NCBI RefSeq assembly: GCF_035609205.1
Contig: NZ_CP141187.1
Coordinates: 62,001 to 126,000, forward strand
Direction of reading: 5' to 3'
DNA from: Hymenobacter sp. GOD-10R
GTDB taxonomy: Bacteria > Bacteroidota > Bacteroidia > Cytophagales > Hymenobacteraceae
Length of the DNA stretch: 64,000 nucleotides
Shown: in pieces, positions 1-64,000 of the stretch
Layout: the number at the start of each line of letters is the position of its first letter
Numbering within the stretch: the stretch's first letter is position 1
Position numbers and translations under genes: made by a program
The notes under the pieces: generated by a model
What the model was told of the DNA's origin: nothing
Database searches by the model: none
Seen by the model: the letters and a program-made list of their open reading frames with translations, nothing else

Positions 1-2
1 AC

Positions 3-494
3 GCGCGACTCTTCGGGCAAAAAGCGAAAGGAATCAGTGACAAAACCTACAACAGAATCTTTCAGCTGCACTTGTGTCTGGTGTATTTCTCCTCCGGCCT
101 GGAAAAAGCCTTGCACGCGGACTGGTGGAATGGAAACGCCATCTGGTATACGCTCAACCACGCGGACTTCACCACCATTCACGTGGCGGATACCCTACTG
201 CACTACCCGTGGTTGCTCCAACTGCTGGGCATTGGAACGCTGTTTACGGAGCTCTTCTATTCGGTGGTGATGTGGATTCCGCGCTGGCGCGTGTTGCTGC
301 TTGCCTTTGTTGTTATGATGCATCTCTACATTGGCATTGCGCTGGGATTGCGTATTTTCTCGGTGATGATGATCCTGTTGTCCGTGACCGCTTGGCTGTC
401 GGATTGCGTTAATGATTACCAGGGGTTTTCTTTCAAACCACGCATAGTGCCTCAACAAGATCCTTTGCAATGGGCGAACGGGCGTTTGTCTTAA
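3..494 (+). CDS. HTTM-domain membrane protein, C-terminal part
   Basis: The frame is open from the window edge to the TAA at 492-494, so the start lies outside the window. The remaining ~163 residues contain the stretch LVYFSSGLEKALHADWW followed by NGNAIWYTLNH, which fits the HTTM family (horizontally transferred transmembrane, related to vitamin K-dependent gamma-carboxylase). About three further hydrophobic segments follow (around LLQLLGIGTLFTELFYSVV, VLLLAFVVMMHLYIGIAL and FSVMMILLSVTAWL). It is probably an inner-membrane protein. The family's substrate is generally unknown in Bacteroidota. A DoxX-like protein is the alternative, but the W-W-N-G motif favours HTTM. Confidence 0.7.
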   Translation, partial: ARLFGQKAKGISDKTYNRIFQLHLCLVYFSSGLEKALHADWWNGNAIWYTLNHADFTTIHVADTLLHYPWLLQLLGIGTLFTELFYSVVMWIPRWRVLLLAFVVMMHLYIGIALGLRIFSVMMILLSVTAWLSDCVNDYQGFSFKPRIVPQQDPLQWANGRLS

Positions 495-1058
495 AAGCTT
501 CAGTGTCGTGTGTAATGCTCGATTGCTAAACCAAGGAGGCCCCATCTTCTGCTGGATAAGGTAGCAAACAGCCTAGTGCTATAGTCGGGCTTGAAGTGTC
601 TGTTCACGATCGGAAGAGTGGCTTTGGTCAACCACCTGCGCATTTAGGATCTAGAAGACCGTAAGCATTTGACTAGGAATAGAGGGTGCTTGATCCACCC
701 ACTTTCCTGAAGCCCGGTTGTTCCACCAGCCGGGGCTTCGTCTTTTCAGACGTTGCGTTGGCGGGAGACTACCGTGCGAACAGAGGCGAAGATACGCGGG
801 TTTTAAAGTCCTGAGCGGGTTTTAGAGAAGAAAAGGAGCTGCTGTAAGGGGGGCAGAGATAGCTCGGTCAGTCCAGTTGCTGAGAAGTATGTTTTGGGTG
901 AGAAAGTATTTTTACGGTCACTATGCCTCCAAGTGGCGGCCAGATATAGCATTTCTGGTATAGGATAGCTGCTCCAAGCTGCCCGCTGATACAACATGGA
1001 TGGGTTGATCGTAGTAATTCTTCTACTTGGTCATCAGATCAAACAGCACGACAACTGA
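495..1058. other. Intergenic stretch with no convincing gene
   Basis: It contains the hairpin at 709-739 and no open frame with recognisable composition. A minus-strand frame at 803-997 (64 codons) lacks family features and looks random. The segment is moderately AT-rich. Confidence 0.5.
709..745 (+). terminator. Hairpin terminator
   Basis: GAAGCCCGG pairs with CCGGGGCTTC across a loop of about 12 nt, with one bulge. A T-rich tail (GTCTTTTC) follows on the plus strand. It lies about 215 bp after the HTTM gene and is the only terminator-like structure before the GNAT gene. Confidence 0.55.
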
Positions 1059-1547
1059 ATGAGCATCATGCAGACAGAACAGGTAGCACTGCGGCCGACG
1101 GAGCAAGCGGACCTAACCATTTTGTTTCACGTTCAACAGGACCCCGAGGCGATGTACCAAGCCGCCTTTACGCCCAAAGATCATACGGATCAAGCCGCCT
1201 ACGTGGCCAAGTTCACCCGGTTTCTGCTGGACCCGACGATCCACACGCACACCATTTTGGTGGGGGAAACCATCGTCGGTAGTATGGCCAAGTATAAAGT
1301 GGCGGGCCAAGCGGAAATTACCTATTGGCTTGACCGCTCCTGCTGGGGAAAGGGCATTGCCACGACCGCCTTGACTACCTTTCTGACCCTGGAAAAGACC
1401 AGACCTATTTTTGGGCGGGTTGCCTTTGACAATGTCGGCTCACAGAGGGTGCTAGAAAAAGGTGGGTTTACAAGAGTCGGCACGGACAAAGGGTTTGCCC
1501 ACGCGCGTCAAACGGAGGTAGAAGAGTTTATCTACAAACTACTCTAA
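1059..1547 (+). CDS. GNAT-family N-acetyltransferase (RimJ/RimL-like)
   Basis: This 162-residue protein has the single-domain GNAT layout. An N-terminal strand of the type VALRPTEQADL is followed by a beta hairpin with VGSMAKYKV, the motif-A region (AEITYWLDRSCWGKGIATTALTTFL), and the C-terminal NVGSQRVLEKGGFTRVG typical of RimJ/RimL-type acetyltransferases. The CoA pyrophosphate loop is W-G-K-G-I-A. It would transfer acetyl from acetyl-CoA to an amine on a small molecule or protein in the cytoplasm; the acceptor cannot be read from sequence. The ATG at 1059 is chosen; a second ATG three codons later is equally possible. It stands alone. Confidence 0.88.
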   Translation: MSIMQTEQVALRPTEQADLTILFHVQQDPEAMYQAAFTPKDHTDQAAYVAKFTRFLLDPTIHTHTILVGETIVGSMAKYKVAGQAEITYWLDRSCWGKGIATTALTTFLTLEKTRPIFGRVAFDNVGSQRVLEKGGFTRVGTDKGFAHARQTEVEEFIYKLL

Positions 1548-1786
1548 CGACAACTCATGCCAGAATCAGAAAGATGAAGCAAGCCACAGAATACGGCTAA
1601 CCACCAGGATACAGGGCAAACCTAACGCGGACGAGTCGAGCCTTCCGCTGCCTGAAGTGAACTTAACCCCGTACGCATCGCTTGACCTAAGTACCCAAGG
1701 ACGAGTGACTTTGAAAGCAGCGTTTCGCTGCGTCAGGTGAACGGATCGGTGGAACCACCCGCTACTTTATAACGGCTTACCCTGTG

Positions 1787-2131
1787 ATGATGACAAACTC
1801 CTCCTTGCAAAGCCTAGGCTTTGTTCCGACGACCAAAGAACGGAATAAGGCTCAGCCAACGTTTGACCAAGCCTGGCGCTACCGCCACGAACACCAAGCC
1901 CAAGATGGGACGTTGCTGTTCATTGAACACCCTTTTGGTATCAGTGTCTGCCGCCTTAGCGAAGTGGAAGCGCCCTTAGATATGCGCGACGTCGTCGCAA
2001 CGGTGCCTTTACTGGATCAATCAGGTCTAGAAACCGCTGTGAAGGCATTTTTTACCGCGCATGGGGGACGAGGTGCTCTCGTTGCGCAGGTCGGTTCGCA
2101 TCCATTCCGTCCCTACCGCCTCCCCTTGTAG
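1787..2131 (+). CDS. Hypothetical protein, 114 aa
   Basis: I do not recognise the family. It is a soluble small protein with balanced composition, no signal peptide and no membrane segment. The C-terminal half has alternating hydrophobic strands (LLFIEHPFGISVCRL, DVVATVPLL, GALVAQVGSH), suggesting a small alpha/beta domain. Tandem ATGs at 1787 and 1790 follow a GTG; the first ATG is preferred. It is followed by a clear terminator at 2201-2222, which supports a genuine transcribed gene. Confidence 0.55.
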   Translation: MMTNSSLQSLGFVPTTKERNKAQPTFDQAWRYRHEHQAQDGTLLFIEHPFGISVCRLSEVEAPLDMRDVVATVPLLDQSGLETAVKAFFTAHGGRGALVAQVGSHPFRPYRLPL

Positions 2132-2200
2132 TAGTGATTAGCAAAGGAGCTAGAATATACCTGCTGAGTTATTCATAGCAAGTAAGCCACAGACCCAGAA

Positions 2201-2228
2201 AGCCCCTCGTACTAGAGGGGCTCTCTTG
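2201..2228 (+). terminator. Rho-independent terminator
   Basis: AGCCCCTC pairs with GAGGGGCT around a 6-nt loop, with A residues before and CTCTTGTT after. It ends the 1787-2131 gene, and the next gene starts 30 bp downstream. Confidence 0.75.
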
Positions 2229-2254
2229 TTCTCGGACTCCGCGTATCTTCCCGT

Positions 2255-2722
2255 ATGAAATGGATATATGCCGTGCTCATAGCGGGCTTGGTGGGGTGCA
2301 ACCGCTCCTCGGAGGAGAATGTAAAAGCAGAAGTCGGCGACTTCATGCGTGAGCAACTAGCTGATCCGACCAGCTACCAACCCCTCAGCTACACGTATCG
2401 GGCGTACACCCGCGTCGATTCTCTAACGCGTCATCAAGCAGCCCTGGAGCAACTCCGCGACGCCAAACTCGATAGCGGGCTGGCCATCTCCGCGCAGCAC
2501 GAGGTAAGTGACCAAGAAATTATGGTTGAGCAAGCACGCTTTAGTCGAGAGGCAGCGGCGCTAACCGAGCAAATGGTACAGCTGGCCGGCTTCGGTGACA
2601 CGACCCGCATCGCCACCCGGGTAGAGCATGCGTTTCGGGCGAAAAACCAGGCGGGGACGCCGATAAAAAGCAAGGAATCCCTGCTGGTCTATCCCAACGG
2701 AGTGGTCCAAGTACTAGAGTAG
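2255..2722 (+). CDS. Small putative lipoprotein
   Basis: It has 155 residues. The N-terminus MKWIYAVLIAGLVGC is a short lipoprotein signal with lipobox L-V-G-C (Cys15). The mature part is highly charged and largely helical (LEQLRDAKL, QEIMVEQARFSREAAALTEQMVQL), so a coiled-coil periplasmic protein is likely. The C-terminus (KSKESLLVYPNGVVQVLE) looks like a strand pair. The segment DPTSYQPLSY resembles small Bacteroidota lipoproteins of unknown function. A terminator follows at 2868-2899. Confidence 0.72.
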   Translation: MKWIYAVLIAGLVGCNRSSEENVKAEVGDFMREQLADPTSYQPLSYTYRAYTRVDSLTRHQAALEQLRDAKLDSGLAISAQHEVSDQEIMVEQARFSREAAALTEQMVQLAGFGDTTRIATRVEHAFRAKNQAGTPIKSKESLLVYPNGVVQVLE

Positions 2723-2867
2723 TGCCGGTGCCCGTTTCGTCGCAATCGCAAAGTCGGCATGCAGGAAACAGCAGAAGCCTACTATAAGGTCTTTGTAGAT
2801 GGGTAGGTGGGGTATGTGTCGAAAGCGCTACTGGCTAGTCGTCGGTAAGAGCCTATTGCGTTGGAGT

Positions 2868-2899
2868 AAGAAAGCCCGACCATGGGGCTAGGCTTTCTT
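2868..2899. terminator. Hairpin terminator, possibly bidirectional
   Basis: AAGAAAGCC pairs with GGCTTTCTT across a 14-nt loop. The A-run and T-run flanks let it work on both strands: for the lipoprotein gene ending at 2722 (plus) and the secreted-protein gene ending at 2999 (minus). Confidence 0.65.
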
Positions 2900-2998
2900 G
2901 TGTAAGGTTGCCTAGCTGACTACTCTTGCCTTAGCGTCTCTTCACGTCTGGTATAGAAGTAAACAGCCACCTAGCCATGCTTTCTCTTATCAGGTTCG

Positions 2999-3616
2999 CT
3001 ATTTGCGGGCAACGGTATAGCGGGTTTTGACTCGCTCGTAGAGCCAGCCCGTGAATTGGCTCGCAGATTGAAAGGCCTGTACTTCGTTGGGGCTGCCTAG
3101 CTGCACAATGGTCCTGTGCGCAAAAGACAAACGGGCAGTGGGGTCGGCCGGGATGGTGAAACAACGGACCAATTGCTTAATGCCGGTTGTGAACTCTGGT
3201 AAGGGAATCGAATAGGGGACAAACGGCTGACCTGGGTGATAGGCATAGATCTCATGTTTCAGCGTGACCTGGTTGTGGAGGATGGGTAGTTCTCCGCTGC
3301 TGCCATTGATCAGCTCTAGCGCACCCTGGTGTTTTTGCAGAAACAACACCAGGCGTTGGCCTTTGGCTGCTTTGGCGTAGCGCACATCGCACGTCCACTC
3401 TTCAAACTGTTGAACGGTCAGGGTTGAGCGGCCGCTGCCTTTCACGTAGTCGGTTACGTGAAATTGGTAGGTGCTGTCTTGCACGGAGACAATCTCCCCG
3501 CTAACAATGTAATCCGCTTGTAAAGCAATGACCTCAAGCGGCAGGATCATTTTCTTTGCCGACGCAAGCGTAGCAACGGCTAACAACAGCGTGAGAAAAA
3601 GGATCTTTGTAGTCAT
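2999..3616 (-). CDS. Secreted protein of unknown function
   Basis: It has 205 residues. The first ~20 (MTTKILFLTLLLAVATLASA) form a Sec signal peptide with an A-S-A cleavage site. The mature part starts with the pattern 'ADYIVSGEIVSVQDSTYQF..DYVKG', seen in small secreted Bacteroidota proteins with a beta-barrel (OB-like) fold. No catalytic residues stand out. Two cysteines at most are visible (WTCDV and VRCF), which could form a disulfide. It is monocistronic, with terminator-like hairpins on both sides. Confidence 0.68.
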   Translation of the reverse strand: MTTKILFLTLLLAVATLASAKKMILPLEVIALQADYIVSGEIVSVQDSTYQFHVTDYVKGSGRSTLTVQQFEEWTCDVRYAKAAKGQRLVLFLQKHQGALELINGSSGELPILHNQVTLKHEIYAYHPGQPFVPYSIPLPEFTTGIKQLVRCFTIPADPTARLSFAHRTIVQLGSPNEVQAFQSASQFTGWLYERVKTRYTVARK

Positions 3617-3661
3617 GCTATCGGACTAGTTATCAGAGGACGTAAGGGATGATAAGATAGC

Positions 3662-3691
3662 AAAAAGCCCGGCCATGTGGTCGGGCTTTTT
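3662..3691. terminator. Strong bidirectional terminator
   Basis: AAAAAGCCCG pairs perfectly with CGGGCTTTTT, extended by two more pairs to a 4-nt loop. It has A/T tails on both sides. It serves at least the minus-strand gene 3864-4397. Confidence 0.8.
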
Positions 3692-3863
3692 AGTGTACTA
3701 GGTAATTCACGGATGCTTACTGACCCATATCTGTGATCTCTATGCGTCCTTGTTCATCATAGCGGATGACGAGCAGAGAAGCTGTAGAAGCAAGAAAGCC
3801 CCTCCTGATACAAACCAAACCACACAGTAACCGATTGTATTGTACTGCTCAGGTAATGCACAA

Positions 3864-4397
3864 TTACCCAGCTTGAGTCTTTACGGATTGATTACGCAGA
3901 AAAAGTAATGTCAGCAGAGCTATTAAGGCTGGCAGAACGAACGCCGAAACCCACCAACCGGCGAACATGCCGGCTGGTCGTGCGTGGGTTGCTTGCAGCC
4001 GGGCCAACTCCGTGGTGATGTTCTGAGCACTCCGGCCAGCTGCCATCAGCTCAGTCCGCTTCAACGCTAACACCGCGGAAAACCACTCTGGATTGAGGCG
4101 CGTGTGATAGGCATACAGATATGGGCGGTAGAGCAGTTCTGCCACGTGGCCTATCCCCACGCTGACCGCTATGCGTTGCCCCGCACCCAAGTAGCCCTGC
4201 CGCCGCTTGTGTTGGCGAATAGCGGCACTCATGAACCCGATGGGTAAGAGTACGACTACAATGTCTAGGTACTGCCCAGTTGCCAAGTAGCGGGTATCAA
4301 GCTGGGTAAGCCACATCAGGGTGGTGTAGAGGCATAGGGCCAACCCTAGCAAAAGGCCGTAACGCAGAATGTTTTTTAGTAATCGAGAGATGTTCAT
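3864..4397 (-). CDS. DUF4199-like membrane protein
   Basis: It has 177 residues from the ATG at 4397; a longer frame reaches 4421 but adds an unlikely N-terminus. Four hydrophobic segments are visible: YGLLLGLALCLYTTLMWL, YLDIVVVLLPIGFMSAAI, QRIAVSVGIGHVAELLY and WWVSAFVLPALIALLTLLF. A charged helical stretch lies before the last one (ALKRTELMAAGRSAQNITTELARL). This order matches DUF4199 proteins of Bacteroidota, small inner-membrane proteins of unknown function. The gene is probably transcribed alone and ends at the hairpin 3662-3691. Confidence 0.68.
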   Translation of the reverse strand: MNISRLLKNILRYGLLLGLALCLYTTLMWLTQLDTRYLATGQYLDIVVVLLPIGFMSAAIRQHKRRQGYLGAGQRIAVSVGIGHVAELLYRPYLYAYHTRLNPEWFSAVLALKRTELMAAGRSAQNITTELARLQATHARPAGMFAGWWVSAFVLPALIALLTLLFLRNQSVKTQAG

Positions 4398-4445
4398 CTG
4401 ATAATGGAGGAGAGAAAACAAGCACTAACAAGGTCAGCAACCGTT

Positions 4446-4488
4446 CCCCTACGAAGCACTTCTTCGTCGCCCAAGCGCTTCGTAGGGG
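4446..4488 (-). terminator. Hairpin terminator of the Lnt-like gene
   Basis: A perfect 12-bp stem (CCCCTACGAAGC with GCTTCGTAGGGG) lies 7 bp beyond the stop codon of the minus-strand gene ending at 4495. Its loop contains a short second AAG/CTT repeat. There is no strong T-run, so efficiency is uncertain. Confidence 0.6.
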
Positions 4489-4494
4489 ATACGA

Positions 4495-6030
4495 TCAGTC
4501 ACTTGAACGGCGTTCTTTATAAGCAGGCAGCGAAGAACGGTGGCAGGAAAACAGCCAATGCCTGCTCCCGGCTAGCAGGAAAAAGCCCCCCAGGCAAAGC
4601 CAGGCGAAGAAGTCACCCCAGGCGTGGTAGGGAGTCCACACCGGCTGTACCGGCACGGTGGCCAGCAATGCCTGCACGGTCGGCGAGAGGTGCTGCTGGC
4701 TGTTGCGGGTTTCGCCGTAGGCGGTCGTCAGACTGCTGGTGCCGTGGCTGGTGATGCGAAACAGCGCGAAGCCATTCTCCACGGCCCGCGTTGCGGCCAT
4801 ACGCGCGTGCAGCTCACCAATGCCAGGCCAGTCGGCGGCCGGTGCAAACACGATATTTGCCATACCAGCGTGCCGAATGATACTAGGATAGTCGAAGTCC
4901 GCGCAGATTGCCCCAGTATACCGAATGCGATCTATTTGGAACAGCGTCGGAGGCTGCTGGGCGGCCAAGGCGGGCTCCATTCCATCAACGGGCTTGTTCT
5001 TAGCGTAGTCGTAGAGCACTTGTCCTTGGGGCGAGAAGATTGTGAGGTGGTTCGTACCGGGCTGGGCGGGGAAGCGTTCGTCCACCAGAAAGTAGGTCAC
5101 GCCTAGATACAGCTTCTCGGCCGCCGCGAACCGAGCATTGCGGGCTGCAAAGGCGGCGTAATCGGGCCAGTAAACGACTAGGGCAGCCTCTTGCCAGATG
5201 ACCCACCGGGGGTGGTAGCGCCGGACCCAGTGTTGGGTTTGGGTTAGATAATAGCGATGCGCTGCCACCGCCTTTTGCCGAATCTGCCTGCGGTCGTGGC
5301 GTAGCGTTAAAGACGGGCTCCCTACCAATTGTTGAAACCAGGGCCACGAGCGAGCATCCTGAAACGTGAGACCCAACACCCGCACGCTGGCCCGCACCGG
5401 GGCTTGCTGTTGTAGGCGCAGCCAGCCCAGGGTGAAACACACGACGAGGAGCCCCGCCGCTAGCCTGAGCGGCCGGCCGGCCCGTTGGCCCACCCGCCAG
5501 TACCCAAGGGCTTCGAACAATAGACTAGCCGTGGCATAGAGCAGAAATGTCAGCCCATAGATGCCCGTGCAGGCTGTCAGTTGCCGCAAGTAGAGGTTCT
5601 GCTGCGAGTAGCCTACTGAGCCCCAGGTGCCGTTAGGGCCCAGTGCCAGTACGTACTCAACACTGACGGCTCCCAGTGGCAAGAGCAGCCAACGGCCGGC
5701 AGGAGCTACCCGCTGCATCAGCGTTCGAGTGAGTAAAAACGGCAGCAGGTAGGTGGCGGCAAAGACGAGGTTGGTCACGTGAAAGCTAGTGCCTTCTAAG
5801 ATGTTGACCGTATGCTGTGTACTGTACACCAGCGTGAGCCCCAGCAGGCCCACCCCGTAGCCCACCAGAGGACGGGTATGGTGAAAGAAAAGGAGCCACA
5901 GCAGGGGGACCACCCAGGCAACTAGTGCCCAGTCGGGGTGCTCGCCCGACACGTATTCTAGTACGCCCAAGGGTAGTACGATCAAGGGCCAGGCGGACCA
6001 GCGTTCCTTGGCTAAACGGAGAGAGAGCAT
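4495..6030 (-). CDS. Apolipoprotein N-acyltransferase-like protein
   Basis: It has 511 residues from the ATG at 6030; an upstream GTG at 6054 is less likely. An N-terminal half with 6-7 membrane helices (to about residue 205) is followed by a periplasmic nitrilase-type domain. The E-K-C triad is readable: Glu281 in WQEAAL, Lys344 in YAKNKP and Cys376 in GAICADFDYP. A last helix follows at about 480-500. This is the layout of Lnt, which adds the third acyl chain to lipoproteins. The spacing and the context PVDGMEP rather than the usual HLVPFGE mean it may be a divergent paralogue. A Crp/Fnr regulator gene lies just upstream on the same strand. Confidence 0.75.
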   Translation of the reverse strand: MLSLRLAKERWSAWPLIVLPLGVLEYVSGEHPDWALVAWVVPLLWLLFFHHTRPLVGYGVGLLGLTLVYSTQHTVNILEGTSFHVTNLVFAATYLLPFLLTRTLMQRVAPAGRWLLLPLGAVSVEYVLALGPNGTWGSVGYSQQNLYLRQLTACTGIYGLTFLLYATASLLFEALGYWRVGQRAGRPLRLAAGLLVVCFTLGWLRLQQQAPVRASVRVLGLTFQDARSWPWFQQLVGSPSLTLRHDRRQIRQKAVAAHRYYLTQTQHWVRRYHPRWVIWQEAALVVYWPDYAAFAARNARFAAAEKLYLGVTYFLVDERFPAQPGTNHLTIFSPQGQVLYDYAKNKPVDGMEPALAAQQPPTLFQIDRIRYTGAICADFDYPSIIRHAGMANIVFAPAADWPGIGELHARMAATRAVENGFALFRITSHGTSSLTTAYGETRNSQQHLSPTVQALLATVPVQPVWTPYHAWGDFFAWLCLGGFFLLAGSRHWLFSCHRSSLPAYKERRSSD

Positions 6031-6144
6031 AGGGCAAAGGTGCGCTCCCGGCACTAATCGCTACTTGATTACAATCAAAAAATGCGCGGGGGCCTTTTTC
6101 GCACTGATTCGCTAATGCCCCTACGACGAATAGATATTGCTTGG

Positions 6145-6708
6145 TTAGCCTTTGGCGCGCACTCGGCTGAGCGTTTCGGGAGTGATGCCTAAATAGGAAG
6201 CAATCATACCCAGCGGCAACCGCCCTAGAATCGGTTGGTAGTACGTGCAGAAGTGCTGGTACTTCTCTGCTGGCGAGGTAAAGCGGAGTGAATTCAGACG
6301 CTCGGATTGCTGGATAAACTGCGCGCTCATGATCATGCGTCCGAAGCGTTCCATTTCGTGAAACTGGTCAAAGAGATGGAGCAAGTCCTCCAGCGACCAG
6401 GAATACGCCTCGGTAGGCTCGATAGCGGCAATGGCATAAGCGTCCGGCACCCCCCGCATAAAGCTGTACGCGGAGGTCATCCACTCGTTTTCGGCGGCAA
6501 AGCCATCCGTTACGATCTTGCCGTCCTTGTTGAAATAGATGCGCACGAGTCCCCGCTGAATCCAGTAGGTGCGCCGGCAGACCGTGTCAGCTTTGTGCAG
6601 CAGTTCTTGCTTGCGAAAGTGGTGCGACTGTGTGCGCTGGCGTAACGTGGCGGCTAGTTCCGCAGAGAGGGGAACAAACTGAGCAATATGGTCCAGCAAG
6701 GCCTGCAT
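6145..6708 (-). CDS. Crp/Fnr-family transcriptional regulator
   Basis: It has 188 residues starting at MQALLDHIAQF (ATG 6708). An N-terminal cyclic-nucleotide-binding beta-barrel (about 20-115, including KQELLHKADTVCRRTYWIQRGLVRIYF) is joined by a long helix to a short winged HTH (GMIASYLGITPETLSRVRAKG). This is the usual form of Bacteroidota Crp/Fnr proteins, which often lack classic cAMP-binding residues, so the ligand is unknown. No Fe-S cysteines of the Fnr type are seen. It lies 114 bp upstream of the Lnt-like gene on the same strand. Confidence 0.85.
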   Translation of the reverse strand: MQALLDHIAQFVPLSAELAATLRQRTQSHHFRKQELLHKADTVCRRTYWIQRGLVRIYFNKDGKIVTDGFAAENEWMTSAYSFMRGVPDAYAIAAIEPTEAYSWSLEDLLHLFDQFHEMERFGRMIMSAQFIQQSERLNSLRFTSPAEKYQHFCTYYQPILGRLPLGMIASYLGITPETLSRVRAKG

Positions 6709-6847
6709 ACGCTTGTCAAGATAGGCACTCGTGCAGGATTTGTGGTGCCGTAACAAGTAAGAACATCGTCACGCTGCTGAGGAATACACGCGCGCTCCTC
6801 GTCGATGCGCCAACCTGTCAAAGGCCAAGGTAGCAGAAGTAGAAAGC

Positions 6848-7207
6848 TTAAGCGGTTTGATCAAACATGTTGATGAACTGCTGCATGGCTTGTAAGCCTG
6901 TTTGACAGACATCTGTTAAGTTGTACTCCAAATTGTTGAAGGAGAGTACAATTACTTTTTGCGTCTCTTCGGCGGCTATAAAACAACCATCCTCATAAAG
7001 TAAAAAAGTCCCATCTTCTGCCAGCATTGCGCTAGCGTGATGGCTGTCAGCTCGATACGGCAACCAGTACCTCCGATTTCGGCTCGCAACGACTTCCTTT
7101 CCACGTTTCTTGCCCTTCTCCCGCGAGCGAACCCGCTGCCACGTCCTCAGCACGCCATAAGCCACCGCATGCGTCCGTGATTTGGTCAGCGTTAGCTGGT
7201 CCCACAC
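6848..7207 (-). CDS. Hypothetical protein
   Basis: It has 119 residues from a GTG start; no ATG precedes it before the in-frame stop at 7250-7252. The N-terminal half is very basic (RTWQRVRSREKGKKRGKEVV). The C-terminal half is acidic with beta-type segments (GTFLLYEDGCFIAAEETQKVIVLSFNNLEYNL) and a final helix (VCQTGLQAMQQFINMF). I do not recognise a family. The true start may be further in, so the basic N-terminus should be treated with care. Confidence 0.45.
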   Translation of the reverse strand: MWDQLTLTKSRTHAVAYGVLRTWQRVRSREKGKKRGKEVVASRNRRYWLPYRADSHHASAMLAEDGTFLLYEDGCFIAAEETQKVIVLSFNNLEYNLTDVCQTGLQAMQQFINMFDQTA

Positions 7208-7393
7208 CCGGCTACCGGCTCTCTGCAGTGGCCAGCGGGAGCACCGGGCTCACCGGCATGCTGTAGCCGTTGCAGCCGAGAGAACGTGTACGCGCGGATG
7301 TAGCCCGTCGCTGGGATGCGGGACGCTGTGGTTTAAGCCTGTGGGCTAAGCGATTGATGCACAAACTTCTAGGAGATTTTTTTATCTTCGGGC

Positions 7394-7648
7394 ATGCATG
7401 CTGCGCTGGGCGATGTCTTGTTTGCCTTTGTAGAGAAGGACCACTTGTGGTTGAGTCCCACCTACCACCTGCAAAAAGCGTGGTGGTCCGTGGCGCTTGA
7501 CCGAAAGCGGTTGCTGCATCAAGGAGCACTGGAATACGGGCAAGCCTTATGCGCGGCCTACTTGCAAGCGCATCCCCAGGAAGCACACCGCGTGGGCCAG
7601 GGCCAAATTCTGAGTGTGCTGCTGCGGGCTCTAGATACGCTTGGGTAA
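7394..7648 (+). CDS. Small hypothetical protein
   Basis: It has 84 residues beginning MHAALGDVLFAFVEKDHLWL. Composition is protein-like, with aromatic residues in strands (HLWLSPTYHLQKAWWSVAL) and two helices (LEYGQALCAAYLQAHP, QILSVLLRAL). The family is unknown. Its last 18 bp overlap the 3' end of the convergent response-regulator gene. Minus-strand frames over the same DNA are less protein-like. It is either a small real gene or the tail of a decayed one. Confidence 0.45.
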   Translation: MHAALGDVLFAFVEKDHLWLSPTYHLQKAWWSVALDRKRLLHQGALEYGQALCAAYLQAHPQEAHRVGQGQILSVLLRALDTLG

Positions 7649-8056
7649 CGACGAGGCGAAATGCTGCTGCAGAACGTGCTCGATTTGCTGCTGCGTCAAC
7701 GGCTTGCTCAAGTATTCAGCCACGGGCAACGCCTGGATACGCTGCTGGTCGCGGGGACTCACCGAGGTCGTCAGCATGACTATCACCACCGCCCGCTGTT
7801 CGGCGGCCGGCAACTGCTGGTAGGCTTCCATAAACTGAATGCCGTTCATCACCGGCATATTGATATCCAGGAAGACCAGTACCGGGCAGTCGGCTGGTTG
7901 CTCCCGGCAGTGCTCCCGTACCTCGTACAGAGCCTCTTGTCCATTCAGGGCCACGCGGATCGTGTCCGTCACGCCCAGGCGTTGCAGGAGCTTTTTGTTG
8001 AGGAAGTTGGTGGTGGGGTCGTCATCGACCAGCAGCACGCAGGGAATTATAGCCAT
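7631..8056 (-). CDS. Single-domain response regulator (CheY-like receiver)
   Basis: It has 141 residues from the ATG at 8056. All receiver landmarks are visible: the acidic DDD cluster after CVLLV, phospho-acceptor Asp64 in FLDINMP, the conserved Thr in MLTTSVS, and Lys in SKPL. There is no output domain, so it probably acts by protein-protein contact or in a phosphorelay. It starts 36 bp downstream of the PAS histidine kinase on the same strand, so the two should form one transcription unit and a signalling pair. Confidence 0.92.
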   Translation of the reverse strand: MAIIPCVLLVDDDPTTNFLNKKLLQRLGVTDTIRVALNGQEALYEVREHCREQPADCPVLVFLDINMPVMNGIQFMEAYQQLPAAEQRAVVIVMLTTSVSPRDQQRIQALPVAEYLSKPLTQQQIEHVLQQHFASSLPKRI

Positions 8057-8091
8057 CAACACTATACGACAAGCAACGGTAATGGGCGGGG

Positions 8092-10596
8092 TTAGCGCCG
8101 AAAATAAACCTGAAACGTAGAGCCCAGCCCGAGCTGGCTGCTCACCTCAATATGGCCCCCCGCGTTTTCCACGATGCGCTTGACCATATACAAGCCCACG
8201 CCCGTGCCCTCCACGTGCGTGTGCAAGCGCTGGAACATGGCAAACAGCTGCTCCTGGCCCTGCGTCAAATCCAGTCCTAGGCCGTTGTCCTGCACTTCCA
8301 ACACGACATACTGGTCGGTGAGAAAACTGCGCAACTGCACCGCGGGCTCTCGGTCGGGGTGATAGTACTTGAAGGCGTTGCTCAAGAGGTTGTAGACCAC
8401 CGAGCGCAGGTTCTTTTCGGCAAACGTCACGGTCAGGCCTTCGGGGATGGTCACCGTCAGCTGGCCCTGGGTGTGGGCCAGCAGCGGGCTCAGGTCCAGG
8501 CGCACAGCCTCCACCACGGGGGCTAGGGCCACCACGTCAGCAGCAGAATTGTACTCCTTTTGCAGGCGCGAGAGGTCAGTGAGGTGGTTGATGGTGCGCC
8601 GGAAGCGCTCCGTAGCGTCCTGCATCAGCGTTAGCATTAGGAGCACGTCGCCGGTGCGAGCGGCAGCGGGCAGCTCGTGCTCCAGGGCCAGTAGCAGGCC
8701 CTCGATGTTGGTGATGGGGGCCTTCAAATCATGCGAGGCCGCGTAGATGAACGTGTCCAGGTCCACGTTGGTGCGCGTGAGCTGGGTATTGCTCTCGTAC
8801 AGCTCCTCGTTGGTGGCCGTCAGTTCTTCGTTGATGGCGGCTAGCTCCTCGTTTAAGTCCTGCACCTGCTGGCGAGCCCGTACTTGGTCGGTCACTTCAA
8901 TGCCCACACAGACAATTTCGTGCACCTGGCCCTGCGCATCGAGCAGCGGTTGATAGACGAAGGTGAAATAGCCCAGCTCCTGCGGGGGGCGGTTGCGGAA
9001 GTAAACGGGCACGTCCGTAAATGTGCGGGCCTGTCCGCTCTGCCAGACGTCGCGCAGCAGCTCGCCAAAGCCCTGCTGCATGAACTCGGGGAAGGCGTCG
9101 GCGTAGGGCAGCCCCAGCAGCTGCTCGCGGGTTTTGTGAAAGAGCCGCGCGGCCTGCGCATTGATGACCTCCAGGACGAAGGTCGGGCCGGTGGCCACGA
9201 ACACGGGCAGCGGGGCTTGTTCAAAGACGAGGTTCACCAGCTGCTGCTGGGCTTCGCGCTCCCGGCGGGCCAGCACCTGCTCGGCCGCATTGTAGGCGAA
9301 GGTGGAGATGCCCACGATCGCGCCGTGTTCGCGGTAGGGCTGGTAGGTAAAGGTGAAATACATCTGCCGAGGCGGCCCCTGGGGCTGCGCGATCAGCAGC
9401 GGCAACTCGGTGCCCTCGTAGGGTTCGCCGGTCTGGTAGACGCGGTCGAGCAGGGCCACGACGCCGCTGTCCACCGTTTCGGGCAAGGCCTCGGCCACGG
9501 GCTGGCCCAGGAGCAGGCGGCCGGGAAAGAAGTCGCGGTAGGCTTGGTTGGCATACGCGTAGCGGTGCTCCGGGCCGCGCTGGATGCAGATGGCGGCCGG
9601 CGTTTGCTCGAACACCTGGTAAAACGCTTCGCGCTCGGCCACCTGGCGCTGGACCGCCGCCAGCACATCCGCTTGCAAAGCCAGGGCAGTTTCGGTGCGC
9701 TCGGCCACGCGGGTTTCCAACTCCTGGTTGAGTGTCTGCATGCGCTGGCGAGCCAGCACTTGTTCGGTTACTTCGATACCGACCGAAAGCGCGCCGGTGA
9801 TGCGGCCGTCGGCCGCCCGCATTGGCACAAAAGCCAAGTTCCAGTAAAGCGTATCGAGCCGCCCAGCCCGCGCGTGCGTACCGGCCCGCTCCTGCACCAG
9901 CACGGGCTGCCCGGTCGTGTAGACGCTGGCGAGCACCTGCTCAAAGCCGTGGCCCGCCAGCTCCGGCAGGGCCTCAAACAAGGGCTTGCCCAGCAGCTCG
10001 TCGGCCGAGCGGTTCAGCAACTGGCACGAGATGGGGTTGGCCAGCTCAATGCGGTGCTCTGGCCCTTCGTACACGGCAATGGCAACCGGGGCCAGCTCAA
10101 ACACGCGCGTCAGCTCGCTCCGTTGCCGCTCGACCTCGGCCCGTGCGGCTTGCTCGCGGGCCTGGCTCTGGCGCAAGGCCTCCTCGACGGCCGTGCGCGG
10201 CTGCTCGCTGGTGTCGGAGAAGCTCACCAGCAGGAGCTCGCCGCTCCGCTGAGCCGAGAGCAGAAAGTAATTATCCAGGCCGTCAAAAGAATAGTTGGCC
10301 TGGTACTGCCCGGGCTGGCCGGAGAGGAACGTGTCGCGGTAAAAAGCAAAGATGCCCGTAGCGACCGCGTGTGGATACAGCGACAGAAATGTCTGCGTAG
10401 GATAAGCCGGCAGACCAAGCATGCGTTGCGCCGCGGGGTTTAGCTGTGCGTACGCCCAGTCGACGAGTTCACTGTCCTCGCCGGCTGCGTACACCGGCCG
10501 AAACAGAATAACACCCGTGAGGGAGACGTGCAACAGGGTCTGCAGCAGCGCATGACTGGCGGCGAGGTCAGCCGGTAATACGGCGGGTGGCGGCAT
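8092..10596 (-). CDS. Multi-PAS sensor histidine kinase
   Basis: It has 834 residues from the ATG at 10596. There is no signal peptide or membrane segment, so it is cytoplasmic. PAS-type modules lie at about 15-140, 160-290 (VFELAPVAIAVYEGPEHRIELAN), 310-440 (VFEQTPAAICIQRGPEHRYAYAN) and 450-575 (VFEQAPLPVFVATGPTFVLEV). A coiled coil (ELAAINEELTATNEELYESN) leads to the HisKA H-box ASHDLKAPITN with His near 622. The HATPase domain follows with N-box LLSNAFKYY, G1 DNGLGLDL and G2 GTGVGLYM. It presumably phosphorylates the receiver encoded downstream; PAS ligands cannot be inferred. Confidence 0.92.
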   Translation of the reverse strand: MPPPAVLPADLAASHALLQTLLHVSLTGVILFRPVYAAGEDSELVDWAYAQLNPAAQRMLGLPAYPTQTFLSLYPHAVATGIFAFYRDTFLSGQPGQYQANYSFDGLDNYFLLSAQRSGELLLVSFSDTSEQPRTAVEEALRQSQAREQAARAEVERQRSELTRVFELAPVAIAVYEGPEHRIELANPISCQLLNRSADELLGKPLFEALPELAGHGFEQVLASVYTTGQPVLVQERAGTHARAGRLDTLYWNLAFVPMRAADGRITGALSVGIEVTEQVLARQRMQTLNQELETRVAERTETALALQADVLAAVQRQVAEREAFYQVFEQTPAAICIQRGPEHRYAYANQAYRDFFPGRLLLGQPVAEALPETVDSGVVALLDRVYQTGEPYEGTELPLLIAQPQGPPRQMYFTFTYQPYREHGAIVGISTFAYNAAEQVLARREREAQQQLVNLVFEQAPLPVFVATGPTFVLEVINAQAARLFHKTREQLLGLPYADAFPEFMQQGFGELLRDVWQSGQARTFTDVPVYFRNRPPQELGYFTFVYQPLLDAQGQVHEIVCVGIEVTDQVRARQQVQDLNEELAAINEELTATNEELYESNTQLTRTNVDLDTFIYAASHDLKAPITNIEGLLLALEHELPAAARTGDVLLMLTLMQDATERFRRTINHLTDLSRLQKEYNSAADVVALAPVVEAVRLDLSPLLAHTQGQLTVTIPEGLTVTFAEKNLRSVVYNLLSNAFKYYHPDREPAVQLRSFLTDQYVVLEVQDNGLGLDLTQGQEQLFAMFQRLHTHVEGTGVGLYMVKRIVENAGGHIEVSSQLGLGSTFQVYFRR

Positions 10597-10725
10597 AGAT
10601 AGGGGAAAACGAAGACGACCCAAGGTACGCGCTTCCGGGTGGCGACCGCTATGGTCTTCGGTGAATAATCTTCGCTCTCAACGTCAGCAGCCCCTTATTC
10701 TGCACTCCCTGTGACCAACGCAACG

Positions 10726-11133
10726 CTAGGGACAAATAAAATGGGTATTGCGCAGCCACTCATAGGCCGTAGCACCCTCATCGAAGGAGGCAATAAACGG
10801 CTTGTACGAGTGCTCCACAAAAGCAGTGATAGTATCGGTGGTCTGCCAGTCCCGGGCATTGATCCAAGCGATCACGCAGATGCCTAGGTCCGCGAGACGG
10901 GGTAAGTAGTTGGTGCTGACCCATTCGCTGATTTCATTCCAGCCATCAATGGCTTGGCTACTATCACACAGCAGTTTCGTAACCGAAATTTCGCCTACGT
11001 GCTGCGAAATAACGGCACAGGCCGCCAGCGACGCCTCGCTATCCTGCAAACCCGTCCACTGGGCCAAGAGCCAGTGATTGTCGGTATCGTGGTATAGAGA
11101 AAAAACCGGGCACCGAAATAAGAGTAACATCAT
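10726..11133 (-). CDS. STAS/SEC14-like small protein
   Basis: It has 135 residues from MMLLLFRCPVFSLYHD; a longer open frame reaches 11325 but its extension is not protein-like. The pattern of an N-terminal strand pair ('NHWLLAQWTGLQD'), a helix with CAVISQH, 'KLLCDSS' and a C-terminal 'YEWLR' helix resembles small Bacteroidota proteins annotated as STAS/SEC14-domain, often found near two-component genes. The role is unknown, possibly in stress signalling. It lies upstream of the multi-PAS kinase on the same strand. Confidence 0.6.
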   Translation of the reverse strand: MMLLLFRCPVFSLYHDTDNHWLLAQWTGLQDSEASLAACAVISQHVGEISVTKLLCDSSQAIDGWNEISEWVSTNYLPRLADLGICVIAWINARDWQTTDTITAFVEHSYKPFIASFDEGATAYEWLRNTHFICP

Positions 11134-11427
11134 CTCTTGTTTACTGCAAATGAGGCGGTGGTAGTTACACGGAAAGATTACGCGATTTTTACGGACTGCT
11201 CCGCTAATCGCGGCGAGTAATACGGCCAAGCACGATAACAACCCGTCACACCTTACTAGGGAAGTGGCCTTTCTCAAGCGCTGCAACGAGAATTGACTGC
11301 CGAAGCAGCTGGGCCTTAGGCGCACAGCAGCGGGCTAGCTCGGCGGTGAATGATGCGTGCTTGTACATCAAGGTCACAGGCCACTAGTCTATGGCTTGTC
11401 TTGTCCTAAAATGAACTGTGTTAAAAG

Positions 11428-12417
11428 TCAAGGATTCGGGACAAGTTTTGAGGTAAAGTCGGCTTGGTAAGGCACACCCGATTTAACGATGGCGAAGGCT
11501 TGCTTGAGCAGCTTGTTGCAGACGGCAATCAAGGCCACTTTGCCATTCTTGCCTTTCCCGACGAGTCGCTCATATAAGGCCTGACAGGCTGTATTCCGTT
11601 TCTTGGCCGCGAAGCTGCACATGAAGAGTTTGCCGCGGATTAAGGCCCCACCCATCTTGGTGATGCGCACCTTTCCCCGTACACTGGTGCCTGAACTGTG
11701 CTCACGGGGGGAGAGACCTGCTTTGGCAATCAATTGGCGGTAGTTGTCCAAACGAGCAAAGCCGCCGGCAAACAAGAGCAACAAGCCGGCTGTCTTGCGC
11801 CCAATCCCGGGAATGGAGCACAAGAGGCTCATCTCGTGGGCATAGCGCTGCTCTAGCAGCCGGAGTAACTCGGTTTCAATGTCACGCAGCTGCTGTGCAA
11901 GTTGCTGGCAAGTCTGTTGCAGGCGCTTCAAGGCTAATTTACTCACCACGGGTTGCTGCTGCAAGGCTTCCAAGGAGTTAGTCACCATGGTTTTCTGCTT
12001 AAGCAGTTGCTCGCTGACTTGTTCGAGCTGGCGGCATTCGACCAAAACGGTTTCGTCGGGCTGCCACAGTTTGACAGCCTGCTGCTGGCCGTAGCGCAAC
12101 AGCCACTGGGCATCCTTGCGGTCGCTCTTGCCCTTGCCAAGATGCATTTGAATAAAGCGTTTGATAACTAATGGGTTGAGCACCGCCACCTGTCCTTTCT
12201 GCTCGTGCAGATAATAGGCCAAGGTTAGGTAGTAGCTGCCGGTGGCCTCCATGATGAACAAGCAGTCAGATCCACAGGCTTTCACTAACTGCTGAAAGCC
12301 TGCCTTGGTGTTGCTGACCTCCAAGTACTGCACCTGCTGGTCGCGTTGATAACAGACGGCGAGCGAGGCTTTGCTCACATCAATGCCGACGACGGGGAAA
12401 AGTGATGGCAGATTCAT
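11428..12417 (-). CDS. IS110-family DEDD transposase (copy 1)
   Basis: It has 329 residues. The N-terminal RuvC-like DEDD domain shows Asp13 in GIDVSK, Glu57 in MEATGSY, and Asp99/Asp102 in KSDRKDAQ. A coiled-coil middle is followed by the Transposase_20 domain with CSIPGIGRKTAG and the serine-rich loop (HSSGTSVRGK) that carries the catalytic Ser in this family. Length and motif order match complete IS110 enzymes, so it looks active. IS110 recombinases work with a bridge RNA from the element's non-coding end. The protein is identical to the one at 52309-53298. Confidence 0.95.
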   Translation of the reverse strand: MNLPSLFPVVGIDVSKASLAVCYQRDQQVQYLEVSNTKAGFQQLVKACGSDCLFIMEATGSYYLTLAYYLHEQKGQVAVLNPLVIKRFIQMHLGKGKSDRKDAQWLLRYGQQQAVKLWQPDETVLVECRQLEQVSEQLLKQKTMVTNSLEALQQQPVVSKLALKRLQQTCQQLAQQLRDIETELLRLLEQRYAHEMSLLCSIPGIGRKTAGLLLLFAGGFARLDNYRQLIAKAGLSPREHSSGTSVRGKVRITKMGGALIRGKLFMCSFAAKKRNTACQALYERLVGKGKNGKVALIAVCNKLLKQAFAIVKSGVPYQADFTSKLVPNP

Positions 12418-12643
12418 ACCAAGCAGCCTGAAAGGTGAATAGAAAGGAGAAAAGGAGTTCTAGGGGATCTTTCGCTATCCTAATACAGGCTCGTGCGCCT
12501 CCTGGAACTGTTCAAAGTGGCCCTAGAAGAAGAAGGGGATTGTCATTTTAGACGAGCTAGCAACGCCGCTCCATAGGTTGAGGAATCTTACGCCTTCTCC
12601 TTCCTTTTCAATAGTCTCCCTACGGCGGCTAGGTGAACATAGG
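12418..12643 (-). ncRNA. Putative IS110 bridge RNA region (copy 1)
   Basis: This is the ~226-bp non-coding 5' end of the element. In IS110-group elements the left end upstream of the transposase encodes the bridge RNA that pairs with target and donor. The short margin (31 bp) lies on the other side, which fits that subgroup. Inside, ATAGGTTGA at 12573-12581 repeats nine bases of the target arm found just outside the element (12644-12652), as expected for a target-guide loop. TCCTAATA at 12478-12485 resembles the other arm (TCCTAAAAT). RNA ends and folding are not determined. Confidence 0.45.
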
Positions 12644-12804
12644 ATAGGTTGACGCCTTCCAACGCGGACTATAGTCTGGAGCTGATGCTAGAAAAGTTGT
12701 CAGCGAACTGCACTTGTTGCGCAACCCCGCTAGCTAGGAAGAACGGCTGGCCGAGTTTCCTTAACGTTGTTTTACGTTTCTACTCTAGGGAGACTCTTAC
12801 TTTG

Positions 12805-13740
12805 TCATCTTTTTCTGTAGCTAAGAAAATTTTCAACAATCAGTTTCGCCACTAGTTCCGGGTTTTGATAATATATACCATGGCTGTATTTTGGCAGCAA
12901 AATAATTTTGCTATTATCATTGTCCTTTATTAAGTCGGAATAGTGTTGGATTCTTAAATTATCATACTCCTTCCACCAAGGTTTGAAATTAATTCCCAAG
13001 CTAAGCTTTTTGTTCATTTCTTCATCGGGTGCTTCAATCGGCTTGTTGTACGAAATAATCACTGTTACAGCAATTTTATCTTTTAGTCGGGGTAAGTTGC
13101 TATACTCATAGAAGTAACCCGATGCATTTGCTTTCAAAGCTCTTAGTGCATCATTCCTTGTGCCTGGGCCAAAATCTTTATTTTCTGCCATCATTTTTAT
13201 AAGTATAGTGGAGAGTTGTTGGTACCCCGTAGCACTTTGAGAGTTCATTCTCGCTTTTTCGTTCTCCTCTGATGATAGCATGAAGTCAGTTGGGTCCGAG
13301 AAAACAAGGCCAGAAACATCCTCTGGAAATTCGGCCGCAAATAATCTTATATAAGGCCCGCCTATAGAATGCCCAACTAATAGATAGGGCGGTTTTATAT
13401 GTAACGTTAGCAGTAACGTATGGAGTCGTTTTATAAGTTGGGAATCAGAAATGATTCCAGAATCCGGTTCGGACTGTCCAATTCCGGGCCTATCATACTG
13501 AACGCTCGCAATATTTGCTGGAAGAAACGGAAGAATTGGGTCGAATATTCCACCTCCTAATCCTGACTCGAAAACAACAATGGGGTCACCGTTTTTTCTG
13601 CCTTGAATATTAAACATTTTATAACCTATTTTCTTCCCGTCAACAACAACCGATTTACTATGATTCTGCTGAGCATGAGTTGAAAGATTACAAGCAAGAA
13701 AAAACAAAATGCCCGAAATAATTTCGTTTATATTTTTCAT
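12805..13740 (-). CDS. Secreted alpha/beta hydrolase
   Basis: It has 311 residues from the ATG at 13740. The N-terminus MKNINEIISGILFFLACNLSTHAQ is a signal peptide. The alpha/beta-hydrolase core shows the strand VVFESGLGGG, the nucleophile elbow G-H-S-I-G-G, the acidic residue in VFSDPTDF or later, and a late His in LPKYSHGIYY. Substrate is unknown; esterase or lipase activity is likely. The DNA is clearly AT-richer than its neighbours and codon use differs, suggesting recent transfer. It sits 150 bp beyond IS110 copy 1. Confidence 0.85.
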   Translation of the reverse strand: MKNINEIISGILFFLACNLSTHAQQNHSKSVVVDGKKIGYKMFNIQGRKNGDPIVVFESGLGGGIFDPILPFLPANIASVQYDRPGIGQSEPDSGIISDSQLIKRLHTLLLTLHIKPPYLLVGHSIGGPYIRLFAAEFPEDVSGLVFSDPTDFMLSSEENEKARMNSQSATGYQQLSTILIKMMAENKDFGPGTRNDALRALKANASGYFYEYSNLPRLKDKIAVTVIISYNKPIEAPDEEMNKKLSLGINFKPWWKEYDNLRIQHYSDLIKDNDNSKIILLPKYSHGIYYQNPELVAKLIVENFLSYRKR

Positions 13741-13979
13741 GTCCCTGGCAAAAGAGGTTGGTGGAAAAGGTTGCACACAGCGTTGACGTGTTTAGAAAGT
13801 TGTGATAATGGGAAAATGCTAGGTTCAATTAACCACAAGGCAAAGGAGTTTAGGAGGCAGAAACCTCTCGGAGCTGCCCCCAGTTCGTTGGACCGCAACG
13901 AGGGCACCTGCGGCCAGCGCTGGCGCGGAACGCGTTACGCCACCGGTTGAGCTGGTCAAGGTCACCCGCTCTTAGTTGG

Positions 13980-14836
13980 CTACGGATGACCGACCGGGTT
14001 CCTACTTTTCGCAATCAGCTGCCGGCAAAATTCTAGCTCCCCATCGTGGTCGCTCAAGTACTGATAGCCGAGGCTATTGACAAGCTGCTCATCGGGTACG
14101 ATAACGTAGCCCATCTGCTGAGTATAGTTGGAGGGGCATGCTGGGTAGCAAGCGCATCTATACCGGGCGGTCGTAAGGGCTGCGCAGTACCTACAAGAAA
14201 GACTTATGAGAAAAGCGCGTGCGGCCCACGGTCGCCTCGGCGGCGCAGAGTGTGCGTTCTTGATCCAACCAAAAGCTTGGGTCGATAGCGAGGTACGCAC
14301 TAAAGACATCCGCTTGGGTGACGAGCAGTTGCACAACGGCTAGCCCACCGAGCGAGGGCCCGCTCACGACCCGGTAGGAGGTCGTGGGGTAGAGCGAGTC
14401 GATACGGGGTACCAATTCCGTTTGGAGAAACTGGCCAGACAGTTCGCCACCGCCGCAGACGCTTGCCGTCCCCGGATCTACAAAGGGAGGCGTGGGGGCT
14501 ACGCGCGTGGGCGTCAGGTCCCGACCGACCACGGTTCGTATTCAGGATGCCCACCACGATCAGGCGCGGCCAGCGGCCCGCCAGTTGTTCGGTGACGGCG
14601 ACGGTGCTGGCGAAGTAGTTTTCGCCATCTAGCACATACAGCACCGGGAAACGCGCCTGTGGGTTGGTGGTAGCAGGTACGTGTACCCAGATGGAACGCT
14701 GTTCATGTGGCACCTGCGAGTACAGGTCGCGCCGCTGGCCCGAACAAGACGATGTAGAGGGCTGGGCCAAACCAGGAACGACCAGCAACCAGCAGGAGAG
14801 TACCAGTATGGTGGAAAGAAAGACCTTCTTGTTCAT
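13980..14836 (-). pseudogene. Decayed esterase-fold (putative esterase D family) gene
   Basis: From the ATG at 14836 (MNKKVFLSTILVLSCWLLVVPGLAQ, a signal peptide) the frame reads like a secreted esterase: SIWVHVPATTN, FPVLYVLDGENYF, LIVVGILNTN. It then loses frame near 14535. The family text continues in another frame (RDLTPTRVAPTPP, then SGPSLGGLAVVQLL with the nucleophile elbow, then AIDPSFWLDQ). A second shift occurs near 14200, after which only NSLGYQYLSDHDGELEF is left. Two frameshifts make an intact product unlikely. The original enzyme would resemble IroE/Fes-type esterases. Confidence 0.7.
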
Positions 14837-15056
14837 GGTACATAGCAGGTTGTAAAGTGATAGGTAGTAGCCAGTATGGGGCACCACTGCTCGCTCGCTC
14901 CGGGCGTAGCTTGCTGCTTAGTTCCCCCCGGTATTAGTAGCTGACAAAAGCCAGGCGCGTTGCCGAGGCCACGCTGTACAGTGCACGCCAGCGGGCACGA
15001 ACAGGTAAGGCCAACGGCTGCGTTAGTAAGCCAGAACTCCCCCGGCAGGAAGTAGC

Positions 15057-15749
15057 CTAGCCCGTGATATGCGCGAGCTGCTCGGCAAAGCCAGGCCCAA
15101 TCGGCAAGGCTACATGGTGAACCCAAACTGTGGTGCGGTCCAGTTTGGTGATGTGGTTTTTGGCCACAAAGTAGGAGCGGTGAATGCGAACGAACGCGTG
15201 AGCCGGGAGCAATTGCGCTACCTCCTGCATGGTCAGGCGCGTGAGTACTTTCTGGCCGGTGGTGATGAATTGCACGTAGTTGCCCTGGCTTTCCACGTAC
15301 AGAATATCCTGCAGCAGCACGCGAATTTGTTCGTAGCCGCTTTTCAAGAACAGGGCCGTGGAAGCGCTCAGCCGGCTGGGCCCTTGGTGGCGTACCGTGT
15401 ACTGGTCGTACGCTTTGTGGCAGGCCAGTAGGAAGCGGGCGGCGGAGAAGGGTTTGAGCAAGTAGTCGACCGCGTTTAGTTCATAACTCTGCACGGCATG
15501 TTCGCTGTAGGCCGTCGTGAATACCACCAGCGGGGGGCTGGCAATCGAGCGCAGCCACTCCAGGCCCGACATATCGGGCATGTTGATGTCCAGAAAAACC
15601 AGGTCAACCGGGTGGTGACGCACGTACTCGGAAGCAGCAAAACAATCCGTGAAGTAGGCCGTTACGTCCAACACACTCACTTTCTGCGCCAGCAGTTGGA
15701 TAACTTCCAGCGCTACGGGTTCGTCGTCAAGGGCAATGGCACGCATCAT
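15057..15749 (-). CDS. LytTR-family response regulator
   Basis: It has 230 residues. The receiver domain (1-120) has an acidic pair in ALDDE, phospho-acceptor Asp54 in FLDINMP, T/S in VFTTAY, and Lys in LLKPF. A LytTR DNA-binding domain (about 135-230) follows, with ILYVESQGNYVQF and FVRIHRSYFVAKNHI. It is encoded 42 bp downstream of the LytS-type kinase on the same strand, so they form one unit. Such pairs bind direct repeats upstream of few targets; which genes are controlled here is not visible. Confidence 0.93.
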   Translation of the reverse strand: MMRAIALDDEPVALEVIQLLAQKVSVLDVTAYFTDCFAASEYVRHHPVDLVFLDINMPDMSGLEWLRSIASPPLVVFTTAYSEHAVQSYELNAVDYLLKPFSAARFLLACHKAYDQYTVRHQGPSRLSASTALFLKSGYEQIRVLLQDILYVESQGNYVQFITTGQKVLTRLTMQEVAQLLPAHAFVRIHRSYFVAKNHITKLDRTTVWVHHVALPIGPGFAEQLAHITG

Positions 15750-15791
15750 GCGGATAAAAGAGATTGGTGGAAGCGAAAGACGTTGTTAGCA

Positions 15792-17360
15792 TCACTCGTG
15801 GGTAAACAGCGGCACTACCAAGTGTACGACAAAGTCGGTTCCCTCTTCTTGGCAGCTAAGCTGATAGCGGCCGCCGTAGAGCAGGCGCAGGCGTTCGGTC
15901 ACGTTTTGCAGTCCGATGCCCATACCCGGCTTTTCCAGGTCGTTTTGCGCCCGCACGTGCCGGCTGTTGCGCACCGTAAAGCGGAGGGATTCCTGCTCAC
16001 ACGTCAGCTGAATATGTACCCACGAGGGTTCCCTGGGGCTGACACCATGTTTAAAGGCATTTTCCACGAACGGCAGCAGCAGCATGGGGGCAATTTGGTA
16101 CGGGCGAGACGGCGGCTGCATAGTCGTCTCAATGCATAGCGTAGGCGAGGGCGGGGTCCGCAGCTTTTGCAAGGCGATGTAATTCTCCAGGTAGCCAATC
16201 TCCCGGTCAAGGGAAATGAAGTCCTGCGTGTTTTCCTCCAGCATGAAGCGCATCATGTCGCCTAGCCGTTGCACCCCTTCGGCGGTGGCTTCGGCCCGCT
16301 CCTTCAGGGCCGTGCCGTACAGCGTGTTCAAGGCGTTGAACAAGAAGTGCGGATTGATTTGGGACCGTAATCGGTGTAGCTCCACCGCCGAGTGCACCAA
16401 TTGCTGCTCGACGCCGCGTAACTGCAACAAGGTATCCTGCCGTTGCTGGTACAAAAACCACGAAATCGGGAGGGTCACGACTACTTGTATCGTCCAGCCA
16501 CCAAGCAGTACGAGGAGAAAATTTTCATGAAAGACGAATCGAGTCAGCAGCAGCGCAAAGGGGAAGGTCCAGAGAAAGGAAAGGGCGAAGAGGCGTAGCA
16601 GAAAGGCTGGCGCCTCCTGTCGAGTTGTTGGCGTTGCACTTGGCAGCAGCCAGTAGGTGGTGCTCAGGTATAGCCCGGCCATGGGAGGAATGATGAAGAG
16701 ATACACCAGCAAGGACTCCTCACTAACCAGATTAAACGCCCCTAGCAACCGACCCAAGCACACATACACCGTGACCAGCGCGGTTATTTGGTTAGTCACT
16801 ACTACCCGGTAGGTGCGGCGTGGACCGGGTTGTTCCACCCAGTGGAGGACCGCTTCCCGTACGCCTACATACAGCCCAAAGCCTAGCAGCAGCCCCAGTG
16901 CTCGGTCCAGACCGGTAAAGACATCAAGTAAAGGCTGCTCATGGTAGCCAAACAGGCTTAGCAGGCGGAAGCTCAGACCATAACTAATGTAATGCGGATG
17001 CGCATAATACGTGGCTACATTGGCCACCAGTGCCATAAAGAAAGCTACCAGAGCCAGTTGAAAAATAGTCCAGACGAGCGAGCGAAGTGCCGTAATGGTC
17101 AGCCCCTGCGACGTCCAGCGTGCTCGTACCGTTAGGAAACTATAGTTGGCCCAGCGGTAGCCCACGTACAAGGCCAGCACCACGGCTAGCTGGGGCCCCA
17201 GCAAATTGAAGTACTGGTTGAACGGTTGTCGATGCTCGCTAAAAGCAGCAGCCAAGCGGCTGATTTCCGGCGTATGCACGTACCAGCAGTAGCCGGCACT
17301 GGTGATTCCTGTCAGCAGAGTGACAAGCAGCCGTTCATGGTCTCGCCATTTCGTACCCAT
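15792..17360 (-). CDS. LytS/YehU-type sensor histidine kinase
   Basis: It has 522 residues. The N-terminal half holds about eight hydrophobic segments (to about residue 295), so the sensor is membrane-embedded. A coiled coil leads to the His_kinase domain with INPHFLFNALNTLYG (phospho-His near 338) and a HATPase domain with LLPFVENAFKHG and GMGIGLQNVTERL. This is the standard Bacteroidota partner of LytTR regulators and lies immediately upstream of one. The stimulus is unknown. Confidence 0.93.
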   Translation of the reverse strand: MGTKWRDHERLLVTLLTGITSAGYCWYVHTPEISRLAAAFSEHRQPFNQYFNLLGPQLAVVLALYVGYRWANYSFLTVRARWTSQGLTITALRSLVWTIFQLALVAFFMALVANVATYYAHPHYISYGLSFRLLSLFGYHEQPLLDVFTGLDRALGLLLGFGLYVGVREAVLHWVEQPGPRRTYRVVVTNQITALVTVYVCLGRLLGAFNLVSEESLLVYLFIIPPMAGLYLSTTYWLLPSATPTTRQEAPAFLLRLFALSFLWTFPFALLLTRFVFHENFLLVLLGGWTIQVVVTLPISWFLYQQRQDTLLQLRGVEQQLVHSAVELHRLRSQINPHFLFNALNTLYGTALKERAEATAEGVQRLGDMMRFMLEENTQDFISLDREIGYLENYIALQKLRTPPSPTLCIETTMQPPSRPYQIAPMLLLPFVENAFKHGVSPREPSWVHIQLTCEQESLRFTVRNSRHVRAQNDLEKPGMGIGLQNVTERLRLLYGGRYQLSCQEEGTDFVVHLVVPLFTHE

Positions 17361-18034
17361 TGTTCTTTGTTCTTTTTAGCCAAGAGTACGGTACCAATCC
17401 GGCCCGTGCTGGCAAATGTGACGAAAGGCTATGCAGCGGGGATGAATAATGGCTTTGTGATGAATTCACTCCAACGCATGATTTGTGCGCGGCGTGAAGT
17501 GGCCGTAGGAAAGCAGCAGGCGCTGGCCGTAGCCTTCGCCTAGAGGTCGCCCGTAAATTGGCTGCACATCCATCTGCAAGGGGAGTTCGACTTCTTAGAG
17601 GAGGGGCTCACAGGCACTTGGCCGTTCGCCCTAAACAGGCTGCTCGCAGCGGAGGAGAAACGCCGACCATGTAATAGTTAACCCAAATTTTTCCTAAGAC
17701 TAAGGGTAGTGGTTGAATAGGTACCTATTGTGATAGAATGCCCCTGGTTTCGCTAAATATACTGTTCAGCGAAACCAGGGAAAAACTGCCAACTTATTCC
17801 CGGCAAGACAGTCTTCCGTTCCTCCTCTAGGGCGCCCCCCGTAAAGGAGTCCGAGCAGGGCCGCGAAAGCGACGGGGCAGCCGCTGGTCCTAGAAAAGCA
17901 GTCGGTTCCACGGGCGGCTTTCGTCCCTGCCGGGCCGTTCTGCGTTATAGGGGAGCCGGGCACCGCCGTTTCGCCGGGCCGGTGGATACCGCCCGGCGGC
18001 TACTTTCTTGTTTCCCTTCCCCTACTGCTGTTTT
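17361..18034. other. Intergenic region with a 13-bp hairpin
   Basis: No convincing gene is seen in these 670 bp; open frames here have no recognisable features. The clearest structure is a perfect inverted repeat, CCCTGGTTTCGCT at 17742-17754 with AGCGAAACCAGGG at 17768-17780, followed by A-residues. It may be a terminator or an operator. The part after 17800 is GC-rich and may hold the promoter of the hydrolase at 18035. Confidence 0.5.
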
Positions 18035-18976
18035 ATGAACCTGCACTTTGTTCGCCGCGGCACCGGCCGCCCTCTGTTACTAGTACACGGCATCGGCGGC
18101 AGCTGGCGGTCCTGGAACACTATCCTCGACGTGCTGGCCGCCGAGCGCGACGTGCTGGCCGTGGACTTACCCGGCCACGGCGCAACCCCCCAGCTGGCCG
18201 GCGAAAACTCGATCGCCACCTTGGCCGACGCCGTGACGGGCTTTCTCACCCAGCACGAGCTGCTGGGCATTGATGCCGTGGGCAGCTCCATGGGCGCGCG
18301 CCTAGTGCTGGAGCTGGCCCGGCGCGGCGGGGTGCTCGGCGCGGTGGTCGCCCTGGACCCGGGCGGCTTCTGGCAGGGCTGGCAGATTCCCTTTTTCTAC
18401 CATTCGGTGGACCTGTCGGTCAAGCTCGTCAAAGCCCTGCAACCGGTGATGCCCGCCCTGGCTGGTTCGGCGCTGGGACGCACGGTGCTGCTGCCCCAGT
18501 TTTCGGCCCGGCCCTGGGCCGTGGAGGCGCAGCTGGCCCGCGACGAGATGCACTCCTTCGCCCACTCGCCCGCCTTCGCTGAACTGCTCGACCAGCTGGC
18601 GCACGGCCCCGTGCAGCAGCCCGCCCCCCAGGGCAGCATCCCCGCGCCCCTGGTCATCGGCTGGGGCCGGCAGGACCGGGTGTGTTGGCCGAGTCAGTCC
18701 AAACTGGCGCTGGCCAAATTCCCCGATGCGCGCCTGTATTGGTTTGCGCACTGTGGCCACTTCCCGCAGTGGGATCAGCCCGCCGAAGCCGCCCGCCTGA
18801 TTCTGGCCGTGACCAGTCGCCAGCCCTTCCCCGAGGCGTCCCTTGCCCGGGCCAAACCAGCCAAGGCCGCGCCCGCTTGGCCCACAGTGGCCGTTGCGGG
18901 GGCCGCCTTGGCGCTGGTGGCGGGTAGCCTCTGGCGGCGGTCGGCGCGTCGAAACGGTAGGCAGCAGGACCGCTAG
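18035..18976 (+). CDS. Alpha/beta hydrolase with C-terminal membrane anchor
   Basis: It has 313 residues from the ATG at 18035. A canonical alpha/beta-hydrolase core is seen: LLLVHGIGGSWRSW (oxyanion region), VDLPGHGATP, nucleophile elbow G-S-S-M-G-A, acid in GRQDRVCWP, and catalytic His in AHCGHFPQWDQP. There is no signal peptide. The C-terminus adds an Ala/Pro-rich linker and a predicted helix (VAVAGAALALVAGSLW) followed by RRSARR, so the enzyme is probably tethered to the inner membrane with its body in the cytoplasm. The gene is GC-rich compared with the surrounding DNA. Substrate is unknown. Confidence 0.85.
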   Translation: MNLHFVRRGTGRPLLLVHGIGGSWRSWNTILDVLAAERDVLAVDLPGHGATPQLAGENSIATLADAVTGFLTQHELLGIDAVGSSMGARLVLELARRGGVLGAVVALDPGGFWQGWQIPFFYHSVDLSVKLVKALQPVMPALAGSALGRTVLLPQFSARPWAVEAQLARDEMHSFAHSPAFAELLDQLAHGPVQQPAPQGSIPAPLVIGWGRQDRVCWPSQSKLALAKFPDARLYWFAHCGHFPQWDQPAEAARLILAVTSRQPFPEASLARAKPAKAAPAWPTVAVAGAALALVAGSLWRRSARRNGRQQDR

Positions 18977-19193
18977 TCAGCGGCGCCACGGCGTGGAGTA
19001 GCTGGCAAGGACGGGCGGGAAAAGCCCCCGCCTAGGAGCAGGACCGGGGCTTTCGGTTGCCCTGGGGGAGTCGCTTCGCGGTGCTGGGCGCCGCGTCCCT
19101 GCGGCAGTCTACCCAGGCGCGGTTGCGCTTGTCCTGGCCGGTGCTGAACAGACCGTGCGGCGCCCCCTCGTCGGTGGGGTTCTTCTTGCGAAA

Positions 19194-19325
19194 GGATACT
19201 GTTGGCGAATTCGTTTGGGGGCAAGATAGGTCAAACGAAGTGCCGTTAGCCCAGACCCGTCAGGCTGTTTTCGAGCGATTAATGTCTCTCACAAGGGCTT
19301 AAAGATGAATTCGCCAACAGTATCC
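19194..19325. repeat. MITE-like element with 19-bp terminal inverted repeats
   Basis: GGATACTGTTGGCGAATTC at 19194-19212 is matched exactly in inverted orientation at 19307-19325. The 132-bp unit has no gene. GAAA stands directly outside both ends (19190-19193 and 19326-19329), consistent with a 4-bp target duplication. It looks like a non-autonomous derivative of a DDE-type IS; the parent is not in this window. Confidence 0.65.
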
Positions 19326-19329
19326 GAAA

Positions 19330-19497
19330 GGGTAGATTTACACGCGAAGCCCTGCTGATCAGAAAGGCAGCCCCAAAAGCCGGCGTAAAGCGGGCGATTC
19401 TCAGCAATTCAGCGGGTTTGCCAAGCTTAGAACTAGGGTAAGCAAGCCTGATTTATAATAGGGTATAATTTAGACAGGTGGGTGCTTAGCGTGTAAG
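19330..19497. repeat. Decayed relative of the 48.8-kb MITE-like repeat
   Basis: The left end GGGTAGATTTACACGCGAAGC resembles the end of the element at 48820-49021 (GGGCGGATTTACACGC then TAAGC). The right end GCTTAGCGTGTAA at 19484-19497 matches its inverted partner. The ends pair at 12 of 13 inner positions. It directly abuts the 19-bp-IR element, so this stretch has taken repeated insertions. Confidence 0.45.
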
Positions 19498-19655
19498 GCC
19501 AACCATTTGCAACCAGAAGCTCTTACCTAGTTAAGCGCAATGGCGTTTTACAAGCTACAGATGGTCGTTGCTAGTACGTAAAAGGATATGTAACCTTAAT
19601 TTATCTATGTGATTAGCTGCTATAAACCACACATTTAGCTGATAAACAATCAACG

Positions 19656-20078
19656 ATGAGCAAGTCTAGTTCTTATGTTTATTTTGCCTTTAGAGGCGAC
19701 TTCAACCCTATTGAGCTAACCGTACGCTTAGGCATCGAGCCCACCACTACGTGGAAGCGAGGGGAAGGCCGTTACCCTTCGCAACGGAAATCTGCTTGCT
19801 GGCAATTGGAAACAGCCAGAGGGAAAGAGCCTGTTCTGATTGATAAGCTAGTTGCAGAAGTGATTGCGAAGCTCGAAGACAAAGCCGAGCTTATCCTGCA
19901 GTTAAAACAGGAATTCCGCCTCGACTCAGTTTTAGAAATTGTCTTGTTTGTCGATATGAACGAAGAGGCATCGCCCCCCGCTTTAGGGCACGACGTACGC
20001 ACGATCAACTTTCTCGCTCGGACGCAGACGCGGACGGATGTCGACCTCTACCGCTATGATTCGCGGGCTGATGAGTAG
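19656..20078 (+). CDS. DUF4279-domain protein
   Basis: It has 140 residues. The start YVYFAFRGDFNPIELTVRLGIEPTTTWKRGE and the later SACWQLETA fit DUF4279, a small cytoplasmic alpha/beta family of unknown activity common in accessory loci. There is no signal or membrane segment. It stands alone, with AT-rich DNA before it and repeats upstream. An immunity-type role has been suggested for some small orphan families in such settings, but nothing here proves it. Confidence 0.78.
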   Translation: MSKSSSYVYFAFRGDFNPIELTVRLGIEPTTTWKRGEGRYPSQRKSACWQLETARGKEPVLIDKLVAEVIAKLEDKAELILQLKQEFRLDSVLEIVLFVDMNEEASPPALGHDVRTINFLARTQTRTDVDLYRYDSRADE

Positions 20079-20243
20079 CTTAAGTACGGAAAAGTACCAT
20101 ACTGAGCGTAACGGCTAAGTGCCTTCAAAATTACACTGATTCCAAGATTCGGGGTATAAGCAACGTTATATAAATCAACTTATTTTAGGAACCAGTAAGC
20201 GGAGCAACAAAGCTGAATCTGGTTTTCGTCTATTTTTATCAGT

Positions 20244-21008
20244 ATGCTCAACCTCCTATTCCCAAGCTTACCCTATCAACGCGTGCTCGATCCGATGTGG
20301 CAGCCGGAAGCCCAGCAAGCCCAGCAGCGCGGCTACTCGGTGTGCCTCTATGATGCCGAGCAGCAACGGCTTTATCAGACCTCGAATCCGGCATGGCCCA
20401 CCCTGTACCGTGGGTGGATGCTCTGTGAGCGAGAGTATCGCCAACTTGCTCAGTTAACGCCCCTGTTCATCTCGCCGGAGTTGTACCTGGCATCCCATCA
20501 CGCCACGGGCTGGTATGCCGCGATTGCGCCGTTCACCCCAGCGAGTGTGTTTGCGCCGGTCCACCGAGCAGCCCTCTTGGTCGAACAAGCCTTGCAAACC
20601 CAAGGTCGTTGCTTTATCAAGACCCTGACCAAATCGTTTGGCGCAGAGTCCGTGATTTCTTCGGTGCCTGCTTTTACTGCGCTCGTGCAGCGGCATGCCT
20701 TAGCGGCCGATGAAGTGCTGTTCATTCGCTCCTATCAGGAACTCTCCACCCAGCCAGAAGAGCGCTATTTTGCCATTCAGGGGCAGCCTTATGGCGCTGC
20801 GGGGAAACGCTTTCCGGTGGAATTGCAACCCGTGCTAGCCCAGTTGCAATCCCGGTGGTTATACACACTGGATGTGGCCTATACCATTTCGGGCACGCCG
20901 CTGATCATCGAAGTTGGTGATGGCCAAGTTTCGGATACAAAGGAGTGGCCCGTGGCAGAGTTGTATCAAACTGTGCTGCAACAGTTAGCTGAGCAGGCCG
21001 CTTCGTAG
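20244..21008 (+). CDS. ATP-grasp domain protein (DUF4343-like)
   Basis: It has 254 residues. The C-terminal half has ATP-grasp-like features: CFIKTLTKSFG (nucleotide-lysine region), VLFIRSYQEL, EERYFAIQGQPYG and the C-terminal LDVAYTISGTPLIIEVGDGQVSD, a typical metal/ATP-binding end with Glu and Asp. The N-terminal half forms the pre-ATP-grasp domain. Such enzymes ligate a carboxylate to an amine using ATP; partners are unknown because no precursor peptide or second biosynthetic gene is adjacent. Confidence 0.72.
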   Translation: MLNLLFPSLPYQRVLDPMWQPEAQQAQQRGYSVCLYDAEQQRLYQTSNPAWPTLYRGWMLCEREYRQLAQLTPLFISPELYLASHHATGWYAAIAPFTPASVFAPVHRAALLVEQALQTQGRCFIKTLTKSFGAESVISSVPAFTALVQRHALAADEVLFIRSYQELSTQPEERYFAIQGQPYGAAGKRFPVELQPVLAQLQSRWLYTLDVAYTISGTPLIIEVGDGQVSDTKEWPVAELYQTVLQQLAEQAAS

Positions 21009-21072
21009 TTGAGCCATATTGAATAAAACGTCTACTTATGAGACATTTAAAATTAGCTTCTTGCACCAGCTG

Positions 21073-21546
21073 CTAAGTTGGGAGGGCTTGTTTGAGGATG
21101 CGCTTGGGTAGCCGGGTGTTTTCCTTCCACAGCAAGATCGTGTAGCAGTCTTCGCCTTCTAGCCCAAACTCATCGATGGAATTCAGGTTCTGGTAGCACA
21201 ACCACACGCCATACAGGCCCGCAGCTAGGGGAATACGTCGACGGTCTGCTAAGGCGTCGATAACGCCGTAAAGAACTGCGGTGTTCGAGTGCATAGTAAG
21301 GCCGCACTCGACTACATGATCGTACTGCTCTAACGCGAGCGCAGGCTTCTCCTCGTAGAGGAGCACCGATACCGGTACAGTATGGTCGCGCACGGTCGTT
21401 AAGACCAGCGTGTGCTCACTCGTATAATTCAGCGTATCGAGTTGCTCCTCATTCCACTCAATTTCCTCTACCATATGCGCCACGGCCGCATCTTGAAAGG
21501 TCACTTGAAAGTAGGCAGCTAAAAGGGTGAAGTTGAATTCCTGCAT
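21073..21546 (-). CDS. Hypothetical protein, 157 aa
   Basis: It is a soluble, acidic protein with no signal peptide. The family is not recognised. It is rich in beta-type segments (HTLVLTTVRDHTVPVSVLLYEE, AAGLYGVWLCYQNLN) and ends with a basic tail (KENTRLPKRILKQALPT). The next gene on the same strand lies 24 bp upstream, so the two may be co-transcribed. Small acidic proteins in pairs beside other orphans are often immunity-like, but no toxin is present nearby. Confidence 0.58.
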   Translation of the reverse strand: MQEFNFTLLAAYFQVTFQDAAVAHMVEEIEWNEEQLDTLNYTSEHTLVLTTVRDHTVPVSVLLYEEKPALALEQYDHVVECGLTMHSNTAVLYGVIDALADRRRIPLAAGLYGVWLCYQNLNSIDEFGLEGEDCYTILLWKENTRLPKRILKQALPT

Positions 21547-21570
21547 CAGCGGATCTTGACTTATAGAACG

Positions 21571-22104
21571 TCATTTGGTGCCTCTGAGCTTTGTGTACTG
21601 CTGTTTTAGTGCCTTACTAGCCACGTGTTTCAACGGGGCATCGGGCAGATGCAGGCAATGCAGCAAAAAGGGCTTTACGAGTACAGGATCCCACCCCGCA
21701 CAAGCCGCTGCTAGCCCGTAGCGGGGATCCGTACGAGAGCGTAGATCAAGCCCCTGCCCGAAATGAAAAAAGGTATTAATGATTCTTTCCTGCTCCTCAC
21801 TAGTGGGTACCATGCGGTCATAGCCCAACACTTCTAGAAGTGCTTCTTTGACCGCGTACTTTTCAGTCGTCGCTACTTCAAACAGCGGCCTACAGTCTAC
21901 TAGATGCGCTCGTTTGATGCGAAAATACGCTCGAACAACAGGAACGAGTATTCCTGCATCTTCTTCCGTATCGATAATATGGCGTAAGCTGCCTAGAATG
22001 CTTTCCTCTCTATTGACGGTTACCTCATCCAGCACTTTTGATAGCTTATTATAGTGTTTCAGAAGCCACGCTTTCAAGAGGATTGCATTGCTATCATGCG
22101 TCAT
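21571..22104 (-). CDS. Hypothetical all-helical protein
   Basis: It has 177 residues and is mostly helical. Repeating helix pairs (LLKAWLLKHYNKLSKVLDEV, ILVPVVRAYFRIKRAHLVDC, AVKEALLEVLGYDRM, VKPFLLHCLHLPDAPLKHVASKAL) suggest a HEAT-like solenoid. There is no signal peptide. It is upstream of and probably co-transcribed with the gene ending at 21073. Function is unknown; a protein-binding role is the most one can infer. Confidence 0.58.
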   Translation of the reverse strand: MTHDSNAILLKAWLLKHYNKLSKVLDEVTVNREESILGSLRHIIDTEEDAGILVPVVRAYFRIKRAHLVDCRPLFEVATTEKYAVKEALLEVLGYDRMVPTSEEQERIINTFFHFGQGLDLRSRTDPRYGLAAACAGWDPVLVKPFLLHCLHLPDAPLKHVASKALKQQYTKLRGTK

Positions 22105-22238
22105 CTAGTGAATAGGGTAACTTAGTGTAAAAAGGTAGACAAAATAGAGAAATTGCTTCTGAAAGAAATAGCCACACAGAGGAGCCGCTTGCTAGCCTTT
22201 TGTCTAACTAGAAGTTCATTCAGAAAAGCAGCTCCTTT

Positions 22239-22610
22239 ATGGCTTTTTATCTTTCGTCCCTAGAAGTGCTTGCGCGTCTCCACCGCGGCAAGCAGGTCGA
22301 ACAATGGCTATCCTATCACCAAGAGGCTGCTTATGGGGTCATTCGGTGGCTATCGCTCTACCGAGATAAGGCGCATACCTACACAGTGCTCTACGTCGAA
22401 TCATTTGATGACGGAGACGAGCACGACCACAATGTACACGAGTTCAGCACCGTAGATCCGGACGAGTTTGGAGTAGCGCATTCCTTCCACTCGGCGGAAG
22501 AAGCGGTGGCTTACGCTTGCACTTACGATGGGGCTTCAGCTGATAAGTTTGTCACTGCCGGCATGATCAATGAAGAATATGCTCAGCAGCAAAAGAGTAG
22601 GCAACAGTAG
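22239..22610 (+). CDS. Hypothetical acidic protein, 123 aa
   Basis: It is not recognised. The middle is acidic and His-rich (ESFDDGDEHDHNVHEF), possibly metal-binding. The rest alternates strands (YTVLYVE) and helices (AEEAVAYACTYDGA). It is cytoplasmic by prediction and divergent from the minus-strand pair to its left. A hairpin that could end transcription follows at 22625-22652. Confidence 0.58.
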   Translation: MAFYLSSLEVLARLHRGKQVEQWLSYHQEAAYGVIRWLSLYRDKAHTYTVLYVESFDDGDEHDHNVHEFSTVDPDEFGVAHSFHSAEEAVAYACTYDGASADKFVTAGMINEEYAQQQKSRQQ

Positions 22611-22624
22611 CCATCGCTGTAAAA

Positions 22625-22652
22625 CCGGCTTTTAGGATCTACGACAAGCCGG
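22625..22652 (+). terminator. Possible terminator hairpin
   Basis: CCGGCTT pairs with AAGCCGG around a 14-nt loop just 15 bp after the stop codon of the preceding gene. The stem is short and there is no clean T-run. Confidence 0.4.
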
Positions 22653-22672
22653 CCTATTAAACATAACATTTA

Positions 22673-22802
22673 GTGGCTGTTGCAAAAGTCGACACTTACC
22701 TATACGGGCTTCTGAAGCCGACTTTTTTTCGCTGTCCAGTCGCCAGAAAGTGGCTGTCTACGTAGGGTGTTTTGCTTCCTGCCTGACTTTTGCAACAGCC
22801 AC
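22673..22802. repeat. MITE-like element with 18-bp TIRs and ATTTA duplication
   Basis: GTGGCTGTTGCAAAAGTC at 22673-22690 recurs exactly in inverted orientation at 22785-22802. ATTTA lies directly outside both ends (22668-22672 and 22803-22807), a perfect 5-bp target-site duplication. The 130-bp unit has no gene but includes an internal hairpin (GGCTTCTGAAGCC). The end sequence resembles termini of some IS5-like elements, so it is probably mobilised by a transposase elsewhere. Confidence 0.75.
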
Positions 22803-22854
22803 ATTTACTTATACGACAGGTATATTTTCCTCTCTATTGGTTCTTTATCCAGTC

Positions 22855-23364
22855 ATGGAGCCATTTTTTTCGCAAGCATTGCTGCAGCAGCCCATTCGCG
22901 ATATCTATCTTATCTATTTCGAGGAAGAACCGAAAAAAGATAGCTCTTCTCCCTGTCAGCTAATCATTGCTTTTCAGGAGGATAATCACTTGTTGGTTGT
23001 GGAAGACGCCTATGACGGAGACCACATCGATATTCGGTTATCGCCTTCTTTACAACTGGAAAGCTTGCTGACTGAAGCAACAGAATCTACCGTATGGAAG
23101 CCTTATAAGACAGTGCCAACCGATGCTATTGGTGTCTTACTAACCGGTCAAATTACGCAACTACTTTATGCTAAGGATAAGTCAGAATTTATAATGAACG
23201 GCAACCTACTACAAGGCAGCCAGCGCTTTTATACGGGCTTAAAGCTCAACTGCGGGCAGAACTGCCTAACCGTTTTCAATAACGGGGTGGGGCTTTTTGT
23301 TGGCGTTAACTCGCCGTTGATGCCTCCTTTTGAAGCTACCTATACTTGGTTTGCAATAGGCTAG
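22855..23364 (+). CDS. Hypothetical protein, 169 aa
   Basis: The ATG at 22855 is chosen because the longer open frame begins inside the MITE-like element. The protein is soluble and beta-rich (IRDIYLIYFEEEP, CQLIIAFQEDNHLLVVEDAYDGDHIDIRL, GVLLTGQITQLLY) with two late cysteines (NCGQNCLTVF). I do not recognise a family. The MITE-like insertion lies 50 bp upstream and may have changed its promoter. Confidence 0.58.
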   Translation: MEPFFSQALLQQPIRDIYLIYFEEEPKKDSSSPCQLIIAFQEDNHLLVVEDAYDGDHIDIRLSPSLQLESLLTEATESTVWKPYKTVPTDAIGVLLTGQITQLLYAKDKSEFIMNGNLLQGSQRFYTGLKLNCGQNCLTVFNNGVGLFVGVNSPLMPPFEATYTWFAIG

Positions 23365-23559
23365 TTATGCTATTATTTTAAGTTTTACTCATTCTTCAGT
23401 ATCACGTATGAAAATGTGTTTTAGTCATTAACATATTGTTTGTTATACCCGCGTTCTTGGAATAATAATAATTTTATCTCTACTGCGCTTATCCTTCGAT
23501 GGTGGTATTTTGGCGCTATTCATGCGCTGCAAACCACCATATATTCCCTGCACACGCTA

Positions 23560-24459
23560 ATGAAGGATTGTTACCGCTCATTTCTTTGCCTTATCCTGCT
23601 ACTGTGAGCCTGCTCTCAACCAGAGCCAACCCAAGACTTTCCTCGCCAAGCACCTCCCAAGCAGACCACCTCCTCTGCCCGAGCGCCGTTTAGCTATATC
23701 CAGCAGGGCGATACCCTGGACTGGCGTACCGTAGAAGCAGCTGTTCCTACTTCCTATAAGGATAGCGTAGTCACGGCGCTTGCCCCCTTCTTTGCCGAGA
23801 TAAACAGGGAAAACCAAGACGGCCCACGTCTGCCACGCAACACGGCCCTTCATGTAGTGGAGTTGAACGGCGATGGGCAGTTGGATGCGGTCTATACTGG
23901 CCCGGTTGGCGCCGAAGCCGACGTGGTCTGGTTCTTTCTCAATGAGCACGGGCGCTATCGTAAAATAGCCCAAGAATGGTGGGGACAGGTCAAGCGCCTT
24001 ACGTTCCAAAAGCGCCACTTGGCAATGCTAACCCTGCTCGATTTTGGGTGTTGCGCGCAGTACATCGAATTCGAAAGTGCCTATGCCTTCGACCAGCACT
24101 TGAACGCAAAGCTCGTCCTGCAACGGGGTACTGCGGCTTTCACGCAACGACCCATCGGTTCGCTGCTAGCCTCTCCCCAAGCGTTTCGCCTGTCCACTGA
24201 TTCTGTTGCGCTGCGGACGGCACCCGTAGTAGATGACACCTCCACGATCATGTATGATGCGGTAAAGAAAGGCAATATCCTGCTCAAGTTCGGCAAAGGG
24301 GCCCAGGGCATTGCCTGGGCGGACAAGGTAGATTCCCTTGGGCAGCAGTGGCGCTACGTAGAAATGCAACCAACTAGTAGTGCCGGGTATTTGATGTACA
24401 GTAAAGAGGACTTTCCCACCTACACGTTGGGCTGGATGCAAGCGAAGGACATACACTAA
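23560..24459 (+). pseudogene. Lipoprotein gene interrupted by a TGA in the signal peptide
   Basis: From the ATG at 23560 the frame reads M-K-D-C-Y-R-S-F-L-C-L-I-L-L-L, then TGA at 23605-23607, then A-C-S-Q-P-E-P and an open frame of about 283 residues to 24459. The position before A-C is where a lipobox Ser or Leu is expected, so a TCA-to-TGA change would explain the stop. The body has LHVVELNGDGQLDAVYTGP (FG-GAP-like calcium-loop pattern) and a C-terminal SH3-like part ending YTLGWMQAKDIH. Translation could restart at the GTG at 23857, but that product would lack an export signal. Confidence 0.7.
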
Positions 24460-24843
24460 ACAACAGCGTTCTAGTAAGCTTACCGCTCAATTTCACCATT
24501 GCAGCGGAGCGGCTGCCCAATCTAGGATAGGCGCTGCTGGCCCATTTGGCACTGAGTTGCCGCCTATAGAAGTGTTTTATCTCCATGGTGGCCGTAAAAC
24601 TGGGGTAATCAACGCATGAATTGCGCTTAAACAGTCGAGCTTATAACATTAATTGAACGTTGCTCGGAAGATGTTATGGTGATTACTGCTGAGGTACAAG
24701 GTAGTGCGAAGACGCCTTTGCAGTACGTTATAGGCTTACCTAGTTTGGGCATTTCACAGAAGATTCTAAGCAGGTGTCTACCAGCAGTTTACTATCTCCC
24801 ATTTACTCGCTGTGAATGAGCTCCTTGTCTATTCAATCAGGCT
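24460..24843. other. Intergenic stretch without visible gene
   Basis: There are no open frames with family features. It separates the broken lipoprotein gene (plus) from the DUF5723 gene (minus), so it is a convergent 3' region. I see no clear hairpin terminator. Confidence 0.4.
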
Positions 24844-26289
24844 TCAATGGGCTACGCGCTTTCCTTCCAAGCGAAGTAATGTCAGTTCACTGTAGACATT
24901 AAAGCCACGAGGGTCTTGCTTACTAAATAAGGCTGCCATATTGTTAGTGCCAATGGTAGCGGATCCGATCCGCAAGGCTATCCCACAGTTGAGTTGCTGA
25001 TAATTATTGACGAATGAGAAGGGGAAAGCTACTCCCAGCCATTTGCTTTCAAAGCGAGGGGTAAGAGAAGCATAAGAAAACTGCCGCATCCCTCGGGAAT
25101 ACCGTCCTTTAATGCCTTGACTCAAGCCCGCATTCAAGTACAGGTGACGGTTGAACGCGTAATCTAGGTCACAGTTGAATGCAGTAGGTAATCCAGTCGA
25201 GAGGTGGTTACGGCTGTTCAACGACGCTAACGGCAATGCGGAATTTAACTTAGAATCAAAGTTGGTCAGATAAACTCCTGTGATATCCTCCTTGCTGACG
25301 GCTTGGTCGTTTAATTCGAAGTTATCGTAAGCGATCGCCCTGCGATTGTAGTTTACTGATCCCACATCATTGAGTGAGACAGCGACTCGCCACTTATAAG
25401 AAGCCCCTACCTGGTTACCAGTCTCTGATGTAGAGGGAGGGTCCGCAACCGGATCGAACTCGTATACGACACCCAGATCAGCACCCCAACCCTGTCCACT
25501 GGTACCGCGCCCCGTTAGCCATTGGATAGCTTTAGCTAAGTCGAAGTCGCGCTGGGCCTCGGCGTTTGCTACGGCATAAGAGCCTTGTAGGTGTTCAAGC
25601 ACTAGCGTTGAGTCTCCACCTTTTCTATAGGCCTCCTGGGTGAGCTCATACGCTACTTCTCTTCCTTGTAAGTAGGCAGCACCCTGCCCCATCATTCGCT
25701 TCAGGGTCACCCCTGCTTTGAGCAGGTGCTGGTTCTGCTGTATTATAACTCGCCCATAGGTCAGATCCCATTCGGCAAAGGCATTGCTGTTGAGGTTAAA
25801 GGAGCTATTCCGCCAGCGCCCGGGTGTGCTAAACCCTGTAACAGCCTGCGTCAGCAGACTAGCCGAAATGGCATTGCCTTGTAGGCTTCGACGGATCCTC
25901 GTGCCTACTGCTACAGCACTCGTAGGAGATAGGCGAACGAGTACACCTGGGCCGCGCAGATCCATGCCTGCGCTAAACAGTTTTAGGGCATTCGTTGACG
26001 TTGCCTTCAGAAAAGGAGCTTTGAGCGTAAACCCCTCGTCGCGGTTAACGGGCGTCCAGTTTCCGATATACTTGTATGCGTTATTGGTCGCATGCAAATC
26101 GGAGGAAACGCCATGGATCTGCAGTCTGTAGCGATTTGCTGCCACAGAGGCCGGATTATAGACTACCCCATTCATTCCCGCGTAGTTGCTATGCGAAAGA
26201 TCGTAGCTTGGTTGAGCCTTTGACAAGGGTATTTCGAACCAGCACAGGCTAAGCGTGAATGCTAGTACACTTGCGTATCCCTTATGCAT
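24844..26289 (-). CDS. DUF5723-type outer-membrane protein
   Basis: It has 481 residues. A signal peptide (MHKGYASVLAFTLSLCWFEIPLSKAQ) is followed by SYDLSHSNYAGMNGVVYNPASVAANRY, the usual start of Bacteroidota DUF5723 proteins. Many amphipathic strands end each with aromatic residues (FNCDLDYAFNRHLYLNAGLS, ...IGSATIGTNN), so a beta-barrel in the outer membrane is likely. It is related in layout to PorV/PorP-like barrels, but I see no evidence that it is part of T9SS. It is first of a group of three minus-strand surface proteins. Confidence 0.78.
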   Translation of the reverse strand: MHKGYASVLAFTLSLCWFEIPLSKAQPSYDLSHSNYAGMNGVVYNPASVAANRYRLQIHGVSSDLHATNNAYKYIGNWTPVNRDEGFTLKAPFLKATSTNALKLFSAGMDLRGPGVLVRLSPTSAVAVGTRIRRSLQGNAISASLLTQAVTGFSTPGRWRNSSFNLNSNAFAEWDLTYGRVIIQQNQHLLKAGVTLKRMMGQGAAYLQGREVAYELTQEAYRKGGDSTLVLEHLQGSYAVANAEAQRDFDLAKAIQWLTGRGTSGQGWGADLGVVYEFDPVADPPSTSETGNQVGASYKWRVAVSLNDVGSVNYNRRAIAYDNFELNDQAVSKEDITGVYLTNFDSKLNSALPLASLNSRNHLSTGLPTAFNCDLDYAFNRHLYLNAGLSQGIKGRYSRGMRQFSYASLTPRFESKWLGVAFPFSFVNNYQQLNCGIALRIGSATIGTNNMAALFSKQDPRGFNVYSELTLLRLEGKRVAH

Positions 26290-26448
26290 ATCTACACCTT
26301 ATTGAAACACCTAGTGGTAGGCCAATACCAGCCATTCTCTTATGCAGCAGTAAAAGCTGAGTTGGAGCATACGCTGGCCTGGAAAGCATATGCTGCTTGA
26401 AGCGGAGTACCTTATCTTAGAGGCATAGCACGTTGCAGATGATTTTAC

Positions 26449-28659
26449 TTACAAAGCAATCAAGCTCATCGTGGCTAGATGTCCATCCTCTGTCGTGGTC
26501 AGGGCGGTGGCCTTATCCTTCGTGATCGATAGCAGAATAAAACCATCTTCACCACCATCAGAATAGGCAAGATTGAGGTTGTTATTCTTGTCTAAACAAA
26601 ATCCGCCCGTTCCACTATTGGTATTAGGTAAATAGCGACAGCTCTGGTTTTTGGTCACGCCAACATCGCCAATGTGCGACCAGCTGATAGTGCCGTTGCG
26701 ATTGAAACGGATAGTCGGATTTCCTTGCGTAGGACCACCACAGTAGGGAATGCCGGGAACGGAGTAGCTGACCCACCGCCATACTTTACTGTCCCCGCCC
26801 GTCAGTAATTGGTGAACAGCATTACTTGGAGGAACGGCGGTGCAGATGGTTCCCGTGGCCGCAATGTTGGTGGGGCTGTTTAGAATGGGGGTACCGGAGG
26901 GAGTGGTTGAGCTTACCGTCAAGTGCTGTACGGTACTGCTATTATCGCCTAAGGTCCAAAATACTTGCACGTAACCGTCCGGGTCTGAAGTGACGGTTTG
27001 CTGAGAAACATAACCGTCGCCTGGGTTTACCGTGAATGTTACGGGGTGGCCTTTCCAAGCCACTCCCTGCGTGGTAACAACTCGGAATATAACGGGAGCT
27101 GGTAAAGAGGCGTTGATCTTGGCAGCTTGGTTACCACCTGATATATACTTCAATTCCAAGACGGGATCTGCCCCCGGTCCTGAATTTGCCGTGAACAAGG
27201 TTGGTTCACCGGCAATTGGATTCTGATCGGCTTTCTTCACCTGGACGGCTACGATTTGTGCCTGACTCAGAAAATTCCCCAATTTCCATCTTGTCTCGGC
27301 GTAGCCGGTGCTGTCGGTGACCACTTTGTTGCTGCTCAAACTGCCCCCCCCGCCTGTTACCTCAAAATAGACGGGCACGGATGAGCAGGCTCGGTTGAAT
27401 TTATCGACAACCCGTACGCGTATAGGCGCCGGTAAGAACTGACCTGCTGCGCCCGTTTGATCATAGCCGCTCGCCCGAAGAATTTTCATCGGCGCGTTGT
27501 ATTCCAGCAAAGGAATGGAGGTGCTAAATTCCATTTTACCAATCTCGGAGCCAAATAGTGTAAGCGCTAGACCAGCAGTCGGTTCCAAGGCCAGTTGGCC
27601 CTTAAGATCCCAGTCGCTGCTCGCCGGTGCATAATTGCCTGCTAGCTCGGCTTTCAGCGGAAAACTAAAGAATGGCCCGGCAGCCCCCAGGATGTTGAAG
27701 CTGAACTCGGTCTCAAAAATCACCGCTGCACTAGCACCCCCCATGCGAAATCGTCCGGTAGTCTCCCAGGTTGATGATGGTTCGTAGGTGCTTAGATTTC
27801 GCCACTGACTAAACTCGTACAATGCCCCCATTGAGAAGGCGTTAGCAGTAGTCCAGTGATAATTCCACCGGAAGGGAGTGCTGGCTTTGAGTTTAGCATC
27901 CAGGGCCAAGCTAACCACGGCTTGAACAGGTATGGGGAAAGGCAAGCCAGCTGGAACCCAGTAAGTCCTTTTAACTTTTTTTTGTGGCGTTAGTGGTATT
28001 TTAATCTCCTTAGCACTACCAGCCGTTAGCCCAACAGCAATATCACTATTCAGCTTCCCGTTCTTAGCTAGTACTTGAAACCGCTTGACTTGGCCTTCAT
28101 TGAACTGAAAGTCAAATTCCCATTCCATATCCAGTTCCAGATCCGCTTTATCCAGGCTCATTCCAATATCAACTTGCCCCAGAAATTTGGGATCCAGCTT
28201 AATTTTGAATCCGTCGACTTGGGTGGGGCCTCTTCCCTGCAGCTCCTCCATGGGGGTAGTGAAGTGTAATCGACCACTTTCGTATAAATCAGCCAAGCCA
28301 GCGGGTACAGTTTCTAAGATTAGTTGCCCCGGGGCCCCAGACACCCGCACGACTCGGCGAATAAACCCTAAGCGCTGATTTCCGACAATGATGTTGCCCG
28401 GCACGACAGTAGCTGTCTTCCCCGTTGGGGAAGTAAAGCTGTAAACCCCGCGCCGCAACAAAGCAGTGTCTGGACGAAGCTTAAAGTTGACGGAGTCCAG
28501 CGGAACTACCCCTTGCCGAAGCTTTAGCTCAGGGGAGGGGGGCGCAGTAGGCGTTAGGCTCTCTTCTGGGTCTTTGGCACAGGTTGCTAGGAAAACCCAG
28601 CAGCTTACGAGGAGAATACCGCGGAAGGCAACAGCGCGTAGAGTAGCAAAAGGATTCAT
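26449..28659 (-). CDS. Large lipoprotein with Ig-like (Big_1) repeats
   Basis: It has 736 residues. The lipoprotein signal ends in F-L-A-T-C near residue 27. The N-terminal ~390 residues are beta-rich with no known domain. Two Ig-like Big_1 modules follow: PIRVRVVDKFNRACSSVPVYFEVTGGGGSLS...TDSTGYAETRWKLG and PVIFRVVTTQGVAWKGHPVTFTVNPGDGYVS...SDPDGYVQVFWTLG. A Cys-containing C-terminal domain (GGDSKVWRWVSYSV, lipocalin-like wording) ends the protein. Big_1 domains are common in adhesins and surface proteins. The role is unknown. Confidence 0.75.
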   Translation of the reverse strand: MNPFATLRAVAFRGILLVSCWVFLATCAKDPEESLTPTAPPSPELKLRQGVVPLDSVNFKLRPDTALLRRGVYSFTSPTGKTATVVPGNIIVGNQRLGFIRRVVRVSGAPGQLILETVPAGLADLYESGRLHFTTPMEELQGRGPTQVDGFKIKLDPKFLGQVDIGMSLDKADLELDMEWEFDFQFNEGQVKRFQVLAKNGKLNSDIAVGLTAGSAKEIKIPLTPQKKVKRTYWVPAGLPFPIPVQAVVSLALDAKLKASTPFRWNYHWTTANAFSMGALYEFSQWRNLSTYEPSSTWETTGRFRMGGASAAVIFETEFSFNILGAAGPFFSFPLKAELAGNYAPASSDWDLKGQLALEPTAGLALTLFGSEIGKMEFSTSIPLLEYNAPMKILRASGYDQTGAAGQFLPAPIRVRVVDKFNRACSSVPVYFEVTGGGGSLSSNKVVTDSTGYAETRWKLGNFLSQAQIVAVQVKKADQNPIAGEPTLFTANSGPGADPVLELKYISGGNQAAKINASLPAPVIFRVVTTQGVAWKGHPVTFTVNPGDGYVSQQTVTSDPDGYVQVFWTLGDNSSTVQHLTVSSTTPSGTPILNSPTNIAATGTICTAVPPSNAVHQLLTGGDSKVWRWVSYSVPGIPYCGGPTQGNPTIRFNRNGTISWSHIGDVGVTKNQSCRYLPNTNSGTGGFCLDKNNNLNLAYSDGGEDGFILLSITKDKATALTTTEDGHLATMSLIAL

Positions 28660-29027
28660 ATACCCGAGATTAAAAGCACTAACTCCGCTACGATCAAGTA
28701 ATCATTAATTAACTTATTATCAATAGCTTATTATTTACATTCAGCATATCGCATAATGAGGAATGTTCGGATTGGGGAAATCTTCTTTGAAATAGTTTTC
28801 CCGTTTTACTAGTAGAATTGGATAGGTTAATTGAACAAGCCAGGTACAAACGGCCCTCATTATACTGGAAGGCAGGTTCGTAGCGCTTTTATCACACGCC
28901 TATTTCCGGGCAACCAAGAGAGGCTATTGCAAGGCAAGCATCACTAGTTTCGAATGGCTTCGTTGCGGCAAATGGTGTACTACCTTTCGATGAGACGATC
29001 CAAACAGGCATCCACGCACTGAGACGT
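28660..29027. other. AT-rich intergenic region
   Basis: It is a 368-bp AT-rich stretch upstream of the Ig-like lipoprotein gene and downstream of the Calx-beta protein gene, all on the minus strand. It probably holds the promoter of the former. No gene is seen. Confidence 0.45.
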
Positions 29028-30392
29028 TCAGCTTTTGAAGAACGCTTTTATCTTTTCGGGGGTGAACTGGATACCTAAAAACGCGGCGACGAAAGGCGCA
29101 TTCTTAGGTAACAAGCCTCGGATCTCTACGCCAACCGTTCCATTAAGCCCCGTATACTTTTCAGTAATCCGGCCTTTAACCAAGTAATAGCTGCCCCAGG
29201 CATCATTTACTAACCGTTGTAAGCGAAATTCGGGGTCTGAGACCGTTACGGGAATATCCTCCAGCGAAGGATTATTCGTCGTCTTACCGATGACTCCCTG
29301 AGCATAAAAGTCGAAGCTTTTGGCAAAGCTCATGTAGGTGGTAAGGCCTACCCCAAAATAGCCATACGCTCTGTTGTTAACTACTTCGCTGGGCCGGGTT
29401 TGTTGATATAAAGCAACTCGACGGGCATCACTGCTTCGGTAAATGGCCGTGTCAGTGCGCACATTTGTTTTGGTTAGCGTAGTACGGTACGTAGTGACCA
29501 GCACTTCCGCATCCACTGTCAGGAAAGCGCGCACGTAGCTACTTTGCTTTTTATCCTGGGGCGGTTTCCCCAGCCCGATGAGCAACTGCGCATTATAGCC
29601 CCAGACTCGAATGTCCGTCTTGGAATTGAGGGCATAGGAGCTTCGTACATACCGGGTTGAGTCAGGGACCAAACGCCGAACATTTGGATTAACCAAATAA
29701 CTCTCACTGTAATTACGTCCACCGGAGGTGTCGGCAGTATAATAGTGGTAATGAAAGATCGAGCCATCGAGTCCCAATGTTATCGGAGTGCCTTTTATAG
29801 AGCCAATGCGTACTAAATCAGGCAAGTGTGCTGTCACGCTACCCGCAAAGTTTTTGAACTGGGACTTGCCAAAGAAGTCAAAGCTAGCGCCGGTGAAAAG
29901 CAGCAAATCACGATGTAACGAGTCTGCAATAAAAGTGTCATCTCCCCCTTTCTTCTTGGCAACCGACGACTTTTTGAAGTCACTGATGGTAAACACTACC
30001 TCTTTTGGAATCGAATTAGCTGCCGAATCCTTCGTACGTTTTGCCTCTAGAAACAATTCAATGGTTTCATCAGGATCAACTTGGTCATCCTTTAGTATTG
30101 TAATGTCTACTGTAAACGTATTGGGAGAACCAGTGCTTGAAGTAAGGATTTGTCCCGATGCGAGCCTATGCCTATAGTCTACTCCTTGCGTCGCCGTGCC
30201 ACTGTTACGGTCTATGACGGTAACCGTGTAGGGATCGGCAACGCTATTATACTTAATGGTCAGAACTACCGTATAAGTTGTGTCTGTTGCTCGCTCCGCT
30301 AACTTCAACTTCGAAGCGACTTCCAGCTCTTGGGCTTCGGATAGGGCCACTTTTAGTAAGCACAGTATCAAGAGTAGTATAGCTTTGTTCAT
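29028..30392 (-). CDS. Calx-beta-like secreted or outer-membrane protein
   Basis: It has 454 residues. The signal peptide is MNKAILLLILCLLKVALSEAQ. Residues ~25-140 carry a Calx-beta-type module (GTATQGVDYRHRLASGQIL...ITILKDDQVDPDETIELFLEA, with the typical D-x-x-x-E-x-x-E pattern) that usually binds calcium. After a linker with KKKGGDD the remaining ~290 residues look like a membrane beta-barrel with many aromatic strand ends. Function is unknown. It may work with the two downstream surface proteins. Confidence 0.7.
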   Translation of the reverse strand: MNKAILLLILCLLKVALSEAQELEVASKLKLAERATDTTYTVVLTIKYNSVADPYTVTVIDRNSGTATQGVDYRHRLASGQILTSSTGSPNTFTVDITILKDDQVDPDETIELFLEAKRTKDSAANSIPKEVVFTISDFKKSSVAKKKGGDDTFIADSLHRDLLLFTGASFDFFGKSQFKNFAGSVTAHLPDLVRIGSIKGTPITLGLDGSIFHYHYYTADTSGGRNYSESYLVNPNVRRLVPDSTRYVRSSYALNSKTDIRVWGYNAQLLIGLGKPPQDKKQSSYVRAFLTVDAEVLVTTYRTTLTKTNVRTDTAIYRSSDARRVALYQQTRPSEVVNNRAYGYFGVGLTTYMSFAKSFDFYAQGVIGKTTNNPSLEDIPVTVSDPEFRLQRLVNDAWGSYYLVKGRITEKYTGLNGTVGVEIRGLLPKNAPFVAAFLGIQFTPEKIKAFFKS

Positions 30393-30834
30393 ACTCTATC
30401 CTGTTATGATCATGTGCATGTTCTTATTCTACGCACATGGTTTTCAACGTCTTTCGTAGAGCGCACATCAGTCACTACGTACTGCGTTAGTCGGGAAAAC
30501 TGCCTCACTAAAATCAACTGGCCCTACCAACTCTAAGCAAACTAGTAGCTCATGCTCTACTAGCATCCTGATCATCTAAGGAACCTTCCTTCAACCTATT
30601 ATGCATCAGTGTTAGCACTGAATTAGCGCTATGCCTCTTCCCTTGGTCAACGGCATCATCAAAATGAACTAGACGCACGTTTTTCAGAGCTCAATGGAGT
30701 GAGCAGTAGCTCACCTTATGAGATTCTCGATTTGGTCTTACCCGTTTGGAGGTGTAAGCAACTTTGCAACAGCTTGTGCCGTGATGCTCTGCATTATCTA
30801 CCACTTAGCTGCACTGGTAGCGGTGTTTTAATAC
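30393..30834. other. Intergenic stretch without visible gene
   Basis: These 440 bp hold no recognisable gene or strong hairpin. The right part is the 3' flank of the PIN gene, and the left part should hold the promoter of the Calx-beta protein gene. Confidence 0.4.
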
Positions 30835-31416
30835 TTAGCTCGAACCGATTAGCAGAGCCGTTAGCTTACGTACGGTAATGGTAAGTCCGACACGACGCAA
30901 GGTATCTAAGACTTGTTCAGCTGTCTTCGGTGGATTGCGCAGGAACGAAACCTGTTGGCGAAAGGCCTGTAGTACACGGGCAGGCTGCTCATCGAGCAAC
31001 GTGGTCATGAACGCATCGGGGTGTTGCGCTTCAACGCCGTATTCGCGCAACACATCAGCCGGAAAGTCTTTCAGGTTAGCGGTCACAATAATCTCCGCCT
31101 GCGCCCGAATGGCGGCAGCTAGTACATGCCGGTCATCCGGGTCCGGTAACTGTAGAGAATCGATCAGCGGTTCGTAGACAGGTACCTCTGCCTCGGGAAA
31201 GGCCGCTTGCATAGCCGCCGCAGTCCTCTGCAGCTGCTCAGCCGTAAGTTCCGGCCGATTCATTACTAAATTGCGTGTCCACTCATCTTGGATACGTGCC
31301 GTCCACTTCGGTGCGTATAGTCGGAAGTCAGCGGCGTTCAACAACAAGTCCCGCAGCGGCGCCGGGTATAACACGCAGGCATCTAGCACCGCTACCCGCT
31401 TAGCGGAAACACTCAT
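30835..31416 (-). CDS. PIN-domain putative toxin
   Basis: It has 193 residues. PIN-type acidic residues are in LDACVLYP (Asp), DEWTRN (Glu), DPDDRHVLAAAI (Asp pair) and VTANLKDFP (Asp). This is the arrangement of the PIN nuclease group paired with a helix-turn-helix protein. The start codon overlaps the end of the upstream HTH gene by 4 bp (ATGA), so translation is coupled. It probably cleaves RNA when free of its partner. The ~60 C-terminal residues (FRQQVSFLRNPPKTAEQVLDTL) are typical for this longer subgroup. Confidence 0.85.
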   Translation of the reverse strand: MSVSAKRVAVLDACVLYPAPLRDLLLNAADFRLYAPKWTARIQDEWTRNLVMNRPELTAEQLQRTAAAMQAAFPEAEVPVYEPLIDSLQLPDPDDRHVLAAAIRAQAEIIVTANLKDFPADVLREYGVEAQHPDAFMTTLLDEQPARVLQAFRQQVSFLRNPPKTAEQVLDTLRRVGLTITVRKLTALLIGSS

Positions 31417-31862
31417 TCGTAGCCTAAGTTCAGCTCCTGAGCCTGCTCGGCCAAGAACTGCAAGTGTTGTTTCCGTTGTGCTTGCTGCGTCGCCTCATAG
31501 CGCAGCACCTCCGCCAGCAGCACCCGCCGATGGCTACCTACCTTCTTGAACGGCATGGCACCTTCTTCTAACAGCTTGACCAGGTGCGGGCGCGACACTT
31601 GCAGCAAGTCGGCGGCCTCTTGGGTACTGACTTCTTCATCTGTAGGCAGTAGGGAAACGGTTTTGCCCGTCGCCATATTCGACAGAATCAGTGCGAGCAG
31701 CTCCAGCGCTTTGCGCGGAAGGGCAAGGCGTTCATGATTATCCGCCAGCTCCAGTGTTACGTGGTCAGCACCTTTTATGGCAATAACTTGCGTGAGGTGC
31801 GCGAGGGCTTCGCGTGCTAATTGTTGCTCGCGTAGGGTAGAGTCGTTGCGTAAGGTTTCCAT
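31413..31862 (-). CDS. Excisionase-type HTH protein, putative antitoxin
   Basis: It has 149 residues from the ATG at 31862; an upstream in-frame start is less likely. An N-terminal dimerising region leads into a MerR/excisionase-like HTH (VSTQEAADLLQVSRPHLVKLLEEGAMPFKKVGSHRRVLLAEVLRY), which would bind its own promoter. The protein ends with a helical tail (QRKQHLQFLAEQAQEL) likely to wrap the PIN toxin. It overlaps the PIN gene by 4 bp. This order (antitoxin first) is classic for type II modules. Confidence 0.85.
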   Translation of the reverse strand: METLRNDSTLREQQLAREALAHLTQVIAIKGADHVTLELADNHERLALPRKALELLALILSNMATGKTVSLLPTDEEVSTQEAADLLQVSRPHLVKLLEEGAMPFKKVGSHRRVLLAEVLRYEATQQAQRKQHLQFLAEQAQELNLGYE

Positions 31863-31934
31863 TCGCTGGCTGGTTCCGTGCAAAGCTACTAAACGAAATA
31901 AACGAAACAATGTTCCATTGATGCTATTATCTGC

Positions 31935-32131
31935 TCACAAGCCTAATGCTACTAGTAGCTTCATCGCCTCCTGTAACGAAGCTGCAGTAGAAGAAATGAA
32001 GAACCACTCATAGAACTGCTGCGCTGCTCGGCTGTAGCAGACCCAGGTACCGATTCCGTGCTTCCACCTGGGCCAACGCTTGGGCGTGCCGCCATTCCCA
32101 CTGGGGATAAAACGGTAGTCGTCCAGGTAAG
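31935..32131 (-). pseudogene. C-terminal gene fragment cut by an IS end
   Basis: Minus-strand translation gives D-T-Y-L-D-D-Y-R-F-I-P-S-G-N-G-G-T-P-K-R-W, then WKHGIGTWVCYSRAAQQFYEWFF and a normal helical tail (AASLQEAMKLLVALGL) to a TGA at 31935-31937. This is convincing protein sequence without any start. Its 5' side ends exactly where the solo IS-type terminal repeat begins (32132), so an IS insertion and later deletion probably removed the N-terminal part. The family is not recognised. Confidence 0.55.
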
Positions 32132-32163
32132 TGTCTTGTCCGGAAATAGGTTGACAGTTTTAC
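32132..32163. repeat. Solo IS3-type terminal repeat
   Basis: TGTCTTGTCCGGAAATAGG followed by TTGACAGTTTTAC matches the left end of the IS3-family element near 53.5 kb (TAGGTTGACAGTTTTTC) and the 54955-54979 repeat. No transposase is nearby, so it is a leftover end. It is the uninterrupted form of the sequence that is split by both IS110 copies. Confidence 0.75.
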
Positions 32164-32382
32164 TTGTTTTCTTAGTTTAGTCGGCCTCGTTTCGCTGTAC
32201 AATTAGCTTCGAATTAGGAGTACGGCAAAACAGCGTTTCTGTGAATTGAAGGCCATTTCTGCTTTACCTTGTTCAGCGAAACAACCCACGAGGTGAACTT
32301 TATGGACTAGTCTACTTTCTAAATGGTTTAATGGTCTTTGTCTGGTTTGAAAAGATCTTTCTCGGGGTGTCTAAAGCGACTC

Positions 32383-32700
32383 CTATAAGTCTACAGGCAG
32401 CGCAATTCTGAAGTGCATGCTTCTGACAAGACTACGGGCTAGGTTAGGATAGAGTGTCACAGCTGCCTCCAATGCGGCCGACCTGGCAGCTAAGGGCACA
32501 TTCGGATCCAAACGGGTGCTGGCGGCCTCTAACCGCAGGTAGTCGTACTGAATGTTCCCCGCGTTTGGCCGGTTGGTAAAGGTTATTTGGTTGGCCCCCA
32601 AACTAAGCTTGCCAAGTAACTGGCTCAAGTTGGCCCGTCGCAAATTTCGCTCACAAATCCTGTGAGGGGTTAATCTCTTTTCCGGAAGCTTCAGTGGCAA
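32383..32700 (-). pseudogene. C-terminal fragment of a T9SS-sorted carbohydrate-active protein
   Basis: The 105-codon frame has LGKLSLGANQITFTNRPNAGNIQYDYLRLE, resembling the end of a carbohydrate-binding module, then AALEAAVTLYPNLARSLVR, where the usual YPNP opening of a T9SS sorting domain is altered. It stops about 15 residues later instead of the normal ~70. With no upstream catalytic part, it is best read as the remnant of a larger secreted enzyme gene. Confidence 0.45.
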
Positions 32701-32944
32701 GGATAGCCCACTGGTAAATAGCGCCAGTGGATCTTCTAGTAACTAACTGCCCTGCCGCTGGTGACACCGAAGGACCAGAAAAGGAGCCGAAAGCGGCGGC
32801 CAATCGCTCGGCAGGACGGTGACCGTGCATTGGCCCAGATTGCTGTAGCTTTTGATTAAGCTTTCGCGTACCGGAATCTATACTGCGCCACGCACGGATC
32901 TTACATTTCCGGGTTACTATTGTGCGATTCGCCTTTCTGATCCT

Positions 32945-33622
32945 ATGTTTCGCCTCATGACCAATCGCCTGAACAAAAAGCTGGAGTACTGGCAGAACCA
33001 GGTTCGGGAATCCTCTCTAACAGTGTTATTCTTGGGGCAGATGGTATTGCTGTTTGTGGTGAGCCCGTTATCCAGCATAAAGGTGCTTACTTATTCTATA
33101 GTGAACGGCCTGCAAATACTGCTTCTGATCGTTGCCTCCTTCGCCCTACCTGCCCGCAGCAAGGCCCGTGGGCTCATCCTGCTTTGCTTAATGCCCATGG
33201 TATGGGTGTTCTACGTTGGCTCGAATTTGTATATCGGCCTACTGCTGCGTATGGTCGGCACGTTGAGCATCACCGTAGCGGTGGGGCAGGCGGTGTTCCG
33301 GGCGCAGCAGGTTAGCCGTCATCAATTACTGGGGGCCATAGTTATCTATCTGAACCTAGCCCTGCTATTCATGGGCGCCTTCATCGTCCTCAACATGGCT
33401 TTCCCAGATGCGTTCACCACCCTGACAAAAGCGCCCTTGCGGCCCGGTGAACTGTTATATTTCAGCTTAACCACGCTTACGTCCACCGGCTACGGCGATA
33501 TTGTGCCCGTGCATCCGCTGGCCCGCAGTCTCGCCAACCTAGAAGCTGTCGTCGGGCAGCTCTTCCTGGCCATTTTGCTGGCCCGCTTGGTGAGTCTGAA
33601 TAGCGCTGAAACCCGTCCGTAG
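32945..33622 (+). CDS. Two-pore-type potassium channel protein
   Basis: It has 225 residues from the ATG at 32945. Hydrophobic segments at about 26-45, 50-70, 78-92, 100-118, 130-152 and a last helix around 200-218 surround a pore with the selectivity filter TLTSTGYGD (177-185). This matches Ion_trans_2 channels. No cytoplasmic TrkA/RCK domain follows, so gating is unclear. It acts in the inner membrane to pass K+. It ends some 270 bp before a very strong bidirectional terminator. Confidence 0.88.
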   Translation: MFRLMTNRLNKKLEYWQNQVRESSLTVLFLGQMVLLFVVSPLSSIKVLTYSIVNGLQILLLIVASFALPARSKARGLILLCLMPMVWVFYVGSNLYIGLLLRMVGTLSITVAVGQAVFRAQQVSRHQLLGAIVIYLNLALLFMGAFIVLNMAFPDAFTTLTKAPLRPGELLYFSLTTLTSTGYGDIVPVHPLARSLANLEAVVGQLFLAILLARLVSLNSAETRP

Positions 33623-33751
33623 CGCCAGTATAAAAATTATTAGCAGGGCACACTTGCTAATCTTAAGTGCCCCGTAGTCGTTTTAGTTTGAGGACAAGAA
33701 GGCACTTCAGGGAAGGCGGTTGCTTTAGCTGCCAGTCAAGTTACTCCTTCA

Positions 33752-33870
33752 CTACTTCGTTACCCAGTGCCACGCCCATGTTAGTCCCTGCCAGAAGTAG
33801 GGATGCAGGTATAGAAGGAGCAAGATACCGCTGACTAGCAAGCCAACTAGGACTTTCTCATGGAGGTCAG
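33752..33870 (-). pseudogene. Degenerate copy of the tiny one-TM protein
   Basis: The frame reads D-L-H-E-K-V-L-V-G-L-L-V-S-G-I-L-L-L-L-Y, then LHPYFWQGLTWAWHWVTK and stop at 33752-33754. It parallels residues 8-45 of the intact small protein at 35626-35766 (NDELVFSLLLGSILLLLLL, YYYLWQGLAWMWHWVQ). No start codon is in frame, because a stop lies just upstream, so the N-terminus is lost. Both copies lie immediately downstream of a DUF3500 gene. Confidence 0.5.
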
Positions 33871-33890
33871 ATGATTAGAATTTACAGCCA

Positions 33891-33947
33891 TTGGCAAAAT
33901 AAAGCCGCCCACCTAGCTTAGCTAGGTGGGCGGCTTTATTTTGCCAA
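33891..33947. terminator. Perfect 27-bp palindromic bidirectional terminator
   Basis: A 27-bp arm (33891-33917) pairs without mismatch with 33921-33947 across a 3-nt loop (TTA). The GC-rich core is flanked by AAAATAAA and TTTATTTT, so it can end transcription from both sides: the channel gene on plus and the DUF3500 gene (stop at 33956) on minus. Confidence 0.88.
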
Positions 33948-33955
33948 CCTTACGG

Positions 33956-35368
33956 CTACTTCACAATGAAGCGGTGGGTTACAGGTGCTTTGCCGTCCAC
34001 TTCCAGACTGAGCACGTACGTGCCCGCTTTTAGGTTAGTGGTGGGTACCTCCACCGCGATACCTTTGAATTCCTTAGTGGCGAGTGTCTGGCCTAGGGTG
34101 TTGCGCACGGTATAGCGTGCTACTGTCGCCGGGTTAGTTAGCTTCAACAGCAGTCCCCCCTCACGGGCGGTAGGATTGGGGTAGACGGCAAACGTCTCGG
34201 CAGCGGCGGCGGCCTTGGTGCCCAGCACCGGCGTGTAGGTGCCGTAGAAGTTGCCGCCGTAATCGCGGGCCCGGTCGCGATAGAGGGTGTGGTAGTGAAT
34301 CTGGGTCCGGAACTCGGCCCCTTGTTGGACCACAAACTCAATCCACACGTTGGGCCCGTCGATGCGGACGTAGTCACCGATGGTAGCCAAGGTGCCGGTG
34401 CCCGAATAGGCAATGTAGGTGTTGGCCAGTTGGTTCTGGTAAGTGGTCAGTAAGAAGGTTGCGGTAGCGTCATCGGCATCCTTTACCCAGGGGGCCATAG
34501 CGTTCATTACCAGTTGCTGCTGGGTGCTCGTGAGCTGGCTGCATGGCAAGCCGACCTTGGTGGCCGGGAACTGTCCGTCTTTCTGCGGCCCTACGACTAT
34601 GTCGTTAAAGGTTTGCGTTAGCTTGGCGGTGGCTTGCTGCGCGGTGGTCAGGCCGCTGATCATAGCCAGCATCCCGGCCGCTTCCTGGGCCTGGGGCGCG
34701 TAGGTGACGCCGGTCGGCAATACGTTGGCGTTCGGGGCGGTGAAGCTCAACGGTTCCACGCCTTCAAACTTGGGCGTAGCGCCGGTCACGTTACCGCCCC
34801 CGAAGGTGATGTTGGTCGCGGAATGGTGGCCGCCACACTGCAGCATCCAGGTGCCGGTGGTGCTGGGCTGCCCTAGGAAAGCAATGAAGTAGATGTTGCT
34901 GCCGAAGATGCTGCTGTTGCTACCGGTGGAGACGAGGTAATCATCGGCCGTCCGAATCTGCTGAATCTCGTTGAAGCCCTCATTCGGGGTAGTGCCGGTG
35001 GCGGCCTGCACGACCGCCATGGCGGCGGCTTGCTGCGCGGCGGTCAGGGCATCGAGGCGGATGCCGATGCGGCCGTTGTAGCCCGCGATGGGGAAGTTCG
35101 ACCACCTGATGACGTTGGTCGCGTTGAAGGTTTGCAGTACGGTGCTCTGCTGCGCGGCGGTGAGCGTGGCCAGGAAGGCGTTGGCCGCCGTTACGACGTC
35201 CGACACGGTGGCGGTGCCTTCAATCGGTTGCACCCGGGTTAGGCAGGCCGGTTGGGCAAACGAGGGAATCAGCGCGGCATACGAGAAGGCGGCAGCAGGT
35301 GGCGCGGCCTGCTGCTGCGGCGCGACGCGGCCGAGCAGGAGAGGCGCAAGAAACAACAGGTTTTTCAT
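33956..35368 (-). CDS. T9SS-sorted DUF3500 protein (copy A)
   Basis: It has 470 residues: signal peptide (MKNLLFLAPLLLGRVAPQQQAAPPAA), a DUF3500 body (about 40-390), and a T9SS type-A sorting domain (FAVYPNPTAREGG ... GTYVLSLEVDGKAPVTHRFIVK). Family marks are QCGGHHSATNITF, FEGVEPLSF, FPATKVGLPCS and IHYHTLYRDRARDYGGNFYG; the conserved His pairs could bind a metal. It is about 70% like copy B at 35933-37333. It is exported through the outer membrane and kept at the surface or released. Biochemical role of DUF3500 is unknown. Confidence 0.88.
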   Translation of the reverse strand: MKNLLFLAPLLLGRVAPQQQAAPPAAAFSYAALIPSFAQPACLTRVQPIEGTATVSDVVTAANAFLATLTAAQQSTVLQTFNATNVIRWSNFPIAGYNGRIGIRLDALTAAQQAAAMAVVQAATGTTPNEGFNEIQQIRTADDYLVSTGSNSSIFGSNIYFIAFLGQPSTTGTWMLQCGGHHSATNITFGGGNVTGATPKFEGVEPLSFTAPNANVLPTGVTYAPQAQEAAGMLAMISGLTTAQQATAKLTQTFNDIVVGPQKDGQFPATKVGLPCSQLTSTQQQLVMNAMAPWVKDADDATATFLLTTYQNQLANTYIAYSGTGTLATIGDYVRIDGPNVWIEFVVQQGAEFRTQIHYHTLYRDRARDYGGNFYGTYTPVLGTKAAAAAETFAVYPNPTAREGGLLLKLTNPATVARYTVRNTLGQTLATKEFKGIAVEVPTTNLKAGTYVLSLEVDGKAPVTHRFIVK

Positions 35369-35625
35369 GAGTAGAAGAGTGAAAAGGTGAAGAGGAGGGG
35401 GAAAGGGGATAACTCAGCGCAGGTCTAAATTGAAGCGAGCTGAGTAGCGTGCACGGGTGTGATTCACCTAGGTATTGGTCACGAAATAGGCTTTGGCTAC
35501 CAAGGAACTGTCTCGATCATAGATAGTCGCTCGACTTGACCGCACCGAGCCCTGTTTCAGGAGGTAGTTAAAAAAGTGACAGGTACGAACGGTACAGCCA
35601 TAAGCATTGGTGATAGTGGCGGGAC

Positions 35626-35766
35626 TCACCAGCTACTTTGCACCCAGTGCCACATCCAGGCCAGCCCCTGCCAGAGGTAATAATACAGAAGCAACAGAAG
35701 CAGGATACTGCCAAGTAGTAAGCTGAACACAAGTTCGTCGTTCAAGTTGTAGCGGTAGCGAGTCAT
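35626..35766 (-). CDS. Tiny one-TM membrane protein, 46 aa
   Basis: It reads M-T-R-Y-R-Y-N-L-N-D-E-L-V-F-S, then LLLGSILLLLLLYYYLWQGL and AWMWHWVQSSW-stop: a short charged N-terminus, one hydrophobic helix and an aromatic tail. It is too short to find by length filters. The reading is supported by a degenerate homologue at 33752-33870, which sits in the same place after the other DUF3500 gene. It may help assembly or membrane association of the DUF3500 system; this is inference. Confidence 0.55.
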   Translation of the reverse strand: MTRYRYNLNDELVFSLLLGSILLLLLLYYYLWQGLAWMWHWVQSSW

Positions 35767-35880
35767 GGGGGCGTTGCAGGAGATTCGACGTCCTCCCGCT
35801 GTTTATTGTCCGGGAGGCGTTTGGGAGTTCAGGTTACTAGGGCGGAGGTTGAGATCCCCGCCCGAACAGGTCTAACCAGA

Positions 35881-35919
35881 CAAAGGCGGTCCACCTAGCC
35901 AGATAAGCGGACCGCTTTG
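35881..35919 (-). terminator. Terminator of DUF3500 copy B
   Basis: CAAAGGCGGTCC pairs with GGACCGCTTTG with one bulged G across a 16-nt loop, 14 bp beyond the stop at 35933. The sequence around it (ACCTAGCC) also resembles the terminator core after copy A, in line with duplication of the whole unit. Confidence 0.65.
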
Positions 35920-35932
35920 TTTTGGTAGATTA

Positions 35933-37333
35933 TTACTTGACTAGGAAGCGGTGGGTGACCGGGGCCTGGCCATCTACTTCCAGGCTAAGCACGTAGGTGC
36001 CGGCTTTCAGGCCAGCGGTGGGCACTTCCACCGCATTGCCCTGGAAGGACTTGGTAGCGACGGTCTGGCCTAAGGTATTGCGCAGGGTATAAGTAGCGGC
36101 CCGGGCGGAACTCGCCAGCTTCACTTGCAGGCTGCTCTCCGGCGAAGTAGGGTTCGGGTACACCGAGAAAGCCTGCGCAGCCGTAGTCGCCTTGGTACCC
36201 GTCACAACTGTGTAGAAGTTGCCGCCATAGTCGCGGGCATGGTCGCGCCAGACGGTGTGGTAGTGAATCTGATTGCGATACACGATGCCGCCCTGGCAGG
36301 CAAACTCAATCCAAACGTTCGGCCCATCGATGCGGGCATAGTCGCCGTTGCTGGTGAACAGGCCGGTGCCGGAGTAGGCGACATAGGTGTTGGCCAACTG
36401 GTTCTGGTAAATACTCAGCAGGCTAGCCGCTGTGGCATCGTCCGAGTCCTGCACCCAAGGCTTCATGGCTTCCAGCACCAAAGCCTGCTGCGCCGCCGTG
36501 AGGGTACTCACCTGTAGCCCCACTTTGGTAGCCGGAAACTGGCCGTTGCCGTTCGGGCCGAGCACGACATCGTTAAACGTCTGGCTGAGCTTGGCCGTGG
36601 CCTGCTGGGCCGTAGTTAGGCCATTGATCATGGCCAGCATGGTCGATTGCTCGCTGCTCAGGGGCGCGTAGGTGCCGATAGGCAGCACGTTCGTGTTGGT
36701 GGTGGTGAAGCTTAGCGGCTCCACGCCCTCAAATTTGGGTGTAGCCCCGGTCACGGTGCCGCTGCCGAAGGTGATGTTGGTGGCCAGGTGGTGACCGCCG
36801 AACTGCAGCATCCAGGTGCCGGTGGTGGAGGGCGTACCCAGGAAGGCAAGCAGATACACGCCGCTGCCGTAGGTCGAGCCGCCCCCGTTGGCCGCCAGGT
36901 TGTCGTCGGCGGCCCGAATCTGCTGAATCTCGTTGAAACCTTCGTTGGCGGTGGTGCCGGTGGCGGCCCGTACCACGGCCAGGGCCGCGGTTTGTTGGGC
37001 CACGGTCAGGGCATCGAGGCGCAGGCCAATCCGGTTGGTGGAGTTAACGGGCAGGTTGGACCATTTCGTGACGTTGGTAGAATTAAACTCCTGAAGTAGG
37101 GTAGCTTGCTGAGCGGTGCTGAGCGTGGCAATGAAGGCATTTGCGGCCGTCACGACGTCCGCTACGGTAGCATTGTCCGTTACTATTTGGGTCACGCGAG
37201 TGGGCAGAACAGCCGGGGTCGCAAAGGGAGGAATCAGCGCGGCGTAGGAGAAGGCCACGGCGGGTGGCGCGGCCTTCTGCTGCGGCGTAGCGGGGCCGAG
37301 CAGGAGAGGCGCGAGAAACAAAAGGTTCTTCAT
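35933..37333 (-). CDS. T9SS-sorted DUF3500 protein (copy B)
   Basis: It has 466 residues. The signal peptide MKNLLFLAPLLLG is identical at its start to copy A. The DUF3500 body has FGGHHLATNITF, FEGVEPLSF, FPATKVGLQVS, YARIDGPNVWIEFACQGG and IHYHTVWRDHARDYGGNFY. The C-terminal sorting domain runs from FSVYPNPTSPESS to APVTHRFLVK. It lies 90 bp downstream of the TonB-dependent receptor gene on the same strand, so it is probably in the same unit and may hand over a substrate at the cell surface. Confidence 0.88.
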   Translation of the reverse strand: MKNLLFLAPLLLGPATPQQKAAPPAVAFSYAALIPPFATPAVLPTRVTQIVTDNATVADVVTAANAFIATLSTAQQATLLQEFNSTNVTKWSNLPVNSTNRIGLRLDALTVAQQTAALAVVRAATGTTANEGFNEIQQIRAADDNLAANGGGSTYGSGVYLLAFLGTPSTTGTWMLQFGGHHLATNITFGSGTVTGATPKFEGVEPLSFTTTNTNVLPIGTYAPLSSEQSTMLAMINGLTTAQQATAKLSQTFNDVVLGPNGNGQFPATKVGLQVSTLTAAQQALVLEAMKPWVQDSDDATAASLLSIYQNQLANTYVAYSGTGLFTSNGDYARIDGPNVWIEFACQGGIVYRNQIHYHTVWRDHARDYGGNFYTVVTGTKATTAAQAFSVYPNPTSPESSLQVKLASSARAATYTLRNTLGQTVATKSFQGNAVEVPTAGLKAGTYVLSLEVDGQAPVTHRFLVK

Positions 37334-37422
37334 GAGTGAAAAGGTAGAAAAGGGGAATAGTGAAAGAATAAGGTGAAAAGGACACTGAACTGAGGTAAGC
37401 AGCTACTGGCTGGTGGGCTGTA

Positions 37423-39693
37423 TCAGCGGAAAAAGACCGTGGCGCTCAGCCGGGCGAAAAAGGGCGTACCGGGCGTGAAGTGAATTTCCTCCACTGGGGC
37501 GGCTTCACCTTGCAAGCGGCTTTCAGTAGCAAACTGGGTTTCCTTCCAGCGCGTGTTCAGCAGGTTTTGCACCGATAGACCGAGCTGGTAGCGCGAGTGG
37601 GTGTAGTTTACCTGCGCATCGGTTACGAAGTAACCCTTGGCGATCAGGGAGTTATCTTCGTTCGCCGGCCGGTCAGCCAGGTAGCGGTAGCGCAGCGAGC
37701 CGCTGAAACGCCTCCCGCCTTGCACGCTCAACCCGCCGGTGGAGGTGAACGTGGGCGCCAGCGGCAGGTAGTTCTGCCCTGCTTCCGCCCTTAAGACCCG
37801 GGGCTGGGCGGCGGTGAGGTCGGCATCAAAGTAGAGGTGGCGGGTGAGCTGGTAGCGCAGCGACAGGTCCAGGCCCTGGCGGCGAGTGCGGCCACTGGGC
37901 TCTACCACGCCTTCGTCGCCCACATACACAAACTCCTGCGCCAGCCACAAGTACCAGGCAGCGGCATTCACCAGCAGGCGCGGCACGGGCTTGAACACGA
38001 CCCCGAGGTCGGCCCCGTAGGCGGCGGGCAGCACCTGCCGCCCCGCTTCGGCCACCACCACGCGCGTGTCATTGGAGTGAAAGTCTTTGCCTGCCTTGAG
38101 GTAGAATTGCAGCCCTGGTGAGGCGGTGTAGGCTAGGTTCAGCTTGGGCGAGATAATGGACGCGCCGGTGTGACCCGTCGTGTTCGGCGTCTGGAGTCGA
38201 TCCAGGTACTGGTTGCGGAACACGTCGAAGCGCACGCCGGCCGCTAGGTTCAGGTGGGCTCCGAGCTGTAAGGCTTCGTCCAGATACACGCCCGCATTCA
38301 GCTCATTAATGTCGCCGAACTGCCGCTGTTCGAGCGTTTCGCGGCGGTCTTTGGTGTGCGAGAGCTCAGTATGGTCCGTGATATCCTGCCGGTATTGCAC
38401 GCCTAAGGTCGAAGTCAACGGCCGCTTGCCCAGCGTATGCGTGCGGCTGAAGCTGCCATTGTAGCCGAAGAGGTGACGGCCTTCCTTTTGACGGATTTGG
38501 TCGCCGTTGAGCGTGTCGTCGCGGAAGAAGGTAAAGTTGGAGTACAGTTCGAAGGCGTAGCGCGAGTAGAAGAACTGGTTGCGCAGCACGTTGCCGGCGG
38601 GCGTCACGGTCACCAGCTCTGCATTAAGGTTGGTGCGGCTGGTCTGGCCCCCTTCGCTGGGGTCAATGGAACCAAACCAATCAATGAGCCCCTGTGCCAC
38701 GGCCCGGTCGGGAATCTGGCCCGAGTGATTCCACTTACTATAGAACGTGGAGCCGGTCAGCGTCAGGCGGGAGGCTGGCGTGAGATGCCCGTGGTACTTG
38801 CCCACCAGGTTGAGCCGGTTGAAGTGCTGCGGATTGTCAAAGTAGCCGTTGGAGAACGAATATTCGGCCGCGACGTAGGCTGATTGCTGCCGGGCACGAC
38901 CCTTAGCCCCGAGCAAATTCACGGCAGCCACGGCTCGGTAGGTGTCGTACTCGCCCGCTTCCACCTTCGCGAAGCTGCTATCCAGGGCCGTGCGGGTGCG
39001 GAAGTTGACCCAGCCGGCCGTAGCGAGGTTGCCCTGCTCAGTGGTGTACGGGCCTTTGCTAAAGTCTAGGCCTTGTACCAACTCAGGAATGACGAAGTGC
39101 AGGTCGGCGTAGCCTTGCCCGTGCGCGTGCGAAACCATATTTACCGGCATGCCGTCCACACTCAGGCGGATGTCGGTACCGTGGTCGAGGTCGAAGCCGC
39201 GCAAAAAGAGCTGCTCGGCCTTGCCTCCGCCCGCATGCTGCCCAATGAACAGTCCCGGCACCAGCCGCAGAATTTCCTGGGAGTTGGTGACGGGCCGCAG
39301 TTTGATATCCAGCGCGCTGATGAGCTGCTGCTCCTGCGCCCGCTCCGAGGATACCGCGACTTCCCCCAACTCAATAGGGGCCGCTACCAGGTTGGTGCGC
39401 ACGGTAGTCGTCTGATCTTCCAGCACGGTGGCTGGTATGCGCAGCGCTTGGTAGCCAAGGTGCGACAGCGCCATGTGGTAGGCACCACTCGCCAGATTAA
39501 CAAATCGGTACTGCCCTAGCTCGTTGGTGACAACCGTCTTGTGCAGTTCTACAAGCTGCACGGACACCCCGTGTAACGGCAGTTGGGTACCCGCCTCGTA
39601 CACGGTGCCGCTGATAGCGCCACTCTCATGAACCGCACTAGCCCACGCACCAGTAAGCGTCAGGAAAAACAGCAGGGTGAATAGACGTTTCAA
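37423..39693 (-). CDS. TonB-dependent outer-membrane receptor
   Basis: It has 756 residues from a TTG codon (no ATG fits; MKRLFTLLFFLTLTGAWASA is a clear signal peptide). Domains: CarboxypepD_reg-like (ISGTVYEAGTQLPLHGVSVQL), plug with SQEILRLVPGLFIGQHAGGGKAEQLFLRGFDLDHGTDI, and a 22-strand-type barrel ending in ARLSATVFFR. A His-rich plug segment (VSHAHGQGYADLHF) may touch a metal or metallo-ligand. There is no SusD partner, so glycan import is less likely. Its position between an AraC gene and DUF3500 suggests regulated uptake of a specific compound. Confidence 0.92.
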   Translation of the reverse strand: MKRLFTLLFFLTLTGAWASAVHESGAISGTVYEAGTQLPLHGVSVQLVELHKTVVTNELGQYRFVNLASGAYHMALSHLGYQALRIPATVLEDQTTTVRTNLVAAPIELGEVAVSSERAQEQQLISALDIKLRPVTNSQEILRLVPGLFIGQHAGGGKAEQLFLRGFDLDHGTDIRLSVDGMPVNMVSHAHGQGYADLHFVIPELVQGLDFSKGPYTTEQGNLATAGWVNFRTRTALDSSFAKVEAGEYDTYRAVAAVNLLGAKGRARQQSAYVAAEYSFSNGYFDNPQHFNRLNLVGKYHGHLTPASRLTLTGSTFYSKWNHSGQIPDRAVAQGLIDWFGSIDPSEGGQTSRTNLNAELVTVTPAGNVLRNQFFYSRYAFELYSNFTFFRDDTLNGDQIRQKEGRHLFGYNGSFSRTHTLGKRPLTSTLGVQYRQDITDHTELSHTKDRRETLEQRQFGDINELNAGVYLDEALQLGAHLNLAAGVRFDVFRNQYLDRLQTPNTTGHTGASIISPKLNLAYTASPGLQFYLKAGKDFHSNDTRVVVAEAGRQVLPAAYGADLGVVFKPVPRLLVNAAAWYLWLAQEFVYVGDEGVVEPSGRTRRQGLDLSLRYQLTRHLYFDADLTAAQPRVLRAEAGQNYLPLAPTFTSTGGLSVQGGRRFSGSLRYRYLADRPANEDNSLIAKGYFVTDAQVNYTHSRYQLGLSVQNLLNTRWKETQFATESRLQGEAAPVEEIHFTPGTPFFARLSATVFFR

Positions 39694-40069
39694 CTCGGTA
39701 GCCAGTAGTAATAAGTAGGAGAGAGTTGAGAGTACTGGTTAAGTTGACCCATGAACAGGACGTCGTGGTTAACTCCTCCTTAGAGCATCCCTTGTCCTTG
39801 ACCTAACACGTTCACTATTTACGGCGATTAGTCAGCGTTTATCTCTGCCATATCAGGCTTTGTCGGAGACAAATCAAGCTTTCTTGGATACAAAACGACC
39901 ACAGCAGAACTATTCAACTAGGCTGACCCCCTTATTCGACAGTCCCAAAGCCGCCGGAGCCTTTTTATAGGACTTACGCAAAGAAGCTGGTCAGAAGCGC
40001 CAAAAGTTGTTTTTAAGCTCACGTCTAATACACTGTTAATCAGTATGCTAGACACTGGTGAAAAATAGC
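39694..40069 (-). promoter_or_regulatory. Regulatory region upstream of the TonB-dependent receptor gene
   Basis: These 376 bp hold no gene and lie between the AraC gene stop and the receptor start. They probably carry the receptor promoter and AraC sites. I looked for the Bacteroidota -7 pattern TAnnTTTG on the minus strand and found no full match, so the promoter position is open. The part near 39870-39930 is AT-rich. Confidence 0.35.
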
Positions 40070-40981
40070 CTAACCTACCTGCTGACCTTCTCGGTAGTCA
40101 GTAGGAGTCAGTCCCATGTGTTTCCGGAAGAACTTGGCGAAGTAGTTGGGGTACTTAAAGTGGAGCAGGTAGGCAATTTCTGACACCGAGTAGTTGGTGT
40201 AGATCAGATATTTACGTGCTTCATCCAGGATATGCTCCTGCACCAACAAACTGGCCGACTGACCGGCTACCTCCTGGCAGATGCGGTTCAGGTGCCCAGG
40301 AGTAATGGCTAGTTCGCCGGCGAACTGGGCCACGCCGTGGGTGGTTCCTGCCTGCCGGACCCGCTGCTGAAATTGCCGAAAGTACCGGAGTGCTTGGGTA
40401 TTGGGCGTGACGCCCATGACTTCATGTTGCTGCCAGATTCGGAACAGGACCAGAAACAATCGTTGCAGACACACGCGCAGCATGAGCCGCTTTTCGGGCT
40501 GATTGTCAAATAGCTCCTGGTCAATTTCCTTCAGCAGCGTACCTACCCGGCCCGCCGAATACGGTTCTTCAAAGGACGTTAGGCATTGGACCGCGCCGAG
40601 CAGAGGAGACAGCAGCGAACTGTTAGAGAATAAACTATCCACCAGTGCCTTAGATAAGGTCAGGATACGACCGGTGGCATTAGAGCTGTACCGAAAGCCA
40701 TGCAGGGCATTGGGCGGAATCAGCAGGAGTACCGGGGCGGTCAGGTGACGTTGACGAGTGGCTTCTTGAAAGGTAACGTGACCGGTTTCCACCAAAAATA
40801 CCTGAAATAAGCGGGCATGTAGGTGGGGTTGGATGACCCAGTTGAAGCTTCGGCTGCGCGTCTCCAGTAGTTCGGAGAACAAGTACTCGGCATCAATCTG
40901 CGCCTGCGTTTGCCCATACAAGCCGTCGAATTGAGAGAAGCCCTTCACCCGAGGCGAATTGCTAGTACTAGTATTTTCCAT
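40070..40981 (-). CDS. AraC-family transcriptional regulator
   Basis: It has 303 residues. An N-terminal cupin-like ligand domain (HLHARLFQVFLVETGHVTF...LLLIPPNALHGFRYS) is followed by two HTHs (VAQFAGELAITPGHLNRICQEVAG; SVSEIAYLLHFKYPNYFAKFFRKHMGLTPTDYRE). The layout is that of the PobR/HpaA type, which responds to small molecules. It lies between the HupE-like gene (66 bp upstream) and the TonB receptor, so it most likely controls this cluster. The effector is unknown. Confidence 0.9.
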   Translation of the reverse strand: MENTSTSNSPRVKGFSQFDGLYGQTQAQIDAEYLFSELLETRSRSFNWVIQPHLHARLFQVFLVETGHVTFQEATRQRHLTAPVLLLIPPNALHGFRYSSNATGRILTLSKALVDSLFSNSSLLSPLLGAVQCLTSFEEPYSAGRVGTLLKEIDQELFDNQPEKRLMLRVCLQRLFLVLFRIWQQHEVMGVTPNTQALRYFRQFQQRVRQAGTTHGVAQFAGELAITPGHLNRICQEVAGQSASLLVQEHILDEARKYLIYTNYSVSEIAYLLHFKYPNYFAKFFRKHMGLTPTDYREGQQVG

Positions 40982-41047
40982 AGCTCCTGATATAAGGGTA
41001 GTCTAAATGCGACAGCGCGACATGCTGGCTGCCATAAGCACCTCGGC

Positions 41048-42367
41048 TTATCTGATGGCCGGGCGCGGGTTCCGACTGCGCCAGTAGCTGAACAGGGACC
41101 CGGCAGCCAAGGCCACCAACAGCCACGGCGCTAAGCTCGCTATGCCCCCCACGACGGTCGAGAAGGGGGTAGTGCTTAGCAGGGTCCGCTCAATAATCCA
41201 CGCCAAGGCGGCCAGGGCAGCGCAGAGCGCCCCACCAACGCGCACTGCTTTGTAGGTGGGGGTGCGGCTCAGCAGTAGTAGCCAGGGAATGGTCAGCGTG
41301 ATGACACCCAGCTGCATCAGTTCAATGCCTAGGTTGAAGCCTAGGATGCTCAGGGCCATGGGTCCAGCCTCCAGCCGCAGGTTCGCCAGCGTACTGGCGA
41401 ACGCCAGTCCGTGCACTAAACCAAAGCCGGCGGCCACCCACGCCTCCCGTCCCGGAAACAGGGGCCGCATGGCGTGTACTGCCGACACCAGAATAGACAC
41501 GGCGATGAGCACTTCCACGGGTTGACTCGGCAGCCGCACCCAGCCCAGCGCGCCCAGCAGCAGGGTAAGCGAGTGGCCGAGGGTAAAGGCCGTGACGATC
41601 AGCAACAACCGCCGGATACTATAACGTACCCCGCCAAACCGGCTCCACCGCCGCCCCTTAACCAACAATGGCGCCGGCAGCAGCAACACCAGCAAGAACA
41701 GCAGGTGGTCGGTGCCTTCGGCAATGTGGCGGATGCCTAGCTGCACCATCGCTCGAAAACCGGTCCAGACGCTGCCCTCCTCTAGGTTGATGGACAAGGG
41801 ATGAATAAGGTTGTTGACCACATCCAGCTCGATGACGCCCACCTGCGCTGCCGCCGTGTCGGCCACCTGCCCCCGCGCCCAGTCCTGCCGCACCGACACC
41901 AGAATTTTGTGCGTGACGACCTGGTGGATAACAGCGTCGTAGCGGAAGATGAACCGCCGCACGTTCGCCCGAATCGGGGGCACCAGTCGCACCTGCGCCG
42001 TCAACTCACGGTAGGGACCGTTGATCGGGTTCTGCGTCTCGTGCACCGTTAGCGTTCCGACGGTCACAGCCCAGGGTCGCCCATCGGGGCTTTCGGGGTG
42101 AATGTGCTGGGCCAGGTAGGCGCGCAAGGCGGGCCCTAGGCGCTCTATTAGTCGAGCAGAGGAGTCATTTACGGCATGACCCCAGGCCGCCTGCAACTCG
42201 TTGAGGGGTACCTGCACCTCCGCGTCCATGCGGTCGGCGTGCACCGTGAGCAGCACCACCGACGTCGGCATGGGGTGAGCAACGACAACGGGAATACGGC
42301 CGAGGCTGACGAGTAGAAGCAGAAGCGCCAGTGGTAAACGGCCGAGGCGGGTAATAGGCAAGTTCAT
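41048..42367 (-). CDS. HupE/UreJ-family membrane protein
   Basis: It has 439 residues from the ATG at 42367. A signal peptide and ~190-residue periplasmic domain (HPMPTSVVLLTVHADRMDAEVQVP...) precede a C-terminal bundle of 6-7 helices with the HupE/UreJ histidine motifs GIRHIAEGTDHLLFL, FTLGHSLTL, AVHAMRP and GLVHGLAFAS. HupE/UreJ proteins are linked to nickel, cobalt or other divalent metals, and the His motifs support that, but the metal here is not known. It starts 18 bp after the DUF3500 gene without sorting domain, so they are co-transcribed. Confidence 0.88.
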   Translation of the reverse strand: MNLPITRLGRLPLALLLLLVSLGRIPVVVAHPMPTSVVLLTVHADRMDAEVQVPLNELQAAWGHAVNDSSARLIERLGPALRAYLAQHIHPESPDGRPWAVTVGTLTVHETQNPINGPYRELTAQVRLVPPIRANVRRFIFRYDAVIHQVVTHKILVSVRQDWARGQVADTAAAQVGVIELDVVNNLIHPLSINLEEGSVWTGFRAMVQLGIRHIAEGTDHLLFLLVLLLPAPLLVKGRRWSRFGGVRYSIRRLLLIVTAFTLGHSLTLLLGALGWVRLPSQPVEVLIAVSILVSAVHAMRPLFPGREAWVAAGFGLVHGLAFASTLANLRLEAGPMALSILGFNLGIELMQLGVITLTIPWLLLLSRTPTYKAVRVGGALCAALAALAWIIERTLLSTTPFSTVVGGIASLAPWLLVALAAGSLFSYWRSRNPRPAIR

Positions 42368-42385
42368 CAAGTCGAATGGATTTGG

Positions 42386-43483
42386 TTAGTTTCCCCCGTA
42401 ATCACTGGTCCGGTCGCGCCAGACCGAGTGCGGATGAATAGTGCCGGGGAAATCGCGGCTGGGCTGAGCCGAATACTCCAGCCAGATATTCGGCCCATCC
42501 AAGCGTATGTAGTCGTTCGCCTGGCTCATCGTGCCACTTCCCACATACGCGAGGTAGGTATCGGCTAATTCGGCGGTGTACTTGGCCAAGACGGGAGCGG
42601 CAGTGGCCGGGTCCAGGTCATTAACGTACCGTTTCACGGCACCTATCGCTAACTGTTGCTGCGTAGCGCTCAACTCACCCAGACGCAAGCCCTGCCGGGT
42701 GGCCGGGAAATGTCCGTCCCGGCCCGGCCCGAGCAGGACATCCCGGAACGAGGACGAAAGTTTAGCGGTCGACTGTTCTTGACTGCTCAGGCTACCCAGC
42801 AGCGCTGCAAACGCCTGCCGCTCCTGCTCCATGGGCTGATAGGCTTTGCCGTTGGCGATTACGGCCGTCATCGGCTCCACGCCTCGAAACGAAGGCGTTA
42901 CCCCCGCAATGTTGCCACGCTTGTACGTATTGGCGAAGGCGTAGTGGTGCCCACCGTACTGCAATTCCCACAACCCGGTGAGGCTAGGGGTACCCAACAA
43001 AGCAAGGTAGAAATTGCCCGCGCCGAAGGTATCAGTCTGTTGGGTCGCCTCTCCTAAGTACGTATCAGCGGCTAGTCCACCTTCTAACTCCTCATAGCCT
43101 TCATTAGGCACGCCTTGAACCAGCACAGCGGCCATCAGAGCTTTCGCCGCTACAAGTTGAGTCGCATTGAGTGAACCGAAATTCAGGCCTACCCGCTGGG
43201 GCCGGGAGAAAGCCTGCGGAAAGTTCGACCATCTGACAGCATCAGCTTTCGAATACGGCCGTTGTACTGCGGCTAGCTGGCTGGGTGTAAGGGTAGCTTT
43301 GAACGCCTCCGTCAGGCAAATTACCCGGTTTAATCCTTTCGCCGAGGAGCAGTCGGTCGCTACTAGCCCGGATAGCAGGCTATTCGCCGGGCGCTGTGCC
43401 GGCTCCCGAACCTGACTTGGCAGGGTGAAAAGGGCAGGTAACAGCAACAATCCGGTACTACATAAAAGCGCAGGATACTTCAT
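42386..43483 (-). CDS. DUF3500 protein lacking a T9SS sorting domain
   Basis: It has 365 residues. The signal peptide is MKYPALLCSTGLLLLPALFTLP. The DUF3500 body follows family marks: LQYGGHHYAFANTY, FRGVEPMTAV, FPATRQGLRLG, YIRLDGPNIWLEY and IHPHSVWRDRTSDYGGN, after which the protein stops directly. It thus ends where copies A and B continue into the sorting domain, so it should stay periplasmic. Its distance from A and B suggests an old paralogue. It is in an operon with the HupE-like gene. Confidence 0.88.
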   Translation of the reverse strand: MKYPALLCSTGLLLLPALFTLPSQVREPAQRPANSLLSGLVATDCSSAKGLNRVICLTEAFKATLTPSQLAAVQRPYSKADAVRWSNFPQAFSRPQRVGLNFGSLNATQLVAAKALMAAVLVQGVPNEGYEELEGGLAADTYLGEATQQTDTFGAGNFYLALLGTPSLTGLWELQYGGHHYAFANTYKRGNIAGVTPSFRGVEPMTAVIANGKAYQPMEQERQAFAALLGSLSSQEQSTAKLSSSFRDVLLGPGRDGHFPATRQGLRLGELSATQQQLAIGAVKRYVNDLDPATAAPVLAKYTAELADTYLAYVGSGTMSQANDYIRLDGPNIWLEYSAQPSRDFPGTIHPHSVWRDRTSDYGGN

Positions 43484-43623
43484 GGTATGGACCTCTTCAG
43501 TATAAATTGTTAGCTGCCCGAAAAGCGACTAATGGTATAACGATGCTCTACGTGGTGAGTTCGGCGTACTCATCGACCACTTACCGGACGTTCAAGGCCT
43601 TAGGGTGAATAAGCACGGGCGGC

Positions 43624-44793
43624 TTACCGGATGTTGCCGCCCACAGACAGCCCACTCGGCACGGTGGTGGGCACGGTGCGGTCGTAGCTCTGAGCCGTGA
43701 GGGTATTAAGAAAGGCCACAATGGCTTGGGTATTTTGCACCCGTCCTGGTAGCAATGGGTCAAGCTGGCGAGCAGCCACATGCGGGTTTTGCGGGGCACG
43801 GCCGCCGTTGCGTCCCCCCTGATCGTAGAAATTGACGACATCCTGCAGGGTAGCAAGCATGCCGTTGTGCATGTAAGGAGCGGTCAGGGCCACGTTGCGC
43901 AGGCTTGGGGTACGGAAAGCATACGTGCCGTTCACGCCGGAGTCGGACGTGGCCAACTTAGGGTTATCGGCGATGCCGAGCACGTGGGGCAGGTAGTCGC
44001 TGAGCATGGGCCCGCTGTGGCACTTGTTACAGCCGGTCGCCACGAAGGCGTTCAGGCCCTGGACCTGCTGGGCCGTCAGGGCGCTGGTGTTGCCGCGCAG
44101 ATACTCGTCGTACGGTGCATCCGTGGTCACCAAGGTGCGCTCAAAAGCCGCGATGGCTTTGCCCAGGTTCGTTGAGGTAACGGGCGTGGACTCAGCAAAA
44201 GCCTGCTGAAACAAGGTTACGTAGGCCGGAATGTGGCGCAGGCGGGCCACGACCGAGTCGAGGGCGGCGGCTTCGGGGTAGCGGCCACTGCGCATTTCCT
44301 CTAAGGTAACAATCGGCAGTAGCGCCTGGGCCTCGAGCGACTGCGCCCGGTTGTCCCAGAACATGGGAGCCGTAAAGGCGTTGAAGCTCCCATCGGCGGC
44401 CATGCCATTGTAGGCCGTGTTGAGCACGGTGGTGCAGTTGCGCTGCGTGAAGGGAATCGTATTGGGCGTGAGAAAGCGCCGGGTACTGCCTAGCCCTTGG
44501 CCATTGACGCCAATGGATAAGTCCAGCCCGTCGGCGTAGGCCTTGCTCGGATGGTGGCAGGTAGCGCAGCTCACGTCGCGGCCGCCGGAAAGGATGGGGT
44601 CCCAGAACAAAGCACGGCCCAGCGCTATCTGAGCCGTGCTGCTAGGGTTACCGGCTGGAGCAGGTACGGCCGCTGGCAGGGTTGTTAAGTTGTTAGTGGG
44701 CGTAGCGTCCTGCTTTTGACAAGCCACGGCCAACAGCCACACCGCCGCTGAGAGCATCAGCATTGCACGGGAAAAGAAAGGATTAGTAGTCAT
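43624..44793 (-). CDS. Di-heme cytochrome c peroxidase (MauG-like) lipoprotein
   Basis: It has 389 residues. The lipoprotein signal ends L-L-A-V-A-C (Cys25). Two c-type heme sites are readable: C-A-T-C-H at 76-80 and C-N-K-C-H at 255-259. Further CCP family marks are ALFWDPILSGGRDVSC, TPSLRNVALTAPYMHNGML and FYDQGGRN. It probably reduces peroxide or oxidises a periplasmic substrate as MauG relatives do. It is the first gene of the minus-strand cluster and lies 140 bp upstream of the DUF3500 gene. Confidence 0.92.
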   Translation of the reverse strand: MTTNPFFSRAMLMLSAAVWLLAVACQKQDATPTNNLTTLPAAVPAPAGNPSSTAQIALGRALFWDPILSGGRDVSCATCHHPSKAYADGLDLSIGVNGQGLGSTRRFLTPNTIPFTQRNCTTVLNTAYNGMAADGSFNAFTAPMFWDNRAQSLEAQALLPIVTLEEMRSGRYPEAAALDSVVARLRHIPAYVTLFQQAFAESTPVTSTNLGKAIAAFERTLVTTDAPYDEYLRGNTSALTAQQVQGLNAFVATGCNKCHSGPMLSDYLPHVLGIADNPKLATSDSGVNGTYAFRTPSLRNVALTAPYMHNGMLATLQDVVNFYDQGGRNGGRAPQNPHVAARQLDPLLPGRVQNTQAIVAFLNTLTAQSYDRTVPTTVPSGLSVGGNIR

Positions 44794-45414
44794 TAGTAAT
44801 GCAGAACACAGAAAGAAGAGGGCGTGGTAGGTGGGGGAAGCTTACCAAAGTTGCTTGGCCTCCTTTTAAACTTTGGGCATAATCGGCTACTTTCCCTTAT
44901 TCATCGACTGTTTGGCAAACTACCTAGCTTCAATAGCGTGACGCGCCAGCGTACAGTCGGGCTTATTACTAGCTTACTACATAGTAGAGTATATTTCTTG
45001 TTGAAGCCCTTATTTGGCAAGCCTTAACCACTGTGCCGCGTATTCAATCTCTGAGAGTAGGGAGCTGCTCGAACGAAGCAGCTAGAAGTAGAGAAGAAAG
45101 TAGGCTACTATGCATAGGAAGGAGGAGTTAAGTGGTGCTAACTAATAGAAGGATACTTAAAGCGCTGCGTACCCCTACTCGCGCCCGCTTTTTTTTGCAG
45201 AGGACAAGCGTCGGCACCGAACGGACCATTCCCGCTCCGTATGCTTTTACTAGCTTACTGGCCGTATCCTGTGACTCCAAGCTCAAGTCGCCTAGTAGTA
45301 GGCAAAGCCAACATTTCTCCTGTCAGGAAACTTCGCACCTTTGGTTCCAGTTAGGTGCGGCAATGTGCCGGTTTGAACCTGTTAAGCGGTGCATGCAGTG
45401 GGCAACCTCTTTCT
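44794..45414. promoter_or_regulatory. Divergent regulatory region between peroxidase and sigma-factor genes
   Basis: It is a 620-bp stretch without a convincing gene between divergent genes. It must hold promoters for both directions. CACCTTTG at 45336-45343, 72 bp before the sigma-factor ATG, is one mismatch from the TAnnTTTG -7 pattern. No riboswitch-like fold was recognised. Confidence 0.4.
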
Positions 45415-46167
45415 ATGGCGAAGTTCGATGATACGGCGCTCGATGCGCACTTAAGGCAGCTACACCAGACCGACGCGAAAGCTTTTCTAGAGCAGCTGTT
45501 CAAGACGTTTTATGCTCCCTTGGGGAGCCTAGTTTACCGTGTAGTGCCTGACCGGGCAGTGGTGGAAGATATTCTACAAGACGTGTTTTTGCGGGTCTGG
45601 CAGGGGCTAGCCACGCAACCGGTCATTGACTCGCACCGGGCTTATCTCACGCGTATGGCCTTGAATGCCGCTCTCCGCTACCAGCAGCGCTCCCAGCGTC
45701 AGGTGGCGTGGGACGATGCGCCGCTGACGCAGCCGCCCCTGGCCGCCGATGCCTTGGATGAGTTGCACGCGACCGATGCGGCGGAAGCAGTAGTGGCGGC
45801 GCTCGACCGCTTGCCACCGCAGTGTCGCCTGATATTTGAGTTGAGTCGCTATGAGGAAATGAGCTACCAGCAGATAGCCGACAGCTTGGAAATCTCGCCG
45901 AAAACTGTCGAAAACCAAATGGGAAAGGCTTTGCGCATCTTGCGCCGCGAATTGGCGGGTATTCTCAAAAATCTGTACGGACTACTATTCTGGCTAGCGG
46001 CTTGGCGACTGCTACCCGCCACTGCTGGGACACTCTTAACACCGGGTTGCACCGTCCCTAGTAATTATTTTTGGAACTTGCGTGGGGGTAGTGAGCCAGC
46101 TGGGTATCCTTTATCTAACCTGCTGCCACTTCGCGCCGGCCGTTTTACTGATGCTTCACAATTCTGA
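45415..46167 (+). CDS. ECF (FecI-type) RNA polymerase sigma factor
   Basis: It has 250 residues from MAKFDDTALD (ATG 45415). Region 2 shows VVEDILQDVFLRVW; region 4 shows LDRLPPQCRLIFELSRYEEMSYQQIADSLEISPKTVENQMGKALRILRREL. Beyond the normal end there is a ~60-residue tail with a hydrophobic part (YGLLFWLAAWRLLPATAGTLL), longer than usual and overlapping the FecR start by 17 bp. Such factors are held by the FecR encoded next and direct RNA polymerase to a few local promoters. Confidence 0.9.
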   Translation: MAKFDDTALDAHLRQLHQTDAKAFLEQLFKTFYAPLGSLVYRVVPDRAVVEDILQDVFLRVWQGLATQPVIDSHRAYLTRMALNAALRYQQRSQRQVAWDDAPLTQPPLAADALDELHATDAAEAVVAALDRLPPQCRLIFELSRYEEMSYQQIADSLEISPKTVENQMGKALRILRRELAGILKNLYGLLFWLAAWRLLPATAGTLLTPGCTVPSNYFWNLRGGSEPAGYPLSNLLPLRAGRFTDASQF

Positions 46168-47317
46168 CCCTTCCGACGCTCCTTGGAACCTGCTGGCCCG
46201 GCACTTGGCCGCCGAAGCAACGCCGGCTGAACGTTTGGCGTTACGCGAGTGGGTGCAGGCCGACCCGACACACCTGCAAATCCTGACCACGGTTACGCGG
46301 GCCTGGGAACGGGCCGGCGAAGCCGCAACCGCACCGGTGCTATTCTCGCCGGCGGATGTGGAAGCCGCCTGGCTACGCTTACGTCCACTCGTAGATGCCC
46401 ATCCATTAGCCGCTGCGCGGGTTTCGGAGCAGGCGCCAGTACCGGTAGTACGCCTGCCCTGGGCCACCCGACACCGGGCTTCGCGCTGGCAGCTAGCGGC
46501 TGGGCTGGTGCTGCTGTTGGGCGTAGGCTACGCAGCAGCTCGGACTTGGCTCTTCAGGCTCCCGCAAACGGTGGTGACCTACACCAATACGGACCAGCGG
46601 CAACAGGTGCGCTTGCCTGATGGCAGCACGGTCTGGCTGAACGCCCGCTCGCGGTTGCAGTACATGGGAAGAGAGGGCGCCTCAGCACAGGGCGTACGGG
46701 CGGTGCAACTCACGGGAGAGGCCTACTTTAACGTGGTACCTGACCCGATCCGGCCCTTTGTGGTGAATACTACCGCGGCCCGTGTACGGGTAATCGGCAC
46801 GGCCTTCAACGTGCGCGCCTACGCTGCGGAAGATTCGGTAGAAGTGAGTGTGACCCATGGCCAGGTATGGCTGACGCACCTGATCGTGCCCGATAGCGTG
46901 TTGCTCACGGCAGGCACCCGTGCCGCCCTGCGCGCGGCCGACGCCCCCGGCCGGGTATCCGCGCGGCTGCGCAGCAGTCCGGCGGCTGATCCTAATTTCC
47001 GAGCTTGGCAAAGCGATACCTTGCGCTTTGCGGATGCGTCAGTGACCCAGGTAACACGTACGCTACACGCGATGTTCGGAACGGATGTACTGCTAGGCAG
47101 CCCCGATCTAGGACAGTGCCGCTTCACGGGGACCTTCGTCCGCCCGCAACCGAGCCAGGTATTAGCAGTGCTCGCTGCCGCTACGGCAAGCCGCCTTTCT
47201 TCCAATGGGCACGGCGGTTATCAGTTGCAGGGTCCGGGGTGCACGTTGCCTACTCCCGCGTCCCATGCCTCACAGGCCTCAGATGCGGAGTCAACCCCGC
47301 GTGCTCCCCGGCCGTGA
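46151..47317 (+). CDS. FecR-family anti-sigma factor
   Basis: It has 388 residues from MLHNSDPSDAPWN (ATG 46151). An N-terminal cytoplasmic sigma-binding part (LARHLAAEATPAERLALREWV) leads to a TM helix (LAAGLVLLLGVGYAAARTWLF) and a periplasmic FecR domain (VRLPDGSTVWLNARSRLQY, GEAYFNVV, FVVNTTAARVRVIGTAFNVRAYAAEDSVEVSVTHGQV). The C-terminal DUF4974 (SDTLRFADASVTQVTRTLHAMFG) ends it. It overlaps the sigma gene, so the two are translated together. Confidence 0.92.
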   Translation: MLHNSDPSDAPWNLLARHLAAEATPAERLALREWVQADPTHLQILTTVTRAWERAGEAATAPVLFSPADVEAAWLRLRPLVDAHPLAAARVSEQAPVPVVRLPWATRHRASRWQLAAGLVLLLGVGYAAARTWLFRLPQTVVTYTNTDQRQQVRLPDGSTVWLNARSRLQYMGREGASAQGVRAVQLTGEAYFNVVPDPIRPFVVNTTAARVRVIGTAFNVRAYAAEDSVEVSVTHGQVWLTHLIVPDSVLLTAGTRAALRAADAPGRVSARLRSSPAADPNFRAWQSDTLRFADASVTQVTRTLHAMFGTDVLLGSPDLGQCRFTGTFVRPQPSQVLAVLAAATASRLSSNGHGGYQLQGPGCTLPTPASHASQASDAESTPRAPRP

Positions 47318-47349
47318 GAAGGCACAGCGGTCGTGCGGTGGCTTGGTGG

Positions 47350-48807
47350 ATGGACCTACTAAGGCTGGTCTTGTTGCTACTACCCCTGAAAATAGCGTGG
47401 GGACAGACCAGAGACCAAGTGCTGAATCGGCCTGTACAGCCCGCTCCAGGCCGTCGGTCCTTGGGCGCGGTACTGGCTGAACTGTCACGCCAAAGTCATC
47501 TGTCCTTGAGCTACAGCAGCTCGCTGGTGCCCCTAACGCACGCGTGCTACCTGCAGCCTGGCCCGCCGCGGCCCTTAAAAACAGTGCTACGCGAAGTGCT
47601 GGCAGCCGAGCACCTGTCGTATGGGGTGATCAACGGTCAGCTCGTTTTGTGGCCTGACCATGTAGTCGTACCGGCAAGTATGGTTGGGGCAAATAGCGCT
47701 ACGGCGTTAGTTAAAGAGGCTACTAGGCCTCCTGCTTCACTTCCGCGAGCCGCCGCGCTAGGAAAGCGGGCTGGTGTAGCAGGCCAGCCACTAGGCCAGA
47801 GTACGCTGGCTCGGGAGTTGCAGGTACCCGAAGCTCCTCGTTCCGCAAAGCAAATCAGGGTAGCGATGGCTGCTCAGAATAGGGCGATGCAGCAGTCGCC
47901 GCTTGGTAGTACCGCAGCAAATCAGGAACTCTCTTCTCCGCGCAGCCAGGCAGAACGCCGGGTACCCTACAGTAGACGCGCCGCTTCTCCTGCCGCCAAG
48001 CCGCTCACGGCCCAGGTAAGTCGCGTGGGCGCCCGTACGCGGCCGCTGTTAGGTGGTCGGATGCAAGCTGGGCAGACTACGTCAGAGACGGCCCAGCCCC
48101 TAGCTCCCGCTGCCGCCCGGTTTACTGGTTTTCCTCAGCAATTGGCGCCAGCTCAGGGTCCGCTAACCAAGCTCGCATCACGATCCGTTTCACTGGCATC
48201 TAGTAGTGAGTCAATTGAAGGGATACCGCCCGACCTGAAACTGGCGAAAGTTAGTTTCTCACCCATACTGCCCGCAGCAAACCCCGCGCTAAGAACCGAT
48301 TCCGCAGCCAAGAAGTCGTCTGCATTCGGGGCGTGGTTGCGGCCTCTCTACCTGCATGGAGAAGCCTGGTGGAGCGAGACGCTACCGCTTAACGCGGCCA
48401 TTAAGCTCGGGTGGCCCCGTATTCATCTTGTGCTAGGCGTCGCCGCTGGCCCGTTGGACCACCGCGGTAGCTGGGCCTGGGGCGGGGGGCTCGGTACCGT
48501 AGGCCACCCCAGAGGCCGCTTTACGCCTAGTCTCGATTTGCTGTATTGGGTAGTAGCGGGCGCGGATAAAAATAAAGCCGCGCAGGGCCAGCTCACGCAG
48601 TTGCGGCCGGCGCTGGCTTGGCAGTTTAAACGCGCTGGGCGCTGGCAGCTGGTGGGCGGGCCGACCCTCAACCTGGCCATGACTCACCGTGATGGCTTTC
48701 GTACCCGCCAATTGCTAGGCCAGGACCAATGGCTCTGGCTCGCCACAGATCGGGGACGGTCTAATGTTCGTCTGTGGCCGGGCGTGCAGGTGGGGTTACG
48801 CTTTTAG
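47350..48807 (+). CDS. STN-domain protein with a short C-terminal barrel
   Basis: It has 485 residues from the ATG at 47350. The signal peptide (MDLLRLVLLLLPLKIAWG) is followed by an STN domain (about 30-105: SLGAVLAELSRQSHLSLSYSSSLVPL...VLREVLAAEHLSYGVINGQLVLWP), the module by which TonB receptors contact FecR. The middle ~200 residues are low-complexity Ala/Ser/Arg/Gln. The end (WLRPLYLHGEAWWSE...LWPGVQVGLRF) has beta strands and a terminal Phe like a small outer-membrane barrel. No plug domain exists. It may be the signal input for this sigma/anti-sigma pair. Confidence 0.75.
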   Translation: MDLLRLVLLLLPLKIAWGQTRDQVLNRPVQPAPGRRSLGAVLAELSRQSHLSLSYSSSLVPLTHACYLQPGPPRPLKTVLREVLAAEHLSYGVINGQLVLWPDHVVVPASMVGANSATALVKEATRPPASLPRAAALGKRAGVAGQPLGQSTLARELQVPEAPRSAKQIRVAMAAQNRAMQQSPLGSTAANQELSSPRSQAERRVPYSRRAASPAAKPLTAQVSRVGARTRPLLGGRMQAGQTTSETAQPLAPAAARFTGFPQQLAPAQGPLTKLASRSVSLASSSESIEGIPPDLKLAKVSFSPILPAANPALRTDSAAKKSSAFGAWLRPLYLHGEAWWSETLPLNAAIKLGWPRIHLVLGVAAGPLDHRGSWAWGGGLGTVGHPRGRFTPSLDLLYWVVAGADKNKAAQGQLTQLRPALAWQFKRAGRWQLVGGPTLNLAMTHRDGFRTRQLLGQDQWLWLATDRGRSNVRLWPGVQVGLRF

Positions 48808-48819
48808 GGGTTCTTGTTG

Positions 48820-49021
48820 CAAATGGGCGGATTTACACGCTAAGCATTTAGTTGCCTGATTTTAAAGAACTTGCAATTTGATTGAGTTTGCGGTATCACA
48901 AAGGAGTTCCTTTGTAATAGGCTGCTTACACCCCTTATACGCTTTGGAACCGACCTTTTTCGGTCTGTTTTTCGCTCACCCTTTTTGATAACCGGGCTTA
49001 GCGTGTAAATCCGCCCTTTTG
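48820..49021. repeat. MITE-like repeat with 26-bp near-perfect TIRs
   Basis: CAAATGGGCGGATTTACACG then CTAAGC at 48820-48845 is matched in inverted orientation at 48996-49021 with one mismatch; the inner 21 bp are perfect. The ~200-bp unit has no gene. A decayed relative lies at 19330-19497. No target duplication could be read. Confidence 0.65.
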
Positions 49022-49104
49022 GAAGAAATACCCCTTTTAAGGCCGCAAAAGCTTCCCCGTGTTAGGAAGGTAGCTGTTGGTAGCTGGTTGCTACCGCGTA
49101 GGAA

Positions 49105-49137
49105 GACAAGCGTCCGACCACCGGCCGGACGCTTGTC
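49105..49137 (-). terminator. 12-bp stem hairpin after the lipoprotein gene
   Basis: GACAAGCGTCCG pairs perfectly with CGGACGCTTGTC across a 9-nt loop, 22 bp beyond the stop at 49159 on the minus strand. No T-run follows, so it may be a transcript-end stabiliser rather than a full terminator. Confidence 0.6.
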
Positions 49138-49158
49138 CAAGTGCCTGCGTACTTACCC

Positions 49159-49539
49159 TTAGTTAGCAGGGGTACTGGTGGTATCTGCGCTGATACAGCC
49201 CAGTTCCACGAGCGGACCCGCCGCGCAACTGTTCTGGGTGCCACGATGCTTTTTAGTGGTATAACCCACCAAGAGCTTATCGCCGGCTTTCGCGTTGAAG
49301 TTCGTCCAGGTGGAGCCGGTGGGTACTACGTAGGTGCTGTCGGCCAGGCGTAGCGCGAGACCGCAGCCGGTCGTTGTGCTCAGGTCCACGACGGTAGCAG
49401 CGGTATCGCAGGTACCGCCCTTTGGGCTGCAGCTTTCGCTGTCTTCCTTTTCAAAGCAGCCGGTGAGCAGCGTACTGGCGCCTAGACTAAACAGAGTCAG
49501 CATGGTGAAGGCAATACCGCGGGATGAAAAACGCTTCAT
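49159..49539 (-). CDS. Small lipoprotein with paired cysteines
   Basis: It has 126 residues from MKRFSSRGIAFTML (ATG 49539). The lipobox L-L-T-G-C is near residue 27. The mature part has six further cysteines (SESCSPKGGTCDTAA, TTGCGLAL, NSCAAGP, ELGCIS), so disulfides are likely in the periplasm. The pattern 'GCGLALRLADSTYVVPTG' recurs in small Bacteroidota lipoproteins of unknown function. Confidence 0.7.
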   Translation of the reverse strand: MKRFSSRGIAFTMLTLFSLGASTLLTGCFEKEDSESCSPKGGTCDTAATVVDLSTTTGCGLALRLADSTYVVPTGSTWTNFNAKAGDKLLVGYTTKKHRGTQNSCAAGPLVELGCISADTTSTPAN

Positions 49540-50079
49540 AAAAAACTTAGTTAAAGAGAATGGGGAAATGAAGAAGATGATAAAGGAAGTTGAAGGGGGC
49601 GGGAAGCAGCGCAAGGAACCGGCGTCGGTGGCTGCTTCGGGAGTTGTGTCTTTCGTGTAGGATAACTGGCGCGTACTGAACTAACTCCTGGCGCAAGTCG
49701 GCGGGGCAACCTAGTAGTAAGAGACACAAGCGACTGTTAACCCCTACGCGCGCAGAAAATTATTTTTAGGGAGCTGGACTGAATGAGCGAGCAGGAATCT
49801 ATCTATTGGCATCAACCAACGAATTACCCGACTGCAGTCGCTTTACTAGGAGAACTCCGGGTCCACGCTCGCAGGGCTAGCTAGTCGGCACCACGAAAAA
49901 AAACGAGGTGGGGCGTAGGGGTAAGTAGCCCCTTAGGTATCCTTCTAGTGGAAAGAATGCAAAGCTCCGTGCTACTTGCTGGCTTAACAGGCTGCACCAA
50001 TGGACATGCCTGCTACTCTGTCTCTCCAATCTAGGCATTTTCCTCCTTGATATTGCTTACGGCTCATTGCCGGCCCACC
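49540..50079. other. Divergent intergenic region
   Basis: It separates the small lipoprotein gene (minus) from the gliding-associated protein gene (plus) and should hold both promoters. Open frames in it are not protein-like. No strong hairpin is seen. Confidence 0.4.
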
Positions 50080-51996
50080 ATGGTGAAGTTGTTCCAAAAG
50101 CCGTTCTCCTACTTCTCGCTTGTCTTACTACTGCTTCTGCTGATCGGGCCGACGGCGCACGCCACGCACATTGTTGGGGGCGAAATGGAGTTGCAGTATA
50201 AATCAGGCAACACCTACACGCTAACCCTGAATCTGTACTTCGATGTGATCAACGGCAACCCCGATGCAGAAGACCTAACCCTGACGGCCGGCATCTTCGA
50301 CAAAGCCACTAACCGCCGCATGACCGACGTTGTGTTGCAGAAAGTGAGCCGCACGCCCGTGCAGTACACCAACCCGGCCTGCACCGTCTCGACCCTGAGC
50401 ACGCGCAAGATTGTGTACAGCAGTGATATCATCTTAGCATCCACTACCTTCACCAACACGGCCGGCTACTACGCGGCCGTGGAGCGCTGCTGCCGTAACC
50501 AGAGCATCAGCAACATTATGTCGCCGCTCACGGCGGCTCAGACATTTTACCTGGAATTTCCGGCCGTGGTGCGCAACGGGCAGTCGTTCATCGACTCCAC
50601 GCCGCGCATCTTCCCGCCCCTGGGCGATTATGCCTGCCGAGGCGAGCTGTTTTACTACGACTTCGGCGGCCAAGATGCGGATGGCGACTCGCTCATCTAC
50701 GACATGGTGACGCCGCTCAACGGCCATTCCTCTACTGCCTTTCCGGCTCCACAGCCACAAGCCGCCCCGTATACCACGGTCAACTGGACGGCCGGTCTTT
50801 CCGCGCAACGCCAGATTCCCGGCACGCCGACCCTGGGTATCGACGCGCACACGGGCCGCCTCACGGTGCGCCCCACGCAACTCGGGCTGTTCGTGTTCGG
50901 TGTGCGCTGCTCGGAGTACCGTCAGGGCGTCAAGATTGGGGAAACGCGCCGCGACTTCCAGCTTTACGTGCTCAACTGTCCGCAGAACACCGCTCCCAGC
51001 TTGCAGCTATTTACAGCGGGTAGCACGCGGGCCTACACGCCGGGCCGCGACACGCTGAAGATCAAGCCCGGCACCAACCATTGCGTGAACCTGCGCTACA
51101 CCGATGCTGACCCCAACTCTCAGCTCACGGTGTCGGCCGTGCCCATCAACTTCACCAGTGCCGCCAACGGACCTAGCTTTACTACCGCTAACAGCGGCAC
51201 GGTGCGGGCTACCGGCGCTCCCGATACGCTCACGGCCACCCTGTGCTTTCCCGAGTGCTTCGATACCAAGAACAAGGTGTACCTGCTCGACCTCATCGTG
51301 GCCGACAACGGGTGCAGCCTGCCCAAGCGCGACACCGTTCGCCTGGCCTTCAAAGCCGAGCCGCTGCCGAACACGCCCGCCGTCCTGACGAGCAGTTTTC
51401 CCGCGGCCAGCGCCACCAGCACCGCGCCCATTCTCGTGCAAGTTCCCCTCGGCAGTACCTACAAGGCCACCCTCACCGGCATTGATGCCGACAAGAACGC
51501 TTTGGTACTCAGCGCCCAGGGACAAGGCTTTGACCTAGCTTCGATGGGCATGACCTTCACTGCCCAGAATGGCAACGGCCGTGCTGATGGCACCTTCGAG
51601 TGGCAAGCCACCTGCGACGCGGCGCAGGTGCTCGAAAAGCTCATAGTGGTTTTTCAGCTTCAGGAAACGGCCGCTTGTGAAAAGCTAGCCTACAGCCGCA
51701 CCGTGCAGTTTGAAGTGGTGCCCGTCACCGATTCGCTGCGCTTCCTGCCACCCAACGTCATCACGCCCAACGGCGACGGTCTCAACGATGTCTTCACCCT
51801 ACCTGAACTGCCAGCCGACTTCTGCGACGTGCGCTTTGCCGGCATCAAAATCTTTTCGCGTTGGGGCAACGAGGTGTATCACTCGCCGGAGCGCACCTTC
51901 CATTGGGCGGGCATCGGCGCCTCGGGCGTGTACTACTACCTTATCACTTACACTGACGGCCGCAAGTACAAAGGCACGCTCACGGTGTTGCCGTAA
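50080..51996 (+). CDS. Large secreted protein with gliding-motility C-terminal domain
   Basis: It has 638 residues from MVKLFQKPFSYFSLVLLLLLLIG (ATG 50080). After the signal peptide the mature part opens with THIVGGEMELQYKSGNTYTL. PKD/Ig-like beta modules follow, some with acidic loops (GGQDADGDSLIYDM, RYTDADPNSQL, GIDADKNALVL) that may bind calcium. The end is the T9SS type-B / gliding-motility-associated domain: LPPNVITPNGDGLNDVF ... IKIFSRWGNEVYHS ... GVYYYLITYTDGRKYKGTLTVLP. It is secreted by T9SS to the surface and probably acts as an adhesin. Confidence 0.88.
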   Translation: MVKLFQKPFSYFSLVLLLLLLIGPTAHATHIVGGEMELQYKSGNTYTLTLNLYFDVINGNPDAEDLTLTAGIFDKATNRRMTDVVLQKVSRTPVQYTNPACTVSTLSTRKIVYSSDIILASTTFTNTAGYYAAVERCCRNQSISNIMSPLTAAQTFYLEFPAVVRNGQSFIDSTPRIFPPLGDYACRGELFYYDFGGQDADGDSLIYDMVTPLNGHSSTAFPAPQPQAAPYTTVNWTAGLSAQRQIPGTPTLGIDAHTGRLTVRPTQLGLFVFGVRCSEYRQGVKIGETRRDFQLYVLNCPQNTAPSLQLFTAGSTRAYTPGRDTLKIKPGTNHCVNLRYTDADPNSQLTVSAVPINFTSAANGPSFTTANSGTVRATGAPDTLTATLCFPECFDTKNKVYLLDLIVADNGCSLPKRDTVRLAFKAEPLPNTPAVLTSSFPAASATSTAPILVQVPLGSTYKATLTGIDADKNALVLSAQGQGFDLASMGMTFTAQNGNGRADGTFEWQATCDAAQVLEKLIVVFQLQETAACEKLAYSRTVQFEVVPVTDSLRFLPPNVITPNGDGLNDVFTLPELPADFCDVRFAGIKIFSRWGNEVYHSPERTFHWAGIGASGVYYYLITYTDGRKYKGTLTVLP

Positions 51997-52035
51997 AGAA
52001 AATTACTTTCTTAACACTGTAAAAATTAGTTGTTG

Positions 52036-52290
52036 ATGACTACTCCTATTCAACAGGTGATACACCGTCTACTAAGCAAGCAACTCCGTCGCCGCTTAGC
52101 TTGGGTTACCCCTAGTACCCGCTTGGTAGAAGATCTAGGATTTGAGCTGCTGGATCAGGTGAACCTAGTCTGGCAGCTGGAAAAGACGTATCAGATCATT
52201 ATTCCCGATCCAGAGATTGATGATCTCCGCACCGTGCAGGACGTAGTGACCTGTGTACAAAGTCACTTGGTCCACTATGTCTTGTCCTAA
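52036..52290 (+). CDS. Acyl-carrier-protein-like, lacking the attachment serine; 3' end altered by IS
   Basis: It has 84 residues from the ATG at 52036 (TTGs just before it are less likely). The ACP fold is clear: VTPSTRLVEDLGFELLDQVNLVWQLEKTYQIIIPDPEIDDLRTVQDVVTCV. The conserved D-S-L of helix II is E-L-L here, so there is no Ser for phosphopantetheine. The last codons (Y-V-L-S-stop) come from the IS terminal repeat starting at 52278, so the original C-terminus is lost. It is probably a non-carrier or decayed paralogue. No fatty-acid genes are adjacent. Confidence 0.7.
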   Translation: MTTPIQQVIHRLLSKQLRRRLAWVTPSTRLVEDLGFELLDQVNLVWQLEKTYQIIIPDPEIDDLRTVQDVVTCVQSHLVHYVLS

Positions 52291-52308
52291 AATGAACTGT
52301 GTTAAAAG

Positions 52309-53298
52309 TCAAGGATTCGGGACAAGTTTTGAGGTAAAGTCGGCTTGGTAAGGCACACCCGATTTAACGATGGCGAAGGCTTGCTTGAGCAGCTTGTTGC
52401 AGACGGCAATCAAGGCCACTTTGCCATTCTTGCCTTTCCCGACGAGTCGCTCATATAAGGCCTGACAGGCTGTATTCCGTTTCTTGGCCGCGAAGCTGCA
52501 CATGAAGAGTTTGCCGCGGATTAAGGCCCCACCCATCTTGGTGATGCGCACCTTTCCCCGTACACTGGTGCCTGAACTGTGCTCACGGGGGGAGAGACCT
52601 GCTTTGGCAATCAATTGGCGGTAGTTGTCCAAACGAGCAAAGCCGCCGGCAAACAAGAGCAACAAGCCGGCTGTCTTGCGCCCAATCCCGGGAATGGAGC
52701 ACAAGAGGCTCATCTCGTGGGCATAGCGCTGCTCTAGCAGCCGGAGTAACTCGGTTTCAATGTCACGCAGCTGCTGTGCAAGTTGCTGGCAAGTCTGTTG
52801 CAGGCGCTTCAAGGCTAATTTACTCACCACGGGTTGCTGCTGCAAGGCTTCCAAGGAGTTAGTCACCATGGTTTTCTGCTTAAGCAGTTGCTCGCTGACT
52901 TGTTCGAGCTGGCGGCATTCGACCAAAACGGTTTCGTCGGGCTGCCACAGTTTGACAGCCTGCTGCTGGCCGTAGCGCAACAGCCACTGGGCATCCTTGC
53001 GGTCGCTCTTGCCCTTGCCAAGATGCATTTGAATAAAGCGTTTGATAACTAATGGGTTGAGCACCGCCACCTGTCCTTTCTGCTCGTGCAGATAATAGGC
53101 CAAGGTTAGGTAGTAGCTGCCGGTGGCCTCCATGATGAACAAGCAGTCAGATCCACAGGCTTTCACTAACTGCTGAAAGCCTGCCTTGGTGTTGCTGACC
53201 TCCAAGTACTGCACCTGCTGGTCGCGTTGATAACAGACGGCGAGCGAGGCTTTGCTCACATCAATGCCGACGACGGGGAAAAGTGATGGCAGATTCAT
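52309..53298 (-). CDS. IS110-family DEDD transposase (copy 2)
   Basis: It is residue-for-residue identical to the copy at 11428-12417 (329 aa), with Asp13, Glu57, Asp99 and Asp102 of the DEDD site and the HSSGTSVRGK serine region intact. It reads toward the ACP-like gene. Being intact in both places, either copy can supply the recombinase. Confidence 0.95.
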   Translation of the reverse strand: MNLPSLFPVVGIDVSKASLAVCYQRDQQVQYLEVSNTKAGFQQLVKACGSDCLFIMEATGSYYLTLAYYLHEQKGQVAVLNPLVIKRFIQMHLGKGKSDRKDAQWLLRYGQQQAVKLWQPDETVLVECRQLEQVSEQLLKQKTMVTNSLEALQQQPVVSKLALKRLQQTCQQLAQQLRDIETELLRLLEQRYAHEMSLLCSIPGIGRKTAGLLLLFAGGFARLDNYRQLIAKAGLSPREHSSGTSVRGKVRITKMGGALIRGKLFMCSFAAKKRNTACQALYERLVGKGKNGKVALIAVCNKLLKQAFAIVKSGVPYQADFTSKLVPNP

Positions 53299-53524
53299 AC
53301 CAAGCAGCCTGAAAGGTGAATAGAAAGGAGAAAAGGAGTTCTAGGGGATCTTTCGCTATCCTAATACAGGCTCGTGCGCCTCCTGGAACTGTTCAAAGTG
53401 GCCCTAGAAGAAGAAGGGGATTGTCATTTTAGACGAGCTAGCAACGCCGCTCCATAGGTTGAGGAATCTTACGCCTTCTCCTTCCTTTTCAATAGTCTCC
53501 CTACGGCGGCTAGGTGAACATAGG
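53299..53524 (-). ncRNA. Putative IS110 bridge RNA region (copy 2)
   Basis: It is the same ~226-bp non-coding end as in copy 1. ATAGGTTGA at 53454-53462 repeats the target arm outside the element (53525-53533), which here is demonstrably the left terminal repeat of the IS3 element. Guide-target matching is thus visible in context. Folding and exact ends are not determined. Confidence 0.45.
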
Positions 53525-53558
53525 ATAGGTTGACAGTTTTTCTTACAAAAACTGTTCT

Positions 53559-53942
53559 ATGCAAGACCACATTCGTGACCTGCTCCACCGCTTCCAGTAT
53601 AGCGAACAACTGAAAGAAACGGCGGCATTCCGTATCCTTCTTGGCGGGGAAGATCCGAGCCACGTCATGGCTGACCTGGACATCCACAATAGTTACACAC
53701 TGCGCAACTGGGTGAGTCAGTATCAGCACAAGATCCAGACGGGCTTGTTCGTTGCGCCTGCCATGACACGCACCCAGAAACAGGATGTTCACGCGCTGCA
53801 GCAGTGCAACCAAGAGCTGACGCAACTGCTGCAGGAGGCTAATCTGCTTATCCTCGCCCTCAACACCATGATCGAGGTGGCCGAACAAGAGTTGAAGATC
53901 TCGATTCGAAAAAAGTCTGGCACCAAACGGTCTCACGGCTGA
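53559..53942 (+). CDS. IS3-family OrfA
   Basis: It has 127 residues. The N-terminal half is HTH-like (FRILLGGEDPSHVMADLDIHNSYTLRNWVSQY) and binds the terminal repeats. The C-terminal half is a leucine zipper (VHALQQCNQELTQLLQEANLLILALNTMIEV). The stop lies 28 nt past an A AAA AAG slippery heptamer that allows -1 frameshifting into OrfB. OrfA alone usually represses transposition. Confidence 0.88.
   Translation: MQDHIRDLLHRFQYSEQLKETAAFRILLGGEDPSHVMADLDIHNSYTLRNWVSQYQHKIQTGLFVAPAMTRTQKQDVHALQQCNQELTQLLQEANLLILALNTMIEVAEQELKISIRKKSGTKRSHG
53909..53915 (+). promoter_or_regulatory. Programmed -1 frameshift site (A AAA AAG)
   Basis: The heptamer is in register with OrfA codons CGA-AAA-AAG. A -1 slip gives V-W-H-Q-T-V-S-R-L-K-S-H-D-L-A-Q joined directly to the OrfB frame, which is the normal OrfAB fusion of IS3 elements. 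It is the expected source of active transposase. Confidence 0.85.
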
Positions 53943-53962
53943 AAAGCCATGATCTAGCCCAG

Positions 53963-54901
53963 GTGCGCGTCGGGCGCCTGTGCCGTCTGTTTGGTGTGAG
54001 CCGACAAGCCTTTTACCGCAAAGAACAGTATGCGCAACGCGCCCGAGGGCAGGCGCTTCTGGTGCTGGACTTGGTGCTCGCGCTTCGGCGCGAAATACCG
54101 GGCCTAGGCACGCGCAAACTACATATGCTGCTGCAAGAGCCCTTGACCAGAAGCGGCATTAAGATGGGGCGAGACAAACTACATCAACTCTTACACGAGC
54201 ATGGCCTGCTGCTGCGTCAGCCGCGTCAAGTCCCCAAAACGACGAATTCACTGCATAGTCTGCGGAAATACCCTAATCTGTTGCGGAACCAACTCCTCAC
54301 CGCTCCCCGCCAAGTATGGGTCAGTGACATCACTTACTTATGTATTGGTCTCGGCTTTGGCTATCTATCCTTGATCACGGATGCATACTCCAAGATGATT
54401 ATGGGCTACTGTCTGCACCCGCTGCTGACAGCGGAAGGGGCCATCAACGCCTTGGACATGGCCCTGAGCCACGGCGAAAGTAGCCAGGAACTCATCCATC
54501 ACTCGGACCGGGGAAGCCAATATTGCAGTTTCCAGTACGTGCAAAAGCTGCGGCGAGCGGGTATTGCCATCAGCATGACAGAAAACGGGGATCCGTATGA
54601 GAATGCCATTGCCGAACGGGTGAACGGCATCTTAAAAATTGACTTTCACCTGAACCGGGTATTCACTACGTTTGAGGAGGCGCAACGGGCAGTCGAGGCG
54701 AGTATCCGCAATTACAACCACCTGCGGCCCCACATGAGTTGCGGGTACTTAACACCGGCGGCGGCACACGCCAGCACTCAACCGCTACAGCAACGTTGGA
54801 GGCCCAAAGTATACCCTTCTCGTAAAACACCTACAGCCGATAAGCTAGGCCATAGCGAGCCTGATTTATCGACAGTGACAACCTCTCGTCAGGACTACTA
54901 A
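53963..54901 (+). CDS. IS3-family OrfB (DDE transposase)
   Basis: It has 312 residues from a GTG; as OrfAB fusion it starts at the frameshift (53915). The HTH_21 part (LGTRKLHMLLQEPLTRSGIKMGRDKLHQLL) precedes an rve integrase core with Asp122 (VSDITYL), Asp182 (HHSDRGSQY) and Glu218 (ENAIAERVNGILK), the D-D-(35)-E spacing. All catalytic residues are present. The end contains YNHLRPHMSCGYLTPAAAHA, typical for the family. Confidence 0.93.
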   Translation: MRVGRLCRLFGVSRQAFYRKEQYAQRARGQALLVLDLVLALRREIPGLGTRKLHMLLQEPLTRSGIKMGRDKLHQLLHEHGLLLRQPRQVPKTTNSLHSLRKYPNLLRNQLLTAPRQVWVSDITYLCIGLGFGYLSLITDAYSKMIMGYCLHPLLTAEGAINALDMALSHGESSQELIHHSDRGSQYCSFQYVQKLRRAGIAISMTENGDPYENAIAERVNGILKIDFHLNRVFTTFEEAQRAVEASIRNYNHLRPHMSCGYLTPAAAHASTQPLQQRWRPKVYPSRKTPTADKLGHSEPDLSTVTTSRQDY

Positions 54902-54954
54902 AGCACAATCATCTCTCACCGATAACTGACAACTTATTTTCAGGATCAGACAAG

Positions 54955-54979
54955 TGTCTTGTCCGGAAAGAGGTTGACA
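54955..54979. repeat. Second solo IS3-type terminal repeat
   Basis: TGTCTTGTCCGGAAAGAGGT then TGACA differs from the 32132 repeat by one base. It starts 3 bp after the right end of the IS3 element. It may be the remnant of an older related IS into which, or next to which, the present one inserted. Confidence 0.65.
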
Positions 54980-55004
54980 ATAGACGCGATGAGGGTCTCA
55001 ACTA

Positions 55005-55032
55005 AAAAGCCCCTCGGATAGGAGGGGCTTTT
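55005..55032 (-). terminator. Rho-independent terminator
   Basis: AAAAGCCCCTC pairs perfectly with GAGGGGCTTTT around a 6-nt loop, 30 bp beyond the stop of the minus-strand hydrolase gene. On the minus strand it is followed by a T-run. Confidence 0.82.
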
Positions 55033-55061
55033 GGTCACATCGGGTTAGGCGTTCAGGCGCT

Positions 55062-56204
55062 TTATTGGAAGGCCGCTTTGAGGCGGGTGGCGGCAAACTG
55101 CTGGGCTTCTTCGGCTTTGGGTACTACGGCGTACGTGCCGAAGAACTCGTGGGTGGTGCCGCTGTAGAGCTGGTACTGGTTGGCCACGCCTACTTGGGTG
55201 AGCTTGTCGGCGAGCTGCTTGCCTTCGGTTTGCAGCGGGTCGATTTCGGCGGCAATGATGGTAGCGGCGGGCAACCCGCTCAAGTTCGCCACGTCCGTCA
55301 GCGAGATCAGGCGGTTGTTGCCGTCCGCTGGGGTGGTGAAGTAGTTCTGGGTGAAATACTCAATGTTGGCCTTGCTCAAGGGCATGGCATTGGCGTACTG
55401 GTTGTAGGAAGCCGTGTTCAGGTCGTTATTGGCGACGGGATAGACCAACAGTTGGTGAATGGGCAGCGCCAGGCCCCGCTCCTTGGCCAGCAGGCACACG
55501 CCCACGGCCATGTTGCCGCCGGCGCTTTCGCCCGCAACGGCGACTTTGGCCGCGTTGCCGCCGAAGTTGGTGGCGTTTTCTTTGGCCCACTTATAGGCCG
55601 CATACGCATCTTCGTGGGCAGCCGGGAACTTAGCCTCCGGCGAGAGGCGGTAATCCACCGATACCACGATGGCGCCCGTGTTGGCGGCCAGGGCCTTGGC
55701 CGAAGGCTCATACACGTCAAGCGAGCCAATCACCCAGCCCCCGCCGTGGTAATACACAATCACGGGCAAGGAGCCCGACACGCCGGCGGGTTTGTAGATG
55801 CGCACCAGGATGCCGTCGGCGGCTGACTGGGGCGTGTAGTTTTTGGGCAATACCTGTTGAGTCACCGTCACGTTGGGCGGGGTGGGCGCCAAGTTGTTTT
55901 TCTTGAGCAGGTCCTGCACGGCATCCGTTACGCTGGGCGCCATGCGCGCTTGCCGGGGGGAAAGCGTGGGCAGCGCGGGGGTGCCGTAGCTCATAAACTG
56001 CTCCAGCACGGCCAGCATTTGCGCGTCGATGTTCGGCGCGTAGGTGGGCGCTGACCCGGTGGGCTGGATCAGCGTCGTCTTCGGATCGTTCGCGTCGCTG
56101 TCGTCGTCACACGAGGTCAAGGGCAGGGCGAGCAAGGTGGCGGCCAGGGCCAGGGGCGCCAGGCGGAACGCCTGGGGCAGAAAGGGCAGAAAACGTCGTT
56201 TCAT
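55062..56204 (-). CDS. HSL-type esterase/lipase lipoprotein
   Basis: It has 380 residues from MKRRFLPFLPQAF (ATG 56204). The lipobox L-T-S-C is near residue 33. The alpha/beta hydrolase_3 (family IV, hormone-sensitive-lipase-like) core is plain: YYHGGGWVIGSLD (oxyanion hole HGGGW), nucleophile elbow G-E-S-A-G-G-N, acid in AAEIDPLQTEG, and catalytic His in GTTHEFFGTYAV. It should hydrolyse short acyl esters in the periplasm or at the outer membrane. It is monocistronic with its own terminator. Confidence 0.9.
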   Translation of the reverse strand: MKRRFLPFLPQAFRLAPLALAATLLALPLTSCDDDSDANDPKTTLIQPTGSAPTYAPNIDAQMLAVLEQFMSYGTPALPTLSPRQARMAPSVTDAVQDLLKKNNLAPTPPNVTVTQQVLPKNYTPQSAADGILVRIYKPAGVSGSLPVIVYYHGGGWVIGSLDVYEPSAKALAANTGAIVVSVDYRLSPEAKFPAAHEDAYAAYKWAKENATNFGGNAAKVAVAGESAGGNMAVGVCLLAKERGLALPIHQLLVYPVANNDLNTASYNQYANAMPLSKANIEYFTQNYFTTPADGNNRLISLTDVANLSGLPAATIIAAEIDPLQTEGKQLADKLTQVGVANQYQLYSGTTHEFFGTYAVVPKAEEAQQFAATRLKAAFQ

Positions 56205-56465
56205 GCAAATAGCGAGGGGAGTAGGTGCGTATAAGACAAAGCCCCTCCTACGGAATGGACGAGGTACGCGTTGGGCCCTGACAGGAATAGGAGCGCGGGG
56301 CCCAAGCAACGCACTGGTAGTCAATTGCCTATAACAATTCATTTATTTACGTGCGGTCGGGCTTCCGTCGACTGCGGTTATCGCGCTCACCCGCCAGCAC
56401 GCCTAACGGGAACCCGACTTAGACGTGTCGCGAGCGGTTGCTCGTGCCAGCCTCCTGCTGGCTGC

Positions 56466-57578
56466 TTAGTCGGGTAGTTGGTTGATATCAGTGGGCTCCA
56501 CCTTGGGCGTGGCATTGGTGGCGTGGCGGTAGGTCGTGGACGAGGCATAGGCCTTGATCCGCACGCGGTTGATGCTGCCCAGGGGCTGGTGTTCGGGCAG
56601 GCAATGGAAGGGATTGAAGGAGAGCACGTCGTCGGCATACACGCGGCGAGCGGGGCTGAAGGCCTCCTGGGCCGGTAGCACGATTTTGCCCAGCGTTTGG
56701 TAAGGGCTTTGGTCTTGCGGCCAGTCGACCGACGCATCTTCCACGGGCATGGTCTGCAGGTCGGTGCAAAGTTGGGCGCGCAACTCGTACTCGGCCCCCT
56801 GGGTGCGAAAAAAGTCCACGACCAGGTCACGGTAGGCACCCGGCGCGCTGACGTCAACTTCCTGGCCCGCCAAGGCCTTCAGGTTTTCGGAGAGCGGGGC
56901 TACGCTGACTTTGGCCACGTAGTCGCCGTAGCGAAGGGCCCCGAGCGTAGTGTAGGTCTCGCCCAGGATATGGTGGTTGGGGTGCGCCTGCACGACCATG
57001 TTCACTTCCTTCTTGGGGCCGCCTGCGTCTTCCAATAATTCTAATGCCTTATCGGCCAGCACGCCGACTTTGTTAATGGCGGTTTGCAGCAGCTCAGGGC
57101 CGTGGGCCAGCTTTTCAATGCGCAGTTGCATATCGTGGTAACTTTTTACGTCCCCGGTCGGGATGATCGTATCGTTCACCAGCAAGAAATCCTGGGTGAG
57201 GGCATCGGCTTCTTCCGGTAAGAATTTCTTGCCTTCTACGCCGATGATTTTCAGCGCGAAGCCTTTCACGGCTGGCTGGCTGTCGGGCTGAATGGCCCCG
57301 GGTGACGTAGACAAGCGGATGATCACCGGATAGGTTTTGGCTTCTTTGAACAGGCCTTGGGCCAGGTGCTCGGGCAGGCCAGGGGCAATGTGCAGCTCGC
57401 CGCGCAGGATACCGTGGCTCTTGGCGTGGGCGTCGCGGATGGCGTGGCGGTTTTTCTCAAACATCAGGCGCGCTACCCGCGCCATAGAGGCCACCGTTTC
57501 GTCGCCGAGCTGGTCTTCGTTGGGCTGGATTTCTTCGACGCCATCGGCGAAACGCACGTAGTTAGGGGGCAGGGACAT
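56466..57578 (-). CDS. Catalase-family (SrpA-like) protein
   Basis: It has 370 residues. Catalase-fold marks are RDAHAKSHGILRGELHI (distal His region), YPVIIRLSTSPGAIQPDSQPAVKGFALKIIG, QDFLLVNDTIIP and SFNPFHCLPEHQPLGSINRVRIKAYASSTTYRHATN (proximal region; which Tyr is the heme ligand is not certain). It is shorter than true catalases (~480), like heme proteins of the SrpA group. Peroxidase or catalase activity is plausible. No signal peptide is seen. It stands alone. Confidence 0.85.
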   Translation of the reverse strand: MSLPPNYVRFADGVEEIQPNEDQLGDETVASMARVARLMFEKNRHAIRDAHAKSHGILRGELHIAPGLPEHLAQGLFKEAKTYPVIIRLSTSPGAIQPDSQPAVKGFALKIIGVEGKKFLPEEADALTQDFLLVNDTIIPTGDVKSYHDMQLRIEKLAHGPELLQTAINKVGVLADKALELLEDAGGPKKEVNMVVQAHPNHHILGETYTTLGALRYGDYVAKVSVAPLSENLKALAGQEVDVSAPGAYRDLVVDFFRTQGAEYELRAQLCTDLQTMPVEDASVDWPQDQSPYQTLGKIVLPAQEAFSPARRVYADDVLSFNPFHCLPEHQPLGSINRVRIKAYASSTTYRHATNATPKVEPTDINQLPD

Positions 57579-58016
57579 ACAGGAAAAATAAGGGAGGGAA
57601 CAATGGATAATGCGCGGAGCGAGTCAGCGCAAGGCGATGCAGGCGACTATTGACGGAGAACAAGGTGGCGCAATAAGAGGTGAAACAAGCCGCCAAGAAG
57701 CCCAACAATAGCGTGTATACGATGTCTGCCCTGCGGAGATACAGACACGGTGGGCGTCGAGTAAAAAGGCAAATAGCTAGCTTCAGACTACCACAAACGT
57801 GGCCAACGCGCAGGCGGAAAACTCCAACGTCGACTCCTAGAATATTTCGCTCCTTTTACTGTACAACTTATCCCACTACAGATGGGGCAGTTGGGAGCGG
57901 TAAAAGGGCGTGGAAACGGTTCAGTAAAGTTGTTCACCAATCACAGTACACGCTGCATTGTGGATCGATGAGTAAGCTGTACTAGGAGCAATACCCCCGG
58001 GACCGGTAGTGCCCTA
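57579..58016. other. Intergenic stretch without visible gene
   Basis: It covers the promoter side of the catalase-family gene and the 3' side of the NHL gene. A plus-strand frame at 57680-57985 is rich in Arg, Ser and Thr with no family feature and is judged non-coding. Confidence 0.45.
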
Positions 58017-59078
58017 TTATTGAAGCCGGCGCACGCAGTGGTTCTTCGTATCGGTTATATAAAGCACCAGCCCCGCCATATCTACCGCTATCCCAAAGGG
58101 GAACTCGAACTGCGCGTCGGCGGCCGGCCCGTCCTGGCTGCCCCAGTGGTGCGCTGTGCCCGCTACGGTCGTGACGATGCCCGCCGCGGTGATCTGGCGG
58201 ATGGTCGCGTTCACGTTATCCGCCACGTAGAGTTCGCCCGCTGCCGTAACGGCAATCCCGTTGGGCCAGTAAAAGCGCGCCGCGGCGCCGACCCCATCCG
58301 CGCTGCCGTGTTTGCCTGCCTGGCCGGCCAGCGTTCGCACCGGGCCTACCGCCGGAACCGCCCGAATCACGTGATTGCCATTGTCGACCACGTACACCGT
58401 GCCACTCGCGTCTAAGGCTAGACCCGTGGGATGGAAGAAACGGGCAGCGGCGCGTTCCCCGTCCGTGCTACCTTTCTGCACGGCCTGCCCGGCCCAGGTG
58501 CTCACCCGCCCCTCTGGGGTGAGTTGACGCAGCGTATGGTTCTCGGTATCGGCGACGTAGAGCGTTCCGTCAGGGGCCACCGCTAGGCCATGGGGCATGT
58601 TGAACCGGGCTTCGCTACCCGCTCCATCGGTGCGGCCCTTCTGCCCGGCTAGGCCTGCGATGGTGCTCACCTGCCCCACTGGAGTCACGCGGCGGATGGT
58701 GTGATTGCCCGCATCGGCTACGTACACTGTACCGTGGGCATCGACAGCTACTCCCACGGGAAAGGTGAAGCAAGCGGCAGCCCCCGCTCCATCGGCGCTA
58801 CCCTTCACCCCTGCCCGCCCGGCCACGGTCGTGACCACGCCCGTAGGGCTGATGCAGCGCAGGGTATGATTATCCGTGTCGGCGACATACACGCTGCCAT
58901 CCGGGGCCACGGCAATGCCCATGGGCCGGTTGAATTGGGCGTTCGTGCCCGCTCCATCTGCCGCGCCGCGCTGCTTAGGACGGCCGGCTAGCGTCGTGAC
59001 CGTTCGCGTGGGTTGGGCCAGGCCCGCTGGGCCAAGCAGCACGAGTACGACGAGCCAAGAAAGGAAGCGCAGGACCAT
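58017..59078 (-). CDS. Secreted NHL-repeat beta-propeller
   Basis: It has 353 residues from MVLRFLSWLVVLVLLGPAGLAQ (ATG 59078), a signal peptide. Six near-regular repeats follow, each of about 55 residues of the form 'FNRPMGIAVAPDGSVYVADTDNHTLRCISPTGVVTTVAGRAG..GSADG'. These are NHL blades, so the mature protein is one six-bladed propeller. It is probably a binding protein, with no catalytic motif. Some Hymenobacter NHL proteins carry a T9SS tail; this one ends after the last blade. Confidence 0.9.
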   Translation of the reverse strand: MVLRFLSWLVVLVLLGPAGLAQPTRTVTTLAGRPKQRGAADGAGTNAQFNRPMGIAVAPDGSVYVADTDNHTLRCISPTGVVTTVAGRAGVKGSADGAGAAACFTFPVGVAVDAHGTVYVADAGNHTIRRVTPVGQVSTIAGLAGQKGRTDGAGSEARFNMPHGLAVAPDGTLYVADTENHTLRQLTPEGRVSTWAGQAVQKGSTDGERAAARFFHPTGLALDASGTVYVVDNGNHVIRAVPAVGPVRTLAGQAGKHGSADGVGAAARFYWPNGIAVTAAGELYVADNVNATIRQITAAGIVTTVAGTAHHWGSQDGPAADAQFEFPFGIAVDMAGLVLYITDTKNHCVRRLQ

Positions 59079-59273
59079 GGGGAGTGAAGTAGCAGTAGAA
59101 AGACCGCCAGCGGTGCGAAGCAAGACCGCTCGCCGCGGCCATCCAGGTGCGAAGCTAGCGAAAGGTGTGCTACCCGAACAGGGGAAGACTTGGCCAAATC
59201 GCGGGCGCGGCGTGGGGTCAGGACACGTCCGAGCCCCTCGACAGGTCCGCTTCTGTTGCGCTGGGAAGACCCA

Positions 59274-60407
59274 CTACTCTTCTAGAATGCTGTAGAGTTC
59301 GCGGTTGAGATAATAGTGATTGCCTCCCAGCGTCTGCTTCTCCAGCACCCGCAGCGCCACGAGTTGATTCAGATACTCCCGCGCCGTGTTCTCGGCGTAG
59401 GTTCGGTCCTGGGTCAGGTGCTTGACGCGGGTGATGGGTTGGGTGAAGATCTGCTGCACCAGCTGCTCGGGGCGGCGCAGGTTCTTCTGGGCGGCGACTA
59501 CTTCCAGGATGGCCTCGCGGGCAGCCAGGATGCGGTTGATCTTCTCAAACGTCAGGTTGGCCGTCACTTCCACTGCCCGGAGCATATAGAGCAACCACGT
59601 CGCCCAGTCGCCGCGTTGCGAGACCCCGGCCAGGGCGCCGTAGTAGGCCTCCTTGTGCTCCAGAATGTAGCGGCTCAGGTACAGGATTGGGTAGTCCAGT
59701 AGCCCTTTCTGCACCAGGTAATGGATGTTGAAAATGCGCCCCGTGCGGCCATTGCCGTCCCGGAAGGGGTGAATAGCTTCGAACTGAAAGTGGCCGATGG
59801 CCATCTTCAGCAAGGGATGCAGCGGGTAGGTCGCATCGTCGTTGACAAAGGCAACCAGGTTATCGAGCTTGGCTTCCAGGATGCCGGCTCCCCGCGGCGG
59901 GGTATAGATGGCTTTGCCGGCGTTGAAGCCACTGCCGCCCTGGCGAATAATGGTGGGCGAGAAAGGCGGACGCAGCCCTTCCTCCACCTGCTTGATCTCG
60001 CGGAAGATGCGGATGAAGTAGTCGCGGGTAAAGCCCGAACCCGCTCGCAGGTAGTCGTAGCCGCTCCATAAGGCCTCGCGGTAGCGCAGCACCTCCTTGG
60101 CGGGCCCTTCCATGCGCTCGGCGGCCGTTTCACTGAAGGCGCGGTAGAGTTCGTCGTCGGTGGTGAAGATGTTCTCGATGGCGCTGGAGGCCTTGGCTTC
60201 CTGTAGGCTAATGGAGTTGATCAGCAGCCCCTGGTTGGGGATCGCCACGCTGCGCCCGTGTAGTCGCCCGAGGGCTTCGCGCGCCTGGCCAAGCTGCTCC
60301 AGTACATCCGGGGTGCGCCACAGCGCCTGAGCAATGGGCAGGTCTGGCAGTGCGTTCCAGGGCACATCCCGGCTGGGATTGATTGCGTACAGCGGTGAAG
60401 TTGACAT
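59274..60407 (-). CDS. Fic-domain AMPylase-like protein with N-terminal inhibitory helix
   Basis: It has 377 residues from the ATG at 60407. The Fic_N domain (about 1-95) holds the inhibitory motif S-x-x-x-E-N (Ser74 to Asn79 in SSAIENI), the class II arrangement. The Fic core has the active motif HPFRDGNGRTGR with His213. A winged-helix (EYLNQLVALRVLEKQTLGGNHYY) ends the protein. It should transfer AMP to a target hydroxyl when the inhibitory Glu78 is displaced. No separate antitoxin gene is present, as expected for this class. Confidence 0.92.
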   Translation of the reverse strand: MSTSPLYAINPSRDVPWNALPDLPIAQALWRTPDVLEQLGQAREALGRLHGRSVAIPNQGLLINSISLQEAKASSAIENIFTTDDELYRAFSETAAERMEGPAKEVLRYREALWSGYDYLRAGSGFTRDYFIRIFREIKQVEEGLRPPFSPTIIRQGGSGFNAGKAIYTPPRGAGILEAKLDNLVAFVNDDATYPLHPLLKMAIGHFQFEAIHPFRDGNGRTGRIFNIHYLVQKGLLDYPILYLSRYILEHKEAYYGALAGVSQRGDWATWLLYMLRAVEVTANLTFEKINRILAAREAILEVVAAQKNLRRPEQLVQQIFTQPITRVKHLTQDRTYAENTAREYLNQLVALRVLEKQTLGGNHYYLNRELYSILEE

Positions 60408-60508
60408 CAAAAAATAGCGTATTTAAGGCGAGCTAATGCACCAGGCCTCAAAGATAAGGTCGATTCACTCTATTGGCCTCAAAATATTATGTTTTTAAGG
60501 TTAGGACG

Positions 60509-61183
60509 CTAAGTTGGCCTTAAATCACTCTTGCTAGGGCTGCCATTCGCTTCTCTATAACTAGGAGTCGGGTTGTTGGAACGCTTATTCCACGCTCGAC
60601 TGCTGAGGGGTTGATTCATCTGCTGTTGTAGCTGAGCGAGCAACTGCTTAATCGCTTCTTGGAAGCTCGTTCGCTCGGCCGTCAGCATACTGGCGCCGCG
60701 TTCGTTGAGTGGGCGCGTGTTGATCAGGTCATCTTCCACAGGTAGCTGCGTCGGCGAGGGCGGCTGCGCAGTTGGATAGCCGACCACGAAATCGGTCACG
60801 TCATAGATGTAGCGTCCATCCTGCAGCGACAGTGTCGCAATATAGTGCAGCACCAACCGAATCGTGTAGTGTAGTGGCGTACTCGCGGCCTGTTGCGGCG
60901 GGACATAGCGATACGTGTAAGCGAAAGGCTGCGCCCCGTATACGACGAGCCGCTCGGCGTCCGGCGCGTGCGTGGTAACGACCGGCTTATCCAGCGTGCT
61001 GATGCCCTTGTCCCACGTCTGTGCGTTGGCTAGTAAGTCCACTTGGCGACGACCCGGTACGGGCACCAGGCCCGTGTAGCGAATACGGTGCGTGATGGAA
61101 TCAATCGGGAAAGTGGTCCGTCCCTGGCCCCAGCTCAGGCTGGTCCAAGAATAGAGCAGGCAAAAGACGAACAGGTGTTTCAT
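60509..61183 (-). CDS. DUF4468-like secreted protein
   Basis: It has 224 residues from MKHLFVFCLLYSWTSLSWGQG (ATG 61183), a signal peptide. The body (FPIDSITHRIRYTGLVPVPG, QVDLLANAQTW, YTIRLVLHYIATLSLQDGRYIYDVTDFVV) matches DUF4468, a TBP-like periplasmic domain of Bacteroidota. The helical end (FQEAIKQLLAQLQQQMNQ) and polar tail are variable. Function is unknown. Confidence 0.78.
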   Translation of the reverse strand: MKHLFVFCLLYSWTSLSWGQGRTTFPIDSITHRIRYTGLVPVPGRRQVDLLANAQTWDKGISTLDKPVVTTHAPDAERLVVYGAQPFAYTYRYVPPQQAASTPLHYTIRLVLHYIATLSLQDGRYIYDVTDFVVGYPTAQPPSPTQLPVEDDLINTRPLNERGASMLTAERTSFQEAIKQLLAQLQQQMNQPLSSRAWNKRSNNPTPSYREANGSPSKSDLRPT

Positions 61184-61359
61184 CGGGAACGGCAGTTGAC
61201 TGAGTAGGGGACATGAAGGCAGCAACGGCCGCTTCTCCCTACTTAGTTTAAGTGCGCAAAAAACGATGCCAAAATCAGGTTCAAAAAACGACCTTTCCAG
61301 GCTGCATTAGCACATGTTGAAACTGCGCAGAAACCGGCCGGTTTTCCAGCAGGTGTTTG

Positions 61360-61367
61360 TAGCTTTG
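61360..61367 (+). promoter_or_regulatory. Candidate Bacteroidota -7 promoter element
   Basis: TAGCTTTG exactly fits TAnnTTTG and lies 27 nt before the ATG of the HEPN gene. A T-rich segment (GGTTTTCC) stands at about the -33 distance, though TTTG is not perfect there. Confidence 0.45.
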
Positions 61368-61394
61368 GATATGATCAACTAAAAAATAAAGGAT

Positions 61395-62106
61395 ATGCCT
61401 CTTAAACCAGCCAAACTATCCGACGAGGACGATCAAAAATTCTCGGGGTTACTGCGGGCAGCTTATGACGATTACAAAGCAGCTAGATTATTATTCAATA
61501 ATGATCTATTACATCCAGCATGTATTATGGCAAATACATGCATTGAGAAGGAGTTAAAAGCTCGCTTGATGCTACTTGGGATAAAATCGAAGTTCAGTCA
61601 TAACTCAGAAAAGCTGTTAGATAAGTTGCAGGAATCAGACCCAACAATGGCCTTAAAAATTGATAAGGGATTTCTCAAATTATTTAACTAGGATCTACGA
61701 ATCTAGATACCATGACGGGCTGCCATTAGGCTATAACTATATTATACGCAAGTATAAAACCTTAGCTGAGCTAGACTATACATACCTACTGTTAGAGCAG
61801 GAGAGAGACGCTGCACAGTATGGGTACTACGCAGCAACTCGTGTTGGAGAAATAAGGAAGGAACGTTACTCTTCTTTTCTAAATGACATAGAGAAAAAAG
61901 ACACTACACTCTTTGAAAACAATCATCTGTTACATCAGATGTCAAAAGAGAATTTTCTCAATCGAGAAGAGTTAGCTTCTGCATTCAGAATTTTTAAAGC
62001 AGAAGAGCGAAAAAATCATAGTGCGATATATGTAACAATGAGGATGGAAGCGGGCTCTTCAATAAACGCAGGTTGGAATGAAGAAGTACTTAAATCCAAC
62101 TCTTAA
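61395..62106 (+). pseudogene. HEPN-domain gene with a frameshift
   Basis: The first frame (61395-61691) reads LLRAAYDDYKAARLLFNNDLLHPACIMANTCIEKELKARLMLLG, a HEPN-type helix pair, and stops after KGFLKLFN. The second frame continues as T-R-I-Y-E-S-R-Y-H-D-G-L-P and helices (TYLLLEQERDAAQYGYYAATRVGEIRKE), as in intact HEPN proteins. They overlap by 32 bp, so one 1-nt indel near 61670-61685 separates them. Joined, the protein would have about 236 residues. The gene is much AT-richer than its neighbours (transfer). The stop is directly followed by the recombinase ATG. Confidence 0.65.
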
Positions 62107-62688
62107 ATGAAGGCAGCCATCTACGCCCGCGTGAGCACCCGCGACAAAGGCCAGGACAACGAGAATCAGCTGCGTGAGCTACGGGCCTTCGCCGAGCGGC
62201 TCGGCTACTCTGTCTGTAAAGAGTACACCGACCAAGACAGTGGCAGCAAAGCCGACCGGCCGCAGTTCAAGCAGATGTTTCTGGATGCCCACCAGCGCCG
62301 CTTCGACGTGGTGCTGTTTTGGGCCCTCGACCGTTTCAGCCGAGAAGGCGTAGCCGAAACCCTAGGTTACCTGCAAAACCTGTCTGTCTCGGGGGTGCAG
62401 TTCAAGAGCTTTACGGAGCAGTACCTGGATAGCACGGGTATTTTCAAAGATGCCGTCATCGGTATTCTAGCGGCCATTGCCAAGCAGGAACGGGTGCGCC
62501 TCAGCGAACGAACGAAAGCCGGCCTGGTGAAAGCTAGGTTAAAGGGCTCGAAAATCGGCCGGCCAACTGTGGATGCGTCACTGGTGGCACGGGTGAAGCG
62601 GTTGAAGGAAGCTGGCACCTCTGATCGGGCCATTGGTAAGGCCCTCGGTATATCGGCTGCCAGCGTGAAGAAGTACTCAGCTACCTAG
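62107..62688 (+). CDS. Serine recombinase (resolvase/invertase)
   Basis: It has 193 residues. The catalytic domain opens YARVSTRDKGQDNENQLRELRAFAE with catalytic Ser10 and has the family arginine region LDRFSREGVAETLGYL and AKQERVRLSERTKAGLVKAR. A C-terminal HTH (GTSDRAIGKALGISAASVKKY) binds DNA. Length matches small Hin/Tn3-resolvase enzymes. The ATG directly follows the stop of the HEPN gene, so they are co-transcribed. No cognate res or hix site could be identified. Confidence 0.92.
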   Translation: MKAAIYARVSTRDKGQDNENQLRELRAFAERLGYSVCKEYTDQDSGSKADRPQFKQMFLDAHQRRFDVVLFWALDRFSREGVAETLGYLQNLSVSGVQFKSFTEQYLDSTGIFKDAVIGILAAIAKQERVRLSERTKAGLVKARLKGSKIGRPTVDASLVARVKRLKEAGTSDRAIGKALGISAASVKKYSAT

Positions 62689-62739
62689 TTTTCAACTACT
62701 AGTTCTCGATTGGCGGGGCCTAGTTTATATATTGAATGT

Positions 62740-63003
62740 ATGCTTGCCGGCATTGTAATCTTATTAGGCATCCTAGTAGGGCCTTTCTTTATTGGGTATT
62801 GGATACTGAAGTACCTAGGCCTTATCCAATCCGCGCTTCTGCTGCATGGGATTAAGTGGTTTTGCTATGGCTGGCTAATGTGTGTCATTGTTGGTCTAAC
62901 CGGCACTTTTCAAAAAATGGATGGGTATTATGTACTCTCCGGTATGGCTTTATTCTCCCTCTTCGTGGGTGTGTTAGCCGTTCTGATTGTAGAGCGGCAC
63001 TAA
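62740..63003 (+). CDS. Small three-TM membrane protein
   Basis: It has 87 residues from MLAGIVILLGILVGPFF (ATG 62740). Three hydrophobic helices (VILLGILVGPFFIGYWIL, FCYGWLMCVIVGLTG, LSGMALFSLFVGVLAVLIV) fill most of the length. The family is not recognised. It lies between the two recombinase genes, so it may be cargo of the same mobile region. Confidence 0.55.
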   Translation: MLAGIVILLGILVGPFFIGYWILKYLGLIQSALLLHGIKWFCYGWLMCVIVGLTGTFQKMDGYYVLSGMALFSLFVGVLAVLIVERH

Positions 63004-63055
63004 CTAGCAAATAGGTAAGGCCCCAACGGTGTATGTAGTTGAGACCTTACTTAAT

Positions 63056-63994
63056 CTACTTGTTTATGCCCATTGGCTCGTATATGGCAGCAGCGGCTTC
63101 GTCCAGTTCGGCTGTACTCAAACTTTCCAGCTACGCTTCGGTCTGCTCGATGCTGCGGTGACCCAGCATGGCTTGCGCCGTGTACTTGTTCACCTTGCCA
63201 GCATGACCAGCCAGCGTGTGTCGGGCCGTGTGGCTGTGCAGCCGCACAGTTAGCCCGAGGTACCGGGCAACGACCACTAGGCGCCCATTGATGCGTGCGG
63301 TGGCATTGCGCCGGGCAATCCATCAGGCTGCTTTGTCCAGGCTGAAGTAGTCCTCCGGCAGCACCGGAAAAACTAGTTCACTACCTCCTTTTAGGTAGGG
63401 CTCCAGCACTCTCTGTAGCGGCTCGGTTAGCGCCACGTCCTTATACTTACCGCGTTTCACGGCCTTAAACTTCACCCGGCCCCCTTGCCAGTCCACGTCG
63501 CGCCAGCGTAGCTCCAACACGTTGCTGATGCGGCAACCGTGCAGGTAATACTGGCACATATAGACGGCACGGGCTAGTTGCTGTTTAGGGGCTTTGAGGG
63601 GCAAGTCCCGTAAGAGCTCTAATTGTTCTCGTGTGAGGTGTGTGCGTGATTTGACCTGGTCCGCCGCGTTCTTTGGCGCCAGATCGTTGAAGGGGTTGGG
63701 TAGTAAGGTCGGGGCCGCTTTGCGGAGCATCGCTCGCAGTGCGTTCAACCACGTGGCCGCACTGGTCGGAGCATAGTGCTCGGCCAGCCAGCCGGCGAAG
63801 CTGCGGGTCTTGGCGTCGGTGAGGTCCGATAAGCGGATGGGCTTGTCGGTGCACCAACGCGTCCACACGGCAATGGCCGAACCATGGCCACGGTACGTCA
63901 CCTCGTTGCCGGCGGCGTAGTGCTGCTCGCGGATGGTGCTGAGCAGCTCACTCACGAGCGGATCCGAGTCCGGCGTTGGCTTATTCGGCAGCAT
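63056..63994 (-). pseudogene. Tyrosine recombinase with stops, one at the catalytic tyrosine
   Basis: From the ATG at 63994 (the true start may lie outside) the core-binding domain (HGSAIAVWTRWC...TWLNALRAMLRKA) and catalytic domain (GCRISNVLELRWRDVD with Arg; KRGKYKDVALT with Lys) are intact to a TGA at 63323-63325. The same frame continues W-I-A-R-R-N-A-T-A-R-I-N-G-R-L, then HSHTARHTLAGHAGKVNKYTAQAMLGH and R-S-I-E-Q-T-E-A, followed by TAG at 63131-63133 exactly where the nucleophilic Tyr belongs, then L-E-S-L and a normal end at 63056. Both stops together make it inactive. Confidence 0.82.
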
Positions 63995-64000
63995 GGCCTT

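Follow-up and report, generated by a model that had tools for sequence, protein, structure and literature searches.

An IS110-group element of Hymenobacter with a predicted bridge RNA aimed at IS3-family terminal repeats

Two identical copies of an IS110 element in Hymenobacter sp. GOD-10R each lie inside a terminal repeat of the IS3 family, and an explanation for this choice of site can be read in the guides of a predicted bridge RNA upstream of the recombinase gene. The stretch analysed here (the window) comprises 64,000 nt, positions 62001-126000 of contig 4 in a 7.5-Mb genome. That the IS110 recognises IS3-type ends had been proposed in a preliminary description of this DNA, and our analysis supports the proposal: on the sequence evidence, we put at roughly nine in ten the probability that the window element belongs to the IS110 group and carries a bridge RNA aimed at IS3 ends. 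It offers a clear example from nature of an RNA-guided mechanism that is already known, with an unusual target.

Results

Two IS110 copies split an IS3-family terminal repeat

Both copies read TGTCTTGTCCTAAA-AT-[1,231 bp]-AT-AGGTTGAC, as first described, with copy 2 at 52278-53534 and copy 1 at 11397-12653. Sequence comparison places the elements proper between their AT cores, at 52294-53524 for copy 2 and 11413-12643 for copy 1 (both on the minus strand), and in alignment the two are identical over 1,235 bp, both cores included. Each encodes a recombinase of 329 aa (52309-53298 in copy 2, minus strand) with the DEDD (PF01548) and Tnp_20 (PF02371) domains of the IS110 family. The best matches of this protein in named genomes are from Hymenobacter, the nearest other recombinases being 79-87% identical, and sequence comparison with the PDB finds two relatives of solved structure, the recombinases of ISCro4 (9t56) and IS621 (8wt6). 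The IS110 group is told from the IS1111 group, with exceptions, by having its longer noncoding stretch ahead of the transposase gene (PMC11187229). Here, 226 nt of noncoding sequence lie upstream of the recombinase gene and 15 nt downstream, which is the IS110-group layout and not that of the IS1111 group, where the noncoding region is downstream.

Each copy splits a 24-nt version of an IS3-family terminal repeat, the target reading TGTCAACCTATTTTAGGACAAGACA. In copy 2, the outer half of the split left terminal repeat, on the right target side of the IS110, occupies 52278-52291 (plus strand), while the inner half, AGGTTGACA, at 53527-53535 (plus strand), is continuous with an IS3 element; the earlier statement that this flank runs directly into the left end of an IS3 is borne out, with a body from 53527 to about 54979. 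In copy 1, a repeat half and AT core at 11397-11412 face an AT core and repeat half AGGTTGAC at 12644-12653 (both plus strand). No IS3 body was found in the flanks of copy 1, nor any relative of the IS3 orfB within 41 kb, and its target is an orphan repeat.

The sequence TGTCTTGTCCTAAA, with up to two mismatches, occurs four times in the window against 0.28 expected from shuffles. When the IS110 and one AT are removed, the rejoined 24-mer agrees with 32132-32155 at 22 of 24 positions, precisely as reported. It corresponds to the IS3 terminal 25-mer, and among twelve IS3 ends picked by hand from the loci of relatives and from the window, the best identity is to the left end at L062, in another genome (23/25 for copy 1, 24/25 for copy 2), with 19 to 23 of 25 positions identical to the other eleven. 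Among 200,000 random 25-mers, a value of 18 was reached once and never exceeded. Relatives of the adjoining IS3, on plasmids and in genomes of the genus, typically start TGTCTTGTCC(GG/TG)AAATA(A/G)GTTGACAGTTTTT, with variants. The preliminary description had called the repeat at 32132 a solo copy. An unoccupied IS3-type left-end 25-mer with two mismatches to the guide is indeed present (32132-32156, plus strand), but it is not bare, having 77 nt in common with a site on contig 3, and it is probably, judging from this shared sequence, the left end of a related element. The two sites, 32132-32208 and contig 3:128431-128507, are 91% identical over these 77 nt and represent a second IS3-like left-end type in which the repeat is followed by ACTTGTTTTCTTAGTTTAGTCGGCCTC; no element body was identified beside the pair.

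The cores of copy 2 lie at 52292-52293 (right-end side) and 53525-53526 (left-end side). AT as the shared core is supported, but over 30 elements T alone is invariant, and the first base differs between the two ends in 10 of them. The variants are AT, GT and TT, with left/right mismatches in both directions. IS621 accepts the same three cores, its second T being almost invariant (PMC11208158). Mixed core ends may reflect a heteroduplex core after replication.

A predicted bridge RNA with guides for the IS3 end

The left end of copy 2 (53322-53526, minus strand) contains the predicted bridge RNA, target loop followed by donor loop, as derived from the alignment and fold of 27 left ends. In the target loop, the left guide TCAACCTAT (53454-53462, minus strand) agrees in both copies at 9/9 positions with the left target and core, and the right guide CTAAAAT (53426-53432, minus strand) is complementary to ATTTTAG, that is, the core and right target. 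By eye, the right guide matches 7/7 as a reverse complement in both copies; it scores 7.5/8 when wobble is included. In the donor loop, the left guide ACAGTTC (53386-53392, minus strand; position derived from the alignment) is identical to the right terminus of the element, and the predicted right guide TAGGAT (53358-53363, minus strand; read from the alignment and the sequence) is complementary to ATCCTA, the core and left terminus. Over the set of elements, the left donor guide equals the last 7 nt of its element in 29/30 cases (a count without L005, L045 and L051), with three matching variants (20, 8 and 1 elements). At the level of sequence, the target and donor loops match the flanks and the ends respectively, as expected of a bridge RNA.

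The 27 left ends share a consensus fold in which 41 pairs form two loops, and 22 of these pairs show compensatory changes; the alignment omits copy 1 and L025 (duplicates) as well as L003, L005, L045 and L051. This two-loop layout is the one described for bridge RNAs (PMC11208160 and PMC11208158). Three results tell against the main reading. Folded as a single sequence, the region gains no stability over its shuffled versions (z -0.48), and the fold was obtained from the alignment instead. Nothing in Rfam matches 52000-55100. The two copies are compatible with handshake pairing, yet over 30 elements it does not rise above shuffles, 1,700 of 10,000 of which reach it.

Guides and targets across relatives

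We scored guides against flanks in 33 elements: 28 of 37 loci with related recombinases, L003, L004 and L005 from the same genome, and the two window copies. The nine omitted loci have no left end that our scans recognised, except for L050, which is almost a duplicate of another locus. The 33 elements comprise 31 distinct loops, the L023 loop being counted as zero. On the left, the mean score of a guide on its own target is 6.48 against 5.21 (sd 0.16), and on the right 6.64 against 5.55 (sd 0.13; 29 loops), each above all 20,000 shuffles. On the left, 12 of 32 scored loops place the element's own target first; on the right, 14 of 30 do so. The lowest ranks are 29 (L030, left) and 24 (L003, right). 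The match over the set is therefore far from perfect, and this counts against our main reading. Covariation with relatives joins boundaries, target, guides and conserved fold among the features that the sequences themselves show.

L003, on contig 1 of the same genome, has an intact frame and a different guide. The fit of this guide to the flanks is poor (rank 13 on the left, 24 on the right), which is a further point against the main reading; perhaps the element stems from an off-target insertion or from later recombination.

The flanks of other copies, to which the preliminary description had pointed, are in keeping with its proposal. Relatives with other guides sit elsewhere and, as a set, match their own guides, and of the three elements sharing the IS3-aimed guide two lie fully in an IS3-type end, the third (L004) having an IS3 end on one side only. 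For the 27 elements with other guides, in-register identity to IS3 ends is 4 to 16 of 25; the templates of this comparison included the copies' own site, which was left out when the copies themselves were compared. The exact pattern of the IS3-aimed guide is found in 1 of 204 family genomes, the present one, in three copies. Genome-wide, no vacant site carries the 14-nt target TCAACCTATTTTAG without a mismatch, and just one, at 20175-20188 of the window, carries it with a single mismatch, so that perfect targets are confined to the two occupied sites; the reversed control of the pattern has four sites. The vacant IS3-type ends of this genome carry two mismatches to the guide (32132) or three (54955 and L007). 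Full insertions in IS3-type ends number two, from one genome, and one of them (copy 1) is in an orphan repeat, which also counts against the main reading.

The third element with the same guides

L004, on contig 3, has the guides of the window copies and a broken reading frame, and in the tree it forms one clade with them (support 100/98). Its right flank equals the IS3 right end at L063 at 16/16 positions. Its left flank is, in register, a dispersed intergenic repeat (score 44 against shuffles of up to 32), and the joined site has mismatches to the guide at 6 of 14 positions. Such hybrid flanks would follow from homologous recombination between two IS110 copies. With these flanks and its broken frame, L004 counts only half for an IS3-end target, and its left flank tells against it. 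We also considered the idea that the repeat around the sister elements is an IS3 right end; the left flank of L004 scored at most 22 against six IS3 right ends and 44 against repeat copies, and the idea was rejected.

The dispersed intergenic repeat

At least four sisters (L015, L022, L026 and L031) sit in this dispersed repeat, whose consensus is built around TTCCAAGA...TATAAC...TTATGTTAA. When their flanks are joined and turned into a profile, it detects copies that run unbroken across the junction, at L044 (E down to 9e-12) and in the window at 20086-20240 (E 3.5e-8), and the flanks of other sisters give weak matches to the dispersed-repeat profile (E 0.1 to 10). Copies lie at 20079-20243 and 23410-23530 of the window, at 1654-1800 and 4483-4683 of L044, and in L117. 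The one at 20079-20243 is divergent and encloses the near-match vacant site at 20175-20188. The strict repeat pattern occurs three times in the present genome, on contigs 4 and 7 only, and its reversed control not at all; the divergent copy comes on top of these three. Rfam over 19900-23700, near the window copies, returned a single match far below the gathering score. In fuller form, the repeat reads GGAAAAGTACCAC ... TTCCAAGA ... TATAAC ... TTATGTTAA.

The adjoining IS3 element

The IS3 next to copy 2 encodes an orfA of 127 aa (53559-53942, plus strand), whose HTH_Tnp_1 domain falls just below the Pfam cut-off, and an orfB of 312 aa (53963-54901, plus strand) with the rve integrase core, the orfA/orfB pair of the IS3 family. 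Downstream lies a right subterminal repeat, TGACAACTTATTTTCAGGATCAGACA (54927-54952, plus strand), a motif also found in 11 distinct relatives. In 10 of these 11 the terminal 25-mer comes after it in inverse form (e.g. GGTCAACTTATTTTCGGACGAGACA), at a distance that varies, and L075 has neither form. The IS3 of the window has at 54955-54979 (plus strand) the terminal 25-mer in left-end orientation, a further copy absent from the preliminary description. Its left end is split and its right terminal 25-mer inverted or replaced; an inversion at a quasi-palindrome, or a junction with a second, deleted IS3, could each have given the arrangement at 54927-54979. Of 120 genus genomes, 9 contain close relatives of this IS3 (E <= 1e-100) and 7 contain the strict left-end pattern, the present genome being counted both times. 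In two genus genomes, L066 (1501-1567) and L106 (330-398) hold short near-perfect palindromes in which two left ends of the IS3 type are joined head to head and which resemble miniature elements.

Discussion

The mechanism that we propose takes its steps from IS621. The bridge RNA, specified by the sequence that precedes the recombinase gene, would have a target loop aimed at the Hymenobacter IS3-family terminal repeat. By analogy with IS621, the recombinase would excise the IS110 as a circle joined at the AT core, with the predicted junction CACAGTTC-AT-CCTATGTT, and would then bind the bridge RNA and recombine the circle into an IS3 end. Insertion would therefore occur at a fixed place and in a fixed orientation, splitting the terminal repeat. 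We infer, then, that the RNA is expressed, that the circle forms and recombines, and that the IS3 loses its mobility.

Other explanations of the insertion pattern have to be weighed. The whole 1,257-bp block, consisting of the 24-mer halves and the IS110, could itself be mobile or duplicated, in which case the shared halves of the IS3 end travelled with it and are no record of two independent choices of site. The blocks are identical and copy 1 has no IS3 body alongside, as such a history would have it, yet 29 other elements end at the core and not 14 and 8 nt beyond it, their flanks differ, and the inner half of copy 2 is continuous with an IS3 element. L004, with the same guides, has the IS3 half on its right but another sequence on its left; the right guide pairs with only 5 nt past the core, yet the identity to the repeat extends to the IS3 terminus; and no target duplication is seen by eye around copy 1. 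We consider a mobile or duplicated block very unlikely. It is scarcely credible that general properties of the DNA, for instance AT-richness or palindromic structure, decide where the IS110 inserts, with IS3 ends being incidental: the guides match their targets as a set over 33 elements and the genome has no perfect 14-nt target besides the two occupied sites, even though IS3 ends are quasi-palindromic (TGTC...GACA), palindromic REP elements are known IS110 targets (PMC11208160) and several relatives fit their own guides poorly.

The dispersed repeat offers a further alternative, namely that the guide is truly aimed at this repeat and reaches IS3 ends through a shared motif. The single vacant site with one mismatch, 20175-20188, does lie inside a repeat copy, and the left flank of L004 is the dispersed repeat. 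However, one such site in 7.5 Mb is within chance, the reversed control having 4, and each of the complete insertions lies in 24 nt of IS3 repeat, to which the guide is a perfect match, whereas it has a mismatch in the dispersed repeat. This explanation, too, we regard as improbable, and we retain a guide aimed at the IS3 terminal repeat.

The preliminary description had drawn a parallel with IS4321/IS5075, which holds as a functional likeness but not in classification, these belonging to the IS1111 group, in which inverted repeats of 11-13 bp lie subterminally, whereas the window IS110 has its noncoding region upstream. Both enter the terminal repeat of another transposon, a Tn21-family end for IS4321/IS5075 (Partridge and Hall 2003) and an IS3-family end here. 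In IS1384, the inverted repeats of one insertion sequence are likewise the specific target of another, IS1383 (Muller et al. 2001); host and target element differ, and the likeness concerns the insertion pattern, the bridge RNA aside. IS621, of the IS110 group, is alike in recombinase family, upstream noncoding region, two-loop RNA, and guides for target and donor, a left and a right one for each, in which a dinucleotide core with a final T is included. It differs in its core (CT against AT in the window IS110), in its target (a REP element against an IS3 terminal repeat) and in the right target guide, which in the window element matches 7 nt including the core (PMC11208160 and PMC11208158 for IS621). 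ISEc21/ISMch6 and ISEc11/ISXne4 show natural reprogramming among related elements, an altered guide going with an altered target (PMC11187229); the set described here differs in that its targets include the end of a different insertion sequence. The RNA-guided mechanism, natural reprogramming (PMC11187229) and insertion into the ends of other mobile elements are each known separately. A literature search, mostly of papers open without subscription, turned up no IS110 recognised in IS3 ends, no bridge RNA recognised as aimed at an IS3-family terminal repeat, and no paper with both "IS110 family" and Hymenobacter.

Here an unusual pattern of insertion is linked to an RNA guide that can be read, and close relatives differ in both guides and targets. 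The compact AT-core recombinase and the guide-target set of some 30 relatives are material for working out the rules of bridge-RNA retargeting. The near-match site inside the dispersed repeat suggests a stepping stone for a switch of guide, the direction of which is left unfixed by the tree. A tentative scenario, to which we give limited credence, is that the bridge RNA was retargeted from the dispersed repeat to IS3 ends, perhaps via an IS3-like motif, and that the element may now act as a reversible switch of the IS3. If so, insertion, by splitting the terminal repeat, would leave the IS3 immobile until a scarless excision made it whole again. In essence, one transposon here addresses the terminal repeat of another.
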